From the NCBI RefSeq assembly GCF_026230195.1, contig NZ_CP036501.1, forward strand, positions 1,984,001 to 2,048,000: DNA of 64,000 nucleotides, written 5' to 3'. The DNA is from Candidatus Paraluminiphilus aquimaris (GTDB lineage Bacteria; Pseudomonadota; Gammaproteobacteria; Pseudomonadales; Halieaceae). This document shows positions 1-64,000 of this stretch, in pieces; position 1 is the stretch's first letter, and every line of letters begins with the position of its first letter. The notes beneath the pieces are model-generated. The model was given only the letters and a program-made list of their open reading frames with translations, did no database searches and had not been told where the DNA came from. The position numbers were made by a program, and so were the translations under genes.

Positions 1-797
1 CCCTTATCCGAACGGTTCTGTATCACTTTATCTAGCCCGGCAAACGCACCGCCGCATATGAACAAGATGTTGCTCGTATCAACCTGCAAGAACTCCTGTT
101 GCGGATGCTTGCGGCCGCCTTGAGGCGGAACAGACGCAACAGTCCCTTCAATGAGTTTCAATAGTGCTTGTTGAACACCTTCTCCGGAGACATCGCGTGT
201 AATCGACGGGTTGTCTGATTTGCGCGAAATCTTGTCGATTTCATCGATGTATACAATGCCCATTTGCGCTTTGTCGACATCGTAGTCGCACTTTTGCAAC
301 AGCTTTTGAATAATATTTTCGACGTCCTCGCCCACGTAACCCGCTTCCGTGAGTGTCGTGGCATCGGCAATGGTAAAGGGCACATCGAGCATGCGTGCAA
401 GCGTTTCAGCTAGAAGTGTCTTACCCGACCCCGTGGGTCCCACGAGCAAGATATTCGACTTGCCCAGCTCCACTTCCGCATTCTGCGATTCGCCAGTGCG
501 CAACCGCTTGTAGTGGTTGTATACCGCCACCGATAACACGCGTTTCGCGCGGGCTTGTCCAATGACGTACTCATCGAGAATTTCGTTTATTTCGCGTGGT
601 ACTGGCAGTTTGTCTGACGCCTCAGGAGCGGCCGTTTCCTGAATCTCTTCCCGGATAATGTCGTTGCATAGGTCCACGCACTCGTCGCAAATAAAGACCG
701 AGGGCCCAGCAATGAGTTTGCGCACCTCATTTTGACTTTTGCCACAGAAAGAGCAGTAAAGCAGTTTTCCGTCTTCGTTAGTGCTGTCAGCCGTCAT
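1..797 (-). CDS. clpX: ATP-dependent Clp protease ATP-binding subunit ClpX (3' end cut by window)
   Basis: Hexameric AAA+ unfoldase that feeds tagged proteins into ClpP. I translated the minus strand from the ATG at 797. The N-terminus carries the zinc-binding domain (CSFCGKS about residue 16, CDECVDLC about residue 38). It is followed by a Walker A GPTGSGKT, the ClpX segment [18 protein letters not shown] and a Walker B reading YIDEIDK. About 265 of the usual roughly 425 residues are inside the window, and the reading frame runs off base 1 without a stop, so the C-terminal part (sensor 2 and ClpP-docking loop region) is not visible. It lies 96 bp downstream of clpP on the same strand, the standard tig-clpP-clpX order. 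The family call is secure. Confidence 0.97.
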
Positions 798-893
798 TCG
801 TTCTAGCCCTGTGCTTGTTCTTCGTTGAATCACAAAGATGATAGGTTTCTACGCCTAATGCAAGGCGGCAGATCTGGTTTCCAGAAAATGCGC

Positions 894-1511
894 TCAGCGC
901 GTGCTGATAACCTGATCGACCAAACCGTATTCAACACTTTGCTCTGCACTCATGAAACGGTCTCGCTCGGTGTCCCGCTCAATAACGTCAAGTGGCTGTC
1001 CGGTGTGATCAGCTAGGAGGCGATTAAGCCGCTCCCTCAAGAACAGAATCTCTTTTGCCTGGATCTCAATGTCAGTCGCCTGACCCTGTGCTCCGCCGCT
1101 AGGCTGGTGGATCATGGTGCGTGCGTTAGGCAATATAAGGCGCTTGCCCTTCGTGCCGCCGCTCAGCAAAAAAGCACCCATTGAGGCCGCTTGGCCAAGA
1201 CACATGGTGCTCACCTCGGGCTTAACAAACTGCATCGTGTCATAGATCGACAATCCCGCGGTCACTGAGCCGCCCGGGCTGTTGATGTAGATATGGATGT
1301 CTTTGTCTGGGTTCTCAGATTCAAGAAACAGAAGCTGCGCCACCACCAAATTAGCCATCTGGTCTTCAATGGGACCGACAATAAAAATGACACGCTCTTT
1401 CAAAAGGCGGGAGTAGATATCGAAGGACCGCTCACCCCTCGATGTCTGCTCGATGACCATTGGCACTAGCCCCAGCGCTTGCTCGTTTCCGACGTCAAAT
1501 CGTTGTGCCAT
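894..1511 (-). CDS. clpP: ATP-dependent Clp protease proteolytic subunit ClpP
   Basis: Serine peptidase (family S14) that forms the two-ring tetradecameric chamber partnered by ClpX or ClpA in the cytosol. It has 205 residues, close to E. coli ClpP (207). The catalytic triad is visible: Ser110 in GQAASMGA, His135 in MIHQPSGG and Asp184 in the ERDTERDRF block. The glycine-rich [10 protein letters not shown] strand needed for substrate binding is at about residues 77-86. It sits 27 bp after trigger factor and 96 bp before clpX on the same strand, so the three are probably co-transcribed, with internal promoters possible. Nothing looks unusual. Confidence 0.98.
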
Positions 1512-1538
1512 GACCGGCTCCTTTTATCTCTGTTTCGA

Positions 1539-2867
1539 CTATTGCTGAGACGCTTCTCGGGCGCGTTGTAACGCGTCCTGATAGCCCGTCGCTTCCTCAG
1601 TGACAGCTGCACTCTCCAGAAGCTTATCAACCACCGCGTCTTCTAGGACACGAGATTCAATACCCATGAGCTGGTCGTTATCTTCGTAATACCAATTTAT
1701 AACCTCAGTCGGGTCTTGGTATGTTGAAGCGATATCTTCAATCAGCTCCCGCACTTTATTGGGTTCTGCACGCACACCCAACTCCTGTACGAGCTCACTG
1801 ACGAGTAAACCCAGCTTAACGCGAGTCTCAGCTCTCTCAGTGAACATCTCATCTGGGAGAATACTCTTCAGATCCATGTCTGGACTTACGGCACCGCCAA
1901 ATTGCTGAAACATTTGACCACGAAGTGCATCCGTCTCCTGAGCAATAAGACTGTTTGGAATTTCGAGTCCAGGGTGCGCCTCTACAATTGCATCCATCAC
2001 CTGTTGTTTGACGTGCCCGTCAACGGCCGCCTTTAACTCGCGTTCCATGTTTTTCCGCACTTCAGTTCTGAAGGCCTCGACATCGTCGTCCTCGACACCG
2101 TAGGAGGCAAACAGCTCTGCATTCAACTCGGCAAGCTCTAACGCCTTGACCTCTTTTACGGTTACTTTGAACTCAACCGCGGCACCCTTGAGCTCTTCGG
2201 CGTGGTAATCGTCAGGGAACGTTAGATCGAGCGCCCGCTCGTCACCCGCTTTTGCACCAACAAGCCCGTCTTCAAAACCGGGGATCATTCTTCCTGAGCC
2301 TAACTCAAGTGCCGTATCAGTGCCCGAACCACCCTCGAAGGCTTCACCGTCTTTGAAACCCTCAAAGTCAATTGTAAGCGTATCGCCCTGCTCAGCTGCC
2401 CGATCTACTGCTACGAGTTGACCCTGCTGCTTCTGAAATATCTCGATAATCTCGTCGACATCAGTCTCAGCAACGTCACACACTAATTTCGTTACATCGA
2501 AATCCTTTACCTCGTTCAGCGTCACCGTAGGGTAAATCTCAAACGTTGCAACATACTCAACGTCCTCACCACTCTCGAAGGTCTTAATTTCAATGTTGGG
2601 CTGTCCCGCGGGCCGCAGGTTCTCCCCCATAACCGCTTCTGAGAAAGAGCGATTTACAACGTCACCAAGTACCTCCTGGCGAACGCCGGCACCAAAGCGC
2701 TGCTTCATGACTCGCATGGGCACCTTGCCAGGGCGAAAACCGGGCAAGCGGACGTTCTTCGCTGCCTCAGCTAATTTTTTGTCGACCGCCGAATCTACAT
2801 CATCAGCGGGAACGCCAACTGTTAATTTACGTTCCAAACCCGATGTTGTTTCTACCGAGACACGCAT
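1539..2867 (-). CDS. tig: Trigger factor, ribosome-associated chaperone
   Basis: Binds the ribosome near the exit tunnel (L23) and shields nascent chains; it also has peptidyl-prolyl isomerase activity. The 442-residue length fits the family (E. coli 432). The ribosome-docking signature GFRPGKVP is at residues 43-50. An FKBP-like PPIase insert spans roughly 150-245, including the DFEGFKDGEAFEGG stretch, and the helical C-terminal substrate-binding arms follow. It is the first gene of the tig-clpP-clpX run and starts about 65 bp downstream of tRNA-Leu(TAG). Confidence 0.97.
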   Translation of the reverse strand: MRVSVETTSGLERKLTVGVPADDVDSAVDKKLAEAAKNVRLPGFRPGKVPMRVMKQRFGAGVRQEVLGDVVNRSFSEAVMGENLRPAGQPNIEIKTFESGEDVEYVATFEIYPTVTLNEVKDFDVTKLVCDVAETDVDEIIEIFQKQQGQLVAVDRAAEQGDTLTIDFEGFKDGEAFEGGSGTDTALELGSGRMIPGFEDGLVGAKAGDERALDLTFPDDYHAEELKGAAVEFKVTVKEVKALELAELNAELFASYGVEDDDVEAFRTEVRKNMERELKAAVDGHVKQQVMDAIVEAHPGLEIPNSLIAQETDALRGQMFQQFGGAVSPDMDLKSILPDEMFTERAETRVKLGLLVSELVQELGVRAEPNKVRELIEDIASTYQDPTEVINWYYEDNDQLMGIESRVLEDAVVDKLLESAAVTEEATGYQDALQRAREASQQ

Positions 2868-2931
2868 CCTCGTCTCCTAACTCTATAACCTGATAAAGCC
2901 TCGTGATGAGGCGTAACTCAATATTGGAATA

Positions 2932-3016
<85 letters not shown>

Positions 3017-3078
3017 GTAATCGATCACTCTTTCGAGTGTTTCGGTGCATCCCGACCTAAGGGCGCGGATGGTGTCAC

Positions 3079-3108
3079 ATTAGATGGTTTGATTCAATGC
3101 GATGCCAA
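3079..3108 (-). promoter_or_regulatory. Candidate sigma-70 promoter for tRNA-Leu(TAG)
   Basis: On the minus strand TTGGCA (3108-3103) and TCTAAT (3084-3079) are separated by 18 bp, and the -10 lies about 63 bp before the mature tRNA 5' end. The -35 agrees with consensus at four of six bases. The spacing supports it, but no transcript data are visible, so this is a moderate guess. Confidence 0.4.
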
Positions 3109-3149
3109 AAAAACGCCGCGAGACACACAAAAAGCTTGCCCGCCGAGGG

Positions 3150-3530
3150 TCACATTGTGTGTGTTGGCCTATCGGACACCAAACCCGTGCCTAAGTGATC
3201 TTCTATCTTAGTGGCCGCAGCAAAGTCGGCTTCAGAAAATTGCACGCCAATACCTGCTTGACGGTTTCCCTGCGCACCCTTTGGCGTAATCCAAACCACC
3301 TTGCCAGTAATTGGGATTTTTTCTGGTTCATCCATCAGCGCGAGGAGGATAAATACCTCTTCCCCCAATTCGTAACGTTTATTCGTGGGCACGAACAGCC
3401 CGCCGTTACGAACGAACGGCATATAGGCTGCATAGAGAACAGCTCGGTCCTTAATGGTTAGCGACAGTATGCCTTGCTTATTTTCTTCACCCACTACAGC
3501 AACATCCTTGCTTATAGACTCTTTCGCCAC
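3150..3530 (-). CDS. pilZ: PilZ domain protein, type IV pilus PilZ class
   Basis: Small single-domain PilZ protein of 126 residues. The core has the PilZ beta-barrel pattern (LFVPTNKRYELGEEVFILLAL, then a GKVVWITPKGAQGNRQAGIGVQF-type strand pair). The RxxxR motif for cyclic-di-GMP binding is absent at the N-terminus. That matches the original Pseudomonas PilZ, which acts in type IV pilus assembly with PilB/FimX rather than binding the nucleotide itself. The gene starts 5 bp after the holB stop, the same tmk-holB-pilZ order as in Pseudomonas, so it is probably the last gene of the long fab/mltG operon. No other pilus gene is in the window. Confidence 0.85.
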   Translation of the reverse strand: MAKESISKDVAVVGEENKQGILSLTIKDRAVLYAAYMPFVRNGGLFVPTNKRYELGEEVFILLALMDEPEKIPITGKVVWITPKGAQGNRQAGIGVQFSEADFAAATKIEDHLGTGLVSDRPTHTM

Positions 3531-3535
3531 ACGAC

Positions 3536-4498
3536 TTAAATGCGCGCAACGCCCATTAAGTGTAAACCCTCTCTCACAACATTGATCTTGTTTTCGCTCG
3601 CACCAGCGGTCAACACCCCAATTTCATAACAGGCAACCTCGCGTGCGGGCGTAGCACCGCCGCGAATACGCTGCATCAAAGACGCAATTAGGCGATGCAG
3701 AGTAATAAGTGTCGGCAGCCCATGCCCCGTAGCGTCAAGGTTAGCAAGTCGCTCCTCTAACGCACGCACCACCGCTTCAACGGCCTCAGATAGCTCAAAC
3801 TTCATCAAACATTCAGTCAGTTCTCGCGCGCTTAAATCCCGGTCAAGCACCTTGTTCAAAACTAACCGAACTTCTCGATGTGCTTCAAGGGTGCCACCCA
3901 AGGCAGAAACCAACCAGTTTTCAAGAAAGCGGGACGTTTGCTCTGAATACGATTCGGATGTCAGCCCCTGCTTTGCAAGTTCAGCTTTGCAGGTTGCCTC
4001 GCTTAAGCGCGGAAGTTTGCGAGCTTGACAGCGAGAACGAACCGTTGCGGGCAGTAGCCAGGGCCTCCGACTCATCAAAATAATGAGCGTATCGCCCTGG
4101 GGTTCCTCAAGGGTCTTCAGTAGTGCGTTCGCTGCCGCCGACGTAAGTTTGTCTGCTTCCTCGACAACCAATACTTTTAGCGTGCCATAACCTGCAGTTT
4201 TGGAGACAAACTCGCAGGCAACACGCACCTGATCGACGCCAATACTTGACTTGCCATCAAGGGTCGCAACCCAACGAAAGTCTCCATGCGTTCCTGCAGA
4301 CAGTAACTCAGCAGTGTCCGCCTCCGATGCTTGCCCTGCCCTCTTAAGCAACGCCTGTGCTAAATGTTGACAAACCGCTTTAAGGCCCAGACCCGAATCG
4401 CTGGTCAGTAGCATCGCGTGAGGAAGACGGTCAACATCTTGAAGCTGAACAAGCTCAGCAACCAATGCCTCGTGTTCTGGGTAGAGCTCGCTATCCAT
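3536..4498 (-). CDS. holB: DNA polymerase III subunit delta prime
   Basis: Clamp-loader subunit delta' of DNA polymerase III. From the ATG at 4498 the product has 320 residues. I chose this start because it overlaps the tmk stop codon by 8 bp in the tightly packed operon; the longer frame to 4555 runs deep into tmk. The AAA+ fold is recognisable through LLVEE-like Walker B (VLVVEEADKL), ANALLKTLEEP and the RSRC motif (ATVRSRCQ). The Walker A is degenerate (SDSGLGLKA), as expected for delta', which does not hydrolyse ATP. The C-terminal half is variable. Confidence 0.93.
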   Translation of the reverse strand: MDSELYPEHEALVAELVQLQDVDRLPHAMLLTSDSGLGLKAVCQHLAQALLKRAGQASEADTAELLSAGTHGDFRWVATLDGKSSIGVDQVRVACEFVSKTAGYGTLKVLVVEEADKLTSAAANALLKTLEEPQGDTLIILMSRRPWLLPATVRSRCQARKLPRLSEATCKAELAKQGLTSESYSEQTSRFLENWLVSALGGTLEAHREVRLVLNKVLDRDLSARELTECLMKFELSEAVEAVVRALEERLANLDATGHGLPTLITLHRLIASLMQRIRGGATPAREVACYEIGVLTAGASENKINVVREGLHLMGVARI

Positions 4499-5138
4499 GA
4501 AACTCACTTCCAAAATAGGGCTCGAGCGTCTTTTGGAGTGCTCGCTGCACAACATTCACAGGTTGCGCCGCGTCAATCACAACGAAACGCGGATTGCCTT
4601 TCGCTCGCGTCAGATACCCATCCCTAACGCGCTCAAAAAAGGCCAGCTCCTCTTCCTCAAAACGATCGAGTTCGGCACGCTTACGAGCGCGTTCGATTCC
4701 GATACCCGGATCAAGATCAAACAGCAACGTTAAGTCAGGATGGCGCCCTTTCTGTACCATTTGCTCGAGCAACTCAATTGCGCTCAGGTTGTACCCTCGA
4801 CCAAACCCTTGGTAGGCGTAGGTCGCGTCGGTAAAGCGATCACACAGAACCCATGTTCCCTCCGCGAGCGCAGGCTCAATAATTTCGTGTAAATGTTGCG
4901 CGCGCGCCGCAAAGATCATAAGCAATTCGGCTTCGACAGACGGAGCAGGTCCCTCTTTAGTGAGGAGTAGCGACCTGAGCGCTTCGCTAAGTGCCGTACC
5001 ACCAGGCTCTCGGGTTTGCACAAACGGGATATTACGGGCATCAAGTAACTCAACGATAAATTCACGGCTGGTAGATTTTCCGGCGCCTTCTCCACCTTCT
5101 AAGGTGATGAACTTTCCTTCGGAACGTAATGTAGCCAT
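4491..5138 (-). CDS. tmk: Thymidylate kinase
   Basis: Phosphorylates dTMP to dTDP. It has 215 residues with P-loop GGEGAGKS near residue 15, the TREPGGT substrate loop and the DRF/DATYAYQG block that binds the base. The ATG at 5138 overlaps the last base of the mltG stop codon (TAATG arrangement), and its own 3' end overlaps holB by 8 bp, so translational coupling across mltG-tmk-holB is likely. Confidence 0.97.
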   Translation of the reverse strand: MATLRSEGKFITLEGGEGAGKSTSREFIVELLDARNIPFVQTREPGGTALSEALRSLLLTKEGPAPSVEAELLMIFAARAQHLHEIIEPALAEGTWVLCDRFTDATYAYQGFGRGYNLSAIELLEQMVQKGRHPDLTLLFDLDPGIGIERARKRAELDRFEEEELAFFERVRDGYLTRAKGNPRFVVIDAAQPVNVVQRALQKTLEPYFGSEFHG

Positions 5139-6172
5139 TAGCGCGGACTCGATCGATAGTTTTGCTTTCGGTTTAGCTGATAGCGTCTCACATTTTCCTC
5201 GTGCTCAACGAGGGTTTTACTAAATGCGTGGCTGCCATCGCCTCGTGCTACGAAGTATAACGTCTCCCCCGGTTGTGGATGCGTTGCCGCGATCAGTGCC
5301 GCCTTGCCGGGAAGCGCAATGGGTGTGGGGGGAAGACCCGAAATGCGGTAGGTGTTGTAGGGGTTTGTATCATCCCGTAAATGGCTTCGCTTCAAGTTGC
5401 CATCAAAGTCAGACCCTAAGCCATATATGACGGTTGGATCGGTTTGCAGTCGCATTCCTTTCTTGATCCGTCGTGTAAACACGCCCCCGATCTCAGGACG
5501 CTCGGACCCTAGCCCTGTTTCTTTCTCGATAATGGACGCCAGTATTAACGCTTCATAAGGCTCTATTAGCGGTATGCTCGGATCTCTTTCTCGCCAAAGC
5601 TGCTGGAGCTCACGCTCCATCGCAGCCCTCGCCTGTCTCAGCACCTCGATATCCGATGTGCCTCGTGAAATGAGATAGGTCTCAGGTAAGAACAGTCCCT
5701 CTGGAGAGATCTGGGGCGCTATTAAGGAACCAATAGCCTTATCGTTTGCAGTGCTTAGCGTTCGAGTGACCTGGGGATGACGCCATAACCTCTCTAGCAT
5801 CCACTGAAAGGTCACGCCCTCGGGGATCGTAACGCTGTATACAACCACATCATTATCGTTAAATCGCTGGAGCAAGGTATGCAATGTTTCGCCACGGCGC
5901 AGACGATACTCCCCAGGTTTCACCGAAAACGTATCACCACGAAGCACCATCGATAATCGCGACAAAACACCTGATCGGATAATCCCTTGCGCCTCGAGCG
6001 CCGTCAGCACTCGAATCACACCATCACCTTGTTGTACAAAAAACACCTGGGACGGATCGGTGACCTGTACCTCACGATCAAGTTCGTTAGCAATGTAAGC
6101 ACCCACAGCCATAAAGCTTAGGGCGAGAGTAAGCAGAAAAAGAGGTAGTCGGGGGCCGAAAAAACGACTCAA
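5138..6172 (-). CDS. mltG: Endolytic murein transglycosylase MltG (YceG-like)
   Basis: Inner-membrane lytic transglycosylase that cuts nascent peptidoglycan strands and limits glycan chain length. It has 344 residues: a short cytoplasmic tail, one membrane segment at about residues 10-28, a LysM-like region, then the YceG catalytic domain. The catalytic glutamate is in LASIIEKET (Glu216 by my count), preceded by the conserved FLPETY. Older annotations call this family aminodeoxychorismate lyase because pabC is often its neighbour; here pabC is absent and fabF directly precedes it by 20 bp. Confidence 0.95.
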   Translation of the reverse strand: MSRFFGPRLPLFLLTLALSFMAVGAYIANELDREVQVTDPSQVFFVQQGDGVIRVLTALEAQGIIRSGVLSRLSMVLRGDTFSVKPGEYRLRRGETLHTLLQRFNDNDVVVYSVTIPEGVTFQWMLERLWRHPQVTRTLSTANDKAIGSLIAPQISPEGLFLPETYLISRGTSDIEVLRQARAAMERELQQLWRERDPSIPLIEPYEALILASIIEKETGLGSERPEIGGVFTRRIKKGMRLQTDPTVIYGLGSDFDGNLKRSHLRDDTNPYNTYRISGLPPTPIALPGKAALIAATHPQPGETLYFVARGDGSHAFSKTLVEHEENVRRYQLNRKQNYRSSPR

Positions 6173-6192
6173 CGGTGACGCCCTAAAACCAT

Positions 6193-7434
6193 TTACTCAA
6201 ACTTTTTAAAGATGAGTGTGCCGTTGGTGCCGCCAAAGCCAAATGAGTTCGACATTGCAACACGGATATCTCGCTCCTGAGCGACGCCAGGCACGTAGTT
6301 GAGATCGCAGCCATCATCAGGATTTGTCAGGTTTATCGTCGGTGGCGCAACCCCATCCCTGATGGCAAGTGTGGAAAAAATCGCCTCTACGGCACCCGCT
6401 GCACCGAGTAAGTGCCCGATCATCGACTTGGTAGAACTGACTGCCACGTTGTGGGCGTGGGCGCCGAAGACGCTTTTAATTGCCAGCGTCTCAGCGACAT
6501 CGCCGGCGGGCGTCGATGTGCCATGCGCATTGATGTAGTCGACTGCGTCAGCGTTCATACCTGCGCTAGTCAGTGCATTACGCATCGATAACGCCGCACC
6601 ACGTCCGTCTTCGGGGGGAGACGTCATGTGATAGGCATCCCCACTCATACCGAAGCCAACGACTTCAGCGTAAATATTAGCGCCACGGGCCTGCGCACTC
6701 TCTAGCGACTCGATAAGCATCACACCTGCGCCATCGCCAAGAACAAAACCGTCTCTATCCTTGTCCCAGGGTCTTGAAGCGGTGGCCGGATCATCATTGC
6801 GGGTGCTTAGCGCGCGTGCGGCGGCAAAACCACCGAGCCCCGCAGGTGTTGTCCCCATCTCTGCACCACCAACTAGCATCGCATCTGCGTCACCTGCGGC
6901 GATTAAACGCGCACCCAACCCAATGCTGTGAGTGCCCGTGGTACATGCGGTGACCATCGCTAGGTTTGGACCCCGTAAATTGAACTCAATCGACAGATTG
7001 CCAGCGACCATGTTGATGATGGAGCCGGGCACAAAGAATGGTGAGATCTTTCGGGGGCCAGACTTATTCATCAATAAAGACGTTTTCTCGATCAGCCCAA
7101 TTCCACCAATACCCGCGCCAACATTACAGCCAACCCTATCCTGATTGGCCTCGGTAATTTCCAACCCAGAGTCGCGCATAGCCTGAATACCTGCGACCAT
7201 GCCATACTGAATGAACAGGTCCATGCGCTTCGCATCACGAGGCTCGAGGTAACCCTCAGTAGAGAAATTCTCTAGGCTGGCACTGAAGCGTGTCGAAAAA
7301 GCACTCGCATCGAAATGCTCAATCGCTTTCACGCCGTTGCGACCGTTGACCACACCGGTCCAAGTCGACTCCGCGTCCAAGCCTAACGCTGTTACCGCCC
7401 CCATTCCTGTGACGACAACTCTTCGGTTGTTCAT
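6193..7434 (-). CDS. fabF: Beta-ketoacyl-ACP synthase II
   Basis: Condensing enzyme that elongates acyl-ACP with malonyl-ACP, including the C16:1 to C18:1 step. It has 413 residues, the usual length. The thiolase-fold triad is present: Cys164 in [10 protein letters not shown], His304 in NAHGTSTP and His341 in [10 protein letters not shown]. The gene lies downstream of acpP, separated by an intrinsic terminator, and upstream of mltG. Confidence 0.97.
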
Positions 7435-7472
7435 AGAAACCCCCAGACTTCGTTAACTTCAGTGTATCAGCA

Positions 7473-7513
7473 AAAAAAAAGCCGCTCTTCTATAAAAAAG
7501 AGCGGCTTTTTCT
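7473..7513 (-). terminator. Intrinsic terminator between acpP and fabF
   Basis: A near-perfect hairpin with arms reading AAAGCCGCTCTT and AAGAGCGGCTTT around a short A/T loop has A-runs on the left and T-runs on the right, so it can end transcripts on either strand. On the coding (minus) strand it lies between acpP and fabF, inside the operon. It probably acts as a partial terminator that lets acpP be expressed well above fabF. Confidence 0.85.
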
Positions 7514-7531
7514 CGAGAAATTTGTCCGTGT

Positions 7532-7768
7532 TTAGGCCAAGTTCTCGTTAATGTAGTTAATAGCGAGCTGTACCGTTGTGATCTGCTCGGCTTCTTCGTC
7601 AGGAATTTCAGTATCGAATTCCTCTTCAAGCGCCATGACCAACTCAACAGTGTCAAGTGAATCAGCACCCAAATCGTCGACGAAAGATGAGGCATTGTTC
7701 ACTTCATCTTCCTTTACCCCAAGCTGCTCTGCCACGATCTTTTTTACGCGATCTTCAATGTTGCTCAT
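7532..7768 (-). CDS. acpP: Acyl carrier protein
   Basis: Carries growing acyl chains on a 4'-phosphopantetheine arm. The 78-residue acidic helical protein has the modification site Ser37 in GADSLD. It sits between fabG (102 bp upstream) and the terminator before fabF, as expected for this very abundant protein. Confidence 0.98.
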
Positions 7769-7870
7769 GACGTTCCCTTTTTAGTTTCCGTTTCTTCTAA
7801 GTGGCTCTTCAGCCAATTGCGTGCGGATTTTACCGATATATCGACGAATTAAAACCCGCATTTTTTCGCA

Positions 7871-8614
7871 TCACATGTACATACCGCCATTCACATGAAT
7901 GGTTTCACCTGTGATGTAGCCACCGGCGTCACTTGCTAGAAAAGCAACGACCTTAGCTATCTCCTCGGGCGCACCGAGCCTCCCGAGAGGAATTTGACCC
8001 AAAATTAGGCCTTTTTGTTCCTCGGTGAGGACCTCGGTCATATCTGTAGCGATGAATCCGGGCGCAACACAATTCACCGTTACCGATCTTGAACCCAATT
8101 CCTTTGCCATGGCCCGCGACATCCCTTCTGCACCGGCTTTACTCGCCGCATAGTTTGCCTGACCGGCATTACCCATGGATCCCACGACAGAGGAAATATT
8201 GATAATCCTTCCCCAGCGCGCTTTTGTCATCCCCCGCAAACACGCTTTACTAACGGTAAACAGCGCGTTTAAGTTGGTGTTGAGTACATCGCCCCACTCG
8301 TCGTCTTTCATGCGCATCATCAAATTGTCGCGCGTAATGCCCGCGTTATTCACGAGAATAGTAGGCGCGCCGTGCTCTGACACAATAGCTGCAACTGACT
8401 CTCTCACCGCTTCAACATCGCTTACGTCCAATCGAATGCCAGCACCACCCGCTGCACGCAAATTCTCCGCAATTGTGGCTGCTCCAGCATCAGAGGTCGC
8501 CGTGCCAATGACTTTGTGACCTGCCGTCGCCAACTCATGAGCAATGGCTTTTCCGATTCCACGCGTAGCCCCAGTAACCAGCGCTACACGATTCACTTCG
8601 GTATCAGACATCAA
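7871..8614 (-). CDS. fabG: 3-oxoacyl-ACP reductase FabG
   Basis: NADPH-dependent SDR that reduces beta-ketoacyl-ACP in fatty acid synthesis. It has 247 residues with the Rossmann TGATRGIG motif, the NNAG motif and the catalytic Ser141/142-Tyr155-Lys159 set (INISS, NYAASKAG). The C-terminal GGMYM is the classical FabG ending. The start is either the first or second of two adjacent Met codons (8614 or 8611). It sits between fabD and acpP; this position distinguishes it from other SDRs in the window. Confidence 0.97.
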   Translation of the reverse strand: MMSDTEVNRVALVTGATRGIGKAIAHELATAGHKVIGTATSDAGAATIAENLRAAGGAGIRLDVSDVEAVRESVAAIVSEHGAPTILVNNAGITRDNLMMRMKDDEWGDVLNTNLNALFTVSKACLRGMTKARWGRIINISSVVGSMGNAGQANYAASKAGAEGMSRAMAKELGSRSVTVNCVAPGFIATDMTEVLTEEQKGLILGQIPLGRLGAPEEIAKVVAFLASDAGGYITGETIHVNGGMYM

Positions 8615-8692
8615 AGCACTCCTTTCGTCTTAAAATTGACGATCACTGGCAAAGGGTAAGAAATGCCAATGATCTAAAAGTATGGCTGTTCT

Positions 8693-9625
8693 CTAAAGGT
8701 CAGATAAGCCCGCTTCGAGCGCAGCGACAGATTCGATGGATTTGATAGGTACTGCTTTGTCGATTCGCTTGCTCAATCCACACAGGACGTTACCGGGACC
8801 ACATTCTATAAATTGGTCACAGCCTGCGATTTGCAGCGTCTTGACACACTGGGTCCAAAGCACGGGCATAGAAATCTGCTTCACCAAACTTGCTTTGATC
8901 GCCTCTGTAGAAGTTTGTAGCGCGCCGTCCACGTTGCTTACGACAGGGAAACTCGGCTCGCTCCACGCCACCCCATCAAATGCGTCCGCCATGACCACTG
9001 CGGCTGGCTGCATTAGGGGCGTATGAAAAGGCGCTGAAACCGGTAACGGCATAGCCCGCCTGGCACCCGCTTCTTTTAACGCAGACACAGCGCCGGCAAC
9101 CGCCTTTGCGTCACCGGCGATAACGACCTGCCCCGGCGCATTGAAGTTCACTCCGCCAACAAAAGCGTCGGGGGTGGATATAGCGTCACACACCTGAGAA
9201 ACCACAGCATCTTCTAGACCGAGAACGACCGCCATACCTCCCTCACCCACTGGAACGGCCTTTTGCATTGCTGCGCCCCGCTTGCTGACAAGCGTTGCGC
9301 CATCGGCTAGCGACAGCACGCCCGCGGCTACAAGCGCGGAGTACTCGCCGAGACTGTGCCCGGCGGCAGCAATAGGAGAGATTTGGTGCTCGGCCACACA
9401 CGCGCGATAAAGCGCTACGCTCGCCGTGAGAATGGCAGGCTGCGTGAATTCTGTCAGACCCAACCGCTCTTGGGGGTCTTCAGACACCAGTGACCATAGA
9501 TCGTATCCGAGCGCATCGCTCGCTTCGGCGAACGTAGCCTGAACCACCGGATACGCTCCGGCAGCCTCAGACAGCATGCCGACACGCTGAGAACCCTGTC
9601 CAGGGAAAACGACACCCAGAGTCAT
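8693..9625 (-). CDS. fabD: Malonyl-CoA:ACP transacylase
   Basis: Transfers malonyl from CoA to ACP. It has 310 residues, with FPGQGSQ at the N-terminus, the nucleophile Ser91 in GHSLGEYSA, the substrate-binding Arg in VSKRGAAM and the active-site His in SAPFHTPLM. Its start is only 4 bp after the rpmF stop. In many gammaproteobacteria plsX, with or without fabH, lies between rpmF and fabD; neither is here. Confidence 0.97.
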   Translation of the reverse strand: MTLGVVFPGQGSQRVGMLSEAAGAYPVVQATFAEASDALGYDLWSLVSEDPQERLGLTEFTQPAILTASVALYRACVAEHQISPIAAAGHSLGEYSALVAAGVLSLADGATLVSKRGAAMQKAVPVGEGGMAVVLGLEDAVVSQVCDAISTPDAFVGGVNFNAPGQVVIAGDAKAVAGAVSALKEAGARRAMPLPVSAPFHTPLMQPAAVVMADAFDGVAWSEPSFPVVSNVDGALQTSTEAIKASLVKQISMPVLWTQCVKTLQIAGCDQFIECGPGNVLCGLSKRIDKAVPIKSIESVAALEAGLSDL

Positions 9626-9629
9626 GGTG

Positions 9630-9812
9630 TTAGTCGTCGTTGTTAGTGTCTAAGACTTTCTCGCCCTTGTAGAAGCCATCTGCACTGACATGGTGACGAC
9701 GGCGCGTCTCTCCCGAGGTGCTATCAACGGTTAATGTTGACCCGCCTAACGCATCGTGCGAACGACGCATGCCACGCTTTGAACGCGTTTTTCGATTCTG
9801 CTGAACAGCCAT
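9630..9812 (-). CDS. rpmF: 50S ribosomal protein L32
   Basis: Large-subunit protein of 60 residues with the conserved start [20 protein letters not shown]. The product lacks the four zinc-ribbon cysteines found in some L32 paralogues, so it is the zinc-independent form typical of gammaproteobacteria. It lies between yceD and fabD; yceD-rpmF is a widely conserved pair. Confidence 0.97.
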
Positions 9813-9878
9813 AGTGCTCTCCTTTTTACCAACGCGTCGCTTTAGGGCTAGCGCGATGGAATAATTTTAATCCATTGT

Positions 9879-10409
9879 TTACGTCTTTGTTGCGTTGTCT
9901 TTAAGTAACTCTCCCAACGCCGCAAATGGTTTTTCGCGCTGAGCAGGGACCGCCTCGACGCCGTTTCCAAATTCCGTTCCGCTGTGCCCACAGTCTTCCG
10001 GCTTGTGCATCGGCACAGCAGGCAGGGCTAACAACAGCTCTTCCTCAACCAGGGCATGCAAGTTCGTTACATCCCCTGAAATCAGTGGGTCATAATTCGC
10101 CGGCAAGTCATTTGCCGCTTCATCATCCCAAAGTACGCACAGTGTAGCTGAGGTGCGCAAATCTACATCGCAAGGTTGCAGACACCGCTGGCACTGCATA
10201 ACCACCGTCATATCGGTCGTTATATCCACCAAGTAACGGTGCTGTTCATCTCTACGGCAAGCCAGCACTGCATTAGCATCAGATTTTGCACCCAGTGTTG
10301 CGGACGCAAGGCGTTGCATTTTCTCAAGGCTGACGACACCCTTTGCGCTTAACTCACGCGCAGCCCAATTCCGTAACTCAGCTTCCTTGGGTATAGAGGT
10401 TTGCGACAT
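9879..10409 (-). CDS. yceD: YceD family protein (DUF177), 23S rRNA accumulation protein
   Basis: Member of the YceD/DUF177 family, linked in bacteria and plants to 23S rRNA accumulation; the mechanism is not settled. It has 176 residues with the conserved core VMQCQRCLQPCDV, an acidic middle (LWDDEAAND) and the C-terminal 'EEELLLALPAVPMHK' region typical of the family. It is the first gene of the rpmF-fab operon and diverges from maf across roughly 45 bp, so the promoters of both must overlap or be internal. Confidence 0.9.
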   Translation of the reverse strand: MSQTSIPKEAELRNWAARELSAKGVVSLEKMQRLASATLGAKSDANAVLACRRDEQHRYLVDITTDMTVVMQCQRCLQPCDVDLRTSATLCVLWDDEAANDLPANYDPLISGDVTNLHALVEEELLLALPAVPMHKPEDCGHSGTEFGNGVEAVPAQREKPFAALGELLKDNATKT

Positions 10410-10452
10410 GGCGGCGGACTATACGTATGGGTGCGGATGCTGTCAAAATTCA

Positions 10453-11064
10453 ATGCTGTCAAAAACTCACATCGAACATGGGCCACCGCACGTGAAAAAT
10501 ATCATCCTAGCATCGACCTCCCCTTACCGCGCGGCCTTGATGGAGCGATTGGGACTTCCCTTTAAAGCCATTGCGCCTAATACGGACGAAACCCCCATTG
10601 ACGGCGAGTCGTTCACAGCGCTTTCACTTCGTCTTGCTGAAGAAAAGGCTCGGTCTGTTTCGGTAAATAACGCGCTCGTTATCGGCTCAGATCAAGTGGC
10701 CGTCTTGAGCGATCGTCAGCTGCACAAACCCGGCACCCCTGAAAAAGCAGAAGCACAACTCAAACAGGCGCAGGGACAGACCATTACTTTCTACACGAGT
10801 CTTGCCCTCTTAAACACGGTTACTGATCACTGCCACCTCGATTACGTTGTCTATCGCGCATCCTTAAGGCCATTGTCAAACGACGAAATTACTCGTTATG
10901 TCGAGGCAGATACGCCACTGGACTGCGCTGGCTCTTTTAAATGGGAGCGGCTAGGCATCTCACTGATGCGGGAGCTAGAAGGTCCGGACCCCACAGCGTT
11001 GGAGGGACTGCCTCTGATAAAACTCTGCGCGATGTTGCGTGATGAAGGCGTTCCTGTTCCCTAG
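10453..11064 (+). CDS. Maf-like nucleotide pyrophosphatase (YceF class)
   Basis: House-cleaning pyrophosphatase of the Maf family. Next to yceD/rpmF it is probably the YceF branch, which hydrolyses 7-methyl-GTP. The N-terminal signature ILASTSPYRAALMERLGLPF, the conserved DETP, SDQVA (catalytic Asp region) and the SFKWERLGISLM segment are all visible. The start is uncertain: the longest frame from 10387 overlaps yceD, so ATG 10453 (shown) or GTG 10492, one codon before KNIILASTS, are more likely. No strong ribosome-binding site decides between them. Confidence 0.9.
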   Translation: MLSKTHIEHGPPHVKNIILASTSPYRAALMERLGLPFKAIAPNTDETPIDGESFTALSLRLAEEKARSVSVNNALVIGSDQVAVLSDRQLHKPGTPEKAEAQLKQAQGQTITFYTSLALLNTVTDHCHLDYVVYRASLRPLSNDEITRYVEADTPLDCAGSFKWERLGISLMRELEGPDPTALEGLPLIKLCAMLRDEGVPVP

Positions 11065-11087
11065 GCGTCCACTCAGGGCAATGGGAA

Positions 11088-12023
11088 TCAAGTAGGTGTT
11101 ATCGCGTCGCAAACTCGCTTCAATTCGTCATCCATAGGGGCCTCAAACGAGTAACGCTTTCCGTCGAGTTTAAACGACAGGCGGTGTGCGTGAAGAAACA
11201 GTCGCTTTAACCCTATGGACTTGGCAAGCGCCAGCTGCTCCTCAGTGGTGTATTTTGAATCTGCCATTATGGGGTGCCCCGCGTGCTGGGCATGCACTCG
11301 AATCTGATGGGTGCGACCCGTTATCGGCTTGGCCTCTATTAAGGTAGCCCCAGTCAGTCGCTCCAACACCTTAAAATCAGTGACACTTCGCCGCCCTTCA
11401 GCCGATACGCGGACAATGCGCTCCCCCGAAGAAAGCCCCGTCTTTTCGAGCGATGCCTCAACCCGGACACGGTAAGACGGCCACTTGCCGTGCACGAGCG
11501 CAAGATAACGCTTATCGACTCCGTCTCCTCTGAGTAATTGATGCAGCTCCCTGAGGGTAGACGCCCGCTTCGCTATCATAATCAAGCCGGAGGTATCCCG
11601 GTCCAACCGGTGTACAAGCTCCAAATAACGCTGGTTTGGATATAGTTGACGCAACGACTCAATCAGGCCAAAGGTCACCCCGCTGCCACCATGAACCGCA
11701 AGTCCTGTCGGTTTATTTAGCACAATGAGATCTTTGTCGTCGTAAACAATGCTCTGCTCTATCCGACGGAACCATCGGTCAGGAATCGAAGCCGCAGCCT
11801 TTACATCTGCCACGTCCAGGGGCGGAATTCTGACGAGATCTCCTGCCACCAGTTTGGTTTCAGGCTTTGCTCGCCCTTTATTAATCCGCACCTCACCCTT
11901 ACGTATCGCTTTGTAAATTCGCGTCTTAGGCACGCCACTTAAGATGCGAAGTAGGAAGTTATCCAGGCGTTGGCCTGACTCCTCCTCCGAAAGCGTAATG
12001 AACTGCACGCTGGTTTTGGTCAC
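11088..12023 (-). CDS. rluC: 23S rRNA pseudouridine synthase RluC
   Basis: Isomerises uridines in 23S rRNA (955, 2504 and 2580 in E. coli). It has 311 residues: an S4 RNA-binding domain at about 18-75 (QRLDNFLLR, KGEVRINKGR) followed by the RluA-type catalytic domain with HRLDRDTSG, where Asp141 is the expected nucleophile. The divergent position beside rne is the standard gammaproteobacterial arrangement and separates it from RluD. Confidence 0.95.
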   Translation of the reverse strand: MTKTSVQFITLSEEESGQRLDNFLLRILSGVPKTRIYKAIRKGEVRINKGRAKPETKLVAGDLVRIPPLDVADVKAAASIPDRWFRRIEQSIVYDDKDLIVLNKPTGLAVHGGSGVTFGLIESLRQLYPNQRYLELVHRLDRDTSGLIMIAKRASTLRELHQLLRGDGVDKRYLALVHGKWPSYRVRVEASLEKTGLSSGERIVRVSAEGRRSVTDFKVLERLTGATLIEAKPITGRTHQIRVHAQHAGHPIMADSKYTTEEQLALAKSIGLKRLFLHAHRLSFKLDGKRYSFEAPMDDELKRVCDAITPT

Positions 12024-12414
12024 GAGTGGTTTCGAGCCTCTGTTGGGTGATGTAAATGTTATGTTGATTGATGTCCCACTTGCGCGGTGCTATGCTCCCG
12101 CCCCGGCGAGTCTGCGCGCGATACTTTACGCGAAAGCGAACCGCAGGGCACTCCCTGCTCGCGATAGACCCCGCCAGGAACAGTAAACCGCTCGAAGCGC
12201 CGGCGCGTTGGAATCGAGAGAAAAGCAGTCACGGCAGCTCAGAGCGATAAGTTAAACCGCGATCCAATAGCGCGGAGAGAATTTAGCTGGATTTGTAAAA
12301 AAAAATTCAGTTGCGACAAGTAGATAGCAACGTAGCCAACTGGCTCGTCAAACCTCAGTGTCGTGCACGAAAGTGCGCTCGCCTGCTGTTGGGTTGCCTT
12401 ATGGAACCTAACAA
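12024..12414 (+). promoter_or_regulatory. rluC-rne divergent region and long rne leader
   Basis: This 391-bp gap contains no convincing gene. E. coli rne has a leader of about 360 nt that mediates RNase E autoregulation, and the gap here is of similar size. Small GNRA-capped hairpins are visible: CGC-GAAA-GCG near 12131 and GCAC-GAAA-GTGC at 12365-12376. A TGCTATGCT extended -10-like sequence ends at 12096. That the leader is regulatory is inference from position and size. Confidence 0.5.
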
Positions 12415-15162
12415 ATGAAGAAGATGTTAATAAACGCCACCGAGCGCGAAGAAGTTCGCGTTGCGCTCGTCGATGGCCAGCGACTCTACGATTTAGATAT
12501 CGAGAATCGCGCCAGACTCCAAACCAAGGCCAACGTATACAAAGCGAAAGTAACGCGCGTCGAGCCCAGCCTCGAGGCGGCATTTGTAGACTTTGGCGCT
12601 GAGCGCCACGGTTTTTTGCCACTCAAAGAAATTGCTCATCAGTACTACCGATCCTCGTCACCCTCTGACGGTAAGATGCGCATTAAAGATGCCATCAAAG
12701 AAGGTACCGAAGTCATCGTTCAAGTTGACAAGGAAGAGCGCGGTACTAAGGGTGCAGCGTTAACCACCTATATCAGCCTCCCCGGCCGTTACATGGTTTT
12801 GATGCCCAACAATCCTAAAGCGGGTGGTATCTCACGTCGCATCGAAGGTGACGATCGAACAGAGCTTCGTGACGCACTAAACCAACTCGAAATACCCAAC
12901 GGGATGGGTGTCATCATTCGAACCGCAGGTGTTGGTCGCTCTGCAGAGGAGCTCCAGTGGGACCTGGACTACCTTTTAAAATTATGGGCAGCCATCTCTG
13001 AGGCTGCAGATGAGAACCCCCCTCAGACGCTCTTGTACCAGGAGAGCGACGTCATTATCCGCGCTATACGTGATTACCTTAAAGACGATATCGATCAAGT
13101 TTTGATTGATGACGCGCACGCTCACCGTCAGGCGCTTGATTTTGTAAGCATGGTGATGCCGAAATATCAAAATCGCATCAAGGCTTACGATGATTCGTTG
13201 CCCCTCTTTAACCGCTTCCAAGTGGAAGGTCAGATTGAGACTGCATTCCAAAGAGAAGTAAGACTCCCGTCAGGTGGATCGATTGTGATTGATCCGACCG
13301 AGGCGCTTGTCTCTATCGATATCAACTCTGCCCGCGCGACAAAAGGCAGCGATATTGAGCAAACAGCACTGCAGACCAATTTAGAAGCAGCAGAAGAGAT
13401 CGCTCGACAGCTACGGCTTCGGGATATGGGCGGCCTTGTCGTAATCGATTTCATCGATATGAATGCGTCTAAGAATCAACGTGCTGTCGAGAATCGGATG
13501 CGTGATTCGCTTGAAATTGATCGAGCGCGCGTACAGCTGGGTCGGATATCTCGATTTGGATTGCTCGAAATGTCGCGACAGCGCCTTCGTCCCTCATTGG
13601 GTGAGACAAGCGGCATGGTATGTCCTCGCTGTAACGGTCAGGGCACTATCCGAGACACCAAATCACTCGCTCTCGCCATTCTCCGCCTGATTCAAGAAGA
13701 GGCGTCGAAAGAGCGAACAGGTGAAGTAAGAGTAATTGTTCCAGTCGATGTCTCTGCGTTTTTGCTAAACGAAAAGCGTTCGGCGGTTGGAGAAATTGAG
13801 CAGGCAACCAAGGTTCGTGTCCTCATTATTCCTAATCCCAATATGCAGACCCCCCACTTCGAAGTCATTCGCTTAAGAGACGATGAAGTCGAGGAGGAGC
13901 AACGCGAGAGCTTTGAGATTGACCTTACGGCCTTCGAGGCGGAAGCGGCGGTCAGTGACGAGGATAAAGGAGCACCGGCGCCACAGGCGCTTGTGCGAGG
14001 TGTGACGCCCGATGCACCCCCTCCTGCAGCATCACCTGCACCAGAGACCGAAGCGAAGAATTCAGAGCCAGCGTCCGCACCCGAAACGGCACCCGTCAAG
14101 CCTGGGTTATTTCCTCGGTTGTGGGCTGCTTTATTTGCGCCGATACCCAAAGACGAAGAACCGGAAGAAAAGTCCGGCGGTGAGGGCAAGAAGACCGGCG
14201 AGCGCGCAGGAAACAAGCCCAAGCGACGAAATAATCGTCAGCGCAAACGCCCTGCTAAGCAAGCAGTGGCTGATGCCGCGGCGACAGAAACCGTCGTCGT
14301 TGCGGAAACACCGTCGGTAGCGGAGAAAACCAGCGACGACAGTAGCGAAGGTGAGCCCAAGAAGCGTCGCAGACGCGGTCGACGGGGCGGTCGTCGGCGC
14401 GGTGCTGGCGAAGTTGCGGCAGAGGGTTCGGCCGCGACTGGATCGGAGGGAACTGAAGCGTTAACCGACGACGTCGACAACCTGGTGGGCAATGAAACAG
14501 ATAACGCCGACGCAGTGGCTTCCAATGACTCCGACGGTCATAGCGAAGCAGAGCCAAGACACCGACCTTCAGATAAACGTTCTGAAGGCCGTCGTCGTCG
14601 CAGGCGTGGCCCAAGAACAGACAATTCGTCAACAGAGTCAGCAGCGACAACAGACGGCACCTCCCCTGAGGTCATCTCTGCGTCTACACTGTCTTCGGTT
14701 GCCGAGGTAGAAGAATCAGGTGCGTCGGGTGAGTCAGGTGATCTGTTTGCCAACGTCACCTCTGCAGCAGTTGCGAAAGAAGATGATCTGGCGGCAAATG
14801 TTCAGTCAAGCGAGCCGGTAAAGCCTGAAGAGGCTAAACCTGTTGCGCCTCATACTGACAAGCGTTTGAGCGATGGTTCAACATCTGAAGCGGCGGCCTC
14901 AGACGCACCAGCAACGGTTCTCGACCGAAGCGGTGTAACTGAGACTGGCAGAGCGATCAATGACCCACGCGTTGAAGCAAATCCCGTTACTGAAGTCGTT
15001 GTTGAATCAGGAATGCGCGCCTTGTTTAACGTTGCCGCCTCCCCTGATGCGGTCAAAATCGCGAACAACCCGGCGCGCGCGGCTAACGATCCACGAGGTC
15101 CGAGGGAGAGCGACGAACCAATGGATTCATCTTCGGGAGAAAATAACGCTCAGGAAGCTTGA
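12415..15162 (+). CDS. rne: Ribonuclease E
   Basis: Endoribonuclease that starts mRNA decay and processes rRNA and tRNA; scaffold of the degradosome. It has 915 residues. The N-terminal half carries the S1 domain, the 5' sensor region and the DNase I-like site with Asp302 ([12 protein letters not shown]) and Asp345 (VIDFIDM). The zinc-link CPRC is at 403-406. The C-terminal half, from about residue 500, is low-complexity, acidic and Pro/Ala-rich with several arginine clusters ([13 protein letters not shown] near 645, RRRRRG near 725) that would bind RNA and partners. The start [13 protein letters not shown] matches E. coli RNase E. RNase G would lack this tail. Confidence 0.97.
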
Positions 15163-15186
15163 TAGTCAGGGTGGCATCGCTATAAT
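15159..15186 (+). promoter_or_regulatory. Strong sigma-70 promoter of tRNA-Ser(TGA)
   Basis: TTGATA (15159-15164) and a perfect TATAAT (15181-15186) are 16 bp apart. The GC-rich discriminator GCGGCGC that follows is typical of stringently controlled stable-RNA promoters. The -35 overlaps the rne stop codon. Initiation about 30 bp before the tRNA is expected. Confidence 0.85.
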
Positions 15187-15222
15187 GCGGCGCTTCCTTC
15201 GACAGTCGTCGATACAGGTTTA

Positions 15223-15310
15223 GGTGGGCTGGCTGAGTGGTCGAAAGCGGCGGTCTTGAAAACCGTTGAACCGAGAGGTTCCCGGGGTTCGAATCCCTGG
15301 CCCACCGCCA
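15223..15310 (+). tRNA. tRNA-Ser (anticodon TGA)
   Basis: Class II tRNA with acceptor GGTGGGC pairing GCCCACC, then G and an encoded CCA. The anticodon loop CTTGAAA gives TGA, reading UCN serine codons, and there is a long variable arm (GAACCGAGAGGTTC region). A dedicated promoter and terminator flank it. Confidence 0.98.
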
Positions 15311-15315
15311 TCTTG

Positions 15316-15343
15316 AAAAACCGCCCTTATGGGCGGTTTTTTT
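15316..15343 (+). terminator. Intrinsic terminator of tRNA-Ser(TGA)
   Basis: AACCGCCC-TTAT-GGGCGGTT hairpin followed by a run of seven T, starting 6 bp after the tRNA. It is also flanked by A on the left, so it could stop leftward transcripts. Confidence 0.93.
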
Positions 15344-15568
15344 ATTCCGCTAAAGCTTGCGAATGCCAGTACTCGCTCGAATTACTGAATGTTTAACATG
15401 CCTATCCGAGACGGCCGAATGACGGATAGCGTAAGACCCTCCTTGAACACTGGAGCAGCCACAACTAAACCCTTTTTCCACCCCTTCTGTATTTGAGTCC
15501 GCCTGAATACAACAACGAACTAGCCGGACTCGATACAGAGCCTGTCTGCCGCCCTCAGTTCAGCGAGC

Positions 15569-18502
15569 TCAAGGACTCGACGTCGCGGCAGCATCGATAG
15601 CCGCCTTGAAGATGAGGATGCTGCTTCCTGCCACAGGCGCATCAGCGGCACTCGTCGGGGAGGTGCCCTCGTCTACTTCCTCACCATCTGTGTATCCGTC
15701 GCCATCTGTATCCGATACGGTCGGGTCCGTACCCAACGCGACTTCAGCGCCGTCCTCGAGACCATCGCCATCGGAGTCGGCATTGTCTGGATCGGTACCC
15801 AACTCAACTTCTTGTGTGTCTGTCAGCCCATCGTTATCGCTATCTACGGGTGCATTGAGCGTCGGCGTAACGAAACCCATTGCCACGGTCTCACTCGGAT
15901 CACTGCCGGCATAAGCTGTTATCTCGCAACTGTAGGTCTCGTCGTTCTGCATACCCGTCAAGACGATCGGTGAAGACGCCCCCTCGTTGGCCACGAGATC
16001 ACCCGGCGTAACCGATGACAATGAAACGCCCCAGGCGTTTAAGGTTCCCGTATCGACTTCAAAAAAGTCAGTGGCCGTCAGTTTCCATTCGCCCAGCGAT
16101 GATTCACCCGCCAATGTATCCAGTGAGTCCTCCGGCGCAAGCGTGTCGGGGAACACCCCCACAACGTTCTGCCCGCTGTCAGACCCCAATGAATTTTTAA
16201 GACTTAGGACCGTGCCCGTCGGCGACTGAAGCACAAGCACAATATCCCCGCGGTAGGTGTGAGATATATCCATAGGTATCTTCACGCCCCCCTCACTCAT
16301 CGTGATGTCGGCATCAACTTGAAGTGTGGATTCGATCGTACCTTGATCAGGGATAGCAACCGCAGGCGAGACAGAGTAGACATACTCATCGACGATGTCT
16401 TCGGTGCGACACTCAACCGAATAAGAGGTAATCGACACCCCGTTATCGGCACCGGGCGTAAACGCCACACTCACGCCACCGTTCGTGGGGGTAAGTGCGG
16501 TCGATGTTGGCGCTGGAGGAACAAGCTTGTCAGAATCCAACTCAAAATTAGTATCAGATACATCGTAGAAGATGTTGTCCTTCGCGCGAATCATGATTCG
16601 CGCACTACTACTTTGAATACCAGAGGGAAAGCTGATCGTGGCAAGCCCATCATTCGCCGTTTCACCCAGGGATGTATCGAACGAAACACCACCGTTTGTC
16701 GACAATAAAATTTCAACGAGCGATACATTGATAGGCGCTTCGTCGGTGTTTGATACGTCCCAGCGAATTGTCTTTGACTCGCCCACGACCTCACCACCAT
16801 TAGGGGACGTTAAGGTAAACGGACCAGATGACCCACTCACGGTTACCACGATATCGTCAGAATCTACGCCACCAACGCCATCACGTGCCGTGAGCCTAAG
16901 ATTCATGTCCCGCGCGACCTGCGGAATCTTCTCCGAGCTGTCAAAGGTGCCCGACAAAACCGAGGGTAACCTAGGCAGATACCTTACTGGACTTGCAGTT
17001 GGTGTAAGAACACGAAACAACGGAATTTCACCATCGTCAGGCGCCGCAAGTGCGGCTTGCGACCCGAGGTCGCGCTGTTCCCACAAGTAGGTCAGGCTGC
17101 TCTGTTCCGAGTCAGTTGCTGATCCTGACACGACGAGTGGCGTACCTTTTGGCACAACATAATCACTACCCGCATCGACTACGGGTGGAGTATTACCCGT
17201 GTCCTCTAACACACCGCAAGAGGACCCCAAGCCCTCAGATACATACGTTCGTATTTCCTCAAAACTCTCCGAGTGATAAATAGGATCCACTGAGTTTTGC
17301 AAATCATCAACGCCACACAGGCTTGGGTACGCTTGGATTGTCGATCCGCTGCCTGGCTCATACGCGGTCAAGTAGTTGCGCGTGCTACCTGCGCAACCGC
17401 CGTTACTACCGTTAAACGTATGGTTAGCACCTAACTGATGGCCAATCTCATGGGCGACAAAATCAACGTCATAATAGTCACCCGTTGGCTGCGAGCTTCC
17501 TGTGACCCCTTGCGCTTTGTAAAGCGGATTACATACGGACCCTAGGGATGCCAGTCCTCCGGCGCCCGTACTAAAGGTGTGCCCGATGTCATAGTTTTCA
17601 GTGCCGATAATCAAATCGATTTGAGTTTGAGACTCGCCAATCAGGGTGGACGCATTGCTATTGCCTGTGAACGGTGAGGTGGCAACCGATGTGAACAGAA
17701 TTTTGTCGTTATCAGGCACCAGTGTCAGCCTCAGCGCCATCTCTTTCTCGAGGATGCCCGTTACGCGGTTAATCGTCGTTGTAACGGCCGCGAGAATGCT
17801 GGCCTTTTGACCACCGTGGAACGCACCGTATTCACCCGTAGCGGCAACGGCTAATCTGTATGTTCGAAGTTGACTGCCACTATTCTTTGCGCCCGACGCC
17901 TTGGGCGCAAAGAGCTTTTTTTCGAAAGCCTCTTGAGAAATGGGGTCAGCTTTGTCGCCTTCAAATTCACAAAAAGAGCTGTCAGCACTCCGCTTCGTGT
18001 TCTTTGTGTAATAGACAACCGACACACCCTTGTAGGCCCCCGCCACAGGGTCAATCATCCAGCGGTTACCAGGTTGCAAAACTTGAGCACTCAAACCCTT
18101 ATCAGTCAGCTCAAGTCGAAGGGTGGTGGCGGGATCAGTTACGGCATACCCCTTAAACGCCGCTATGGAGGGATACTTTTCTCGAAGCTCGGCAGGCAAA
18201 ACATTCGACGGCTCTACAACGAACGCCAGCGCATTCCCTCCGGGAGTGGGTAGCGTTAACGTTGGTAAGACACCCGATTTGCTCGTAACGCCTTGAGTTA
18301 GCGAACGGATACTTGGAAGATCCAGCATAACGAGCCGACGCTCTTTGATTGCTGATACCTTCTCAAAACCGGGCTGCGTCGAGAGCTCGCTCAGGTCGCC
18401 AACTTCGCTCCAGTATTGTTCTGCCAGTGCAGACGTTGCAGAGAATAAGAGGGCTAAAACGCCGCTGTAGCCCACGTACTTGATTCGCTTGTTTCTTATC
18501 AT
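15569..18502 (-). CDS. Secreted multidomain metalloprotease (reprolysin-like, with P domain and calcium repeats)
   Basis: Large exported zinc protease of 977 residues from the ATG at 18502; that start leaves a clean signal peptide (MIRNKRIKYVGYSG...ATSALA) where the longer frame does not. A propeptide-like region is followed by a reprolysin/M12-like domain with HEIGHQLGANH at about residue 350. Then come Ig/PKD-like repeats (VDAGSDYVVPKG), a fibronectin III-like stretch, a proprotein-convertase P-like beta domain (SHTYRGDIVLVLQSPTGT ... LNAWGVSLSS) and three thrombospondin-type-3 calcium repeats (DSDNDGLTD, DSDGDGLED, DTDGDGYTD). The C-terminus SILIFKAAIDAAATSSP matches no sorting signal I know. 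It probably degrades external protein. Confidence 0.88.
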   Translation of the reverse strand: MIRNKRIKYVGYSGVLALLFSATSALAEQYWSEVGDLSELSTQPGFEKVSAIKERRLVMLDLPSIRSLTQGVTSKSGVLPTLTLPTPGGNALAFVVEPSNVLPAELREKYPSIAAFKGYAVTDPATTLRLELTDKGLSAQVLQPGNRWMIDPVAGAYKGVSVVYYTKNTKRSADSSFCEFEGDKADPISQEAFEKKLFAPKASGAKNSGSQLRTYRLAVAATGEYGAFHGGQKASILAAVTTTINRVTGILEKEMALRLTLVPDNDKILFTSVATSPFTGNSNASTLIGESQTQIDLIIGTENYDIGHTFSTGAGGLASLGSVCNPLYKAQGVTGSSQPTGDYYDVDFVAHEIGHQLGANHTFNGSNGGCAGSTRNYLTAYEPGSGSTIQAYPSLCGVDDLQNSVDPIYHSESFEEIRTYVSEGLGSSCGVLEDTGNTPPVVDAGSDYVVPKGTPLVVSGSATDSEQSSLTYLWEQRDLGSQAALAAPDDGEIPLFRVLTPTASPVRYLPRLPSVLSGTFDSSEKIPQVARDMNLRLTARDGVGGVDSDDIVVTVSGSSGPFTLTSPNGGEVVGESKTIRWDVSNTDEAPINVSLVEILLSTNGGVSFDTSLGETANDGLATISFPSGIQSSSARIMIRAKDNIFYDVSDTNFELDSDKLVPPAPTSTALTPTNGGVSVAFTPGADNGVSITSYSVECRTEDIVDEYVYSVSPAVAIPDQGTIESTLQVDADITMSEGGVKIPMDISHTYRGDIVLVLQSPTGTVLSLKNSLGSDSGQNVVGVFPDTLAPEDSLDTLAGESSLGEWKLTATDFFEVDTGTLNAWGVSLSSVTPGDLVANEGASSPIVLTGMQNDETYSCEITAYAGSDPSETVAMGFVTPTLNAPVDSDNDGLTDTQEVELGTDPDNADSDGDGLEDGAEVALGTDPTVSDTDGDGYTDGEEVDEGTSPTSAADAPVAGSSILIFKAAIDAAATSSP

Positions 18503-18782
18503 AAAACCGCCCACGCTCTCTGCTCCGGTAATTGCGAAGTGGGCCCCTAACGAAAGCAAATCAGTTAGAGGCTCAGTTCACGCCGCACGTCACGTCACAA
18601 CTACCCTTACCACCGTGTTGGCGCGGCACCGATCAATCCTGTCAATTTATATGCAGTCCTCTCGCGCCTAGCGCACCTCACAACTGACTGCTTACTCACT
18701 CTTCACACTACAAACTTTAGCTTAGATAGACCGTAAGGTCATCGTTACACTATTTTATAACCCGCCTTAATGGATCAGCGAC

Positions 18783-20186
18783 TCACTCAGCAACCGTCCA
18801 GCCCCAATCGCTCACGTCGCTGTTTGCCGCCAACCAGACGAAAACCAAATACGCTGCGACATTTTGATCCATTGCTGCCGGATCGATCTTGTCGAGCGTA
18901 TCATCTGGGGTGTGATGCAAGTCGAAGTAGTCGCTGCCATCTTGCACGAACCGGAAGCCGGGAAACCCCAAGGCATTTAACGGGCTCAGATCTGGACCGC
19001 TAGACCTCGCGGTGTCACTACCCGGTGCAATGCCAAGCGGCTCTACGAGTTCTGCTATTTTGTCGGCTACCGGCGCGGCCGCCTCGTTTATATTTCGCGT
19101 GATCTTCCAGATTCGTCCGGCACCAAAGTCGCTCTCTGTGCCAATAACGTGCTTTCTAAGCTCCGCCTTGTGGGCTTTTGCGTAGGCGTATCCTCCCAAC
19201 AGTCCCACCTCTTCCGCACCCCAGAGAACGAGCCGTATGGTTCGTCGCGGTTTTAGCCCTCGACTTTTAATCTGACGCAGCACCTCCATCGTGATCGCAA
19301 CACCCGCGCCGTCATCAACAGCCCCCGTGCCTAGATCCCAACTATCAAGGTGGCCTCCGATAACAACAATTTCATCTGCAAGGTCCGTTCCCGGAATGTC
19401 CGCAATGACATTTCCACTCTCAACCACCCCCGTGTAATGGGGCGTCAGCGTCATCTTCACGGTAATTGTCTGGCCTCTTGCGGAAATTCTCTCCAGCTGG
19501 TCGGCATCGGGATTTGATAAAGCGGCGATGGGAATGGGTGTAACGTCGTCTGCATAGCTCATATTCCCCGTATGAGGCATACGATGGCTATCGGTTCCGA
19601 TCGACCTTATCAGTGTTGCTATGGCGCCCCGACGCGCAGCCTCAACGGCACCCGCTGATCGAAGGCGGACGAAATGACCATAGGATGAACCGTCTTGTGT
19701 TTTCTGCATTCCATGACCGACATACGCTATTTTCCCGCTCAGGGAACCTACCTCTGCTGCCATCAACTCCGCGAGGGTTTCGAAAAGAACCACCTCTGCT
19801 TCCACCCCGGCATCAGCCGTTGCTATGCTGTTCCCGAGCGAGGTTATAGAGAGTTTTTGAGGGAAGGGAGCGACGATTTCAGCGACTTCAGTACCCCTCT
19901 CCCAACCATCCATGGCAAAGCGTTCAACTCTTACATTCTCAAAGCCATAGGACGCGAGCTTGGTTACCGCCCAAGCGCGGGCTCTCGCCTCCGCTTCGCT
20001 ACCAGCCAGCCGCGGCCCTACTTCAGTTGTGAGGCTCTCCACGATATTCCACGCTCGCGACCCTACCAACGCCTCATCACGGAGTTGTTTGGCAGTGGAT
20101 ATTGTCTCGTCCGATAAAGGCGTTGCGCTTACTGTAGCGGCCCACCAGGACATGACTACCAAGGTCAATGATGTTCGTCGTTTCAT
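18783..20186 (-). CDS. Exported M28 family zinc aminopeptidase/carboxypeptidase
   Basis: Secreted or periplasmic peptidase of 467 residues from the ATG at 20186, which gives a signal peptide (MKRRTSLTLVVMSWWAATVSA). It has a PA-type insert (about 130-260) and an M28 catalytic domain with two-zinc ligands visible: GGHLDSWDLGTGAVDDGAG (His, Asp), WGAEEVGLLGG (the catalytic and ligand Glu pair), ESDFGAG (Asp) and DLHHTPDDT (His). The layout resembles plasma glutamate carboxypeptidase-like M28 enzymes. It lies about 280 bp before the metalloprotease on the same strand, and the two may act together on peptides. Confidence 0.9.
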   Translation of the reverse strand: MKRRTSLTLVVMSWWAATVSATPLSDETISTAKQLRDEALVGSRAWNIVESLTTEVGPRLAGSEAEARARAWAVTKLASYGFENVRVERFAMDGWERGTEVAEIVAPFPQKLSITSLGNSIATADAGVEAEVVLFETLAELMAAEVGSLSGKIAYVGHGMQKTQDGSSYGHFVRLRSAGAVEAARRGAIATLIRSIGTDSHRMPHTGNMSYADDVTPIPIAALSNPDADQLERISARGQTITVKMTLTPHYTGVVESGNVIADIPGTDLADEIVVIGGHLDSWDLGTGAVDDGAGVAITMEVLRQIKSRGLKPRRTIRLVLWGAEEVGLLGGYAYAKAHKAELRKHVIGTESDFGAGRIWKITRNINEAAAPVADKIAELVEPLGIAPGSDTARSSGPDLSPLNALGFPGFRFVQDGSDYFDLHHTPDDTLDKIDPAAMDQNVAAYLVFVWLAANSDVSDWGWTVAE

Positions 20187-20313
20187 GCTGCGAATCCCCG
20201 TTTTTGTCCTTTGTACCATAGCAAAATCGTTTTCAAGACGGATAGATTTGCTTGGAACTTTTGACCACCGTTAATGATCTAAACGGATCACATCACACAA
20301 GCTAGGCGGTGGA

Positions 20314-21024
20314 ATGAATCGACATCTAGACTCGAGACCCAAAGGCGCAGCTCTCCTGGGACTGCTTTGCATCGCCTCGATGACCGTAAATGCGGAAACC
20401 CGCTTCGAAGTAACGGGGAAAGGATTTATCGACGTAGCACCGGATGAGGCTACCTTTCAGGCTACGGTGACGGAAGTGACCGAAAACGTAAAAGACGCGC
20501 AAAGTGCCGTGAATAATGTGATTGCAAATCTGGAAAACGCGGTAGCCCAATACGACCTTAAAAAAGGTAGCGTTGATTCAAGTGCACTCTCTTTTAATCC
20601 ACAATATGAATGGGACCCGTCATCTAAAAAGCAGGTATTCGTCGGTTACCGCGTTTCGCGAAACTTAACGTTCACAAGCAAAAGTGTTGCTGACGTGGGC
20701 TCGATTGTACAGTCACTCGCCGTCTTCGGCGCAACGCAAATCAGTCCGCCGATTTTCGGTTATTCTCAAGGGGAGCAAGCAACAGCAGATGCCATGCGCA
20801 ACGCCGTCAAGCATGCATTGGGAAAGCTTGAGTTGATGGCCTCAGCGGCCGATATGTCCGTTGATAAAGTCGAGTCCATTACTGAGATCACAGGATACTC
20901 ACGTCCCCCCGTACAAGGTGTTGCGCGTTTCGAGTCAGCGGATTACTCAGACGCGCCCCCTTCCGTCTCGGTGGGAACAATTCGGTACTCTTCCAAGGTG
21001 CAAATTATTGCAACGGCTTATTAA
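20314..21024 (+). CDS. SIMPL domain protein (DUF541), exported
   Basis: Periplasmic SIMPL/DUF541 protein of 236 residues; the family includes YggE, linked to oxidative-stress tolerance, and its biochemical role is unclear. A signal peptide runs to about residue 28 (LLGLLCIASMTVNA). The domain starts ETRFEVTGKGFIDVAPDEATFQATVTE and ends with KVQIIATAY, both characteristic of the family. It precedes the Bax1-I gene by about 80 bp. Confidence 0.85.
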   Translation: MNRHLDSRPKGAALLGLLCIASMTVNAETRFEVTGKGFIDVAPDEATFQATVTEVTENVKDAQSAVNNVIANLENAVAQYDLKKGSVDSSALSFNPQYEWDPSSKKQVFVGYRVSRNLTFTSKSVADVGSIVQSLAVFGATQISPPIFGYSQGEQATADAMRNAVKHALGKLELMASAADMSVDKVESITEITGYSRPPVQGVARFESADYSDAPPSVSVGTIRYSSKVQIIATAY

Positions 21025-21102
21025 ATAAGTAGGGCTTGGATATCACATCACTCACCCCTATTATTACCTAACTATTCATGCAATGAGATCAGGAGATTGA
21101 TC

Positions 21103-21777
21103 ATGGCGGAAAGACGTGTAGATGTGGCAGCGGCTCGCTTTGACAGTGCGACGCTGGAAACGAACAAAGTACTCAAAAATACCTACATGCTCTTGGGTAT
21201 GACGCTGGCCTTTAGTGCAATTACCGCTGGCGTATCGATGGCACTGAATCTTCCAGCCATTATGGCGCTAGTATTTTCCATCATCGGATTTGTTCTTTTG
21301 TTTGTGGTTCAGCGGATGGCCGACAGTTCAAAAGGTTTGCCGGCAATTTTTGCCTTTACGGGTTTCATGGGGGCAAGCCTTGGACCACTCCTCAATGTCT
21401 ACCTTGCAATGCCCGGTGGCGCATCACTCGTAACACAGTCGCTCGCGGGTACCGCCTTTATTTTCTTCGGGCTCTCTGCTTATGCGCTTCAAAGTAAGCG
21501 CGATTTCTCCTTCATGCACGGCTTTTTGTACGCGGGCCTAATAGTTGTGTTGGTAGCGATGATCGCCAACATTTTTCTTGGTATTCCTGCTCTCTCGCTG
21601 ACCATCTCAGCAGCAGTCGTAATGATCATGTCAGGATTAATTTTGTTTGATACGAGCAGAATCATCAACGGTGGCGAGACAAACTATATCCGCGCGACGG
21701 TGGGTTTGTACTTAAGCATTTACAATATTTTCATTCATCTACTCTCTCTTTTAGGCGTTTTGGGCGGCGACGATTAA
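21103..21777 (+). CDS. Bax inhibitor-1/YccA family membrane protein
   Basis: Seven-helix inner-membrane protein of 224 residues; YccA interacts with and inhibits FtsH in E. coli. Start chosen at ATG 21103 because AGGAG lies 7 bases upstream; the longer frame would start with TTG. Hydrophobic segments run throughout, and the C-terminal LFDTSRIINGGETNYIRATVGLYLSIYNIFIHLL block is the family signature (only partly quoted motif: DTSRII and YLSIYN). Immediately upstream of tusDCBE, as in Pseudomonas; in E. coli yccA is next to tusE. Confidence 0.93.
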   Translation: MAERRVDVAAARFDSATLETNKVLKNTYMLLGMTLAFSAITAGVSMALNLPAIMALVFSIIGFVLLFVVQRMADSSKGLPAIFAFTGFMGASLGPLLNVYLAMPGGASLVTQSLAGTAFIFFGLSAYALQSKRDFSFMHGFLYAGLIVVLVAMIANIFLGIPALSLTISAAVVMIMSGLILFDTSRIINGGETNYIRATVGLYLSIYNIFIHLLSLLGVLGGDD

Positions 21778-21795
21778 GTCGTGTTGCTTCGCACG

Positions 21796-21819
21796 AACCC
21801 CGGCTTGCCGGGGTTTTTT
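21796..21819 (+). terminator. Intrinsic terminator after Bax1-I gene
   Basis: AACCCCGG-CTTG-CCGGGGTT stem with six T. It lies between the Bax1-I gene and tusD, so tusDCBE probably needs readthrough or its own promoter. Confidence 0.92.
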
Positions 21820-21827
21820 ATTCCTTC

Positions 21828-22142
21828 ATGAAACCAATTGCCCTACTTATTAAAGCCGATGCCACTGATACGCCAGCGGCTTTGCGCTATGCCAACGCAC
21901 TCGTCAATGCGGGAAATCCGCTGGTCGGCGTATTCTTTCTTGGTAAAGGTGTCCGTCAAGCGGAGCAACTAAGCCACCAAGACTGGAGAGACCTCAAGCA
22001 TCGCTCGGGTGCCCCTCTTACGCTTTGCAGCGCGTCGGCCGATAAATTCAGCGTTCAAGGTGATGAAGACTTCATCATTGCAGGACTTGGCGAACTGATT
22101 ACAAGTGGCTTGCACGGTAACAGGGTGGTCAGTTTTGGGTGA
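21828..22142 (+). CDS. tusD: Sulfurtransferase TusD (DsrE-like)
   Basis: Subunit of the TusBCD sulfur relay that passes persulfide sulfur from TusA to TusE for 2-thiouridine at the tRNA wobble position. It has 104 residues and is shorter than E. coli TusD (128). The sulfur-accepting cysteine is in LTLCSASAD (about residue 67). The start ATG is 9 bp after the terminator stem; its end overlaps the probable tusC start. Confidence 0.9.
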   Translation: MKPIALLIKADATDTPAALRYANALVNAGNPLVGVFFLGKGVRQAEQLSHQDWRDLKHRSGAPLTLCSASADKFSVQGDEDFIIAGLGELITSGLHGNRVVSFG

Positions 22143-22488
22143 GGCGTCCTCGTGGTTATTCGTCGTGACCTGCGCCCCCTATCAGCACGGTCTGGACAGT
22201 GATCCTGCCATTGATACGATTATGGCGGCTGGCGCGTTTGGGCAGGAAGTCGCAGTGCTGTTTATGGATGACGGACTTCAGTACCTGCACACCGACTTGG
22301 CTCCAGCTGAGGGACAGAGTGATCTCAGGAAGTTATTAAAATCACTCCCACTGTACGATGTGGAGCGGGTTCACGTGCTCGCTCAAAGTACGCCAGAAAC
22401 TGCTGCTCTCAGCCTGCCGGCGGATTTCATCTCTAAACCTGATGTCTTAGCGCTAATTGCAAGCGTTGATCATGTGGTGACGTATTAA
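22135..22488 (+). CDS. tusC: Sulfurtransferase TusC (DsrF-like)
   Basis: TusC subunit of the TusBCD complex. The DsrE-family fold is recognisable (SWLFVVTCAPYQHGLDSDPAIDTIMAAGAFGQEVAVLF quoted in part: APYQHG and VAVLFMDDG). I place the start at TTG 22135, overlapping the tusD stop by 8 bp, with GGGTGG about 8 bases upstream; a GTG at 22105 in frame is the alternative. tusB starts 1 bp after its stop. Confidence 0.88.
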   Translation: MGEASSWLFVVTCAPYQHGLDSDPAIDTIMAAGAFGQEVAVLFMDDGLQYLHTDLAPAEGQSDLRKLLKSLPLYDVERVHVLAQSTPETAALSLPADFISKPDVLALIASVDHVVTY

Positions 22489-22489
22489 T

Positions 22490-22756
22490 ATGACAGTGCA
22501 TTTAGTCAATAGAACTGAGCACCTTGCAAGTGTTGCAAAACTCGTCGCGCGGGATGATGTTGTCATCTTTACCGCCCCTGAAATCGATGCAAAGCTCCTT
22601 CACATTCTTCCCAATGAGTCGGTTACCGTCCATGTCCTTGAGGGTACTCTGATACACAATGCGCACCCAGGCAGTCATCAGACTCCGGGGCAAATCTCGG
22701 AGACGGATTGGGTACGCTACACTTCGGCTGACGAGGCCGTTATTAGCTGGGGGTAA
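22490..22756 (+). CDS. tusB: Sulfurtransferase complex subunit TusB (DsrH-like)
   Basis: TusB subunit, 88 residues (E. coli 95). The beginning MTVHLVNRTEH and the C-terminal ISETDWVRYTSADEAVISWG segment fit the DsrH family; it lacks the conserved Cys seen in DsrH of sulfur oxidisers, as several TusB do. Its identity rests largely on its place between tusC and tusE. Confidence 0.85.
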   Translation: MTVHLVNRTEHLASVAKLVARDDVVIFTAPEIDAKLLHILPNESVTVHVLEGTLIHNAHPGSHQTPGQISETDWVRYTSADEAVISWG

Positions 22757-22757
22757 C

Positions 22758-23084
22758 GTGCAGTCGCCTATCACCAATGACATGCTTGATAACAACGGAT
22801 TTCTCGCTGATCGGGGGCTGTGGTCGCCCGAGGCGGCACACGCGTTTGCAGAGCTAGAAAATATTCAGCTAACCGATGCGCACTGGGAAATACTCACATT
22901 GATTCAGGCCTTCTACGATGAGTACGATGCCTCGCCCGCAAATCGAGCGCTGGTAAACTACGTAAAGGCTGCACTTGGCGCCGAAAAGGGTAACAGTATT
23001 TATCTAATGACATTATTCCCCGGCTCCCCAACCCGTCTTGCGAGTCGAATTGCCGGCTTGCCCAAGCCCAAGAACTGTTTATAA
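22758..23084 (+). CDS. tusE: Sulfur relay protein TusE (DsrC-like)
   Basis: Accepts sulfur from TusBCD and hands it to MnmA. From the GTG at 22758, one base after the tusB stop, the product has 108 residues. The DsrC/TusE fold is clear: DNNGFLADRGLWSPEAA, LTDAHWEILTLIQAFYDEY and the C-terminal arm LPKPKNCL with the conserved penultimate cysteine. Only the last Cys is present, not the second one of dissimilatory DsrC, so this is the tRNA-modification form. The longer frame to 22659 overlaps tusB and lacks family similarity. Confidence 0.92.
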   Translation: MQSPITNDMLDNNGFLADRGLWSPEAAHAFAELENIQLTDAHWEILTLIQAFYDEYDASPANRALVNYVKAALGAEKGNSIYLMTLFPGSPTRLASRIAGLPKPKNCL

Positions 23085-23086
23085 CC

Positions 23087-24196
23087 GTGCTACCCAAAGA
23101 TTTCGCTCCACAAGCCTACGACACACTGCTAAATGAAAAGATCAGTGCTATCGCTCCACGGTTTAACGCGCTAGGCGCGCCTGCCCCTAGCGTTTTTGCG
23201 TCACCCACAGCGTCCTTTCGTATGCGGACTGAATTTCGCGTATGGCATGACGGAGACTCCCTCGACTTTGTCATGTTCGACAGAGAAGCACCTAAGATCC
23301 CTGTACCCATTGCTACATTCCCCATAGCAAGTGAAGCGGTTCAGGCTGTTTTCACGCCGCTTAAGGAGGCGCTAAAAGCGAGCCCTGAGCTTAAAAGAAA
23401 GCTTTTTCAGGTTGAGTTTCTCTCTACGCAGTCGGGTCAGGTTTTAGTGACGCTTATTTATCATCGTCAACTCGATGGAAAGTGGGAGCAAGCTGCACGG
23501 GGGCTTTCTGAACAGCTAAACATTTTGATGATTGGTCGCTCTCGTGGCCAAAAGATTACCCTCACTCAAGATTGGCTTGAGGAGACGCTCACGATCAATA
23601 CGCGAGTATTTAAGTACAAGCAGCCAGAACAGGCCTTCATTCAGCCCAACGCCTATGTCAACGAGCGCATGATCGAGTGGGCGATGAGTCAGATATCAGG
23701 TCCAGACTCGGATTTACTAGAGCTTTATTGCGGTATCGGAAATTTTACTATCCCATTGGCAACCCAATTTCAGCGTGTTCTCGCTACAGAAGTGTCTAAG
23801 GTTGCCACCCGGGCTGCCGTTGAGAATCTTGCATTGAACGGCGTTACAAACGTTGAGTTTGCGAGGCTGTCTGCCGAGGAAATGACTATCGCAATGGCGG
23901 GTACACGCACATTCAGACGTTTAGCATCACTAGAGACCGCCCTTGAGGACTACAATCTTCATACTGTGTTTGTGGATCCCCCCCGGGCTGGCCTTGATAC
24001 TGGGACGCTCGATCTTGTCAGTGGGTTTGAAGAAATTCTCTATATAAGCTGTAACCCCATGACATTATTAGATAATTTAGAAACGCTAATCAAAAGCCAC
24101 TCGATCGAGTCACTGGCATTTTTTGATCAGTTCCCCTACACCCCTCACTTAGAATGTGGCGTTCATCTAAAGCGTCATCAGGACTCAAAAGCATGA
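23087..24196 (+). CDS. trmA: tRNA (uracil-5-)-methyltransferase TrmA
   Basis: Makes ribothymidine at position 54 of tRNA using SAM. It has 369 residues against 366 in E. coli. The start is GTG, two bases after the tusE stop. The SAM-binding [16 protein letters not shown], catalytic [10 protein letters not shown] and nucleophile Cys322 in YISCNPMTL are present. There is no N-terminal TRAM domain or iron-sulfur cluster, which separates it from RlmC/RlmD. It follows tusE, and its stop overlaps the next gene. Confidence 0.95.
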
Positions 24197-24477
24197 AGCA
24201 GTTAAGTACGACTCAAATTGATTACGCTTTAAAAACGAGCTTAAGTCGCTGGCATCAAGACGGCGATTTTCTCCGGCGTGACTTTGAATTCAAGGACTTT
24301 GTAACCGCCTGGGGTTTCATGAACCGCGTCGCCTTACTCGCCGAGAAGGCTGATCACCATCCTAACTGGGAAAATGTCTACAACAGGGTCACCATTCGCC
24401 TATCGACGCACGACGCGGGGGGGCTAACCGACAAGGATTTACAACTCGCCGGCAACATAGACAAATGCGTGGTCTAA
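24193..24477 (+). CDS. phhB: 4a-hydroxytetrahydrobiopterin dehydratase
   Basis: Pterin carbinolamine dehydratase family, which recycles the pterin cofactor of phenylalanine hydroxylase. From the ATG at 24193 (ATGA overlap with trmA) it has 94 residues. The signature [18 protein letters not shown] includes the active-site His pair. No phhA lies nearby, so its role here may be in a different pterin step; the symbol follows the family. Confidence 0.88.
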
Positions 24478-24485
24478 ACTACCGA

Positions 24486-25340
24486 CTAGGTCAATAAAAA
24501 GTTCTCTAAAGCCTCGGTTACCGCATCGTCAATCAGCATTGGCGCGTGACCCACATCGGCCACCTCTAAATAAAGCAGGTCAGGAACGCTTTGGATCATC
24601 CTGTCCTTTATGTCGGCATCCAATAGATCCGAAATAGCACCGCGTATTAGCATAAGGGGCTGACTCTCCAGTTGGGCGTATACCGACCAGAGATCTGGCG
24701 GTAACGCACTACCCTCATCCGACCTGACCGCCTGCGATATGGCAGGATCGTAATCTAGAAAAGGGGCGCCGTTTCGCTCCCCAAAGAGCTGCCTTGTGAA
24801 GTCCCTCCATTGCTGATCGCTCAGAGACGGAAATGCGACAGCGTTAATCGCACGATTGTACGCAACGGCCTCCTCCCACGTGGAGATAATCCCGCCCTGC
24901 CCGACATAGCCACTAATTCGGTCTAATCCCTCTTTGGACAGTTCAGGTCCGATGTCATTGAGAACGACATGGGTGAAAACCCCGGGACGCATCGCGTTCA
25001 TCACCATAGCCATCAGGCCACCCATCGAGGTTCCCACCGCGGCAACATGGTCTTCACCTACCGCTTCCAAGAGTTCGAACATGTCGTTGACGTACGTCGG
25101 AATGCCATAGCGGTCTGGCTGAGAGTCCCACTCTGACCTACCGCGTCCGCGCTGCTCAGGTACTAAGACTCGGAAATGCAGGGATAATCTATCGGCTAGC
25201 ACGTCAAAATCGCGAGAGTTTCGAGTCAAACCATGCATTAACAGCACGCAACCAGCACGATCGTCTGGGCCCGTATAATCCCTCGCATAAAGTGTGAGTC
25301 CATGCGGCACTTGGTAATAGAAATCGCTAAAACGCCTCAT
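24486..25340 (-). CDS. Alpha/beta hydrolase
   Basis: Cytosolic alpha/beta hydrolase of 284 residues with no signal peptide. The oxyanion region MHGLTRNSRDF, the nucleophile elbow GTSMGGLM (Ser105), the late Asp in SDLLDADI and the His in VADVGHAPML give a full triad. The substrate cannot be read from sequence; the family covers esterases and C-C hydrolases. Its 3' end faces the pterin dehydratase with an 8-bp gap. Confidence 0.8.
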   Translation of the reverse strand: MRRFSDFYYQVPHGLTLYARDYTGPDDRAGCVLLMHGLTRNSRDFDVLADRLSLHFRVLVPEQRGRGRSEWDSQPDRYGIPTYVNDMFELLEAVGEDHVAAVGTSMGGLMAMVMNAMRPGVFTHVVLNDIGPELSKEGLDRISGYVGQGGIISTWEEAVAYNRAINAVAFPSLSDQQWRDFTRQLFGERNGAPFLDYDPAISQAVRSDEGSALPPDLWSVYAQLESQPLMLIRGAISDLLDADIKDRMIQSVPDLLYLEVADVGHAPMLIDDAVTEALENFLLT

Positions 25341-25415
25341 CGCTCACCTCGCACCCACTCCCCGTGCGTTACCGCAGACGCCACAGAGCCACGAGCGCTT
25401 GCACACGAGTGCATA

Positions 25416-26030
25416 TCAGCCGGGATAAACGCTTGAAAGGCCTTGATAGACGGCGTCGGCAAAGTCCTTTTCTGTGGCATCTAAGCCACTCAAAATGTCA
25501 GACAGGTGCTCGTTATCCTCGCGTCCATTCCAGACTTTTATGTAGGAACCATCCTTGTAACCGTGGTCTTGTCGGAAAAAATTAAGTACGTTTTTACCGA
25601 CATACATCCGATACAGCTGATCGAAGCTAAGGTCGCTAGCTCGCATCAACGCCAAAAACGCCGGCGTCGAAAAAGACCCACTGGTTATGCAAGCGGCCGC
25701 CAGCGCTTCCGAGGCAGCCAGCAAACTTAACTCAGGAGCGGGTTCGCCACTGAGGTCTTCACAGATCGTGGTCGCCAGTGCTTCAGTGTCGTTCGCGGTG
25801 ACCATCAAGGCTGACATGCCAAAGTGCCAAATATCCACCACTTCAAGCTGAATCTGTTCGATGTCCGGTTCGGCGTGCTTCCACCACTTGTAACCTGCGT
25901 GGTCCATGAGTTCAGCGCACTCGATCCAGGCTGCGCGGTACCACTCGTACCCCTGCTTCCGCCAGTTTGGATGAACCTTAGTGTTCATCTTATCTTGAAG
26001 ATCCAGCATGGTAAGCACAGCGGTGAGCAT
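25416..26030 (-). CDS. Dimeric dUTP diphosphatase (all-alpha NTP pyrophosphatase)
   Basis: Removes dUTP, giving dUMP and pyrophosphate. The 204-residue protein belongs to the all-alpha dUTPase/MazG superfamily, not to trimeric Dut. The metal-binding pairs are visible as IECAELMDH and QLEVVDIWHF, and the start with LDLQDKMN...NWRKQGYEWYRAAW matches dimeric dUTPases. Whether a trimeric dut also exists cannot be judged here. Confidence 0.85.
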   Translation of the reverse strand: MLTAVLTMLDLQDKMNTKVHPNWRKQGYEWYRAAWIECAELMDHAGYKWWKHAEPDIEQIQLEVVDIWHFGMSALMVTANDTEALATTICEDLSGEPAPELSLLAASEALAAACITSGSFSTPAFLALMRASDLSFDQLYRMYVGKNVLNFFRQDHGYKDGSYIKVWNGREDNEHLSDILSGLDATEKDFADAVYQGLSSVYPG

Positions 26031-26108
26031 CGATTTTGTCCTATGTGTTTTCAGGTAGTGACGTTAACATGGCGCGCGTTTTCTTAACTACATTTTCGGG
26101 AATGAAAT

Positions 26109-26543
26109 ATGAGCCATGCCGACCCCATTGAACGTTTAAACAGTAATCGCCCACCCTTTATCGAGTTACTGAATGGTCGTGTCATTGCCAGCGATAGCGA
26201 AAAACAAAGCTGCACTTTTGAGTTCCGGCCCACCAAAGATCACTGCCACTCCATCGACGTTGTGCAAGGCGGCTTCATTACGGTCATGCTCGATGCTGCC
26301 ATGTCGCACGCCGTTTTCGCGCATTTAGGTCCAGAGGGCGTTATCGCACTCTCCAGTTATGAGGTGACGACCCGATATCACGCCGTAACCCGAGGGGAAC
26401 AGGGCCCGGTGTTCGCTAGAGGATGGATTCGCCAGGCAACATTTAAAACAGCCTTTTTAGAGTCGGAGCTACTCGACGAACACGGCAACCTACTCGCCAC
26501 GGCCCAGAGCGTGGCCAAAATCGTCCGAGCAAAACCGGCATAG
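26109..26543 (+). CDS. PaaI-like hotdog thioesterase
   Basis: Acyl-CoA thioesterase-like protein of 144 residues with the hotdog fold. The core VVQGGFITVMLDAAMSHAVFAH is the helix with the active-site Asp/Glu position, and the strand EVTTRYHAV follows. The substrate is unknown. It stands alone, divergent from the dUTPase gene. Confidence 0.8.
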   Translation: MSHADPIERLNSNRPPFIELLNGRVIASDSEKQSCTFEFRPTKDHCHSIDVVQGGFITVMLDAAMSHAVFAHLGPEGVIALSSYEVTTRYHAVTRGEQGPVFARGWIRQATFKTAFLESELLDEHGNLLATAQSVAKIVRAKPA

Positions 26544-26672
26544 CGCTGAGAAGGCAGTCCGCTCGATGCTTTAGACTGTCAACATTAGGCCGGAATATGT
26601 AATTTCTACTCTTCAATCGACGGGCCATCGGCGACATAGTCGTAAAATAGATAACTTCCGAGGTGCTGGCTT

Positions 26673-27044
26673 ATGAAAACAATCACTCTTCTCTTGGTAG
26701 CTGCAATGCTCGCAGGCTGCGCTGCGTCTAAGCGCTTTGTCGACGAGCCCATCATCGATCGCAAGGGTGTTGACATGACCAAGTACGCAATCGACAAGGC
26801 CGAGTGCCAGCAGTACGCCGAAGAGGTGAAGCAGGGTGAGAAAGTCGCTCGCGGGGTCATAGGGGGTGCTGTTGTAGGTGGTGCTATCGGCGCGATCGTC
26901 AACCGTAGCTCTAATTCAGCTGAGCGTGGTGCAGGCGTCGGCGCCGTGACGGGCGGTGTGAGAGGAACCCAAGAGGGAATTCGCGAGCAGGAAAAAGTCG
27001 TTAAACAGTGCCTTCGTGGAAGAGGCTACCGGGTACTTAACTGA
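26673..27044 (+). CDS. Glycine-zipper lipoprotein
   Basis: Small outer-membrane or periplasmic lipoprotein of 123 residues. The lipobox LAGC follows the N-terminal hydrophobic segment (Cys at 16). A glycine-zipper segment ARGVIGGAVVGGAIGAIV lies at about 60-80, as in many small envelope proteins of the Rcs/SlyB/Lpp-like class. A conserved Cys and Tyr lie at the C-terminus (QCLRGRGYRVLN). Function unknown. Confidence 0.8.
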   Translation: MKTITLLLVAAMLAGCAASKRFVDEPIIDRKGVDMTKYAIDKAECQQYAEEVKQGEKVARGVIGGAVVGGAIGAIVNRSSNSAERGAGVGAVTGGVRGTQEGIREQEKVVKQCLRGRGYRVLN

Positions 27045-27093
27045 CCCAAAAGGACCAGGAGCACCCCGTGAGCCCGTTCAGCTTTTGGGTGCC

Positions 27094-28407
27094 CTACTCG
27101 TAACTTTCGGTAAGGGCTTGGTATACCGCAATTTTGACATCTGCGCGAAACGGCCAAGGGCTTTGCATCAGCTGAATCATACTTACGACCACCAGCTCCT
27201 CGACTGGATCGACCCAAAATATAGTCCCGGCCGCACCGCCCCAGTTGTACTCACCATCACTACCCAATACGCCAATAGCGGCTGAGTCGGTGACCACACC
27301 AAGTCCCAAGCCAAAACCAAATCCCGGCCGGCCAATATCATCCGTTGGCGTCTGTCCCCAGGCCGCATGCATTGAATCCTCAGCTAAATGATTCCGCGTC
27401 ATGAACTTAATAGTTTTCGGGCCCAGAATTCGCACACCGTCCAATTCACCACCACGGCGCAACATTTCCGCGAACCGCGCGTAATCCATAGCTGTAGAGA
27501 CAAGACCCGCTCCACCAGCAAAAAGCGTCACATCGAAGAAGTCTGAGAGTGCGACCCCCTTCCTGTAACCATAAGGCGCTGGCGCATAGTCAGAGTTGAC
27601 CAAAGTTCCGGTTTCTGGATTTATGAAGTGGTTCTGCGTAAATCGATCGCGCTTATCTTCTGGCACCTCAAAAAAGGTGTCATTCATCTCTAGCGGCTCA
27701 AGAATGTGCTCCTTGATGTACTCATCAAGTCGTTGACCCGAAATGCGCTCGACGATCAAACCGGTCACATCCACCGCGACCGAATAGTGGTAACGCTCGC
27801 CGGGCTGAGACCGCAAGGGTAGCTTTGCAAGCCGCACAACAAATTCGTCAAGGTTAGCTGCCGAGGAAAGGTCCGCACGAAGATACAGCTGGTCGACTAG
27901 ATCATTTTGTGCATTAAACCCGTAGGACATTCCCGCCGTGTGCATCAGCAACTGATGCATCGTCATCACTTGTTTTACTGGCTCAAACTGACCGTCTTCG
28001 TTCAACACTTTGAGATCTTTAAGCTCAGGCACAAACTTGGTAACAGGGTCTGAGAGCTGGAACTTCCCCTGCTCGTACAACTGCATTGCCGCCACCGACG
28101 TCACAGGTTTAGTCATGGAGTAGATACGAAACAAATCGTCAACCTCCATGGCCATCTCGTTTTCCGAGCCGCGCTTGCCCGTCGCTTCGTAGTGGACAAC
28201 ATTACCGTTGCGTAGCACGAGATTGACGATGCCGGCTACCCGCCCCTCGTTTACGTATTTCTCGGACAATGCCGACAGCCGCTCAAGGCGCTCACTAGAC
28301 ACCCCTTGCGATTCAGGAGAGGAAGTTGCGAATTCCTCAGCGACGCTAAGTGAAGACAGGTTTACGAGTGCGGTAAGTGCAATAATGCGAAAACGCTTTG
28401 CTTTCAT
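27094..28407 (-). CDS. Exported serine hydrolase, beta-lactamase class C-like
   Basis: From the ATG at 28407 the protein has 437 residues with a signal peptide (MKAKRFRIIALTALVNLSSLSVA). Ser97-x-x-Lys100 (YSMTK) is the SxxK nucleophile motif, a Tyr-containing YHYSVAVD sits near residue 230, and NWGGAAG occupies the KTG-equivalent position. This pattern fits EstB-like esterases or D-amino-acid-type peptidases in the family as well as true class C lactamases, which are usually 360-390 residues. An esterase or peptidase role is more likely than resistance. Confidence 0.85.
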   Translation of the reverse strand: MKAKRFRIIALTALVNLSSLSVAEEFATSSPESQGVSSERLERLSALSEKYVNEGRVAGIVNLVLRNGNVVHYEATGKRGSENEMAMEVDDLFRIYSMTKPVTSVAAMQLYEQGKFQLSDPVTKFVPELKDLKVLNEDGQFEPVKQVMTMHQLLMHTAGMSYGFNAQNDLVDQLYLRADLSSAANLDEFVVRLAKLPLRSQPGERYHYSVAVDVTGLIVERISGQRLDEYIKEHILEPLEMNDTFFEVPEDKRDRFTQNHFINPETGTLVNSDYAPAPYGYRKGVALSDFFDVTLFAGGAGLVSTAMDYARFAEMLRRGGELDGVRILGPKTIKFMTRNHLAEDSMHAAWGQTPTDDIGRPGFGFGLGLGVVTDSAAIGVLGSDGEYNWGGAAGTIFWVDPVEELVVVSMIQLMQSPWPFRADVKIAVYQALTESYE

Positions 28408-28847
28408 AAAAACTTTGCTCTTTTTTATTTGAAATTTGGTTTGGTTTGGTGAGTGGCTACTTGTGTCAGTAAACCGGCGCAAACATAGCACAAGACCACC
28501 AGAAGTGAGCTTATGTCACGACGTCGACTCGCTTATCGATAAAGTCTGGGGACCGGTTTGAGAGGGGTGCAGCCACTTAATTGATTGAGCAAAGCGGCCC
28601 CCGAGGCCGGGACATAAATATTATTAAAAACAATAAGTTACTAGCCCCCAATCTACTTTTTACCCAATCATATAAGCCTGTAAAGGAACAGTGTTCCGGT
28701 TAGCCAAACTCCCGTACCACCGTATTGTAAAACTTTACTAAGTAGCGACGGGCTCCGGTTTATTGCTCCGTATAACCACTAAAAATAAACCGCTATCGCA
28801 CTCAACAGACACAGCGGCGGCTGATACATCCCAATTTAGGAACGATA
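28408..28847. other. Intergenic region with an odd palindrome
   Basis: A 440-bp AT-rich gap between divergent genes without a convincing gene. At 28685-28697 there is a perfect palindrome GGAACA-G-TGTTCC. It would suit a dimeric regulator, but no regulator is known for it here. A ribosome-binding-like AGGAA lies shortly before ATG 28848. Confidence 0.35.
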
Positions 28848-30470
28848 ATGAACGACTTCAGAAAGCATTACCTCGCCGTAGTTCTGATTAGCGCCACCCT
28901 GGGGGGCTGCAGCGGCGGCGGAAATAATGGATCAGCCGCAGTGGTCGACCCAGAGCCCTTACCACCTCCAACTGCCACGCCAGCCGTTAATGCTGGGAAT
29001 GATCAAGATATTACCGAAGATGCCCTTGTCAGCCTTGAAGCTACCACCTCAGGGTTTAGCAGTAACGCATCCCTCACCTACAACTGGCGCAGAGTCGACG
29101 GCCCTTACATGATTTTTAGCGATGCGAGTGTCGCTGATCCTCAGTTTATAGCTCCAGATGTAGCATCAGAACAGCAGATAAGTCTGGAGGTTACTGCCAG
29201 CGACGGCACAACCACCGTCACGGACACCTTGGTGGTCACTGTCGCGCCGGGAGAAGAATCACCGCTGACCAATGCCATATTTAATGGCGAGTTATCCAGT
29301 GCCGACTACTGGCATGCTGAGCCAAAAATCCTCTCCGCAGGCATGGGATTCGACAACATCATTGGTGTTAACGAGATCAGTGAAGCAGCAGCATTAGACG
29401 CTGGGGGCGCCTGGTATGGATCTGTGGCGTGCACCAGCGGTCAAGAAGCCTCCGATGCCAGTCGAACCACCATGGCTGCCGCAGCTGGGGTGAGTAACGT
29501 TTCCAAAGGCTACGCGGATTTTGACGATGGGCTGCCGATCGTATTCAGTTGGCCAATTGCCACTGAAACTGCTGATGTCAGCGATTTTCAGTTCACGCTC
29601 AATACGGGCGAGGTTGTGTTTCCAAACGCAGTCACCCTGCTACCTAACTGGGAATTGAATGAGCGCAATACGATCGTTGCATTCGGCGCCTTCGGGAATA
29701 GAGGGAAGCCATCAGAGTCTGATGCGGTCTATCCTGTGCGGCTCGATATTGCGGAGGACGCAACGCCACTGTTGCTGGTAGGACCCGGCGGTCAAGAATT
29801 CAACGCCGTGGGTTCAACGTGGACTTCTCCAGACACCACGGGCTATGGCGCGGGCCCCATACTGGTCGGTGCAAAGCTCAATGTCGTTGAAGCGATCCCC
29901 TCAGGTGAAGGTGGCCTTCCGCTTATAGAGCAAAACTCTGCTGCAATGCCGAATGACGAGGTCTCACTCTATGGCGAAGTTGCGGATTTCAGAATTCGCG
30001 TGCTAACCAGCGGTGGCTTCTCACCAGACGGCATAACAGGCTTACATCCCGACGATTATGAGGATTTCTTCCGCATACATGCTCGGGGGGTAAACGGGGA
30101 AACAGTGCTACTTGAGAGCACGGAACAAGATTATGCCGTAGATGGGGGCATGCTGCGGGTCTTGGGCCTATCGGATGTTGGGCAAGGGGTTGATGAGGGG
30201 AACGGCATCTTTTACGACGACTGCTACTCGGAAGATCGCGACAACTATATTGACATCATTCTTAGTGGCGACCTGGATGCGGCGCGGAGTGTTACGCACG
30301 TTGAGATCCCGTCACTTGCAGCTGGTTATCGGGCCTTCTACAACCCCGGCGGCCCTGGGCCAGAACCCTTTGAGGGAATCAGGTATACCGAGCCAGGCCC
30401 CGCGGATCTAGAACCCGTAATCATCGCCATCGACGACCCCATGCGGGTGTCAAGATCGCCACAGCAGTAG
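28848..30470 (+). CDS. Lipoprotein with PKD/REJ-like domain, function unknown
   Basis: Surface or periplasmic lipoprotein of 540 residues. The lipobox LGGC is followed by a Gly/Ser linker (SGGGNNGS). A PKD/REJ-like Ig domain covers about 45-135 (NAGNDQDITEDALVSLEATTSG in part, then LTYNWRRVDGP and LVVTVAPG). The remaining 400 residues do not match a family I recognise. They contain a repeated acidic beta-rich composition and end with the proline-rich EPVIIAIDDPMRVSRSPQQ. Calling it an uptake or adhesion protein would be guesswork. Confidence 0.65.
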   Translation: MNDFRKHYLAVVLISATLGGCSGGGNNGSAAVVDPEPLPPPTATPAVNAGNDQDITEDALVSLEATTSGFSSNASLTYNWRRVDGPYMIFSDASVADPQFIAPDVASEQQISLEVTASDGTTTVTDTLVVTVAPGEESPLTNAIFNGELSSADYWHAEPKILSAGMGFDNIIGVNEISEAAALDAGGAWYGSVACTSGQEASDASRTTMAAAAGVSNVSKGYADFDDGLPIVFSWPIATETADVSDFQFTLNTGEVVFPNAVTLLPNWELNERNTIVAFGAFGNRGKPSESDAVYPVRLDIAEDATPLLLVGPGGQEFNAVGSTWTSPDTTGYGAGPILVGAKLNVVEAIPSGEGGLPLIEQNSAAMPNDEVSLYGEVADFRIRVLTSGGFSPDGITGLHPDDYEDFFRIHARGVNGETVLLESTEQDYAVDGGMLRVLGLSDVGQGVDEGNGIFYDDCYSEDRDNYIDIILSGDLDAARSVTHVEIPSLAAGYRAFYNPGGPGPEPFEGIRYTEPGPADLEPVIIAIDDPMRVSRSPQQ

Positions 30471-30524
30471 CCTACAAACCCGGAAGTTTTGATCGCTCAC
30501 CGCGTATTTACAGCAGTGCTTATA

Positions 30525-30612
30525 TGGTCCCCGGGGCCGGACTTGAACCGGCACGCTCGCAATGAGCGGGGGATTTTAAGTCCCCTGTGTCTACCAATTT
30601 CACCACCCGGGG
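30525..30612 (-). tRNA. tRNA-Leu (anticodon TAA)
   Basis: Class II tRNA on the minus strand: acceptor CCCCGGG pairs CCCGGGG, followed by A and an encoded CCA (30527-30525). The anticodon stem-loop GGGGA-CTTAAAA-TCCCC gives TAA, reading UUA and UUG. Long variable arm. The 5' side has a TATCAT hexamer about 27 bp upstream with a GC-rich discriminator but no clear -35. Confidence 0.96.
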
Positions 30613-30722
30613 TGCGGGCGAGCGCGCGATGATATCACGTCGAACGGGTGACGCACGCCCAAATGAGAGTGTTAAAGTACTCACAGTACAAAAAATTTTA
30701 AAAAGAAAAGGGGCAGAAGCCA

Positions 30723-32069
30723 GTGTCAGCGCAACGCGGAGAATTTGGATCTCGTTTTGGTTTTATCATGGCGGCCGCAGGGTCAGCCGTTGGACTCGGC
30801 AATATTTGGGGGTTTCCGACGCAGGCGGCTAGCAATGGTGGCGCGGCCTTTGTACTCGTCTATCTTGTGCTCGCTTTTTTACTCGCATACCCCGTTCTCA
30901 TGGCTGAGCTGACACTAGGCCGTCATGCCCACGGCAATATGATTGCAGCGCTTGCTAAAGTGTCCCGAAATGGCACACAACGTGGCATCGGCACACTGGT
31001 TGGTATCGTCGGTATCTTCACTGCAAGCCTTATTCTGAGCTTCTATGCAATCGTATCGGGGTGGATGCTCGGTTTTGGTGCCGCCTACCCTCTTGCTGCG
31101 ATGGGTGCCTCAGACACCTCAACGTGGCTTACTACCTTTGGCGAATCACGTAACTTATTGCTAATGCTTATCTTCATGGCGCTGACGATGGTCGTTGTCG
31201 CCGGTGGTGTTGAAAAGGGAATTGAACGATGGTCAAAACGGTTGATGCCCGCCATGATCGTGACGCTTGTGCTGCTATCGGGCTACGTGCTGACGTTAGA
31301 CGGCGCGAGTAAAGGTCTCGCCGTCTACCTCATCCCCGATGTCTCCAAAATCCTTTCCACAGAATTGGTCTTCAATGCCATGGGCGCGGCCTTCTTCTCA
31401 CTTTCACTCGGCGTTGGCACCATGCTTATTTACGGCTCGTACATTTCCGATGAAGAGCACTTGCCTACGCTCGGCGCACAAGTCGCGCTGGTCGATGTGG
31501 GTATTGCAGTACTGGCGGGCTTTTTGATTCTCCCCGCCATGTACGTCGCCGCTGAGCGTGGCGTGATGATTTTTAACGACGCGGGCGGGCTGCTGTCGGA
31601 AGACACCCTGATTTTCACCGTATTGCCAGCGTTGTTCGAATCGATGAACGAATCTGGGACCTTTCTCGCCTTAGCCTTCTTCGGTTTAATGAGCATTGCA
31701 GCTCTTACCTCCTCCATATCCATGCTCGAAGTGCCAGTCTCATTTTTGGTTGAGCGCTTCAATTGGGGACGTACGCAGGCGGCGTTCGTAGCGACCCTCA
31801 TTATCACCCTCATGAGCGCGGCTATTGTCCTCAACTTCGACGACTTATTTGGCTTGGTAATAACGGTTAGTACACGCTTCTCTCAACCCTTATTAGGCTT
31901 TGCACTATGCATTTATGCGGGGTGGGTATGGCGTCGCGATAGCTTGTTAACGGAGCTTGCTCAAAACGAAGCCTCTGGTGAGCTCACGCTGTTTATGAAG
32001 TGGTGGCCGCTGTACGCTCGATTTGTCTGCCCAGCGATTATCGCACTCATACTTCTGCGTTCACTCTAA
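30723..32069 (+). CDS. Neurotransmitter:sodium symporter family transporter
   Basis: Sodium-coupled transporter of the NSS family (LeuT/MhsT-like), 448 residues starting with GTG. The TM1 sodium/substrate motif GSAVGLGNIWGFPTQA is at about 21-36, and about eleven or twelve hydrophobic helices follow. Bacterial NSS proteins of this size usually import amino acids. The MhsT-like unwound TM6 region (MGAAFFSLSLGVGTML) is present. Substrate specificity cannot be read safely. Confidence 0.9.
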   Translation: MSAQRGEFGSRFGFIMAAAGSAVGLGNIWGFPTQAASNGGAAFVLVYLVLAFLLAYPVLMAELTLGRHAHGNMIAALAKVSRNGTQRGIGTLVGIVGIFTASLILSFYAIVSGWMLGFGAAYPLAAMGASDTSTWLTTFGESRNLLLMLIFMALTMVVVAGGVEKGIERWSKRLMPAMIVTLVLLSGYVLTLDGASKGLAVYLIPDVSKILSTELVFNAMGAAFFSLSLGVGTMLIYGSYISDEEHLPTLGAQVALVDVGIAVLAGFLILPAMYVAAERGVMIFNDAGGLLSEDTLIFTVLPALFESMNESGTFLALAFFGLMSIAALTSSISMLEVPVSFLVERFNWGRTQAAFVATLIITLMSAAIVLNFDDLFGLVITVSTRFSQPLLGFALCIYAGWVWRRDSLLTELAQNEASGELTLFMKWWPLYARFVCPAIIALILLRSL

Positions 32070-32157
32070 TGGCTAAGTAAAGCGGCCACCGCGCCGCTTC
32101 CACGAACCCATCAGGTAACGAAATGGTAGGCGTATCATGTAGAGAATGGGTTTGAGA

Positions 32158-32192
32158 CCAAAAAAAAAGCCTCCAGCGTCGCCGCTGGAGGC
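32158..32192 (-). terminator. Intrinsic terminator of MerR-type regulator gene
   Basis: Perfect 10-bp stem GCCTCCAGCG-tcgc-CGCTGGAGGC (32169-32192). The run of A at 32158-32168 becomes U on the minus strand, so it ends the leftward regulator transcript. Confidence 0.9.
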
Positions 32193-32250
32193 ATGTACTT
32201 CTTACTACGGTCTGGACCGGTTTAACAAACTACAAAATCGACGACAGGAC

Positions 32251-33252
32251 TTAGCGGGGACTGCGAATGATCCGCGTTAGCTCCTCACCGCGCCCCTCTA
32301 GTGCTGCTTGAAGGGCCTTCTCCATGAGGTACCGCGCTTGGGCGGTGTAGGCATAGATGCAGGAGTGCACGGCTGCCTCGTGCCAGTTCTCGACGCTGCA
32401 AGCCGTTGAGTAGGTTTCAAACTCACTCAACGTCTTGATAAGGTCGGAAATGTGCTTTGGGCATTCGCAGTCAAGTAAGCTTTTTAACTTACCCGCCGCG
32501 TTAAGCGTGCTGTCGTCGTACATCCGTGGCTTGGCTTGAATGAGCTCGCCCAAGTTAATCTCGCCCTGCTTAGCCTCGTGATCAATAGCCACCCGACCTA
32601 ACTCGAAAGCCAAACGTGCTGATTCCGGCGGGTATTCGAGAGCCGACATACCGCGGCGCTCGATTTCTTCGATCCACCGTTGGTTGCACAGTTGATACAA
32701 CACCAATGTTCGTTTGGCGCCAAGACGATTTGCGAGTGTGTCCATGGCGTTGATATTCGTCATGGATACTGAAGGGCAATGAACGACAAGCATGTCCGCC
32801 TTTTCGTCCTGATCGAGCGTATCGACAGCATTCGCCAACGGCATGCGAGACAAAAACGCGCTGATATTCGAGAGACAGCCTTGGTGTCCGTCCAGCCACT
32901 GACACAGTTCAGGGCCCACAAAGACGACTTTTGACTTCGATGCGGGTATTGCCTTGGCCATTCGGCTCCCGCGATTACTAACAAGCAGTTCAAGTGTCTT
33001 TCTGTCAGACGAAGCAATTTCGCCAATACGAACACCGTCCTCGACGAGCGCCGTGATCAACTGGAGATGCTCAAGGTCTGACTGGGTAAACAGCCGCCGC
33101 CCTGATGCCGATTTGTAGCTGGCCCCCAGGCCGTACCGTCTCTCCCAAACGCGGAGCGTGTCGGGCTTCAAGCCGGTTAATCTTGCGACCGTACCAATCC
33201 CATAAAGCGGGCGTGGCTCTAAAATATTTGGTGCCTTAGCTGGTGCGTTCAT
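32251..33252 (-). CDS. MerR-type regulator, LitR/CarH-like architecture without visible cobalamin motif
   Basis: DNA-binding regulator of 333 residues from ATG 33252, chosen because MNAPAKAPN precedes the HTH closely. Residues 15-85 form a MerR winged helix (YGIGTVARLTGLKPDTLRVWERRYG). The HTH motif variant resembles CarA/CarH/LitR rather than metal-sensing MerR. Residues 105-230 look like an alpha/beta sensory fold, but the B12-binding ExxxxH and DxHxxG motifs are not intact (only DGHQGC at 121-126). The C-terminal part has clustered Cys and His (CECPKH at 262-267, FETYSTAC, HEAAVHSC). Divergent from a sigma-70 gene and one gene away from the photolyase group, which supports a light- or stress-related role. 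Confidence 0.8.
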   Translation of the reverse strand: MNAPAKAPNILEPRPLYGIGTVARLTGLKPDTLRVWERRYGLGASYKSASGRRLFTQSDLEHLQLITALVEDGVRIGEIASSDRKTLELLVSNRGSRMAKAIPASKSKVVFVGPELCQWLDGHQGCLSNISAFLSRMPLANAVDTLDQDEKADMLVVHCPSVSMTNINAMDTLANRLGAKRTLVLYQLCNQRWIEEIERRGMSALEYPPESARLAFELGRVAIDHEAKQGEINLGELIQAKPRMYDDSTLNAAGKLKSLLDCECPKHISDLIKTLSEFETYSTACSVENWHEAAVHSCIYAYTAQARYLMEKALQAALEGRGEELTRIIRSPR

Positions 33253-33331
33253 GAATTTCCCCGGTTGTTTGTTCGGTAACTGTCGTGATTTACGGGACAA
33301 ATTGCGGTTTAGATCAGGACATATTGCGCGC

Positions 33332-33372
33332 GTCCAACTCTTGTTCAACTCCTAGCTGGACAATGTCCAACT
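33332..33372. repeat. Four 11-bp-phased GTCCAACT-like elements (candidate operator)
   Basis: Between the MerR-type and sigma-factor genes, GTCCAACT occurs at 33332-33339, GTTCAACT at 33343-33350, an inverted GTCCAGCT at 33354-33361 and GTCCAACT at 33365-33372. The four starts are spaced exactly 11 bp apart, about one helical turn. Units three and four together make the perfect palindrome TGGACA-A-TGTCCA (33357-33369). Reverse complements contain TTGGAC/TTGAAC, which look like -35 hexamers of a leftward promoter. This is probably the operator of the regulator; that is inference. Confidence 0.65.
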
Positions 33373-33431
33373 TTCGCTGGGCAGCGCCGAGGTAGCGCCG
33401 TATAGATGGTATTCCTATCGAGGCACCGGTC

Positions 33432-34721
33432 ATGATCGACAACACTGACGAGAAAGACATCGAATTAATGTTCGCCGAAGCGCGGCGTTATGACCTCCTG
33501 ACAGCTGAGCAAGAGCAGCAAATAGATGCCGCCAAATGGCAGGCGGTTCGCGAGCTGTATGCGCTCATCGCGAATGAGGAAGAATTGAGCGACTACTTAG
33601 CCACGTTTTGCGATCAGTGTTTGGTCAATCCACCGCAGATACAGCGGTTTCCGAACCGTGACCTCCATTTCGTTTTGAGGCGAGAACTCGCGGCCCTTTT
33701 TAGCGACGGCAGTCACAGTGCGCAATCACGTGAGGCCGCCCAGAAACTCGGCACACTGAAAACGTCCTCCGCGCGACTCAAATACGTTGAGGGACTTGAG
33801 TTGCCCGCAAGCCTTACAGTGGGGATTGCCGTGGCGATACTGCGTCGAGCAGGCGGGCAGTTTGCCGATACGGTGTCTGATGCTATCGGCCATTGGCAGC
33901 GACACTGGCAGACCCCCGTGCCCTCCTTTGCACTTGAGCAGGAGACATTGGCTCAACTAAAACAGAAGCTCCGCAGGTATACCGAAGCCCGCGATCGTCT
34001 CGTCATGCATAACCTGAGGCTGGTTTACTCCATCGCCTCCCGCTACAAAGGGCGAGGGGTCGGCTACCTCGATCTGGTGCAAGAAGGTACGCTGGGACTC
34101 ATTCGCGCAGCGGAAAAGTTTGAGTACGAGAAGGGCTTTCGCTTCAGTACCTACTGTTTTAATTGGATTACCCAGGCCGTTAGGCGTTACGTCGGCGACG
34201 CCGGCACACTGATTCGCTTCCCCACACACGTCCAAGAACAGATTGGTAGGCTCTACAAGGAGCGGTACGCGGAGCAGGCAAGGACCGGTCAAGAAGCGGA
34301 TACGGAGACCTTGGCCGCAAACGCAGGCATGGATCCGGAAAAAGCACGAGAGCTTCTGCAACTGCGAAACTTAACGGTCTCGCTGGACGCACCAAAATAC
34401 GATGATGAAGACGACCAAAGCATGGTCGACACCCTCGTGGGTGAGACGTTTGGCGGGGCAAGCGATGACGCCGAGCAGGAGTCCTTAGGTAAGTTTTTGG
34501 GCCATGCGATATCGCGCCTTGAGTCAAATGAACGCGAGGTGGTAAGTGCGCGCTGGGGACTAAACAATGCCCCTCCCCTGAGCCGAGCAGAGATAGCAGA
34601 CAAGCTGGGCGTAAGCCGAGAGTGGGTGCGTCAGCTGGAGCGTTCGGCTTTAAAGAAGCTCAAAGGACAAATTGACGTTCAGAAAACCTTCGATGACTAC
34701 CAGCACAGCAGCAATTGGTAG
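33432..34721 (+). CDS. Sigma-70 family sigma factor (RpoD-like, non-ECF)
   Basis: Sigma factor of 429 residues. An N-terminal region 1.2-like helix pair occupies about 7-60, with a long non-conserved insert (60-175) before region 2. Region 2 (RDRLVMHNLRLVYSIASRYKG, then GYLDLVQEGTLGLIRAAEKF and FRFSTYCFNWITQAVRR) covers about 187-252. Region 3 follows, then region 4 HTH (LSRAEIADKLGVSREWVRQLER) near 395-418. Having regions 3 and 4 in full rules out an ECF factor. It lacks the region 1.1 expected of the main RpoD, so it is an alternative group 2/3 factor. It diverges from the MerR-type gene. Confidence 0.88.
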   Translation: MIDNTDEKDIELMFAEARRYDLLTAEQEQQIDAAKWQAVRELYALIANEEELSDYLATFCDQCLVNPPQIQRFPNRDLHFVLRRELAALFSDGSHSAQSREAAQKLGTLKTSSARLKYVEGLELPASLTVGIAVAILRRAGGQFADTVSDAIGHWQRHWQTPVPSFALEQETLAQLKQKLRRYTEARDRLVMHNLRLVYSIASRYKGRGVGYLDLVQEGTLGLIRAAEKFEYEKGFRFSTYCFNWITQAVRRYVGDAGTLIRFPTHVQEQIGRLYKERYAEQARTGQEADTETLAANAGMDPEKARELLQLRNLTVSLDAPKYDDEDDQSMVDTLVGETFGGASDDAEQESLGKFLGHAISRLESNEREVVSARWGLNNAPPLSRAEIADKLGVSREWVRQLERSALKKLKGQIDVQKTFDDYQHSSNW

Positions 34722-34723
34722 CG

Positions 34724-35602
34724 TCACCGCGTCAAGGCGGACACTGCTGAAGCAATCGTTGGGTGTTTGAAACCAAAGTCATGTGCAGTCAGCGTATTGG
34801 GTAACACCCGCTGTCCTGTCAGCAGCAGTTCGTCCGCCATCTCCCCCAACATCACTCGCATCACGGGGGCTGGCACGCCCAGTTTTAGCCAAGTGGACGA
34901 GCAGGCCTCCACGGCGGCTGCGAACGTGCGGTGTGTAACCGGTTCGGGCGCCGTCATGTTTACCGGCCCTCTTAGTTGCTCATGATCTAAGCAAAAGCGT
35001 ATCGCGCTGACCATATCGTCGATATGGATCCAACTTAACCAATGCCGCCCTCGGCCCATCCAAGACGACACACCGAGCTTAAAGGACTGCGTCATTTGGG
35101 GGTAAGCACCCCCGTTTGCCTCAAGTACCACACCCGTTCGAAGCAACACTACCCGCGTGTGTTCTGATGCCGCTTTTTGAGCCTCGGCTTCCCAATTTGC
35201 GCACAGCTCCGCTGAGAACCCCGAGCCCTTGCTGTCGGTTTCAGTGAACGATGCACTATCACTCTCACCATAAAAGCCAATCGCACTGCCGCTAACAAAC
35301 ACCTTCGGCATGCCTATTTGCGTCAAATGCTCGATTAGGTCTCGTGTTAAGGCGATTCGACTACTCAAAATTTCGCGCTTGTACTGTTCGCTCCAGCGGC
35401 GATCAGCCAGCCCTGCCCCCGCGAGGTTTACCACCGCATCGAGGTCCTCGGGTATATCCTTTAGTTGCCGGATGTACCGAATGCGCTCTTCTGACCGAAG
35501 TGTCTGGCGGGTAAATACAGTGATTACGTGTCCGTCCAACAGCAAACTTTTGACCAAGGCACGTCCAATTAGTCCTGTGCCACCTGTCACCAATATGTGC
35601 AT
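34724..35602 (-). CDS. TIGR01777 family NAD(P)-binding epimerase (YfcH-like)
   Basis: Extended short-chain dehydrogenase/epimerase with C-terminal DUF1731, 292 residues from ATG 35602. The start is placed directly before the Rossmann motif HILVTGGTGLIGRALVKSL. The domain continues with NLAGAGLADRRW and SGSAIGFYGES, and ends with HPTIASAVSAL, the DUF1731 ending. In other proteobacteria members occur in light-inducible groups with photolyase; here the next genes are a sirtuin and a photolyase. The substrate is unknown. Confidence 0.88.
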   Translation of the reverse strand: MHILVTGGTGLIGRALVKSLLLDGHVITVFTRQTLRSEERIRYIRQLKDIPEDLDAVVNLAGAGLADRRWSEQYKREILSSRIALTRDLIEHLTQIGMPKVFVSGSAIGFYGESDSASFTETDSKGSGFSAELCANWEAEAQKAASEHTRVVLLRTGVVLEANGGAYPQMTQSFKLGVSSWMGRGRHWLSWIHIDDMVSAIRFCLDHEQLRGPVNMTAPEPVTHRTFAAAVEACSSTWLKLGVPAPVMRVMLGEMADELLLTGQRVLPNTLTAHDFGFKHPTIASAVSALTR

Positions 35603-35668
35603 AGCCGCTATATCCTTTCGCGTCATTAAGCCCAACAACCAACGAGCAGTAACCAACGTATACGTACA

Positions 35669-36517
35669 ATGCAGAAAACGGTTGAATCACTTCCTACTTG
35701 GCTTCGTCGCATTGAGCGCTGGACCGTTCTTACCGGCGCCGGTGTCAGTGCGGCCTCTGGCATACCAACGTATCGCGATCGAGATGGGCGATGGCTTCGC
35801 GTTGATCCGATTCAACATCGAGAATTTGTCGAATCTTACAGTAAACGGCAACGCTACTGGGCGCGATCTATGGTGGGCTGGACGGGCGTGGATGCGGCCA
35901 TACCAAATGCTAATCACTATGCGCTGGCGGCGCTGGAACGTGCGGGTAAGATCGATACGCTGATAACGCAAAATGTCGATCGCTTGCACCAGCGGGCTGG
36001 ATCAAAAAATGTGATCGATCTGCATGGTCGGCTGGACCGTGCGGTGTGTCTTGATTGCGGCGCCCACGAGACAAGGGAGTCTTTGCAGGCACGGTTACTG
36101 GCAAATAATCCTTTTGTTCCAGAATACCGCCACATAGCGCGGCCCGATGGTGATGCAGACGTTCCCGAGGATTACATCTCGCGAATAAGCATCCCCGATT
36201 GCCAGTCTTGCGGCGGTACACTCATGCCTGACGTGGTGTTTTTTGGGGGCACAGTGCCAAAGCCACGGGTCGAGCTCTGCTCTGATGCCATCTCACGCTC
36301 GAGTGGATTACTGGTCGTCGGTAGTTCCTTGCAGGTCTATTCGGGTTTTCGGTTTTGTCGTCAGGCGGAAAAACACCGGATTCCAATCGTCATTGTTAAT
36401 GAAGGCCAGACACGTGCAGACGATCTGGCCACCCTTAAAATCTCAGCTAATGCGATGCAACGTTTGGTTGCCGCCGTAGACGAGCTTGTCCCTTCAACGG
36501 AGAAAAAAACCGCGTGA
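35669..36517 (+). CDS. NAD-dependent protein deacylase, Sir2 family
   Basis: Removes acyl groups from lysines using NAD. It has 282 residues: GAGVSAASGIPTYRD (23-37), TQNVDRLH (100-107), catalytic His119 in DLHG, and zinc cysteines CLDC (127-130) plus CQSC about 65 residues later, and GSSLQVYSGF for NAD ribose contact. It diverges from the TIGR01777 gene and overlaps the photolyase start by 4 bp (GTGA), so the two are translationally coupled. Its coupling to DNA repair is unusual to me; similar sirtuin-photolyase pairs may exist elsewhere. Confidence 0.9.
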   Translation: MQKTVESLPTWLRRIERWTVLTGAGVSAASGIPTYRDRDGRWLRVDPIQHREFVESYSKRQRYWARSMVGWTGVDAAIPNANHYALAALERAGKIDTLITQNVDRLHQRAGSKNVIDLHGRLDRAVCLDCGAHETRESLQARLLANNPFVPEYRHIARPDGDADVPEDYISRISIPDCQSCGGTLMPDVVFFGGTVPKPRVELCSDAISRSSGLLVVGSSLQVYSGFRFCRQAEKHRIPIVIVNEGQTRADDLATLKISANAMQRLVAAVDELVPSTEKKTA

Positions 36518-37959
36518 GCACGACCATTGTTTTATTCAGGCAGGATCTCAGGCTTCACGACCACCCAGCGCTCACAGCAGCCTCACAACGCGGTGCCGTC
36601 ATTCCCGTGTTCGTTCTTGACGATGAAGCCTGCGGGGATTGGCCCATGGGTGGCGCGAGTCGCTGGTGGCTCAAACAGAGCCTCCTAAAACTGGGACGTT
36701 CGATCGAGCAAATGCAGGGCAAGTTGGTGCTTCGCAAAGGTGACACAGTGGAGGTGCTGCGTGAGCTTCAAGCGGCGTCAGGGGCTGATGCGATCTATTT
36801 CTCTCGACAATACCAGCCATGGGCTGCAGGAACGGAAGCCGCCATCAATGAAGCCTTCAATGAGATTGGCGTCTCCGTGAAACGCTATCCGGGGACACTG
36901 CTTCATGAGCCAGGATCAGTACTCACTGGCTCGGGTACAGCATTCAAGGTCTTCACACCCTTTTGGCGAGCGGCGCTAAAAATGCCGATCGCCGCGCCGC
37001 TTCCTGCTCCGGCGGTTCAGTGGTCTGACGCCATGCCGGTCAGCGATGAGCTAGACGACTGGAAGCTGGACCCGAAGCAACAACATGGGATCCCCGATTG
37101 GGCGGATGGCTGGGAGGCGATGTGGGAGCCGGGTGAAGACGGCGCTCACCATGCTTTGGAGAGGTTTTTAGAAGCACCTGTTGCGCACTATTCCGAGGGC
37201 CGGGACATACCGGCAAAACGTTATACCTCACGCCTCGCGCCGCACCTTAAATTTGGGGAAATGTCACCCCGACAAGTCTGGGCCTCAGCACAGCAACGAA
37301 AGCTATCTGCGCCGCAGTGGAATGGCGCTATAGATAAGTTTCTCGCCGAAATCGGATGGCGAGAGTTTTGCTACCAACTAATCGATCTGTTCGGTGCCAT
37401 GCCTGACCGCCCATTTAAACAACAGTTTTCAGGTTTTCCCTGGGATAACAGTGTCGATCATCTGCGCGCTTGGCAACGTGGCATGACAGGCTATCCCATC
37501 GTCGATGCAGGGATGAGAGAACTGTGGCAAACGGGTTTCATGCATAACCGCGTTCGGATGATCGTTGCCTCATTTTTAACGAAGCACTTGCTTGTCCATT
37601 GGATAGAAGGTGAACGGTGGTTCTGGGATTGCCTTTTAGACGCCGATATCGCCTCAAATGCCTGCAGTTGGCAATGGGTTGCCGGCTCCGGGGCTGATGC
37701 GGCACCCTATTTCCGTATCTTCAACCCCATTGCTCAAGGCCAAAAATTCGATCCTGAGGGCGACTACGTTAAACGTTGGTGTCCGGAACTGGCAGAACTT
37801 CCAAAGAAGTTCCTCCATGAACCCTGGGAGGCGCCTGCGTTGACCCTAGCCGGCGCCGGTGTCGCGCTTGGCGAAAACTATCCGCACCCCATCGTTGACC
37901 ATAAAACCGCTCGGCAAGGAGCTCTTGACGCCTACGAAGTCATCAAGAAAGCAGGCTAA
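36514..37959 (+). CDS. Class I deoxyribodipyrimidine photolyase
   Basis: Flavoenzyme that repairs UV-induced cyclobutane pyrimidine dimers with blue light. It has 481 residues, starting with GTG inside the sirtuin stop. The N-terminal antenna domain starts TTIVLFRQDLRLHDHPAL. The C-terminal FAD domain holds RGMTGYPIVDAGMRELW, HNRVRMIVASFLTKHL and WQWVAGSGADAAPYFRIFNP, the classical class I photolyase/cryptochrome pattern. A cryptochrome would look similar, but the motifs fit repair. Its end overlaps the convergent cyclase gene by 4 bp. Confidence 0.93.
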   Translation: MSTTIVLFRQDLRLHDHPALTAASQRGAVIPVFVLDDEACGDWPMGGASRWWLKQSLLKLGRSIEQMQGKLVLRKGDTVEVLRELQAASGADAIYFSRQYQPWAAGTEAAINEAFNEIGVSVKRYPGTLLHEPGSVLTGSGTAFKVFTPFWRAALKMPIAAPLPAPAVQWSDAMPVSDELDDWKLDPKQQHGIPDWADGWEAMWEPGEDGAHHALERFLEAPVAHYSEGRDIPAKRYTSRLAPHLKFGEMSPRQVWASAQQRKLSAPQWNGAIDKFLAEIGWREFCYQLIDLFGAMPDRPFKQQFSGFPWDNSVDHLRAWQRGMTGYPIVDAGMRELWQTGFMHNRVRMIVASFLTKHLLVHWIEGERWFWDCLLDADIASNACSWQWVAGSGADAAPYFRIFNPIAQGQKFDPEGDYVKRWCPELAELPKKFLHEPWEAPALTLAGAGVALGENYPHPIVDHKTARQGALDAYEVIKKAG

Positions 37960-38744
37960 GCCTCATCGATAATCGCCACTGCTCGCGTCCACCCGGCCGA
38001 GCCACCGCGGACTTTGTGAGGGAAGCAGCTGACCGTGAAACCATGGTCGGGCAAAACCTCTAGATTGTGCATCTTCTCAAGGTGGCAGTAGCCGATATCG
38101 CGTCCGGCCTTGTGCCCCTCCCAAATAATACGTGCGTCTTTGTCTGCGGCGTAGCGCTCAGCGGTATAACTAAACGGCGCATCCCAACTCCACGCATCGG
38201 TCCCGGTGACACGAACACCCCGCTCTAGCAGGTACATTGTCGCTTCATAACCCATCCCAGCCCCTGCATTCACATAGTCTTCGCTTCCGTAACGCTTACC
38301 TGCGGAAGTATTGACAAGAACGATGGTTAAGGGCGATAGATCGACCTCTATTCGCGCAAGCTCAGCCTCAACGTCGGCCGCAGTCACGACATACCCATCT
38401 GGCTTGTCTCTGAAATCCAGCTTCACTCCGGGCTGGAAACACCATTCAAGGGGCACCTCATCGATGGTGATTGCCCTCTCAGCACCTCCCGCTTTGTTAT
38501 TCATGGTGCTGTGGTAGTGGTAAGGCGCATCAAGGTGCGTTCCGTTGTGCGTGCAGAGCTGAACCATCTCGATCGCCCAGCCCTCGCTGTCTGGCAGCTC
38601 AGATTTATCGAGGCCCTCAAAGAAGTCAGCCATTTGCTCGGCTCCCGCATCGTGCCGAATGTAGTCAATTTTTGGACGCATGGGTGGTGGGTCACTCACC
38701 ACGTCATTTTCGAGATAAATAGACAAGTCGATGAATCGGCGCAC
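37956..38744 (-). CDS. Cyclase family protein (kynurenine formamidase-like)
   Basis: Metal-dependent hydrolase of the KynB/cyclase superfamily, 262 residues. The family motif HxGTHxDxPxH appears as CTHNGTHLDAPYHYH, and the N-terminal IDLSIYLENDV fits. KynB proteins are about 210 residues; this is longer and lies beside no other kynurenine gene, so it may open another cyclic amide or be an isatin-hydrolase-like enzyme. Convergent with the photolyase gene. Confidence 0.82.
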   Translation of the reverse strand: MRRFIDLSIYLENDVVSDPPPMRPKIDYIRHDAGAEQMADFFEGLDKSELPDSEGWAIEMVQLCTHNGTHLDAPYHYHSTMNNKAGGAERAITIDEVPLEWCFQPGVKLDFRDKPDGYVVTAADVEAELARIEVDLSPLTIVLVNTSAGKRYGSEDYVNAGAGMGYEATMYLLERGVRVTGTDAWSWDAPFSYTAERYAADKDARIIWEGHKAGRDIGYCHLEKMHNLEVLPDHGFTVSCFPHKVRGGSAGWTRAVAIIDEA

Positions 38745-38895
38745 GGTTGGCCTCCTCTGCTAGCTCATAAACAATTCGTTGCAATCATGTCTGACTTTAC
38801 CCGCACTAGCAGGTGACATCTAACACTTATGCATCTTGGCAAAATTCATTCTCGAGACTAATGTTCACGACAAATTAATGTGTTGTGGATGCACT

Positions 38896-40269
38896 ATGAA
38901 TTTCTTCAATAAAAAACTACTGCTTCTGAGCGCCGCATGCTTGAGTCCACTCGCCAACGCCGAGGCGCCCTATCCGTCAACCTACACGGCACCTGAGCAC
39001 AATCCAACGCTGATCACCAACGCTACGGTGTTGACAGGAGATGGTCAGCGTCTTGAGGGCGCCAGTGTTTATTTTGTGAACGGCAAAATCGTCGAGGTAA
39101 CTGACAGTGCGCCCGAATTGGCAGCCAATACACGAGTGATCGATGCGAAGGGACGATGGGTCACGCCCGGCGTGATTGACGTGCACTCGCATTTAGGGGT
39201 CTATCCCTCCCCTGATGTTGACGCGCACTCAGATGGAAACGAGGCGACAGCGCCCGTCACGGCCGAAGTTTGGGCAGAACACAGTATTTGGCCACAGGAC
39301 CCCGGTTTTGGCCGCGCGCTGGCCGGTGGCGTCACGACGCTGCAGATCTTGCCAGGCTCGGCAAACTTGTTCGGTGGACGTGCCGTCACTTTAAAGAATG
39401 TCGCTTCGGTGTCCTATCAAGGCATGAAGTTTCCCGGCGCGCCCTATGGCCTAAAAATGGCCTGCGGCGAGAATCCAAAACGGGTCTACGGCAGGAAAGG
39501 CAGTGGGCCGTCTACGCGCATGGGTAATATCGCAGGCTACCGAACAGCATGGATCAAAGCGCAAGACTATCGTGATGAGCACGCCCAATACGCTGCGCTA
39601 ACTCGCGAAGAACAAAAAGAGACCACAAGGCCAAAACGTGACCTCGAACTTGAGACACTCGCCGGGGTGCTCGACGGAGAGATCATCATTCACATGCATT
39701 GTTACCGAGCGGACGAGATGCTAACCATCTTAGATCTCGCTAAGGAGTTCGATTACAAGGTGGGTACATTCCACCACGGTGTCGAGGCCTACAAGATTGC
39801 CGATGAACTTGCAGAAAATGATGTCTGCGGGGCGCTGTGGGCTGACTGGTGGGGCTTCAAGATGGAAGCCTACGATGGAATTCAGGAAAATATTGCCCTC
39901 GTTGATCGTCCCGACGGCAGTTGTGCCGTCGTGCACTCCGACTCTGATGAAGGCATCCAGCGACTGAATCAAGAAGCAGCCAAAGCCATGAGCCGCGGGG
40001 TCAAGGCGGGATTAGACATTCCGCCCGAGCGTGCGATCACGTGGATTACATCTAACGCCGCGAAGTCACTCGGCATTGAAGATAAAACGGGGACACTTGC
40101 AGCAGGAAAGATGGCTGATGTTGTGCTGTGGAGCGGTAACCCTTTTAGCGTGTATACCAAAGCCGACCACGTCTTTATTGACGGCGTCCACCGCTACGAC
40201 AGGTTGAACCCTGAGTTACAGCCGGTTTCTGATTTCGAGCTTGGACAACTACTGGAGGCGGGAGAATGA
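38896..40269 (+). CDS. Exported amidohydrolase family protein (intact metal site)
   Basis: Amidohydrolase of 458 residues from ATG 38896, which leaves a signal peptide (FFNKKLLLLSAACLSPLANA). The imidazolonepropionase-like layout is complete: first metal motif VIDVHSHLG, a central His in IIIHMHCY, FHHGVEAY, and the final Asp in VVHSDSDEG, then the C-terminal beta cap ADVVLWSGNPF. It overlaps the next amidohydrolase by 4 bp (ATGA). Probable periplasmic hydrolase; the substrate is unknown. Confidence 0.87.
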   Translation: MNFFNKKLLLLSAACLSPLANAEAPYPSTYTAPEHNPTLITNATVLTGDGQRLEGASVYFVNGKIVEVTDSAPELAANTRVIDAKGRWVTPGVIDVHSHLGVYPSPDVDAHSDGNEATAPVTAEVWAEHSIWPQDPGFGRALAGGVTTLQILPGSANLFGGRAVTLKNVASVSYQGMKFPGAPYGLKMACGENPKRVYGRKGSGPSTRMGNIAGYRTAWIKAQDYRDEHAQYAALTREEQKETTRPKRDLELETLAGVLDGEIIIHMHCYRADEMLTILDLAKEFDYKVGTFHHGVEAYKIADELAENDVCGALWADWWGFKMEAYDGIQENIALVDRPDGSCAVVHSDSDEGIQRLNQEAAKAMSRGVKAGLDIPPERAITWITSNAAKSLGIEDKTGTLAAGKMADVVLWSGNPFSVYTKADHVFIDGVHRYDRLNPELQPVSDFELGQLLEAGE

Positions 40270-41492
40270 AGCGTTTATTGATTGGCCTTTTGATTGCCCC
40301 ATCCGCTTTTGCAGACAGCGTTCTTGTCACAAATGCAAATTTGATGAGCATGGGGCCGCTGGGTACGCAACATGGCGTCAGTGTGCTGATCGAGGATGAC
40401 GTTATTGCTGACATTGGGACAAACATTACGACTGTTGCAGATACCGTCATCGATGCCAACGGCGCGATTGTGACACCCGCATTATTTGCAGGCGCTACCG
40501 CCACCGGTTTGGTGGAGGTCAATGCGGTTCGAGAATCAGCCGATGGCTCAATGAGTGACACCAAGGACAACACGGTCCAGGTCGGGTTCGACGTACGAGA
40601 CGCCTACTCCCCAATGTCGTCGGTCGTGGGCGTGACGCGCGTGGAGGGCTTTGGCTATTCGTTGCTAATGGCGAGTGGCGGCCAGTATTCTGTCGCAGGT
40701 AGAGGATCGCTTGTGGACTTTGACGGCGGGTTCGAGAGCTTTAATGGCAGCGATGTTCTATTCGTCGATGTCGGTGGCTATGCCGCTGACAAGGTCGGTG
40801 GCTCGCGCGCTGCCCACTGGATGTTACTCGACGGGATCATGGCTGACTTAAAGCGTCGGAGTTCCGAGCGGGAGTACTTGAGTCAGTCAGGTAAAGAGCA
40901 CCTAAAAGATCTTACCAAGAATGGCGTATTCGTATTTAGTGCAAACCGTGCGGCCGACATCAGAAAGGTCATCTCCTTTTCAAACGAATACCGTCTGAAC
41001 AGTGTTATCACCGGAGGCCGTGAAGCTTGGCTTTTAGCTGATGAATTAGCAGCGGCAGACATCCCCGTGATGGTTAATGGGCTCGATAACCTGCCCTCAA
41101 ATTTTGATGCGCTTGGTTCCCGCTTAGACAATGCGGCTCTTTTACATGACGCAGGTGTGCAAGTCCTGTTCACCAGTGGCGAGACTCACAATGCACGTAA
41201 AGTTCGCCAAGGTGCCGGGGCAGCGGTAGCTCATGGCATGCCGCACGAAGCCGCTGTCGAGGCCATGACGACTACGCCTAGCCGTGTTTTCGGTGGCCGT
41301 GTCAGAGCACTAGAGGTTGGAAACCGCGCAGATATGGTTATCTGGAGTGGCGATCCGCTTGAGGTCACAAGTTATGCCACCAGTGTCATCCTAAAGGGTG
41401 AAGTGACCTCAATGGCGACGCGTCAGAGTAAACTACTTGAGCGCTATCTTCCCGAAGATGCAGGTCTTGGTCGGGCGTACATCAATCGGTGA
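40266..41492 (+). CDS. Exported amidohydrolase-like protein lacking the HxH metal motif
   Basis: Paralogue of the preceding gene, 408 residues, with a short signal peptide (LLIGLLIAPSAFA). Where amidohydrolases have HxH after VTPG, this reads VTPALFAGATATGLVE. The C-terminal HNARKVRQGAGAA segment and ADMVIWSGDPLEV cap are retained, so it keeps the fold but should not bind the usual metal. As a partner of the intact upstream enzyme it could be a structural subunit; the two would then form a heteromer. That is inference from the ATGA overlap and motif loss. Confidence 0.85.
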   Translation: MKRLLIGLLIAPSAFADSVLVTNANLMSMGPLGTQHGVSVLIEDDVIADIGTNITTVADTVIDANGAIVTPALFAGATATGLVEVNAVRESADGSMSDTKDNTVQVGFDVRDAYSPMSSVVGVTRVEGFGYSLLMASGGQYSVAGRGSLVDFDGGFESFNGSDVLFVDVGGYAADKVGGSRAAHWMLLDGIMADLKRRSSEREYLSQSGKEHLKDLTKNGVFVFSANRAADIRKVISFSNEYRLNSVITGGREAWLLADELAAADIPVMVNGLDNLPSNFDALGSRLDNAALLHDAGVQVLFTSGETHNARKVRQGAGAAVAHGMPHEAAVEAMTTTPSRVFGGRVRALEVGNRADMVIWSGDPLEVTSYATSVILKGEVTSMATRQSKLLERYLPEDAGLGRAYINR

Positions 41493-41493
41493 T

Positions 41494-42936
41494 TTAGTCA
41501 CTCGACGATTCGTTTATGCGCGATAGGGTTGCGGTCGTCGAATGACCCTCAAGAAAATCCAGAATAATGACTTCGCCACCCGTGGCGATGACATGTTCAT
41601 GCCCTGCGATGTCAGCGACGGCGTAGTCTCCCCCTTTAACCAAGACATCTGGTGAAACTGCCTCTATCAAACGCGCAGGCGTATCTTCAGTAAACGGCAC
41701 GACGTAGGAAACCGACCTGAGGCCCGCTAACACCTCCATGCGCGCGCTCAACGCGTTTACTGGCCGCTCTGGGCCTTTTAAACGGGACACCGAGGCATCG
41801 TCGTTGACCGCAACGATCAACACATCACCGAGCGCTGAAGCGGACTCTAGATAGCTAACGTGCCCTGGATGAAGAAGGTCAAAACAGCCGTTCGTCATAA
41901 CCACACGTTGATTGTTAGCTTTGATTTGCGACAGCGCCGCCAACAACGAAGTCTCGTCGACAACACCAAAATCCGGCGGCACGTTAACGACGGACTCGCC
42001 ATTTGCCGCAAGCGCCAATTCATCACGAGATATGGATGCAGTTCCCACCTTACCAACAACCAACCCCGCGGCAATGTTGGCAAGTCGCGTTGCATGCTCG
42101 AGAGAGGTTTGACTGGCAATACCCGCTGCAACCGCCGAAATAACCGTATCGCCCGCCCCCGTTACATCAAACACCTCTTTGGCCAGCGCGGGCAGATGCA
42201 GTGCTTCCCCCGCTCTAGGCTGGAGCGTCATGCCACGCTCGCTTCGTGTGACTAAAACGGCGTCAAACTCAAACTCCTGACAAAGCGCCCTCGCTGCCGC
42301 ACTAATTTTGGTATCTGACTGCTCGCAGGGACCCGCAACCGCCTCAAACTCCGAAAGATTAGGCGTGATCATTGTGGCACCACGGTATCGCGAGAAATCG
42401 CTACCTTTTGGATCGACAAGGCAGGGGATTTTTTGTGACCGACAGACCTCTATCAACGCCTCAACGCGGCATAAAGTGCCTTTTGCGTAATCGCTGAGCA
42501 GGACAACATCGTGTTCAGCAATAAGATTGCTTACGTATTGAATGAACATATCGTCAGCGTAGTCGTCGAAAGGGGCTTCGAAATCCATGCGAATGAGCTG
42601 CTGATTCCGGCTTAAGACCCTAAGCTTGACGATTGTTTCAGCGGCGCATGGCATCACCGACCATCTCACTCCACGGCTTTCGACAGCCCTTCGTAAAACG
42701 TTTGCGTGCTCGTCGTCACCCGCCAGGCCCGAGAGCGTGGTACTTACGCCTAAAGCAGCCAGATTCACCGCTACGTTCCCTGCACCACCGGGACGGTCGT
42801 CAACCTCACCAACATTGACAACGGGCACTGGGGCCTCCGGACTCATTCGCGTTGCGCTGCCATGCCAGAATCGATCCAACATGACATCGCCAATGACGAG
42901 GACCTTCGCCTTTCCAAAATCCGGGATATTAGCCAT
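41494..42936 (-). CDS. hldE: Bifunctional HldE: heptose 7-phosphate kinase and heptose 1-phosphate adenylyltransferase
   Basis: Two-step enzyme of ADP-heptose synthesis for LPS inner core. It has 480 residues: an N-terminal PfkB-like kinase (RPGGAGNVAVNLAALG, the anion-hole DVTGAGDTVISA) to about residue 320, and a C-terminal cytidylyltransferase-type domain with TNGCFDLLHPGHVSYLE. Its start overlaps the upstream GT9 gene stop by 8 bp. GmhA and GmhB of the same pathway lie at 46,078-47,198. Confidence 0.96.
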   Translation of the reverse strand: MANIPDFGKAKVLVIGDVMLDRFWHGSATRMSPEAPVPVVNVGEVDDRPGGAGNVAVNLAALGVSTTLSGLAGDDEHANVLRRAVESRGVRWSVMPCAAETIVKLRVLSRNQQLIRMDFEAPFDDYADDMFIQYVSNLIAEHDVVLLSDYAKGTLCRVEALIEVCRSQKIPCLVDPKGSDFSRYRGATMITPNLSEFEAVAGPCEQSDTKISAAARALCQEFEFDAVLVTRSERGMTLQPRAGEALHLPALAKEVFDVTGAGDTVISAVAAGIASQTSLEHATRLANIAAGLVVGKVGTASISRDELALAANGESVVNVPPDFGVVDETSLLAALSQIKANNQRVVMTNGCFDLLHPGHVSYLESASALGDVLIVAVNDDASVSRLKGPERPVNALSARMEVLAGLRSVSYVVPFTEDTPARLIEAVSPDVLVKGGDYAVADIAGHEHVIATGGEVIILDFLEGHSTTATLSRINESSSD

Positions 42937-43996
42937 GAACTATTTCTCTTTCCTTATCCACCTGCTGAGGTGGCACAGCCAAAACATGCTCTAAGGCATC
43001 CAACACCTCCGATGGGACTAACGCAGCCATGCAAGTAAACGCGCCACCACAACTCGGCCGTCGCTTACAGGGCGCACAGTCTAGATCGTGGTAAATCACA
43101 CGGACATTATTGCGCTCTGTTTCCGTGTAGGGACAGGTAGACCCAAAAAGCGCCACCGTTGGTACCCCTGCAGCAACTCCCATATGCGTAAGGCCGGTAT
43201 CGACTCCGATAACTGCTCTGGCCTTACTGACCAAGCTCGCACTGACACCCAAAGGGTGGGTCCCCACCCAACTTTCTGCGTTCAGCCCTTTGAGCATTTC
43301 GGCCGCCTCGGCACGATCCGCAGGTCCTCCAAGGCAGGCCACTTTATGTCCCTGAGCAACCAGTGTCTGAATGAGGGAGCGCCAGTGCGCCCTCGTCCAA
43401 TGCTTCTGAGGTCGCGTGGTAAAGGGCGCTACTGCGATATAGCTCATTGGCGCGGCAATCGCCTCAGCTCTTGATTGATCTTCATCCGTCACGCCAAGAA
43501 CCATCTTAAATTCCTGAGTATCCCAACCCAGTTCTTCGGCTAACCCAAGGTATTCTGAGCTGATTCTGGACGTTATTTGCTTGGGGTATCGTTGGGTGAG
43601 CAACAGTCCATTAGGCTCCTTTGAATGAAAGCCAACGCGCTGGGAGCTACCCGTCAGCCAGGCCAAAAAAGCACTTTTTAGCAAACCCTGTGCGTCTACC
43701 ACCAGGTCGTAATCTCTCGATCGAAGTTCTCGCCTGAAACCGGTAATGGCCTTAAAAAGCGCTACTAGGCGCTTCTCTTCCCAAAGCGCTCGCCATTCTT
43801 GGCGTGGCCAGAGAATAACGCGTCCAATAGACGGCATACCTACGAGTAGCGGCCGTACCACGCCCTCTGCTAACCAGTCGATTTCAGCATCTGGAAATTG
43901 ACGTTTACAGGCTTCAACCAATGGCGACGCAAACACCACATCGCCGATTGCACTAAGACGGATGATCAGAACACGCTTTGGGGAAGATACTGACAT
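42929..43996 (-). CDS. Glycosyltransferase family 9, heptosyltransferase-like
   Basis: Adds heptose to LPS inner core (WaaC/WaaF family, GT9). It has 355 residues: GDVVFASPLVEACKRQFPDAE start, and VIGVDTGLTHMGVAAGVPTVALFG donor-binding region. The short distance to hldE (8-bp overlap) and a ligase just upstream fit an LPS-core operon. Whether it is heptosyltransferase I or II I cannot settle. Confidence 0.9.
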   Translation of the reverse strand: MSVSSPKRVLIIRLSAIGDVVFASPLVEACKRQFPDAEIDWLAEGVVRPLLVGMPSIGRVILWPRQEWRALWEEKRLVALFKAITGFRRELRSRDYDLVVDAQGLLKSAFLAWLTGSSQRVGFHSKEPNGLLLTQRYPKQITSRISSEYLGLAEELGWDTQEFKMVLGVTDEDQSRAEAIAAPMSYIAVAPFTTRPQKHWTRAHWRSLIQTLVAQGHKVACLGGPADRAEAAEMLKGLNAESWVGTHPLGVSASLVSKARAVIGVDTGLTHMGVAAGVPTVALFGSTCPYTETERNNVRVIYHDLDCAPCKRRPSCGGAFTCMAALVPSEVLDALEHVLAVPPQQVDKEREIVHG

Positions 43997-44003
43997 TGTC
44001 GAA

Positions 44004-45221
44004 TCAATCGGGAGCGATAACCGGCGGCTTCACGGGGTATGAGCAGTCTCTGTCCAAGGCAATAAGCAGTGTGAAGGTGAGAAAAATCAGATTGCCGCCA
44101 ATATAACTGTAAATACCGACGGCGGTCCCAATGGGAAATATTGCGAGTATCGCCACTAAGCCCGCAACGGCCACGGGCATCCGCTCATCCATCAGGTAGC
44201 CCCAGAGAAAATAAAGCAACAGACCGTAGCCTACTAACCCCACAACACCCGTTTCTGCCATGATTTCGAGCAACGTAAGATGTGGGTGCCACGTCTCAGA
44301 TACCCCTGTCCCGAGGAATATTTCCTGTCCCACAGCAAAGGTACCAAAACCTCTCATACCAACGCCGGTAAACCAATGTTCCTTGAACGCTATCCAGGCA
44401 CTCTCCCACAACTGGGGTTGATATAAGATCGATTGGTAACGGGCCGGTGCTTCCGCGATCGTGCTCACTTGTCCCGTTACAATCGACAAGTATGAGCCTA
44501 TGAGCAACCCAATAATTCCGGAGACAACAAAACCTGTAATTTGTCGTTTAGCGCCGACTTCGGGGTGCCGTAATGCCAGCACCGCCCACGCCGCAAGGCC
44601 AATTAATGCGAGCACGGCCGAGGACTGATGGCTGCTCATGACAATGGCGGCGTAGACTGGCAAGGAAAGAATTCCAATACCAATCCCACCGGCTCGTCGC
44701 AGCGCCTCCAAAAAGAAAGGCGACAGAATGGCGATGGTCGCACCGTAGCCCAGCTGCAGCGAGCCGGTTACCACCGCGCCAGATTCCCCTAACTCTATCA
44801 GTGGGTCGCCCAACAGACTTACCCCTGTCAATAACTGGATAAAGCCATCAATTGCCCACGCTACGAGCAAAATACCCAGCCAGGACATGATTTGTTTTGC
44901 ATCGCCCTCTTCTAGCTTTGCGCTGAGTACAACCCAGGCAGCAAAGCCGTAAGCTGCAAAACGGAAAGCCGCGGATAGACCACGATCCGGATTGACCGAC
45001 ATGATGAGACTAATAAAACCCGGTATCGCTATACACGAAAACAGTAACGCGGCGCGCTTCATGCCCTCTGTCGATACGACCGCCTTACGGTCGGTCAACA
45101 AGCCACCCAGGGTCACCACCACCATAAGCCAGATCAACTGGCGCGTAGCGACACTCACAGCGAGCGAGAAAAATAAAAACACCCACATTAGCGGGGCTGG
45201 AATCAACGTTTGCTGCGGCAT
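44004..45221 (-). CDS. O-antigen ligase family membrane protein
   Basis: Polytopic membrane protein of 405 residues from ATG 45221 with about 10-12 hydrophobic helices. The Wzy_C-type signature HLTLLEIMAETGVVGLVGYG is present near residue 310. Members either ligate O-antigen to lipid A-core (WaaL) or polymerise it (Wzy); adjacency to the core heptosyltransferase and hldE favours a ligase. The gap to the GT9 gene is 7 bp. Confidence 0.82.
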   Translation of the reverse strand: MPQQTLIPAPLMWVFLFFSLAVSVATRQLIWLMVVVTLGGLLTDRKAVVSTEGMKRAALLFSCIAIPGFISLIMSVNPDRGLSAAFRFAAYGFAAWVVLSAKLEEGDAKQIMSWLGILLVAWAIDGFIQLLTGVSLLGDPLIELGESGAVVTGSLQLGYGATIAILSPFFLEALRRAGGIGIGILSLPVYAAIVMSSHQSSAVLALIGLAAWAVLALRHPEVGAKRQITGFVVSGIIGLLIGSYLSIVTGQVSTIAEAPARYQSILYQPQLWESAWIAFKEHWFTGVGMRGFGTFAVGQEIFLGTGVSETWHPHLTLLEIMAETGVVGLVGYGLLLYFLWGYLMDERMPVAVAGLVAILAIFPIGTAVGIYSYIGGNLIFLTFTLLIALDRDCSYPVKPPVIAPD

Positions 45222-45369
45222 TATTGTGACTATTGGGCTGCTTTGAGTTCCGTGGATACGTTCTCGAGAGTAACGAAATGCATAGCCCAACTCCAGCTAA
45301 CACCCGTTAATAAGCGGAAAATCAACAATTTAACTTGCACCGTTCATCGACAGCGTGTTTCATCGCCAC

Positions 45370-46020
45370 ATGCTGTTATCACATCGAAAGAAATTCTTAT
45401 TTATCCACATAGCTAAGACCGGTGGGACCAGCGTCCGCTCAGCACTGCAGAAGTATCGATGGCGCGACCCCTACTATGCGCCGATTTGGCTCGCAAGTAA
45501 GCTAAGCGGAATGGCAAACCACGAACTGGCGATCAAGTTGCCTCGGCACTCAAAGGCCATTGCGGCCAAAGAAATGCTTCCCCGCGAGTTCTATGAGTCG
45601 CTGTTTAAGTTTGCGTTTGTTCGCAACCCCTGGGACTTACAAGTCAGCTCTTACCATCACATTCGGCGTGAGCGACCTCAGCTTATGAGGCCGAACGAGA
45701 GCTTTGCTGAATTTCTCTACCGCAAATTTGATCCCGATCGCGAGTGGCAGTATCACCTCGATACGTCGATAACGCCGCAGTCGAATTATCTGGTGGACCT
45801 AAACGGCGACTTGATTGTCGATTTTATTGGGCACTATGAAACGCTTCAGCAGGACTTTGACCATTGCTGCAAGACCATTGGCATTCCTAGGATAGAACTT
45901 CCCCACAAGCGCAAAGCAGGCGATCGCCTTGCTTACCGTGAGTACTACACGCCGGAGACACAAGCGCTTATAGAAAAGGTGTTTGCCCGTGATATCGAAC
46001 TATTGGGGTACAGTTTTTAA
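45370..46020 (+). CDS. Sulfotransferase family 2-like protein
   Basis: Probable carbohydrate sulfotransferase of 216 residues. The PAPS 5'-phosphate loop IHIAKTGGTSVR and the 3'-phosphate motif FVRNPWDLQVSSY are visible. I use ATG 45370; GTG 45355 is an alternative, and neither has a strong ribosome-binding site. It sits between the LPS ligase (divergent) and gmhB (convergent), so sulfation of LPS or exopolysaccharide is the natural hypothesis. Confidence 0.83.
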   Translation: MLLSHRKKFLFIHIAKTGGTSVRSALQKYRWRDPYYAPIWLASKLSGMANHELAIKLPRHSKAIAAKEMLPREFYESLFKFAFVRNPWDLQVSSYHHIRRERPQLMRPNESFAEFLYRKFDPDREWQYHLDTSITPQSNYLVDLNGDLIVDFIGHYETLQQDFDHCCKTIGIPRIELPHKRKAGDRLAYREYYTPETQALIEKVFARDIELLGYSF

Positions 46021-46077
46021 CCGCTATGCTATTGCACTCTCACAGAGCAGTGAGGCGATCGACAGATACTTCCTTTA

Positions 46078-46620
46078 CTACTTAAGGCCCGCCCGCACCA
46101 TCTCTGCCGCCTGAAGAAGCCCCGCTGCCTTGGTAGCGCCGTCATGCGCAGCACCGCTTGTCACGTGGAAACGATATGGTACTGCGGCGCGCTGGGCGGC
46201 AACCATATCCGACACCTTGTCCCCAACCATAATGGATCGGGACAGATCGAGGTCGTGTTCCTGAGCCGCCAAGAGCAACATGCCGGGTTCGGGCTTTCGC
46301 AAAACCGACTCAACCCGATAAGGCTCACTTTCTGCATCGGCTAAGTAGGGGCAGTAGTAGACCGCCGATAGATCAACGCCTCTGCTCGACAGATCCTCTT
46401 TCATCGATTGCGTGAGCCTGAGGAAGTCTTCCTCAGTGTAGTACCCTCTCGCAATACCCGACTGATTCGTAACAACTACGAGCTTAAAACCTAAGTTCTG
46501 CAGCAAAATTAAGCCGTCGATTGCATCCGGCAGGTATTCAAAATCCTCCCAGCATCCAACGTAACCGGAGTCCACGTTGATAACTCCATCCCTATCGAGA
46601 AAGGCTGCCGGCGTAGCCAT
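46078..46620 (-). CDS. gmhB: D-glycero-beta-D-manno-heptose 1,7-bisphosphate 7-phosphatase
   Basis: HAD phosphatase removing the 7-phosphate in ADP-heptose synthesis. It has 180 residues with the nucleophile motif FLDRDGVIN (Asp9, Asp11), TNQSGIARGYY and RKPEPGML. Typical GmhB has a zinc loop of Cys/His residues before RKP; here only one Cys is seen (YYCPYLADAESEPY...), so the zinc site seems lost. The position 2 bp after gmhA supports the call. Confidence 0.93.
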   Translation of the reverse strand: MATPAAFLDRDGVINVDSGYVGCWEDFEYLPDAIDGLILLQNLGFKLVVVTNQSGIARGYYTEEDFLRLTQSMKEDLSSRGVDLSAVYYCPYLADAESEPYRVESVLRKPEPGMLLLAAQEHDLDLSRSIMVGDKVSDMVAAQRAAVPYRFHVTSGAAHDGATKAAGLLQAAEMVRAGLK

Positions 46621-46622
46621 GA

Positions 46623-47198
46623 CTAGACGTCGTCGAGCTCAAGACGATGTTCGATCAGGGCGCACAGTAAATGTCCCACCACAATGTGCATTTCTTGTAT
46701 GCGCGCAGTGACGTCAGAGGGCACAACAAGCGACAGATCAGCCACACGGTGAAGCTCACCGCCCGATTTACCCGACAAACCAATCGCCAGTACCCCGCTC
46801 TTCTGCGCTGACTCCACCGCATTGAGAATATTCATTGAATTCCCGGAAGTAGAGATCGCAAGTAAGACGTCTCCCGGCTGAGCAAGGCCCTCCACCTGCC
46901 GACTGAAAACATGGTCGTACCCGTAGTCATTACCAATAGCCGTGAGCGCCGAAGTGTCAGTCGTCAGGGCAATGGCCGGAAGCGAGCGCCGATCTGAAAC
47001 GAAACGCCCGATCAACTCAGCGGCTATGTGCTGTGCGTCCGCCGCAGAACCCCCGTTGCCGCAAAGATAAATGCGTTTACCTGCGCGCAACGCTTCAGCA
47101 CAGATCTCACCCGCTTGAGCAATATCATCCTCTAGCACACTCATGGCCTGAGCGACCGAAATGTGTTCTTCTAATGTACTGCGGACTATATGCTGCAC
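46623..47198 (-). CDS. gmhA: Phosphoheptose isomerase GmhA
   Basis: Converts sedoheptulose 7-phosphate to D-glycero-D-manno-heptose 7-phosphate, the first step of ADP-heptose synthesis. It has 191 residues with one SIS domain (GNGGSAADAQHIAAELIGRF, LLAISTSGNS). DiaA-like proteins are close relatives; the adjacent gmhB supports GmhA. Confidence 0.92.
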   Translation of the reverse strand: MQHIVRSTLEEHISVAQAMSVLEDDIAQAGEICAEALRAGKRIYLCGNGGSAADAQHIAAELIGRFVSDRRSLPAIALTTDTSALTAIGNDYGYDHVFSRQVEGLAQPGDVLLAISTSGNSMNILNAVESAQKSGVLAIGLSGKSGGELHRVADLSLVVPSDVTARIQEMHIVVGHLLCALIEHRLELDDV

Positions 47199-47354
47199 CG
47201 CGCCCCCTCTTTTCCCTGCTTCAAATTATCCATTTAACTCAGCGACACTTTTTACTCGGGCCAATGCATGCAGAACGCGCCGATAAGCTCCCTGTCGATA
47301 TGTGAAGTTTACAGTACTGGCGCAAAACCATTTTAGATTTGGCGCGCGAATCGT

Positions 47355-47453
47355 CTAATTATCTCGTTTCTCAAAACGCTCAGAGCGCTTTTCACCGAGA
47401 CGTTTATACGCAACCGGTACGCACAAGATAGCAATTATCAGCAGTGTCCACAT
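47355..47453 (-). CDS. Small single-pass membrane peptide (32 residues)
   Basis: A short reading frame starting 5 bp after the YbjQ-like stop codon: MWTLLIIAILCVPVAYKRLG followed by a charged tail. A hydrophobic helix (2-15) with a Lys/Arg-rich end predicts an N-out or N-in single-pass membrane peptide. AGGAG overlaps the end of the preceding gene about 11 bp upstream of the ATG. Similar small peptides are easily missed; support is the good start context and the one-helix topology. Confidence 0.5.
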   Translation of the reverse strand: MWTLLIIAILCVPVAYKRLGEKRSERFEKRDN

Positions 47454-47458
47454 AGCCT

Positions 47459-47791
47459 CTAGTCTCCTGAGGGGCCCACGGCGGTGCCCCAGGCAACCAT
47501 CTCTGAGACGCCTTGAGTGATCATGGACGAGGCAAAGCGAACGCCCACGACCATCGTTGCATTCAATTGGGCCGCATCCTCTTGCATACGATAAATGGCT
47601 TCCTCTCGCGCATCAGCCATCAGCTGGGTGTAGGACTTCACCTCTCCTCCCACCACATTTTTAATAACCGCAGTGATGTCACGAGTGATATTACGGGATC
47701 GAGCCGTGCTTCCTCGCACGAGACCAAGCGGCTCCATTCCGGCGGGAATGCTTTCAATACTAAGAAGCTTAATGGTTTTAGGGTCTGTCAT
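47459..47791 (-). CDS. YbjQ family protein (UPF0145)
   Basis: Small cytosolic protein of 110 residues of the YbjQ/UPF0145 (heavy-metal-binding-like) family. The characteristic LGLVRGSTARSRNI and REEAIYRMQEDAAQLNAT segments with a late VGVRF strand fit. The pentamer-forming fold is known from structural genomics; the role is unclear. It is followed by the small membrane peptide, probably in one transcript. Confidence 0.85.
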   Translation of the reverse strand: MTDPKTIKLLSIESIPAGMEPLGLVRGSTARSRNITRDITAVIKNVVGGEVKSYTQLMADAREEAIYRMQEDAAQLNATMVVGVRFASSMITQGVSEMVAWGTAVGPSGD

Positions 47792-47804
47792 TACTCAGTG
47801 AACT

Positions 47805-48311
47805 CTATTTTGAAGTGGGTGGGTAGGCTGCAATACACTCAACCTCGAGGGCCGCTCCCAGCGCTAGGCCGTTTGCCCCTAAGGCAGATCTCGCAGGATA
47901 AGGCCGAGAAAAATAGCTTGTGTATACCTTGTTGAAGTCGCCCCACTGGGCAACATCGGCAAGAAATACGGTGCACTTAACCACATCGCTCATCTGTAAG
48001 CCCCGGCGGTGGATAATGTCTCTGATATTACGCATGACTTGGTGAGATTCGGGTCCGATACCCCCATCGACCAGAGCGCCCGATTGATCGGTACCTACTT
48101 GACCCGAGACAAACAGTAAGTCGTTTACGCGGACCGCCTGCGAAAACGGAAGACTTTGGTCCGCATCGGGACCGTCATTGAAAAATACTGTTTGTGCATG
48201 ACTTACGGACGCAAGACCAGAGAAGACAAGGAAAAAAACGACTCGACAAGGCCTTTTTTGGCGGTTTTCTGAACCAATTGACGGCTTCAGCAAACTAAAT
48301 CCTGCTAACAT
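47805..48311 (-). CDS. Exported RidA-family protein
   Basis: RidA/YjgF-like protein of 168 residues from ATG 48311. RidA is normally a 130-residue cytosolic imine deaminase. This one has an N-terminal extension with a hydrophobic export segment (RVVFFLVFSGLASVSHA), then FFNDGPDADQSLPFSQAV, LLFVSGQVGTDQSG, and ALEVECIAAYP with the usual end. The catalytic Arg of RidA (in the YPARSALG loop, P-A-R) is present. Start 48335 is an alternative. Periplasmic location is inferred. Confidence 0.82.
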   Translation of the reverse strand: MLAGFSLLKPSIGSENRQKRPCRVVFFLVFSGLASVSHAQTVFFNDGPDADQSLPFSQAVRVNDLLFVSGQVGTDQSGALVDGGIGPESHQVMRNIRDIIHRRGLQMSDVVKCTVFLADVAQWGDFNKVYTSYFSRPYPARSALGANGLALGAALEVECIAAYPPTSK

Positions 48312-48333
48312 CGCGCTCCGCACAGAGGTAATC

Positions 48334-48954
48334 ATGTCGCTAGATCTCATCCTTTTATTCATCCCCACCATTGCTGCGGTGTCACTGACACCGGGCCTGT
48401 GTATGACATTAGCATTTACACTCGGTCTTTCAATAGGCTACCGGCGAACCCTCTGGATGATGTGGGGTGAAATGGTCGGAGTCGCAACCGTTTTTATTTC
48501 AACGTTTTGGGGTTTAGGCTGGCTGCTATCCAGAGATCCCCTCTATTTCAAGCTCTTTTCGCTCATCGGCGGAGCGTATTTGTTATACCTTTCGTTGATG
48601 CTTGTCAGACAGCCACCAGAAAAACTCGTGGCAAAGCAGCTGGGCGACACCAGCGCGGCGTCGTTGGCCGGGCTGGGCTTTATTACCGCTATCAGCAATC
48701 CAAAAGGCTGGGCATTTTTGATCGCTTTACTGCCGGGATTTGTCGTAACTGAGTCGCCTCTGGCCCCCCAATTCACGATCATGCTTCTCATTATGCTCTC
48801 TACCGAGTTTCTGTCGATGACACTGTATGCGACAGGCGGTCAATGGTTGGCAACCCGGCTTAGTAATGACTCAGGCCTACTGAGTGTTAACAGAATCGCT
48901 GCTGGCATGCTTGCTTTGGCTGCAGTTTGGGTCCTATCTGGCGTCCTGAATTAG
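48334..48954 (+). CDS. LysE/RhtB family exporter
   Basis: Six-helix amino-acid or homoserine exporter of 206 residues. The N-terminus has SLTPGLCMTLAFTLGLSIGYRR, the LysE family signature, followed by hydrophobic helices through the length. It diverges from the RidA gene; RidA-family proteins deal with reactive amino-acid intermediates, so the two may be linked. Substrate unknown. Confidence 0.88.
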   Translation: MSLDLILLFIPTIAAVSLTPGLCMTLAFTLGLSIGYRRTLWMMWGEMVGVATVFISTFWGLGWLLSRDPLYFKLFSLIGGAYLLYLSLMLVRQPPEKLVAKQLGDTSAASLAGLGFITAISNPKGWAFLIALLPGFVVTESPLAPQFTIMLLIMLSTEFLSMTLYATGGQWLATRLSNDSGLLSVNRIAAGMLALAAVWVLSGVLN

Positions 48955-49877
48955 CTGGCGCCCTGCGGATGATCAGCGATAAATTCCTGAATGAAATTCA
49001 CGAGCTGCTGGGGAATATCCTCCTGACAAAAGTGCCCTACCCCCTCGACTTTTATTACGCGACGATCCGGAAAAAGTCCTTTGAAATCGGAGATCGCGTG
49101 GTCCTGAGCAATGCCGTAGTCTTTATCGCCAGAAATCAAGATGGCGGGCTTCGCTTTTAAGGCGTCGATATCGCCGGTTTCCATGGTTTCAAAGACAAAG
49201 GGTAAAAACCGACCGTAGTGGACATCGAGCGGGAAGTTAATCCCGCCAATACACGACTCTCTATCGGGAAAAGGGGCTGAATAGGCGCGAATCCATGTAT
49301 CGTCGACAGCGGCAGAATTCTGAAAGCCAATGATCTTCATCACCGATAGGATCGTGCTACCGAGTTCGCCAAGAATACCGTTAAGTGTCCCCGCCTCTTC
49401 GTGTTTAGCAATCCATTCAAACCAAGGCGTTCTTCCTGCCGCCGCCTTCCCCCCGCCATAACCAAGTACCGTATTAGCCATAAATAATCGGCTCACTCGA
49501 CTGGGATTTCGTGCTGTGAAAGCGCCGGCTATTGGACCGCCCCAATCCTGACAGACAATTGTAAGGTCTTGTAAGTCGAGGTCTTCGACAAAGCGCTCTA
49601 AGTTTTCAACATGGGTCTGAAGTGTGTAGACGCGATCTTGTGGCGTCTCTGACTTACCAAAGCCCATATGGTCTGGCACTACGACTCGATAGTTCTCGGA
49701 CAGCGGACCGATCATCTTGCGATAAAGATACCCCCAAGTCGGCTCGCCATGGAGGCATAGGATAGTTTCTGCGCCCCTTGGCCCTTCGTCAACATAGTGC
49801 TGTTTAAAACCAGATGCTGAGGTAAAGCGCGGGCGGAAGGGCCATGTGCCGTCGAATGTTTCATTCGCATCAATCAT
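48951..49877 (-). CDS. Haloalkane dehalogenase (HLD-I/DhlA-like)
   Basis: Alpha/beta hydrolase of 308 residues from ATG 49877. The oxyanion loop HGEPTWGYLYRKM closely resembles DhlA (HGEPTWSYLYRKM). The nucleophile elbow CQDWGG gives Asp111, followed by halide-stabilising Trp112; Glu45 matches the DhlA halide-side acid. His282 (GVGHF) and Asp251/253 (SGDKD) complete the triad. A role in organohalogen turnover is inferred from motifs; some family members are promiscuous hydrolases. Its end overlaps lysE by 4 bp. Confidence 0.88.
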   Translation of the reverse strand: MIDANETFDGTWPFRPRFTSASGFKQHYVDEGPRGAETILCLHGEPTWGYLYRKMIGPLSENYRVVVPDHMGFGKSETPQDRVYTLQTHVENLERFVEDLDLQDLTIVCQDWGGPIAGAFTARNPSRVSRLFMANTVLGYGGGKAAAGRTPWFEWIAKHEEAGTLNGILGELGSTILSVMKIIGFQNSAAVDDTWIRAYSAPFPDRESCIGGINFPLDVHYGRFLPFVFETMETGDIDALKAKPAILISGDKDYGIAQDHAISDFKGLFPDRRVIKVEGVGHFCQEDIPQQLVNFIQEFIADHPQGAS

Positions 49878-49937
49878 CAAAAAGTCATCCAAAAATGATA
49901 GCGTTGTACGAAGACTACAATCTAAGCCGAGATAAGT

Positions 49938-50963
49938 GTGCAAAGCGATTCAAATTTAGCTCTGAGTTCTCGTCTCTCGATCGGGGATTACATTCCTCAT
50001 GCGTTGATCGAGACAACTGAGCAACGCCTTGATATTCAGAGCAAAGCTGGCGAGCCTAATATTTTTGTGGTTCTGAGCGAGGCGCACGGCGCCCTTGCAC
50101 CTCAGGCACTAGGGCTCGCTTTTCCGTATCGTCATTTTGTGCTCACCGAAACAGCATCGGATTCGACCCAACATAAGCGTGTTTTTTCAAGTGCGGCTCT
50201 CTGCCGTCTCTTCCTGCACCCCTTAGTCCCGATCAGTGCTTTTGTCACCGACGCGAATCTCAAAATTGTTGACTACGTGGACGCTCAAAACCTTAACGAG
50301 TTGCAGGCCGAGTTGACAGAGATTCGGGTACCTACCCTCAACCTGCCTGCGCCGGTACTGGTTATTCCAAATGCGATCGACGAAGCGCTAGCAGAAGATC
50401 TCATGCGCTACGTCGACAACCACCAGGAGGCTGGCTTCGTTGCCGATCAGGACTTCAAGCGACGGTTACACATTCACCCAGATAGGGACCTTGAATATCG
50501 ATTAGACGACAAGCTATGCAAGTCGGTTTTACCTGAGATTGAAAAAGTTTTTTATTCAGAAATCACGCACAGAGAAACGTACAAAATCTGCCGCTATGAT
50601 GGCGCAAACAGCGGGAAGTTTGGAAAGCACCGGGACACAATTGCGCCACATCTGCATCGGCGGTATGCCATCACACTGGTGCTTAACGATGACTATGAAG
50701 GAGGTGGAATCGCCTTCCCTGAGTACAACTCAGACGTACTTTCGGTGCCAAAGTACGGAGCTGTAGTGTTCCCCGGTGCTTTGTTTCATCAAGTTGACGA
50801 GATCGCCTCTGGCAGCCGATACGTCATCATTAGTTTTTTCTTCGGAGAGGCAGAAGCGGCAGTAAAGGAAGACAGCGAACGATACCGGTTTACCGTTAAA
50901 CGACGTGTTGAGGGTTTGACACTGACCTCGTTAATGCCCAATCAGTCAAAGCCCGCCCCGTAG
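49938..50963 (+). CDS. 2-oxoglutarate/Fe(II) oxygenase, prolyl-4-hydroxylase-like, with thioredoxin-like N-domain
   Basis: Two-domain protein of 341 residues starting at GTG 49938. The N-terminal part (about 10-130) resembles the redoxin-like domain fused to some bacterial 2OG oxygenases; it has no CxxC. The C-terminal part (about 140-305) is a P4Hc-type double-stranded beta helix: metal triad His231-x-Asp233 and His284, and Arg294 for the 2OG carboxylate (KHRDT, LFHQV, SGSRYV). The substrate is unknown. It converges with the FkbM-GT60 gene, and the pairing is discussed as a finding. The haloalkane dehalogenase diverges from it across 60 bp. Confidence 0.86.
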   Translation: MQSDSNLALSSRLSIGDYIPHALIETTEQRLDIQSKAGEPNIFVVLSEAHGALAPQALGLAFPYRHFVLTETASDSTQHKRVFSSAALCRLFLHPLVPISAFVTDANLKIVDYVDAQNLNELQAELTEIRVPTLNLPAPVLVIPNAIDEALAEDLMRYVDNHQEAGFVADQDFKRRLHIHPDRDLEYRLDDKLCKSVLPEIEKVFYSEITHRETYKICRYDGANSGKFGKHRDTIAPHLHRRYAITLVLNDDYEGGGIAFPEYNSDVLSVPKYGAVVFPGALFHQVDEIASGSRYVIISFFFGEAEAAVKEDSERYRFTVKRRVEGLTLTSLMPNQSKPAP

Positions 50964-51075
50964 CTCACTTTACCTCTTGCAACTTAGCTTCGTGTGGGCC
51001 TCCCAGGAGGCTTCCTCGAGTCAGATCCGCTGATGGCTGTCAGCACTTGGGCTTTATTGACGAGGACTTGCGGAG

Positions 51076-52779
51076 CTATTCGTCGCGGTACAGATAGTTC
51101 GGGAAGGTCTCCTTCAGCTGATCGTGAATGCCTGCATAGCGGTAGTAATCCAGAAGCGTACGTTCATCACCAAGACCATACCGCTGGATGCACTCTGCCA
51201 AGGAATCTTGGTATACCAAATCCACCTGCTCTCGCGTATCTAAGCCCAAGAGGAACTTTGCTTTCGACCAAGAAGCTTGTGGCCAGCCAGCGCGATTTGA
51301 GTTGCTGATGCGCTTGACCTCGTCGGGAATACGATCGCGCGAGCCCTCATAATCAGTCGCCAGGGCGTGGCGTGTCGGACAGAAGATGTCGTAGCCATGG
51401 GTCCACAATCTAACGGCATAAAGCACCTGTTCTTCGGCATGCAGACCAAAATCGAGTTCTGGGTCATAGGGAAAAAGACGACGAACCTCGCCACTCATGA
51501 AAAGCATCGCTGCACTGATTCCAAGCGATGCGATGGGTGTCTCAGGAAGCGTTACCAATGCGCCATGACTTTTAATCGAGTCGACGTCGATGTGACGATA
51601 CCGATTTACATGGCCAATTCGGTCAAGATGCTCAGGGGACTCCATATTGATGATATTCACCGGATAGTGGGAGAGAACAGCTTTGCCATTAAGACAGGAC
51701 GCTTTGGCGAGCTCTGCAATCAAAATATCATCCCACCCTCGGAAAAAGCGCGAGTGGCAATCAATTTGCAAAAAGAAATCGGCATCAAGCATAAGCTTCT
51801 CACAACGCGCTCGAGCATAGATCGGCCCTTTTGCCTCACTCACGTCAATTCGATCAACTGATACTTGCGGGAGAGCGTCTAATGCATCAAAGGCCCTATC
51901 AGTCGGCTGTGCCTGCAGACAAATACCAACCGTTACTCGGTCGGGGTTAACCGCATTTTCAAGGCAGCTTTTAACGGTATCGACGACATCCGGGTCGGAA
52001 AAGCAAGCAATTGACACGAAGATTTTTTCGGCCGATGCCGAGCTTGTTTCGCTTGCTTGAAGAACCTCGGGGGTTAACTCCACCAGATCAGTCAGTACGT
52101 GTGGCGCGGATTCAGTACGGTGATGCCCGACAACATTCGGCCCATGGCGGTATAAACGGTAGCCCAATACGTTCACTGAAAACGAGAGAATTTCTTCTTT
52201 AAATTCAGGCCGGTTGTACTCGAAGTAAAGAAAAGGACGAGTACGCTCAATCGTTGCAACAGCACCCTTTAGAACCTGTAGCTCCATGCCCTCGACGTCA
52301 ATTTTAATCAGGTGACATTGAGGAGGCGCGATGGCATCGAGCGAGATGATATCCCCCTCTTCCTTGAACGTATCAAACGACAACGAATAGCCACCAAAGT
52401 TGTTTGGACGTTCATAATTGGGGACTGGCACCTCGACCCTACCTTGCTTATCACCCACCGCTAACCGGTAGGGCCAAACGTTTTGATGCCGCCCCAACAG
52501 AGCGTTCGCGCACAATATTTGAAACAAGAAGCGCTGAGGCTCAAAGGCAAGCACACGACCCTTGACACCCACGCAGCGAGAAAAGAATAACGTGTGGTTA
52601 CCTACATTTGCCCCAACATCGACAACCGTGTCGGACTCAGATAGTAATTCACCCAGGAGCGCTTTTTCGTCAGCGGCATAATCGCCTGTCGCGCGAAGAC
52701 TTTCGCAGATAACAGTATCCGTCTCGAGAAGATACATGGGGCCGTTTACAGTCTCGTGAAGCCTTACAAGCTCGTTCAT
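51076..52779 (-). CDS. FkbM methyltransferase-GT60 (Skp1 GlcNAc-transferase-like) fusion
   Basis: Fused protein of 567 residues from ATG 52779; TTG 52791 would add four. My residue numbers count from that TTG. The N-terminal half (about 50-200) is a FkbM SAM-dependent methyltransferase: VVDVGANVGNHT at 56-67, AFEPQ at 82-86 and KIDVEGMELQVLKGA at 163-177. The C-terminal half (257-525) matches the GlcNAc domain of GT60: IFVSIACFSDPDVVDTV at 257-273, SEAKGPIYARAR at 318-329, FLQIDCHSRFFRGWD at 340-354 with a DxH-type metal site, and HAEEQVLYAVRLWTHGY at 451-467. In eukaryotes GT60 adds GlcNAc to hydroxyproline of Skp1. No signal peptide, so it is probably cytosolic. Confidence 0.86.
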   Translation of the reverse strand: MNELVRLHETVNGPMYLLETDTVICESLRATGDYAADEKALLGELLSESDTVVDVGANVGNHTLFFSRCVGVKGRVLAFEPQRFLFQILCANALLGRHQNVWPYRLAVGDKQGRVEVPVPNYERPNNFGGYSLSFDTFKEEGDIISLDAIAPPQCHLIKIDVEGMELQVLKGAVATIERTRPFLYFEYNRPEFKEEILSFSVNVLGYRLYRHGPNVVGHHRTESAPHVLTDLVELTPEVLQASETSSASAEKIFVSIACFSDPDVVDTVKSCLENAVNPDRVTVGICLQAQPTDRAFDALDALPQVSVDRIDVSEAKGPIYARARCEKLMLDADFFLQIDCHSRFFRGWDDILIAELAKASCLNGKAVLSHYPVNIINMESPEHLDRIGHVNRYRHIDVDSIKSHGALVTLPETPIASLGISAAMLFMSGEVRRLFPYDPELDFGLHAEEQVLYAVRLWTHGYDIFCPTRHALATDYEGSRDRIPDEVKRISNSNRAGWPQASWSKAKFLLGLDTREQVDLVYQDSLAECIQRYGLGDERTLLDYYRYAGIHDQLKETFPNYLYRDE

Positions 52780-52821
52780 TTCAGAGTTCAATCCTTAAGG
52801 TCCTTTGAACGGATTCAAGGG

Positions 52822-54177
52822 CTAATACCTCACCAAGTGCAACGATTTCTGACGACCCGCGAGGTAAATCACCTTACTCCCATCAAAGAAAGCACTTTGC
52901 TCGAGCTTCATCTGAGCGCGCTGACCGTCCCACTCTGGGATGCGAACCGTGACATTACCCTCAATGGCATAACCCGTCATCGCATGTAGCGGCCAATCAC
53001 CCCTTCCGGGAGTCGGCCCCTGATTATCCCACATACCAATTGTGGGCCCCGGCGCATGGCCAAATAAACCCAAAGGGTGAGTATAAATGGCGTGCTCGAT
53101 ACCTTCATTCTCAATGGAGCGCTGTGCCGCCGCCAAGATCTCATTACCGGTTCTACCGACTCGAAATTCATGGGTTAGCAAGTCTTGCCACTGGTTGCCT
53201 AGCGCCATAGCACTTGAGAGCCCTTTTGGCGGCTCTGCCTCTCCAAGGTTCAACACATAACCCATTTCTTGGGTATCCGTGCACAAACTCAAATAACACA
53301 GCCCAACGTCCGTGTGCAGCAAGTCTCCGCGCCTAATAATCGAATTCGGAGAGCCATCGCCTAGAAAAGCGGCATCCTGTGCAAAGTCCGCCCCGCGCCA
53401 TTGACGGTTTACATCTGGGTGAAACCACGGCTCTAAGCCTTCTTCCTCAAATCGTGTTCGTATAAACCAGGAAACATCGCCCAATGTCGTGACGCCTGGC
53501 GTGATGACTTCGCTACTAAAGGCTCGTGCAATGGTCTCTCGTGCAATGCCAACAGCCCGTTGCCAGACTTCCACCTCACTCTTTAGGCGCGTCTCCATCC
53601 ATCGAACAACAAGCGACTCAGACGAAATCACACGCTCGCCAAATTCCGTTCCAATGGCACTCATTAACTTGCCATGCAGACTGTGGCTCAAACCATCGGC
53701 CACGGGCCATGTATCGCTTGTATTAATGGCAATACGTTGTGGGTTACGTTCCCGAACAACCTCACCTAGGCGAGCCCATTGTGCGCTCAAATCACCGCCT
53801 TCCCAGGCAGCTTGATAGAGCGAACCGAGAGGGTAGCGGCTTACAGTGAGTCGCTCAACACCCTGCTCGCCCCGATCAAAAAACACCAAGATCGTCGTGC
53901 GCCGCGCGGTGAATCGCGGTTTTGGCACGAGCGACATGAATACGGGATCATCGTTGTACTCGCGAGCAATAACGAGCCACATGTCGATCCCGGATTCACG
54001 CATCAAGCCCGGTAGTAGCGTGTCTAGGCGCTCTTCAATGATCGCATTTTCAAGAACGGGACGATTTTCATAAGGCTCAATCGCAAGCGTCTGCGCTTGA
54101 CTCAAAGGTGAGACGGCACCCAAAAATACTGTTATGCCTAGCAGCCAAAAAACCGACTTGAGCTTAATCGTATACAT
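52822..54177 (-). CDS. Exported M24 family metallopeptidase (Xaa-Pro peptidase-like)
   Basis: Creatinase/aminopeptidase P family, 451 residues from ATG 54177, with AGGAG 5 bases upstream. A signal peptide (VFWLLGITVFLGAVSPLSQA) precedes the body. The five metal ligands can be read as Asp in HTDVGL, Asp in CTDTQEMGY, His in FGHAPGP, Glu in AIEGNVTVR and Glu in KLEQSAFF. It may trim proline-containing peptides in the periplasm; the prolidase or aminopeptidase branch cannot be chosen. Confidence 0.85.
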   Translation of the reverse strand: MYTIKLKSVFWLLGITVFLGAVSPLSQAQTLAIEPYENRPVLENAIIEERLDTLLPGLMRESGIDMWLVIAREYNDDPVFMSLVPKPRFTARRTTILVFFDRGEQGVERLTVSRYPLGSLYQAAWEGGDLSAQWARLGEVVRERNPQRIAINTSDTWPVADGLSHSLHGKLMSAIGTEFGERVISSESLVVRWMETRLKSEVEVWQRAVGIARETIARAFSSEVITPGVTTLGDVSWFIRTRFEEEGLEPWFHPDVNRQWRGADFAQDAAFLGDGSPNSIIRRGDLLHTDVGLCYLSLCTDTQEMGYVLNLGEAEPPKGLSSAMALGNQWQDLLTHEFRVGRTGNEILAAAQRSIENEGIEHAIYTHPLGLFGHAPGPTIGMWDNQGPTPGRGDWPLHAMTGYAIEGNVTVRIPEWDGQRAQMKLEQSAFFDGSKVIYLAGRQKSLHLVRY

Positions 54178-54282
54178 CCCCACTCCTTCCTGCCCGGGGT
54201 GAATCCCTTTGTTTCAGGCGTTGAATGCTGCCAGGTAGTTATTGGACTTACGGGTCAACACCTCTATTGAATAACTCGAACC

Positions 54283-54804
54283 TCACCGCTCCTCAATGAA
54301 CGCTTGCCATACGCCCATGACCTTAGCGGGCTCCCAAACCTTATCCATATCAACCTTGGCCGCTGATTCAGACCAAGCTAAACGCTCGACTCTGTACTTA
54401 TAAAAAAATGCTGAGACGCGCATATTTGCAGCACAGTGAACCCATATTGGGTCATCACCACATGCTTCAAAAATCTTTATAAAGTGCTCAAAATCCTCGC
54501 GTGTCGGGTTTGTGAACACAACCGGCAGATGGAAGTACCGAACCCCCAGTTCCTGCAGTAACTCGTCCTCGTTACCTAAGGCATTTTCGTGGTCTTTGGG
54601 GGCGAGGTTAATGATGGTTGTATAACCCGCGTCTTTAATTAGCCTGAGCTGTTGCTCAGTTGGCTGACCTGAAGTGGCAACCCTGTCATCGAGCTGCACG
54701 TAATTGAAGATATCTTCAAGGCCGCGAAGGTTACCCGACCATCCAAGTCGCTTCCTAACGCGTGTCGCGTAATAGCCAAGTACTGTATTGAAGGTATTTG
54801 CCAT
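54283..54804 (-). CDS. Protein tyrosine/dual-specificity phosphatase-like protein
   Basis: Cysteine phosphatase of 173 residues with the P-loop HCAANMRVSAF (CX5R: Cys-A-A-N-M-Arg). The preceding VATSGQPTEQQLRLIKDAGYTTIINL resembles the beta-lactamase-hydrolase-like/DUF442 phosphatase group, here with its general-acid loop unclear. It begins 105 bp before the M24 gene on the same strand. The substrate, protein or small molecule, is not known. Confidence 0.82.
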   Translation of the reverse strand: MANTFNTVLGYYATRVRKRLGWSGNLRGLEDIFNYVQLDDRVATSGQPTEQQLRLIKDAGYTTIINLAPKDHENALGNEDELLQELGVRYFHLPVVFTNPTREDFEHFIKIFEACGDDPIWVHCAANMRVSAFFYKYRVERLAWSESAAKVDMDKVWEPAKVMGVWQAFIEER

Positions 54805-54922
54805 CCTGTCTCCAGTGGGCCCAGATGCGACGCGTGCGCGAGCACCTTGATCCCCCTCACTCCGTTTAGGTCATTCTGAGGCGCTAACTAGGCAGCTCTC
54901 ATGGGCGCCCAGTCGTCTCCTT

Positions 54923-55261
54923 TCAGAGCGACGCGGGTAACGGTTTGTTGATGGGCTGAGTGAGCGTCGAGGGATCCTGAGCAAACCCGATAATGGCGGT
55001 ATAACCTTCACTTTTCTCGCAATGAGCGAAACCCTTTTGACCAACAAGTTTTGTCCCTGCGCCGCAGGTGTAAGTGACACCCTCTTCCACGTCGACAACA
55101 GTGAGCTCACCGGCGACAATAAAGGTCAGCGAATCAAAATCGTGCCAATGCGGCTCGTTTTCCACTGCAGGGAAATCGAACTTGTGTGCGGTGTACCCCG
55201 CAGCTTCACATTGCGCATACGCGTCAGCTTCATCGTTAAAGGTTCCCAAACGCTCTTTCAT
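54923..55261 (-). CDS. Cupin domain protein
   Basis: Single-domain beta-barrel protein of 112 residues from ATG 55261, which has GAGGAG 7 bases upstream; the longer frame to 55312 lacks such a site. The cupin motif begins EPHWHDFDSLTFIVAGELTVVD, with HWH as candidate metal ligands and TLVG in the second motif region. The ligand is unknown. Confidence 0.75.
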   Translation of the reverse strand: MKERLGTFNDEADAYAQCEAAGYTAHKFDFPAVENEPHWHDFDSLTFIVAGELTVVDVEEGVTYTCGAGTKLVGQKGFAHCEKSEGYTAIIGFAQDPSTLTQPINKPLPASL

Positions 55262-55626
55262 AGCTCGCTCCTCGTTTCTCTTTTTTTGCAAGGCCTCACG
55301 ACGTTTTATCATTTGTGGCGTGAGTGCGCTGCTGATTTTCCTTGGGCATTATTTGTCGCTCACCGTCGATGGTGGCATTGATCACGACCAATAACCACCT
55401 CCACATGAGACGACTGAATCTCCTTGCTTTGACACCGACCCCACTCGAAAAATTTCACCCCAAACTAAGAGCGCCAGGTTACAAGGAGCGGAACAGGCTC
55501 AAGGAAAATCGACTGTGCAGGCAGAGAACCTTTAGCCTTCAACGCCTCTCAACTGAGTCAGACACCCTTTTACCGCCCCCGACTTAGTGCGCAAGGGTAA
55601 TAACCTTGGGCACGCAGCCCCTCTCT
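55262..55626. other. Intergenic region, nothing supported
   Basis: 365 bp between the cupin gene and the next minus-strand membrane gene. It contains short open frames of low-complexity composition but none with a start context or a recognisable domain. I see no hairpin, repeat or strong promoter. Confidence 0.4.
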
Positions 55627-56112
55627 TTACTGAGCCGACCGTCGTAGTTTGAGGATCTGAAAGCCAACGCCTAGGACATAAAGCATCAAGAACGCTAGAT
55701 GGAACCCCTGCAGCACCGGTGAATCAAACGAATCGATAAACGGATCCCCAACTGGCAATCGACGCAAGAAGTCTGTGATCGCGGGAATCATGTGAAAAAG
55801 AATGGTGGCGCTGTAAGCAATCGCCTGAAAATAAGGCGATGCCCGACCAAAGAGGTTGAAACGCTCCAGTAAGAAGCCACCGAGAGCCGCGCCCAAGGTA
55901 AGCAACCCTAGGATATGCGCGACGCCAAACCCACCTTGGTTGTAAATACCAAGTGCTGAACCGGCAACAATCACCGTCACAATTAAGTACCACGCACCAG
56001 TCTGGGTAGACGCTTTAATGACGCCGTGCCTTGATATTGCAGCGATCGCTAAGAGCAATGCCGCTATACCCATCATTGTGTGAAACCATCCAAGCCATGT
56101 CATTGCAGGCAT
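55627..56112 (-). CDS. Four-helix membrane protein, function unknown
   Basis: Inner-membrane protein of 161 residues with about four to five hydrophobic helices (FHTMMGIAALLLAIAAI, WYLIVTVIVAGSALGIYNQG, AHILGLLTLGAALGGFLL, FHLAFLMLYVLGVGFQIL). Short soluble loops with conserved-looking His residues (FHTMM, FHMIP, FHLAF) recall DUF2306-like proteins. I do not recognise a specific function. It is 50 bp from the next membrane gene on the same strand, and the two may be a unit. Confidence 0.6.
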   Translation of the reverse strand: MPAMTWLGWFHTMMGIAALLLAIAAISRHGVIKASTQTGAWYLIVTVIVAGSALGIYNQGGFGVAHILGLLTLGAALGGFLLERFNLFGRASPYFQAIAYSATILFHMIPAITDFLRRLPVGDPFIDSFDSPVLQGFHLAFLMLYVLGVGFQILKLRRSAQ

Positions 56113-56162
56113 ATCTTTCCCCCAGTTATTGATGTGTTGTTATAAAAACGCTTTTAGAGCGT

Positions 56163-56423
56163 CTAGGACCTCGAAAACTTGTGGATGAGCGCTAAAAATA
56201 GACTGCCAAACGCGGCGTACGCCAAATTACTGCCGACCCTTCCCCAGTCCAACCCAGCGTATTCAACCCAAAACATAATACCGACGCCCACGGGCATGAA
56301 GGCAATAAAAAAACGCTTCATGTTCTGAGACGTATCTTTGAACTCTCCTAGAGCCCAGAATAACGGAATATAAAACGTAAGGAGGCAGATGACCGAGAGT
56401 GCAAAGTATGAGTATCCGGGCAT
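56163..56423 (-). CDS. Small three-helix membrane protein, function unknown
   Basis: From ATG 56423 the product has 86 residues, with three hydrophobic segments (YFALSVICLLTFYIPLFWAL, RFFIAFMPVGVGIMFWVEY, NLAYAAFGSLFLALIH). The frame to 56504 adds 27 poorly convincing residues. No family recognised. Upstream neighbour of the four-helix protein. Confidence 0.5.
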   Translation of the reverse strand: MPGYSYFALSVICLLTFYIPLFWALGEFKDTSQNMKRFFIAFMPVGVGIMFWVEYAGLDWGRVGSNLAYAAFGSLFLALIHKFSRS

Positions 56424-56649
56424 TGTGAAAAGTAGAACCTCCGTAGGCAAAAAGTGCAGGCCGAGCGGGCCTAGCCTAACCTTTGGGTGCCAACACTTAA
56501 ACAATAAAAACGATTTGGTCTTGTGCCATTACGTCAGTAACAAGGGCGTTTGAACCAAAAGCGTGTGACCCCGAGGGTCAGCAAAGCGCTTGTTGAGTAA
56601 TGAAAAAAGGTGCACATTGACGGCAGTTAGGCATTAGAAAGGTTTTCTG

Positions 56650-57180
56650 GTGGAGCTCTTATACCAACAGCAAGATAGCCAGCAAACACTGCGAGAAGCG
56701 ATTGAGGAGTACCATCGCTACTTGACCCATATTGGTCGAAAGATACTCTCCGACGCGCCTGATAACGCTAAGACCGTTTGGCGATACCACGACGCAACAC
56801 ATGCTTTATTTGGGCACGACACCTCCATCGAAGGCGAAGCAACGCTCGATTTTTGGGTGCTTTTTGGCACCGATATCTCTTGGCAAGTGCTCCGCGAATA
56901 TCAACAAATTCCAGAGATCAAAAACCTTAGCCGAGCCGTCATTACTCAACTCGGCGTGTTATTTATTCCCAAGCTTTACTGGCGAAACAGACGCGCCCTA
57001 TGGCAAGTGTTTAGAAATTCTCGGCAAATGACGAAGAAGTGGCCCTTCGAAATGCCCGTTGAATCTTTGGATCAGACACTCGTGGATCTGAGAGCCGAGT
57101 ATGGCATCAAATTGCTAACACCTGAGCAACGAAAACCTAGCCAAGCCACTTACTTTGACTACACCATTGTGAGCACATAG
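56650..57180 (+). CDS. Coq4-like protein
   Basis: Cytosolic helical protein of 176 residues starting at GTG. The Coq4 metal motif HDxxH-X11-E is exact here: His47-Asp48-x-x-His51 and Glu63 (YHDATH...EGE). Coq4 helps organise ubiquinone synthesis in mitochondria, and bacterial versions exist. This copy is outside any ubi cluster, between membrane proteins and an esterase, so the biochemical role in this organism is open. Confidence 0.72.
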   Translation: MELLYQQQDSQQTLREAIEEYHRYLTHIGRKILSDAPDNAKTVWRYHDATHALFGHDTSIEGEATLDFWVLFGTDISWQVLREYQQIPEIKNLSRAVITQLGVLFIPKLYWRNRRALWQVFRNSRQMTKKWPFEMPVESLDQTLVDLRAEYGIKLLTPEQRKPSQATYFDYTIVST

Positions 57181-57207
57181 CCGCTCTATCTACACTGCTT
57201 AGAAGGC

Positions 57208-58167
57208 CTAAATGGCAAATCGATCGTAATATTGAGCGAAGGAATCGAACGTAAACTTTTGTGCCAAGGCGCCAATATCACCGCCATCACCAATGTATTC
57301 GAAAGCGTGATAGCAACCCTCAAAAACCGTGCTCACAACCTCCACGCCATCCCCGGTTAGCCGCTCAACGTAAGTCTGTGTCTCCCAGTAGAACGGATCC
57401 TTATCTCCAACGTAGGTGATAGTAGGTGGCAGCCCTTTAAAGGTGCTAGCTCGAGCCGGAGCCGCATAGGCACTCAGCTCTTCCCTGCCTTCCCTCACAT
57501 CTTTGAGGTAGGCACTCCAGCCAATGCGATTGAGTCCGGTATCCCATACCGGAGGGTCGATGTTGCGGTCTGGATCACTGGGCTGAGTCTCGTCGATCAT
57601 GGGATAAAAAGGCATTTGAAAGACCGGCGAAACATCACCGGAATCTCGCGCCTTCAACGCAACTGCAGCGGTTAAACCGCCGCCGGCGCTATGACCCCCA
57701 ATGATGAATCTATCCGTACACCCAAGCGTCTGTGTATTGTCGCGCGCCCAAATAAGCGCGTCGTAACAGTCCTGAAAACCGCCCGGGTACGGCCGACTTT
57801 TCGCCTTCCGATAATCAGGCGCTACGACGACGCAGGGTCGAGTCTCAATAAACCTACGTATGAGTTCAGAAGAGCCCTCCGGCACCCCCATGATGTAACC
57901 GCCCCCATGAAAATAAACCAAGCACGGAAGCGGACCGACACTATTCTTTGGACGATAGATGCGAGTGCGAATCGGGTAGTTATCCAAACTACTGGCAATG
58001 TTACGCGTCGAACAGTCTAAGCTCTCAACGTCTTTCCCCATTTCCTTTCGCCTATACCAGTCAACAAGACGAACAAACCCCGGAATCTTCATGAGACGAG
58101 CCATGCGCCGTAAAGCAGACACTTGCGGCTGTAGGTCTGGATGAAATTCCTCGTCTCTAATGTGCAT
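57208..58167 (-). CDS. Alpha/beta hydrolase, hormone-sensitive lipase family
   Basis: Esterase-type hydrolase of 319 residues from ATG 58167, with GAGGG about 5 bases upstream. HGGGYIMG (oxyanion), GGHSAGGG (nucleophile Ser) and a late His in CYHAFEY fit the HSL/family IV esterases. No signal peptide. The substrate is unknown, probably a short acyl ester. Confidence 0.85.
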   Translation of the reverse strand: MHIRDEEFHPDLQPQVSALRRMARLMKIPGFVRLVDWYRRKEMGKDVESLDCSTRNIASSLDNYPIRTRIYRPKNSVGPLPCLVYFHGGGYIMGVPEGSSELIRRFIETRPCVVVAPDYRKAKSRPYPGGFQDCYDALIWARDNTQTLGCTDRFIIGGHSAGGGLTAAVALKARDSGDVSPVFQMPFYPMIDETQPSDPDRNIDPPVWDTGLNRIGWSAYLKDVREGREELSAYAAPARASTFKGLPPTITYVGDKDPFYWETQTYVERLTGDGVEVVSTVFEGCYHAFEYIGDGGDIGALAQKFTFDSFAQYYDRFAI

Positions 58168-58361
58168 GGGTGCCCTCTTCAATCTTGGCAAGTCGCTTGC
58201 GATTTAACTTTACTTTCAGGCGTCTTAACACCGCTCAGTGATTTGTCTGAACGCGATTTACAGTTTGCTCGGAATGAGCGGTGTTACAAATTCAAACTTG
58301 CATTCTCAATCAGTGACCCACATCTTTACTTCTCTTAAATAACAATGACAAGTGAACGACG

Positions 58362-59141
58362 ATGTCCGATTTTCCGCTTCCCAATGTATCAACCGATTTG
58401 TCAGGTCAAGTTGCCTTCGTCACAGGCACCACATCGGGCCTGGGTAAGCGCTTCGCTAAAGTGCTTGCAGCCTGTGGTGCAAAAGTAGCATTAACAGGTC
58501 GTCGTGCTGACCGTTTAGAGAGCCTTGCCCAGGAAATAAGAGCCGACGGCGGTGTATGCGAACCCATTCCGCTCGATATGACATCACGAGAAAGCATTCG
58601 CTCAGCGCTTGCTCAGGCAAAGGCGAAGCTTGGGACCGTGCAGATCTTGGTCAATAACGCCGGCATTCCCGATGCGGAGCGCGCCATTAAGATGTCAGAT
58701 GAGCTCACTGATGCGGTATTTGATACAAATTTAGTCGGTCCTTGGGTGTTGTCGTGTGAAGTGGCCCGCGAGCTCATCGCGCAAAAAATGACCGGGAGGA
58801 TCGTCAATATCGCCTCTGTTGCTGCCTTCAGTATTACGGGCGCCGTGGCGACAACGCTCTACTCGACCACCAAAAGTGCGGTTGTGCGGATGACCGAATC
58901 GCATGCTATGGAGTGGGCACGCAACCACATCAATGTAAATTGCATTGCTCCCGGCGCTTTCTCGAGCGAGATGATGGACGGGATGCTTTCTCGGGTGGGT
59001 GATATATCTCAAGGATTCCCCCGAAAACGCATTTGCGACCCAGCACAAATGGATAGCACGTTGCTCTTCCTCGTGTCGCCCGCCTCAGAGTGTGTCACGG
59101 GCACCGTGATTAAAATTGATGACGGACAGGGACCACGCTGA
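58362..59141 (+). CDS. SDR family oxidoreductase
   Basis: Short-chain dehydrogenase of 259 residues with TGTTSGLGKRFA, NNAG, IASVAAFS and the YSTTKSAV Tyr/Lys pair, and C-terminal IDDGQGPR. Its stop overlaps the start of the next SDR by 1 bp (TGATG). The two may act in sequence on one small substrate; I cannot name it. Confidence 0.88.
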   Translation: MSDFPLPNVSTDLSGQVAFVTGTTSGLGKRFAKVLAACGAKVALTGRRADRLESLAQEIRADGGVCEPIPLDMTSRESIRSALAQAKAKLGTVQILVNNAGIPDAERAIKMSDELTDAVFDTNLVGPWVLSCEVARELIAQKMTGRIVNIASVAAFSITGAVATTLYSTTKSAVVRMTESHAMEWARNHINVNCIAPGAFSSEMMDGMLSRVGDISQGFPRKRICDPAQMDSTLLFLVSPASECVTGTVIKIDDGQGPR

Positions 59142-59866
59142 TGAGCTTAGTGGGCGCGCTGAATTTTTCCGGGAAAAAAGTGCTCGTATGCGGAGGCTCC
59201 GATGGTATCGGCTACGGAGTGGCTATAGCGTTTCTCGAGGCAGGAGCGGAGGTCTCGATAACAGGTACGCGACCTGCTGATCATTACGAAAACGACTTCA
59301 GTCATTTCACCTACCATCAATTCGATGTACAGAACCCAGATGCCATTACTGCCCTAGCTTCCAAATTCAGCGAGCTGGATGTCATGGCTAATTGCATTGG
59401 CGCTGTTCTCTGGAAAAAGGAGGAGTTTGAGCGCGCAGGTTTTGAAAAGATCATCAGTATCAATCTGACAGGCGCTATGCAGCTCTGTACTGAGTTCTAC
59501 CCACTTTTACAGGTCAATGCCGGCTGCATAGTGAATGTTGATTCGGTGGTCACCCTCAGCGCAGCCGTAAACAATCCTGCGTATAGCGCAAGTAAGGCAG
59601 GCCTTGTTCAGCTCACCAAAGCTCTTGCGAAAAAATGGGGGCCCACTGGCGTTCGTGTCAACACAGTCGCACCGGGTATGGTCCCCACTAAGATGACCGT
59701 GAATCAGTCGGGGGAGGAGAACGAGGCAAGGTTTAAGCAGACAAACCCAATACCCCGATTTGGGCGCCCAGAGGATATCGCCGGCGGTGTTCTATTTCTC
59801 GCCTCACCCTTGGCCGCCTATGTCACAGGTCAGCAAATCGTGATTGATGGCGGACTGACGCTATAA
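59141..59866 (+). CDS. SDR family oxidoreductase (second of tandem pair)
   Basis: SDR of 241 residues with CGGSDGIGYGVA in the Rossmann motif, an unusual NCIGAVLW instead of the standard NNAG, and YSASKAGL in the active site. Coupled to the preceding SDR by a 1-bp overlap. The tandem coupling suggests a two-step conversion or a heteromer. Confidence 0.88.
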   Translation: MSLVGALNFSGKKVLVCGGSDGIGYGVAIAFLEAGAEVSITGTRPADHYENDFSHFTYHQFDVQNPDAITALASKFSELDVMANCIGAVLWKKEEFERAGFEKIISINLTGAMQLCTEFYPLLQVNAGCIVNVDSVVTLSAAVNNPAYSASKAGLVQLTKALAKKWGPTGVRVNTVAPGMVPTKMTVNQSGEENEARFKQTNPIPRFGRPEDIAGGVLFLASPLAAYVTGQQIVIDGGLTL

Positions 59867-60030
59867 CCTGAAGAGCCCTCGCGTTGTATGTCGTTTGCGC
59901 CGTCGTGTTGGGCGAGGCTGATCCAATTTCTGGCATCTATTATTCTCGCATCTCAAACACAACGACGCACCGCGACGTGGGCCACTTGGCTTTTATAGCC
60001 CGTCAGAGCGATTTGACGGAGTGCGCCGCG

Positions 60031-60480
60031 TTACCCCATAAAGTTGCGAAGTGCGTAAGACCCCAAGGTTTCGGCAACTACAGTGCCATTCGTGTCGGTG
60101 AGCACTGCCTTCTGTTGAAAATCGTACCTTCCCGTCTCCTCAAGTTTTGAATTCATTTCAAGTGCTTGATCGGCACCAAAATATGCCGTCGCAGTGATAT
60201 CAGTCATGGCCGGCGCTTTAAAGTCAATCTTGAGATCACGAACGACTGGCTGGAACTTGCGCGGATTATCCAGATACCGTGCCGTAATCAGCCCACCTAA
60301 AAACTCGCCCAATGAGAACAAAACACCGGCATGCATGATGCCAATGTGATTGCCGGCCGCCTTAGAGTTGGGAATTGTCGCCTTAAAGACCCCATTCTCC
60401 GCTTCAAGAACAGTAAGTCCTAAGAACTCGTAGATGGGGCAATTTTTCTTCGCCCCAGCCTCAAATGCGACTAAATCCAT
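60031..60480 (-). CDS. Hotdog thioesterase (DUF4442/YiiD-C-like)
   Basis: Protein of 149 residues with a hotdog fold: HIGIMHAGVLFSLGEFLGGLI is the central helix region and the DITATAYFGADQALEMNSKLEETGRY strands follow. It may hydrolyse an acyl-CoA. Convergent with the SDR pair across about 160 bp that hold no gene. Confidence 0.78.
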   Translation of the reverse strand: MDLVAFEAGAKKNCPIYEFLGLTVLEAENGVFKATIPNSKAAGNHIGIMHAGVLFSLGEFLGGLITARYLDNPRKFQPVVRDLKIDFKAPAMTDITATAYFGADQALEMNSKLEETGRYDFQQKAVLTDTNGTVVAETLGSYALRNFMG

Positions 60481-60637
60481 TACTCACTCCTTGCCTAAAT
60501 TATTGACGTTCGTATGAACCGCTGACCGTTGAAGGGTCGCACGACGATAGTCCAGATGACAACACCGTGCGAGTGCATATGTCGCGAAAATCACCTATCG
60601 TTGGAACGACCAAAAATAATAAATCGTGGTATCTGAA

Positions 60638-61381
60638 ATGCGTCGTTATGGCACAACACCCGGTAGACCAGAGGAATATCGTCAAGGCAGTGAACGAGCG
60701 GTGCGGCCCAAAGACGCTTCCACGCTGATCATTGTTCGGCAGGACGATGAGCCGCGATTACTCCTCGGGAAACGCTCGATGCAGCACAAGTTCATGCCGG
60801 GGAAGTTTGTCTTTCCTGGCGGTCGCCTAGATTTAATCGACCAGCGGCTAAAGGTGCCGACTGAGCTCCCCGAGCCTGTCATGCAGCGTTTACGAAAAAA
60901 AACGCAGTCACACGTTAGTGACGCGAAACTTAGAGGGCTCGCGCTCGCGGCTATTCGGGAAACATTCGAAGAGACCGGGCTTGTGGTGGGGCGGCCCACA
61001 ACCGCAATCGTTCATACCGCCAATACGGGCTGGCAAGACTATCTTTCGCACGGTGTGATTCCACCGTTAGAGTCAATGGATTTCATCGCTCGGGCCATAA
61101 CGCCGCCGTATCGTACGCGTCGCTTTGATACGCGATTTTTTATGGTTTATGAGGATGTCATCCACTCGGATCCCAGTGCGGTGGGTAGCGCTTCGGGAGA
61201 GCTCCTTGATCTTCATTGGCTTACACTAGACGAGGCACGAAAAACCGACTTGCCCGCAATAACACGCATGGTGATCGATATTATCGAGGAGCGATTAACC
61301 CAACCGCGCAAGACACAGCTGACAGAGAATGCGCCCTTTGTCCGCTTACTCCACAACCAATGGGTCAACGAGAAGTTATAA
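60638..61381 (+). CDS. NUDIX hydrolase
   Basis: NUDIX family protein of 247 residues (GTG 60626 would add four). The NUDIX box is recognisable with an insert: GKFVFPGGRLD, then about 40 residues, then AIRETFEETGLVVG, giving the REx2EExG core. The long insert and length resemble NUDT19-like or acyl-CoA diphosphatase relatives. The substrate is unknown. Confidence 0.85.
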   Translation: MRRYGTTPGRPEEYRQGSERAVRPKDASTLIIVRQDDEPRLLLGKRSMQHKFMPGKFVFPGGRLDLIDQRLKVPTELPEPVMQRLRKKTQSHVSDAKLRGLALAAIRETFEETGLVVGRPTTAIVHTANTGWQDYLSHGVIPPLESMDFIARAITPPYRTRRFDTRFFMVYEDVIHSDPSAVGSASGELLDLHWLTLDEARKTDLPAITRMVIDIIEERLTQPRKTQLTENAPFVRLLHNQWVNEKL

Positions 61382-61441
61382 GTCGAAAAGCCAGCGGCTC
61401 GGCTTGAGGTAGAAAAAGACAGCATCCAGCGAAGAATAATA

Positions 61442-61761
61442 ATGAAGAGCAGCAACGTGATCGCAAAAGCTAGCACCGGACAATCACAGTTTCATTATCG
61501 AACGTGCCATCTCTGCGAGACGATGTGCGGTATCGAAGTCGAGCATGATGGGGAAATATCATTGCAATCCGCGGTCATAAAAACGACGTTCTTAGCAAAG
61601 GCAATATCTGTCCCAAGGCCACGGGATTTCAAGACATTCACACGGATCCCGATCGTCTTAGGCCGAGCTACATAAGAACCACACACTTCCACTCTTCCAA
61701 GAAGAAAAAATATCGAAATGCTTTTGAGGGCGGATTCAATCGTTCGCCCGAAGAAACTTAA
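61442..61761 (+). pseudogene. Frameshifted remnant of a molybdopterin-dependent oxidoreductase N-terminus
   Basis: Frame 1 from 61442 encodes FHYRTCHLCETMCGIEVEHDGEI, the [4Fe-4S] domain start of the bis-MGD family. At about 61555-61558 the coding shifts: from 61558 another frame reads IIAIRGHKNDVLSKGNICPKA and then GFQDIHTDPDRLRPSY, the natural continuation, ending at TAA 61761. Only about 80 residues of a protein normally over 650 remain, so the gene is both frameshifted and 3' deleted. It overlaps the next minus-strand gene by 26 bp. Confidence 0.8.
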
Positions 61762-62167
61762 TCATGGCTTTTTCATGCGCGCGATCTCGGAGTCGATAAA
61801 CGGCAATAACATCCCTTGGAACAAGGTTTTCTCCATCAGAAATATGCAGACGCGACTTACCGGGAATGATGTACCGAGCAAGGCGGCCGATGTCCTTACT
61901 TCTGGGGTGTATTGGTCGATCAAGAACCAGTAAGAAATTGCCCTGATCCTTGGATCGAATAATGATGGACTGGCGGTCGCCATCGCGAAAATTTTTGTAC
62001 TGGAAATCATAGATCCCAGTCACCGGCTCTAATCCGAGACTCATGTATCGGTCGGGTATTTGGCTGGACTCAACAGCAGCAACCCTCAACGGAGCCAGAA
62101 GCTGAAGCGTTGTGAGGGCAACAACAAATGACAAGCACATAGCGTTACCCAATCGAAATCTGCTCAT
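61736..62167 (-). CDS. Exported protein of unknown function (paralogue 2)
   Basis: Exported or secreted protein of 143 residues from ATG 62167, with a signal peptide (MCLSFVVALTTLQLLAPLRVAA). The mature part GNFLLVLDRPIHP...VIAVYRLRDRAHEKAMIKFL resembles the next gene's product, though identity is moderate. No cysteine at the mature N-terminus. Function unknown; its 3' end lies in the pseudogene. Confidence 0.65.
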   Translation of the reverse strand: MSRFRLGNAMCLSFVVALTTLQLLAPLRVAAVESSQIPDRYMSLGLEPVTGIYDFQYKNFRDGDRQSIIIRSKDQGNFLLVLDRPIHPRSKDIGRLARYIIPGKSRLHISDGENLVPRDVIAVYRLRDRAHEKAMIKFLRAND

Positions 62168-62202
62168 CACGCTGCCATTATCAAGTCAGCACGCATTTTG
62201 AC

Positions 62203-62670
62203 TCAGCGATTGAATAAATTGGCAATGTCTTGAACATGCTCTTTGTCTTTGAGTTGGAAAATAGCGATCGCACGGGACTCTCGACGCTCGTATGGACCGC
62301 CTATGAACTCCCGGTTTGTATAAGCCTGCGATCGCGTTTTACGGTCATTAGTGAGTGTCAAAATGGAGTCACCTAACACTATTTCCCTCCCGTCTAAAAG
62401 GTAGACCTCATCGCCTTGAGCACCACCGAGAGGCCTGGCAAGGCTTACTAAATAGTATCCCCCCTCAGAATCAAGGAACACCGCTGACTTGTCGTTGATC
62501 AGCTGACCTATCGGTATGACTCTCACTCGCTTATCGGTAATTTCGGGCAAGCCCAGCGCTACTATCTTCGGCTCTATAGCTTTCCCTCTTGCGTATCGCT
62601 GCAGTCCTTCTTCGGAAGCACAGCCAACCAATACAACGCTCAGCAAAAGCTTTGTTAGGGCGTGGCGCAT
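62203..62670 (-). CDS. Lipoprotein of unknown function (paralogue 1)
   Basis: Lipoprotein of 155 residues with lipobox VGCAS (Cys at 17). Mature stretches GYYLVSLARPLGG and AIAIFQLKDKEHVQDIANLF align with GNFLLVLDRPIHP and VIAVYRLRDRAHEKAMIKFL of the neighbouring gene, in the same order, so the two are likely paralogues from a tandem duplication. One is lipid-anchored, the other not. Function unknown. Confidence 0.68.
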   Translation of the reverse strand: MRHALTKLLLSVVLVGCASEEGLQRYARGKAIEPKIVALGLPEITDKRVRVIPIGQLINDKSAVFLDSEGGYYLVSLARPLGGAQGDEVYLLDGREIVLGDSILTLTNDRKTRSQAYTNREFIGGPYERRESRAIAIFQLKDKEHVQDIANLFNR

Positions 62671-62997
62671 AATATTTCCTCTACTCGCGAACGAAGTGAA
62701 AGCAACAAAAAACTATCTATTTCGAGTGTGCATCAATAGAAACTTGAAAAACCAGCTGTTCATTAGGACCCGTGACAAGTCCGACGACTGGCATCCCTTG
62801 AAACGAGGCTTACCGTGGCATCTTAGGACAGCTAAATAACACGGACATCGCGTATCGACATTACTCAGTGGATACGTCGCGAGACGGTAGCTCACTAAAT
62901 TTCGGCTCTGGGACCCATTGGTTGGGGAGCCATTTTAAGTGGGGAGCACTTACAGCGAAAAAAACCACTTCGACTGCGCGGTTATTTATAGAAATAA
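62671..62997. other. Intergenic region, nothing supported
   Basis: 327 bp between the lipoprotein gene and tRNA-Cys. Short open frames exist, but none has a start context or a recognisable product. No obvious repeat, hairpin or mobile-element end. Confidence 0.4.
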
Positions 62998-63071
62998 TGG
63001 AGGCTCGGGTCGGAATCGAACCGGCGTAGACGGATTTGCAATCCGCTGCATCACCACTCTGCCACCGAGCC
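62998..63071 (-). tRNA. tRNA-Cys (anticodon GCA)
   Basis: Class I cloverleaf on the minus strand: acceptor GGCTCGG pairs CCGAGCC before T and encoded CCA. The anticodon loop TTGCAAA gives GCA. Length 74 with CCA. Confidence 0.97.
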
Positions 63072-63146
63072 ATTCAGGGGCAAGCGCCCCGAAGAAGCGC
63101 GAAGTATACAGACTTCGCCTCCTTTGTCATCAGACATTTCGGGGTT

Positions 63147-63515
63147 TTAACCCGCCAAGCGACTTTGATAATTCCCTTGCGTTCGCGCCGCCTGGGCAAT
63201 CCACTGATCTTCAGTACAGCGGGCCCCATGAGCCTCCGTAATCTCGGCTGAGTCGATCCCGAGCTTTAAAGCCATAGGGAACTGATCGGGCAACAAACTT
63301 CCCACTACCCGAATGTGGCCGGCGTAGCCCCGCAGTCTGAGCTGACGGCCCAACGTTAGAAAGCGTCCGTCGCCGCAGCTTTCAAAAATAATTCGCACAC
63401 CCGAGGCATCGAGTAGGTCGTCGAGTTGGCTCACATCAATAGCCGAATCAATATCAATAAAATCCAGAGCTTCACTGTTATCGAAACGCCCTTCCTTGTT
63501 TATAACAATACTCAT
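63147..63515 (-). CDS. DUF934 protein of assimilatory sulfate/sulfite reduction loci
   Basis: Protein of 122 residues matching DUF934, recurrent beside cysI and cysH. The core GRFLTLGRQLRLRGYAGHIRVVGSLLPDQFPMALKLGID fits (only short parts quoted: LGRQLRLRGY, LLPDQFPMAL). The ATG at 63515 overlaps the cysH stop by 4 bp. The function is not well defined; a role in sulfite reductase assembly or as an oxidoreductase partner has been proposed by context only. Confidence 0.85.
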   Translation of the reverse strand: MSIVINKEGRFDNSEALDFIDIDSAIDVSQLDDLLDASGVRIIFESCGDGRFLTLGRQLRLRGYAGHIRVVGSLLPDQFPMALKLGIDSAEITEAHGARCTEDQWIAQAARTQGNYQSRLAG

Positions 63516-64000
63516 GCAACATGCTCCGAGCTCGCAATGATGTTGGAGCGATTATGTAAACCGCACTCCAATTTCTCTTTCCCCCGCCAGCGCCCTGATC
63601 GCGGGTCCTCCCCTACTTGCACTGCCGTTGTGCAAGGCTCACAACCAATCGACGGGTATCCTTTTGTCACTAGGGGATGCTCTGGTAATCGGTGCGTGAT
63701 CTTGTAGGCAGCAATCTCGCTGTCACCAAAGTTCGCCAATGGATTAAACTTTAACTTTCCGCGAGCCTCGTCAACCTCAACCAAAGCAACCGCAGAGCGT
63801 GTGGCAGACTGCGCTCTGCGTTGACCGGAGACCCACGCATCGTTCATCCGTAGGTGCCGATCAAGCACTGACACTTTCCTAAGCTGACAACACTGATCAG
63901 GCTGGCTTAGGTGAAGACGGCGCGTCGGATCCCTTCGTTTTATGGCGAGCGGGTCGACGGACGCGGTGCGAACGTTTTTTAGCCCGAAAGTACTAATCAA
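63512..64000 (-). CDS. cysH: Adenylyl-sulfate/PAPS reductase CysH, C-terminal part (cut by window)
   Basis: Reduces activated sulfate to sulfite. The C-terminal ~162 residues are inside the window; the gene runs in from beyond base 64000. The catalytic Cys motif ECGLH is near the end. Paired cysteines CC (in QPDQCCQLRK) and CEPC (in GYPSIGCEPCTT) would bind a [4Fe-4S] cluster, which marks the APS-reductase type rather than the cluster-free E. coli PAPS reductase. It overlaps the DUF934 gene, and cysI may lie upstream outside the window. Confidence 0.92.
   Translation of the reverse strand: MISTFGLKNVRTASVDPLAIKRRDPTRRLHLSQPDQCCQLRKVSVLDRHLRMNDAWVSGQRRAQSATRSAVALVEVDEARGKLKFNPLANFGDSEIAAYKITHRLPEHPLVTKGYPSIGCEPCTTAVQVGEDPRSGRWRGKEKLECGLHNRSNIIASSEHVA

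Follow-up and report, generated by a model that had tools for sequence, protein, structure and literature searches.

In Dictyostelium and Toxoplasma, the cytosolic protein Skp1 is modified by a 2OG oxygenase, PhyA, and then by a GT60 glycosyltransferase, Gnt1, as described in the available portions of two reports (PMC6939170, PMC7864055). TcOGNT1, the polypeptide α-GlcNAc-transferase of Trypanosoma cruzi, belongs to the same GT60 family. Hydroxylase and glycosyltransferase reside in one polypeptide in LH3 (PLOD3), a collagen lysyl hydroxylase-glycosyltransferase, an arrangement shared by the bacterial GT60-oxygenase fusions described below; its target residue is lysine and its glycosyltransferase belongs to a different GT family from GT60. 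Bacteria also have 2OG prolyl hydroxylases with protein or peptide substrates, among them PPHD, which modifies EF-Tu, and the Bacillus anthracis P4H, and the portions of the sources available mention no GT60 partner for either (PMC7864055, PMC8968730).

The window, the 64-kb stretch of DNA that was analysed, contains a gene for a 341-aa 2OG-Fe(II) oxygenase with a redoxin-like N-terminus and a P4H/PKHD-like C-terminus (49938..50963, + strand, GTG start) and a gene for a 571-aa fusion of an FkbM methyltransferase and a GT60 glycosyltransferase (51076..52791, − strand, TTG start). The initial annotation had described this pair and denied that it forms one operon; both reading frames are present as described, and the genes are indeed convergent, with a gap of 112 bp. 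In nine relatives, the ends of the two genes overlap by 4 bp. As judged from dN/dS values of ~0.08–0.16 (three unsaturated pairs of each gene, two further pairs being saturated), both genes are under purifying selection, which argues for more than chance. In this genome a 2OG oxygenase and a GT60 are present and linked, the prolyl activity being putative, and in the proposed scheme the oxygenase would precede the GT60 transferase, as in the Skp1 system. The locus differs from that system in that the pair is bacterial, the oxygenase is of a redoxin-P4H/PKHD-like type, the GT60 is fused to FkbM and this GT60 lineage lacks a metal-site His. Bacteria are not known to possess Skp1.

The N-terminal part of the oxygenase is a peroxiredoxin/thioredoxin-like domain with approximate limits at residues 14–135 (49977..50342, + strand), as indicated by profile matches to the peroxiredoxins 3drn, 2ywn and 3hjp. 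Its sole cysteine is Cys89, and inspection by eye found none at the place expected for the peroxidatic residue. This domain had been overlooked in the initial annotation, whose P4Hc-type assignment concerned the C-terminal part, a P4Hc/PKHD-like double-stranded beta-helix domain (~residues 140–316, 50355..50885, + strand) indicated by weak PKHD model matches, PDB matches and profile matches. On the same strand lie the iron-ligand HxD motif His231-Arg232-Asp233 (50628..50636), the third iron ligand His284 (50787..50789) and Arg294, the expected 2OG-binding residue (50817..50819). His231, Asp233, His284 and Arg294, all named beforehand, are invariant in 12/12 genus orthologues and in an eight-row alignment with distant relatives, so that the protein carries the HxD...H ligands and the 2OG-binding basic residue of the P4H/PKHD type. 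In the HMM searches, the oxygenase had no Pfam match at E ≤ 0.1, PF13640 included, and a weak match to the PKHD model NF003974 (3.1e-9, 36.7 bits, below the cutoff of 143). Its PDB matches were PiuC, LH3 and another PKHD protein, LH3 being the best outside the PKHD group, and by sequence it is closer to LH3 and PKHD proteins than to prolyl 4-hydroxylases. Foldseek returned weak matches to PHD2, LH3 and a bacterial prolyl hydroxylase, which lend weak support because the structural model is poor (pLDDT 57.5). When viral sequences were scanned with the alignment of the oxygenase, the P4Hc-like matches were weak and partial (best 9e-13).

In the fusion protein, the FkbM domain (residues 58–212, 52156..52620, − strand) exceeds the cutoffs of both PF05050 (66.2 bits, cutoff 22.7) and TIGR01444 fkbM_fam (92 bits, cutoff 37.7), in agreement with the initial annotation. 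The C-terminal domain (residues 250–571, 51079..52044, − strand) matches the GT60 family PF11397 in two stretches with 159.9 bits against a cutoff of 21. The protein is the sole PF11397 match in its own genome (E ≤ 0.001), and the same scan matched 0/14 control genomes. In the GT60 family, DxH replaces the DxD motif, according to the accessible text of one study (PMC7185993); here the motif is Asp344-Cys345-His346 (51754..51762, − strand), with the Asp and His invariant in the 11 genus rows covering it and in 32/32 aligned GT60s. An AlphaFold2 model of the domain (pLDDT 85) has a predicted GT-A fold close to GT27: polypeptide GalNAc-transferases occupied ranks 1–29 of the structural comparison (Z 19.7–22.1), the next match scoring 16.7. 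The PDB matches of the profile contained one glycosyltransferase, again a ppGalNAc-transferase (2e-4). The GT60 assignment thus stands on both profile and modelled fold, and an unrelated GT2 domain was rejected since PF11397 dominates. The third metal-site histidine, which is conserved though not universal in GT60s, is His in 30/32 aligned members, Gln in one and Thr in the window protein, whose lineage also lacks the His-Trp..Asp loop. We therefore class the protein as a divergent homologue of the GT60 family and a predicted transferase. Unlike TcOGNT1 and the GT27 enzymes, bacterial GT60s are often fused to a methyltransferase or an oxygenase, and no ricin-type domain was found in the GT60 proteins scanned.

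Within the genus, the oxygenase has an orthologue in 12/57 genomes, and the GT60 occurs in the same 12 genomes and in G075. In the latter, the match stops ~150 bases short of the contig end, with unrelated sequence from there to a stop codon, and the copy is therefore disrupted or misassembled. As far as the contigs reach, the two genes are always convergent neighbours at one synteny site. The neighbourhood survey proposed at the outset thus found the pair kept as a unit, and a chance neighbourhood was rejected in view of this co-occurrence and of fusions elsewhere. Two of three refutation tests set in advance, an unrelated GT2 assignment and an unconserved neighbourhood, were therefore passed. 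The suggestion that FkbM methylation caps the sugar as a regular step fared less well: the GT60 lacks the FkbM half in five genomes of the oxygenase tree and in G075, and at least three changes in FkbM presence are needed to explain the tree, so FkbM is not a fixed part of the unit. This tree was built from the oxygenase alone, 5/9 of its inner branches are open and the 'fused' label of G017 was inferred from two contigs. The pair was probably gained once within the genus, so that its conservation there may represent one event.

Across the phylum, 28/398 sampled genomes contain PF11397, a count that includes the genome of the window, and the domain also occurs in at least 572 viral stretches. 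We examined the best 80 of 203 genome relatives and the best 80 of the at least 572 viral stretches, which do not constitute a random sample. Of these 80 bacterial loci, 12 encode GT60 and a 2OG oxygenase as one fusion protein, counting one (L197) in which part of an oxygenase lies in the GT60 polypeptide at a contig end, and in two further loci an oxygenase lies adjacent at 7 and 149 bp. These counts are lower bounds because some oxygenases escape the 2OG profiles built for this analysis, such as a Pfam-positive one in L386. Seven of the 12 fusions have the redoxin-P4H type of oxygenase found in the window (phmmer 3e-28 to 9e-33), six of them in named Alphaproteobacteria or Rickettsiales; L182 and L189, the two fused relatives that were scanned, do pass PF13640. 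GT60 also occurs in fusions with other 2OG families, with either domain first, and methyltransferase-GT60 fusions are also recurrent in bacteria. In L183, the layout of the window is repeated with other families, a GT60-methyltransferase gene converging with an oxygenase gene; the nine PDB matches of this oxygenase, the best at 3e-20, all carry the name prolyl 4-hydroxylase or a close synonym. Oxygenase and GT60 are thus a recurrent combination in other bacteria, by fusion or adjacency. No GT60 was found within the 9–19 kb examined around five distant redoxin-P4H relatives (30–37% identity) or in the 3–4 kb available for four weaker oxygenase matches (L042–L045).

A Pro/Thr-repeat ORF lies within 500 bp of GT60 in 17/80 of these loci (best 80 of 203) and beyond 2 kb in 4/80; the binomial p of 3.5e-14 overstates the case because the criterion was set after the first cases and the loci, several of which share a genus or order, are not independent. 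Of the 17 loci, 16 have no fused oxygenase. Three oxygenase-fused loci with such an ORF nearby (L153, L201 and L205) have the repeats PTPEP, PEPTP and PPPSTTTVV, which are rich in Pro and contain no Lys in the portions examined. In Methylophaga and Pseudoduganella, a repeat or adhesin protein encoded next to GT60 is the predicted substrate. By analogy, the repeats beside bacterial GT60 genes may resemble mucin-type acceptors. At the window itself, no Pro/Thr-repeat gene stands beside GT60; a scan of the 64 kb and of 13 loci from the genus found none, and no candidate substrate adjoins the pair. The genome has no PT-repeat family above cutoff, and its two RTX reading frames contain no Pro/Thr repeats. 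A TPS search of the genome gave no match, and since the same search matched no control genome, absence of TPS is not shown.

We consider it reasonably probable that the two genes encode a unit for modifying a protein or peptide in the cytoplasm in two steps, consisting of hydroxylation, sugar addition by GT60 and, where FkbM is present, methylation. The oxygenase would hydroxylate a residue, most likely proline, within an exported segment that is flexible or rich in Pro/Thr; GT60 would attach an α-linked N-acetylhexosamine, GlcNAc being the likeliest, either at the new hydroxyl or at a neighbouring Thr or Ser; and FkbM would O-methylate the sugar. We infer that both enzymes act on one polypeptide here, and likewise which residue and which sugar are involved, in what order the steps occur, where the methyl group goes and that the site is cytoplasmic, the last because a strongly hydrophobic N-terminus is absent from both proteins. 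The reading is also supported by a congener, G077, in which a single cluster combines two GT60s with a P4H-like oxygenase, a methyltransferase and a 124-aa Pro/Thr-rich protein that is apparently Tat-exported. The two-step modification proposed in the initial annotation is thus the best reading of the GT60 assignment, the conserved pair and the recurrent fusions, minus a fixed methyl cap.

The same protein could be the target without hydroxyproline, either through hydroxylation of lysine or another residue or through GT60 acting on Thr/Ser independently of hydroxylation. In sequence searches of the PDB, the oxygenase matches LH3 and PKHD proteins best, characterised GT60s include a Thr GlcNAc-transferase according to the portion of the source available (PMC9472816), and in the 16 repeat loci without a fused oxygenase GT60 probably acts on unhydroxylated repeats. 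However, the two GT60-linked oxygenases of other families that were checked alone both match prolyl 4-hydroxylases best, and the Pro-rich, Lys-free repeats point the same way, so we regard this alternative as unlikely.

A surface glycan or lipid as the shared target of the two enzymes is distinctly improbable. A PfkB-cytidylyltransferase, a GT9 heptosyltransferase, an O-antigen-ligase-like gene, a sulfotransferase gene and GmhA/GmhB-like genes (assigned by eye) do lie ~3–8 kb from the pair, but these heptose/LPS-core genes share no transcription unit with it and are a syntenic background partly present in G019, a genome without the pair, and were therefore rejected as defining its function. 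The nearest predicted fold of the GT60 is moreover that of polypeptide transferases, and GT60 elsewhere often adjoins repeat proteins in a survey that covered repeat ORFs rather than glycan loci. The idea that the oxygenase makes a small hydroxylated metabolite and is linked to GT60 by chance, through common ancestry at a single locus, could draw on the probable single gain in the genus and on the distant redoxin-P4H relatives without a neighbouring GT60. We hold it to be very improbable, given the fusion of the same oxygenase type to GT60 in seven of the best 80 loci and of other 2OG families in either order.

If the two-step modification of proteins is correct, hydroxylation followed by GT60 glycosylation, as known from protist Skp1, would be shared across domains, polypeptide O-glycosyltransferases and hydroxylases able to work in the bacterial cytoplasm would become available and a function would be suggested for PF11397. 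Some bacteria probably decorate proteins in this hydroxylate-then-glycosylate manner, so far known mainly from eukaryotes. It is possible, though we would stop short of calling it probable, that bacteria and many IMG/VR viruses run eukaryote-like mucin/extensin-type O-glycosylation, with GT60s acting on Pro/Thr repeats, a subset having hydroxyproline anchors and methyl-capped sugars, and with the window pair as a member. No such bacterial system was found in the literature searched. Under this mucin/extensin-type scheme, GT60s, as relatives of animal polypeptide GalNAc-transferases and of the protist Skp1 enzyme, would modify repeats in adhesins, two-partner exoproteins, collagen-like RTX proteins and viral proteins. 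These loci would then serve as small genetic models of mucin- and extensin-like O-glycosylation with visible candidate substrates.

The oxygenase and the GT60 protein of the window constitute a real gene pair, and the two are very probably functionally linked. In the single-contig genome of 2.72 Mb (window at C1:1984001-2048000), the open reading frame of the 2OG-Fe(II) oxygenase (49938-50963, forward strand) converges with that of the FkbM-GT60 fusion (51076-52791, reverse strand). In a profile search against the PDB, the N-terminal third of the oxygenase resembles peroxiredoxins (3drn, 6e-6). PDB matches of the C-terminal part include LH3 (3e-6), PiuC and prolyl 3-hydroxylase, those to prolyl 4-hydroxylases being weaker. 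The initial annotation had correctly assigned the active-site residues His231, Asp233, His284 and Arg294, which are invariant across the aligned orthologues and relatives. Purifying selection acts on each of the two genes, with dN/dS of 0.08-0.16 in three unsaturated pairs for each. Heptose/LPS-core type genes at 41494-47198 (PfkB-cytidylyltransferase, GT9 and O-antigen ligase-like), together with a sulfotransferase gene, show conserved synteny with the pair; GmhA/GmhB-like genes were also recognised there by eye.

The GT60 model (pLDDT 85, pTM 0.87) has polypeptide GalNAc-transferases as its closest structures. They fill the first 29 VIA entries, with Z scores of 19.7-22.1 and 263-290 residues aligned at 3.7-4.3 Å, and the next entry is a chondroitin polymerase with a Z score of 16.7. 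This resemblance agrees with the grouping of GT60 and GT27, both with DxH motifs, in PMC7185993. The metal-site His, present in 30 of 32 aligned GT60s, is Thr in the window GT60, which also lacks the His-Trp..Asp loop, and both features speak against full equivalence.

Orthologues of the oxygenase (67-100% identity) were found in 12 of the 57 genomes of the genus, and those of the GT60 in 13, namely the same 12 (69-100%) and G075, in which the match stops ~150 bases short of the contig end and continues as unrelated sequence. The two genes are adjacent and convergent in all 12 genomes; their ends overlap by 4 bp in nine (G001, G014, G017, G018, G020, G035, G063, G066 and G074) and by 16 bp in G008, and are separated by 34 bp in G006 and 112 bp in the window. 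In most genomes the site is flanked by a dehalogenase-like gene on one side and an M24 peptidase gene on the other, with extra small genes in between in some; contig breaks within or beside the GT60 gene leave the far flank on another contig in G008, G017 and G066, and the G072 contig, which stops at the dehalogenase, is uninformative. Four loci (L046, L047, L117 and L119) carry glutathione-S-transferase-like and DUF1993-like genes (by eye) between the GT60 and M24 peptidase genes, and the window lacks both. Only distant relatives occur in G019 (oxygenase, 35%) and G077 (GT60s, 33-34%; window pair absent). FkbM is fused to GT60 in the window genome, G035, G063, G074 and G008, where a contig end cuts it, and by inference across two contigs in G017; it is absent from the GT60 protein of G001, G006, G014, G018, G020 and G075. 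Because the oxygenase tree, which G075 lies outside, requires at least three changes in FkbM presence, methylation is accessory rather than core.

Searching with a GT60 alignment gave 203 genomic relatives and 572 or more from viral contigs, and the best 80 of each set were taken. Twelve of the 80 genome loci encode GT60 and all or part of a 2OG oxygenase in one polypeptide (L153, L167, L172, L174, L175, L177, L182, L189, L197, which is cut by a contig end, L199, L201 and L205). Seven of these fusions (L167, L172, L174, L175, L177, L182 and L189) have the redoxin-P4H architecture of the window oxygenase (phmmer 3e-28 to 9e-33), placed after 3-4 tandem GT60 domains (one cut in L175) and in some accompanied by an extra 2OG domain, while L187 and L198 have the redoxin part only, L198 owing to a contig end. 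The order is P4Hc-GT60-TTL (tubulin-tyrosine-ligase-like)/ATP-grasp in the 875-aa protein of Kordiimonas sediminis (L199, 9263-11890) and GT60-P4Hc in L201 and L153, and one of the 80 viral loci has a GT60-P4Hc fusion (L207, a 4771-base contig). Unfused oxygenases lie beside GT60 in L187 (7 bp) and L183 (149 bp), and 2OG profiles found no further ones in the 1.13 Mb of the 80 genome loci. The L183 layout, a GT60-methyltransferase convergent with an oxygenase, mirrors the window with members of other families; judging by their names or close synonyms, the nine PDB matches of its oxygenase (best 3e-20) are all prolyl 4-hydroxylases, one of them labelled only 'Predicted protein'. By clustering, the commonest bacterial form is GT60 with a non-FkbM methyltransferase-type extension (51 of 80 genome loci), an identity checked with Pfam in a few (L092, L096, L106, L147 and L183). 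Oxygenase, GT60 and methyltransferase have thus come together on several occasions. A divergent gene lies upstream of the giant GT60 genes of L167, L172, L174, L177, L182, L189, L197 and L198, with a sulfotransferase-like start by eye (LGMHRSGTS or LGMHRAGTS); the corresponding region of L175 lies off the contig.

Some observations on more distant relatives speak against a link of oxygenase and GT60. GT60 is absent from the 9-19 kb around five distant redoxin-P4H relatives (L055, L056, L374, L375 and L376), and among 369 genomes of the class, relatives of the oxygenase and of the GT60 other than those of the window (three of each) lie in separate genomes. The pair belongs to a wider, apparently undescribed bacterial class of putative GT60-centred polypeptide modification, in which hydroxyproline would be a candidate anchor. 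Published work describes GT60 in protists, notes that prokaryotes have it too, and covers prolyl hydroxylases of both Pseudomonas and Bacillus (PMC7185993, PMC9472816, PMC6939170, PMC8724618, PMC8968730 and PMC7864055); no bacterial oxygenase-GT60 system appeared in the largely non-subscription literature searched.

Bacterial GT60 genes often adjoin those of proteins with Pro/Thr tandem repeats (for example, DTPAPT, ATTEP, EPPVTT, PTTTGA and TPAPT). By a repeat criterion fixed for all loci but set after the first cases had been seen, such an ORF lies within 500 bp of GT60 in 17 of the 80 genome loci (75 kb), which are best-scoring and not independent, and beyond 2 kb in four (L152, L170, L201 and L205; 681 kb), L152 and L205 being counted among the 17 as well. 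Three oxygenase-fused loci contain Pro/Thr-repeat ORFs. The one in L201 encodes a two-partner exoprotein whose tail has PTPEP repeats and lies 2.2 kb off, beyond its ShlB-type transporter. L205 has, at 155 bp, an RTX-like protein in which the PEPTP unit occurs 13 times, together with a paralogue bearing GPTGET repeats. In L153 the repeat is PPPSTTTVV, and the ORF, truncated at the contig end, is 243 bp from the second GT60 of that locus. Large RTX or adhesin-like proteins were seen by eye beside GT60 in L184 (Methylophaga; RTX and Calx-beta domains), L185 and L202. Since 16 of the 17 repeat-adjacent loci have no fused oxygenase, the oxygenase is probably required in only a subset of GT60 systems. 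Also on the opposing side, no Pro/Thr-repeat ORF was found in the window or in the 13 genus loci scanned. Elsewhere in the window genome, two large RTX-type open frames of 2051 and 2109 aa (L383, C1 2440001-2456000) show no Pro/Thr repeats over the stretch retrieved.

G077 and L191 give the clearest indication of GT60, oxygenase and methyltransferase working on an exported Pro/Thr-rich peptide. The G077 cluster (L386, 4548-15412), which resembles one for peptide modification, lies on one contig with all genes on one strand, in the order DUF5672-sulfotransferase, GT60, 124-aa protein, PqqD-domain protein, 204-aa protein, O-FucT (sub-threshold) protein, 2OG-FeII_Oxy_3 protein, second PqqD-domain protein, GT60 and methyltransferase, and three junctions overlap by 4 bp. 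By eye, the 124-aa protein contains a twin-arginine-like segment; its tail is rich in Pro and Thr. Searches with the 204-aa protein gave no match, and the 2OG-FeII_Oxy_3 protein (61.8 bits) has a prolyl 4-hydroxylase alpha subunit as its best PDB match (2.7e-8). In L191, the small ORF 85 bp before a GT60-PqqD-HprK-like protein is similar, with a Thr/Pro tail and, at its start, a twin-arginine-like segment. At the synteny site of the window pair, G019 carries a different hydroxylase/transferase cassette (L055, 935-8984) of a redoxin-P4H, a second redoxin-like protein (by eye), an AMP-ligase/carrier protein, a sub-threshold O-FucT protein and a Cupin_8/JmjC protein.

Among viral loci, Pro/Thr-repeat ORFs accompany GT60 in 25 of 80 (1.29 Mb) and the oxygenase in 5 of 80 (0.79 Mb). 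GT60 adjoins proteins with SVTPS/TPTIS/TPSVT-type repeats in L214, L224, L244, L270 and other viral loci. Only three of 50,697 annotated phage records, those of Xanthomonas phage XacN1 and two Stenotrophomonas phages, hold a GT60 relative (L201 as query, E ≤ 1e-5). The C-terminal extension of viral GT60s, 113 aa long in one example, forms a single cluster of 87 segments.
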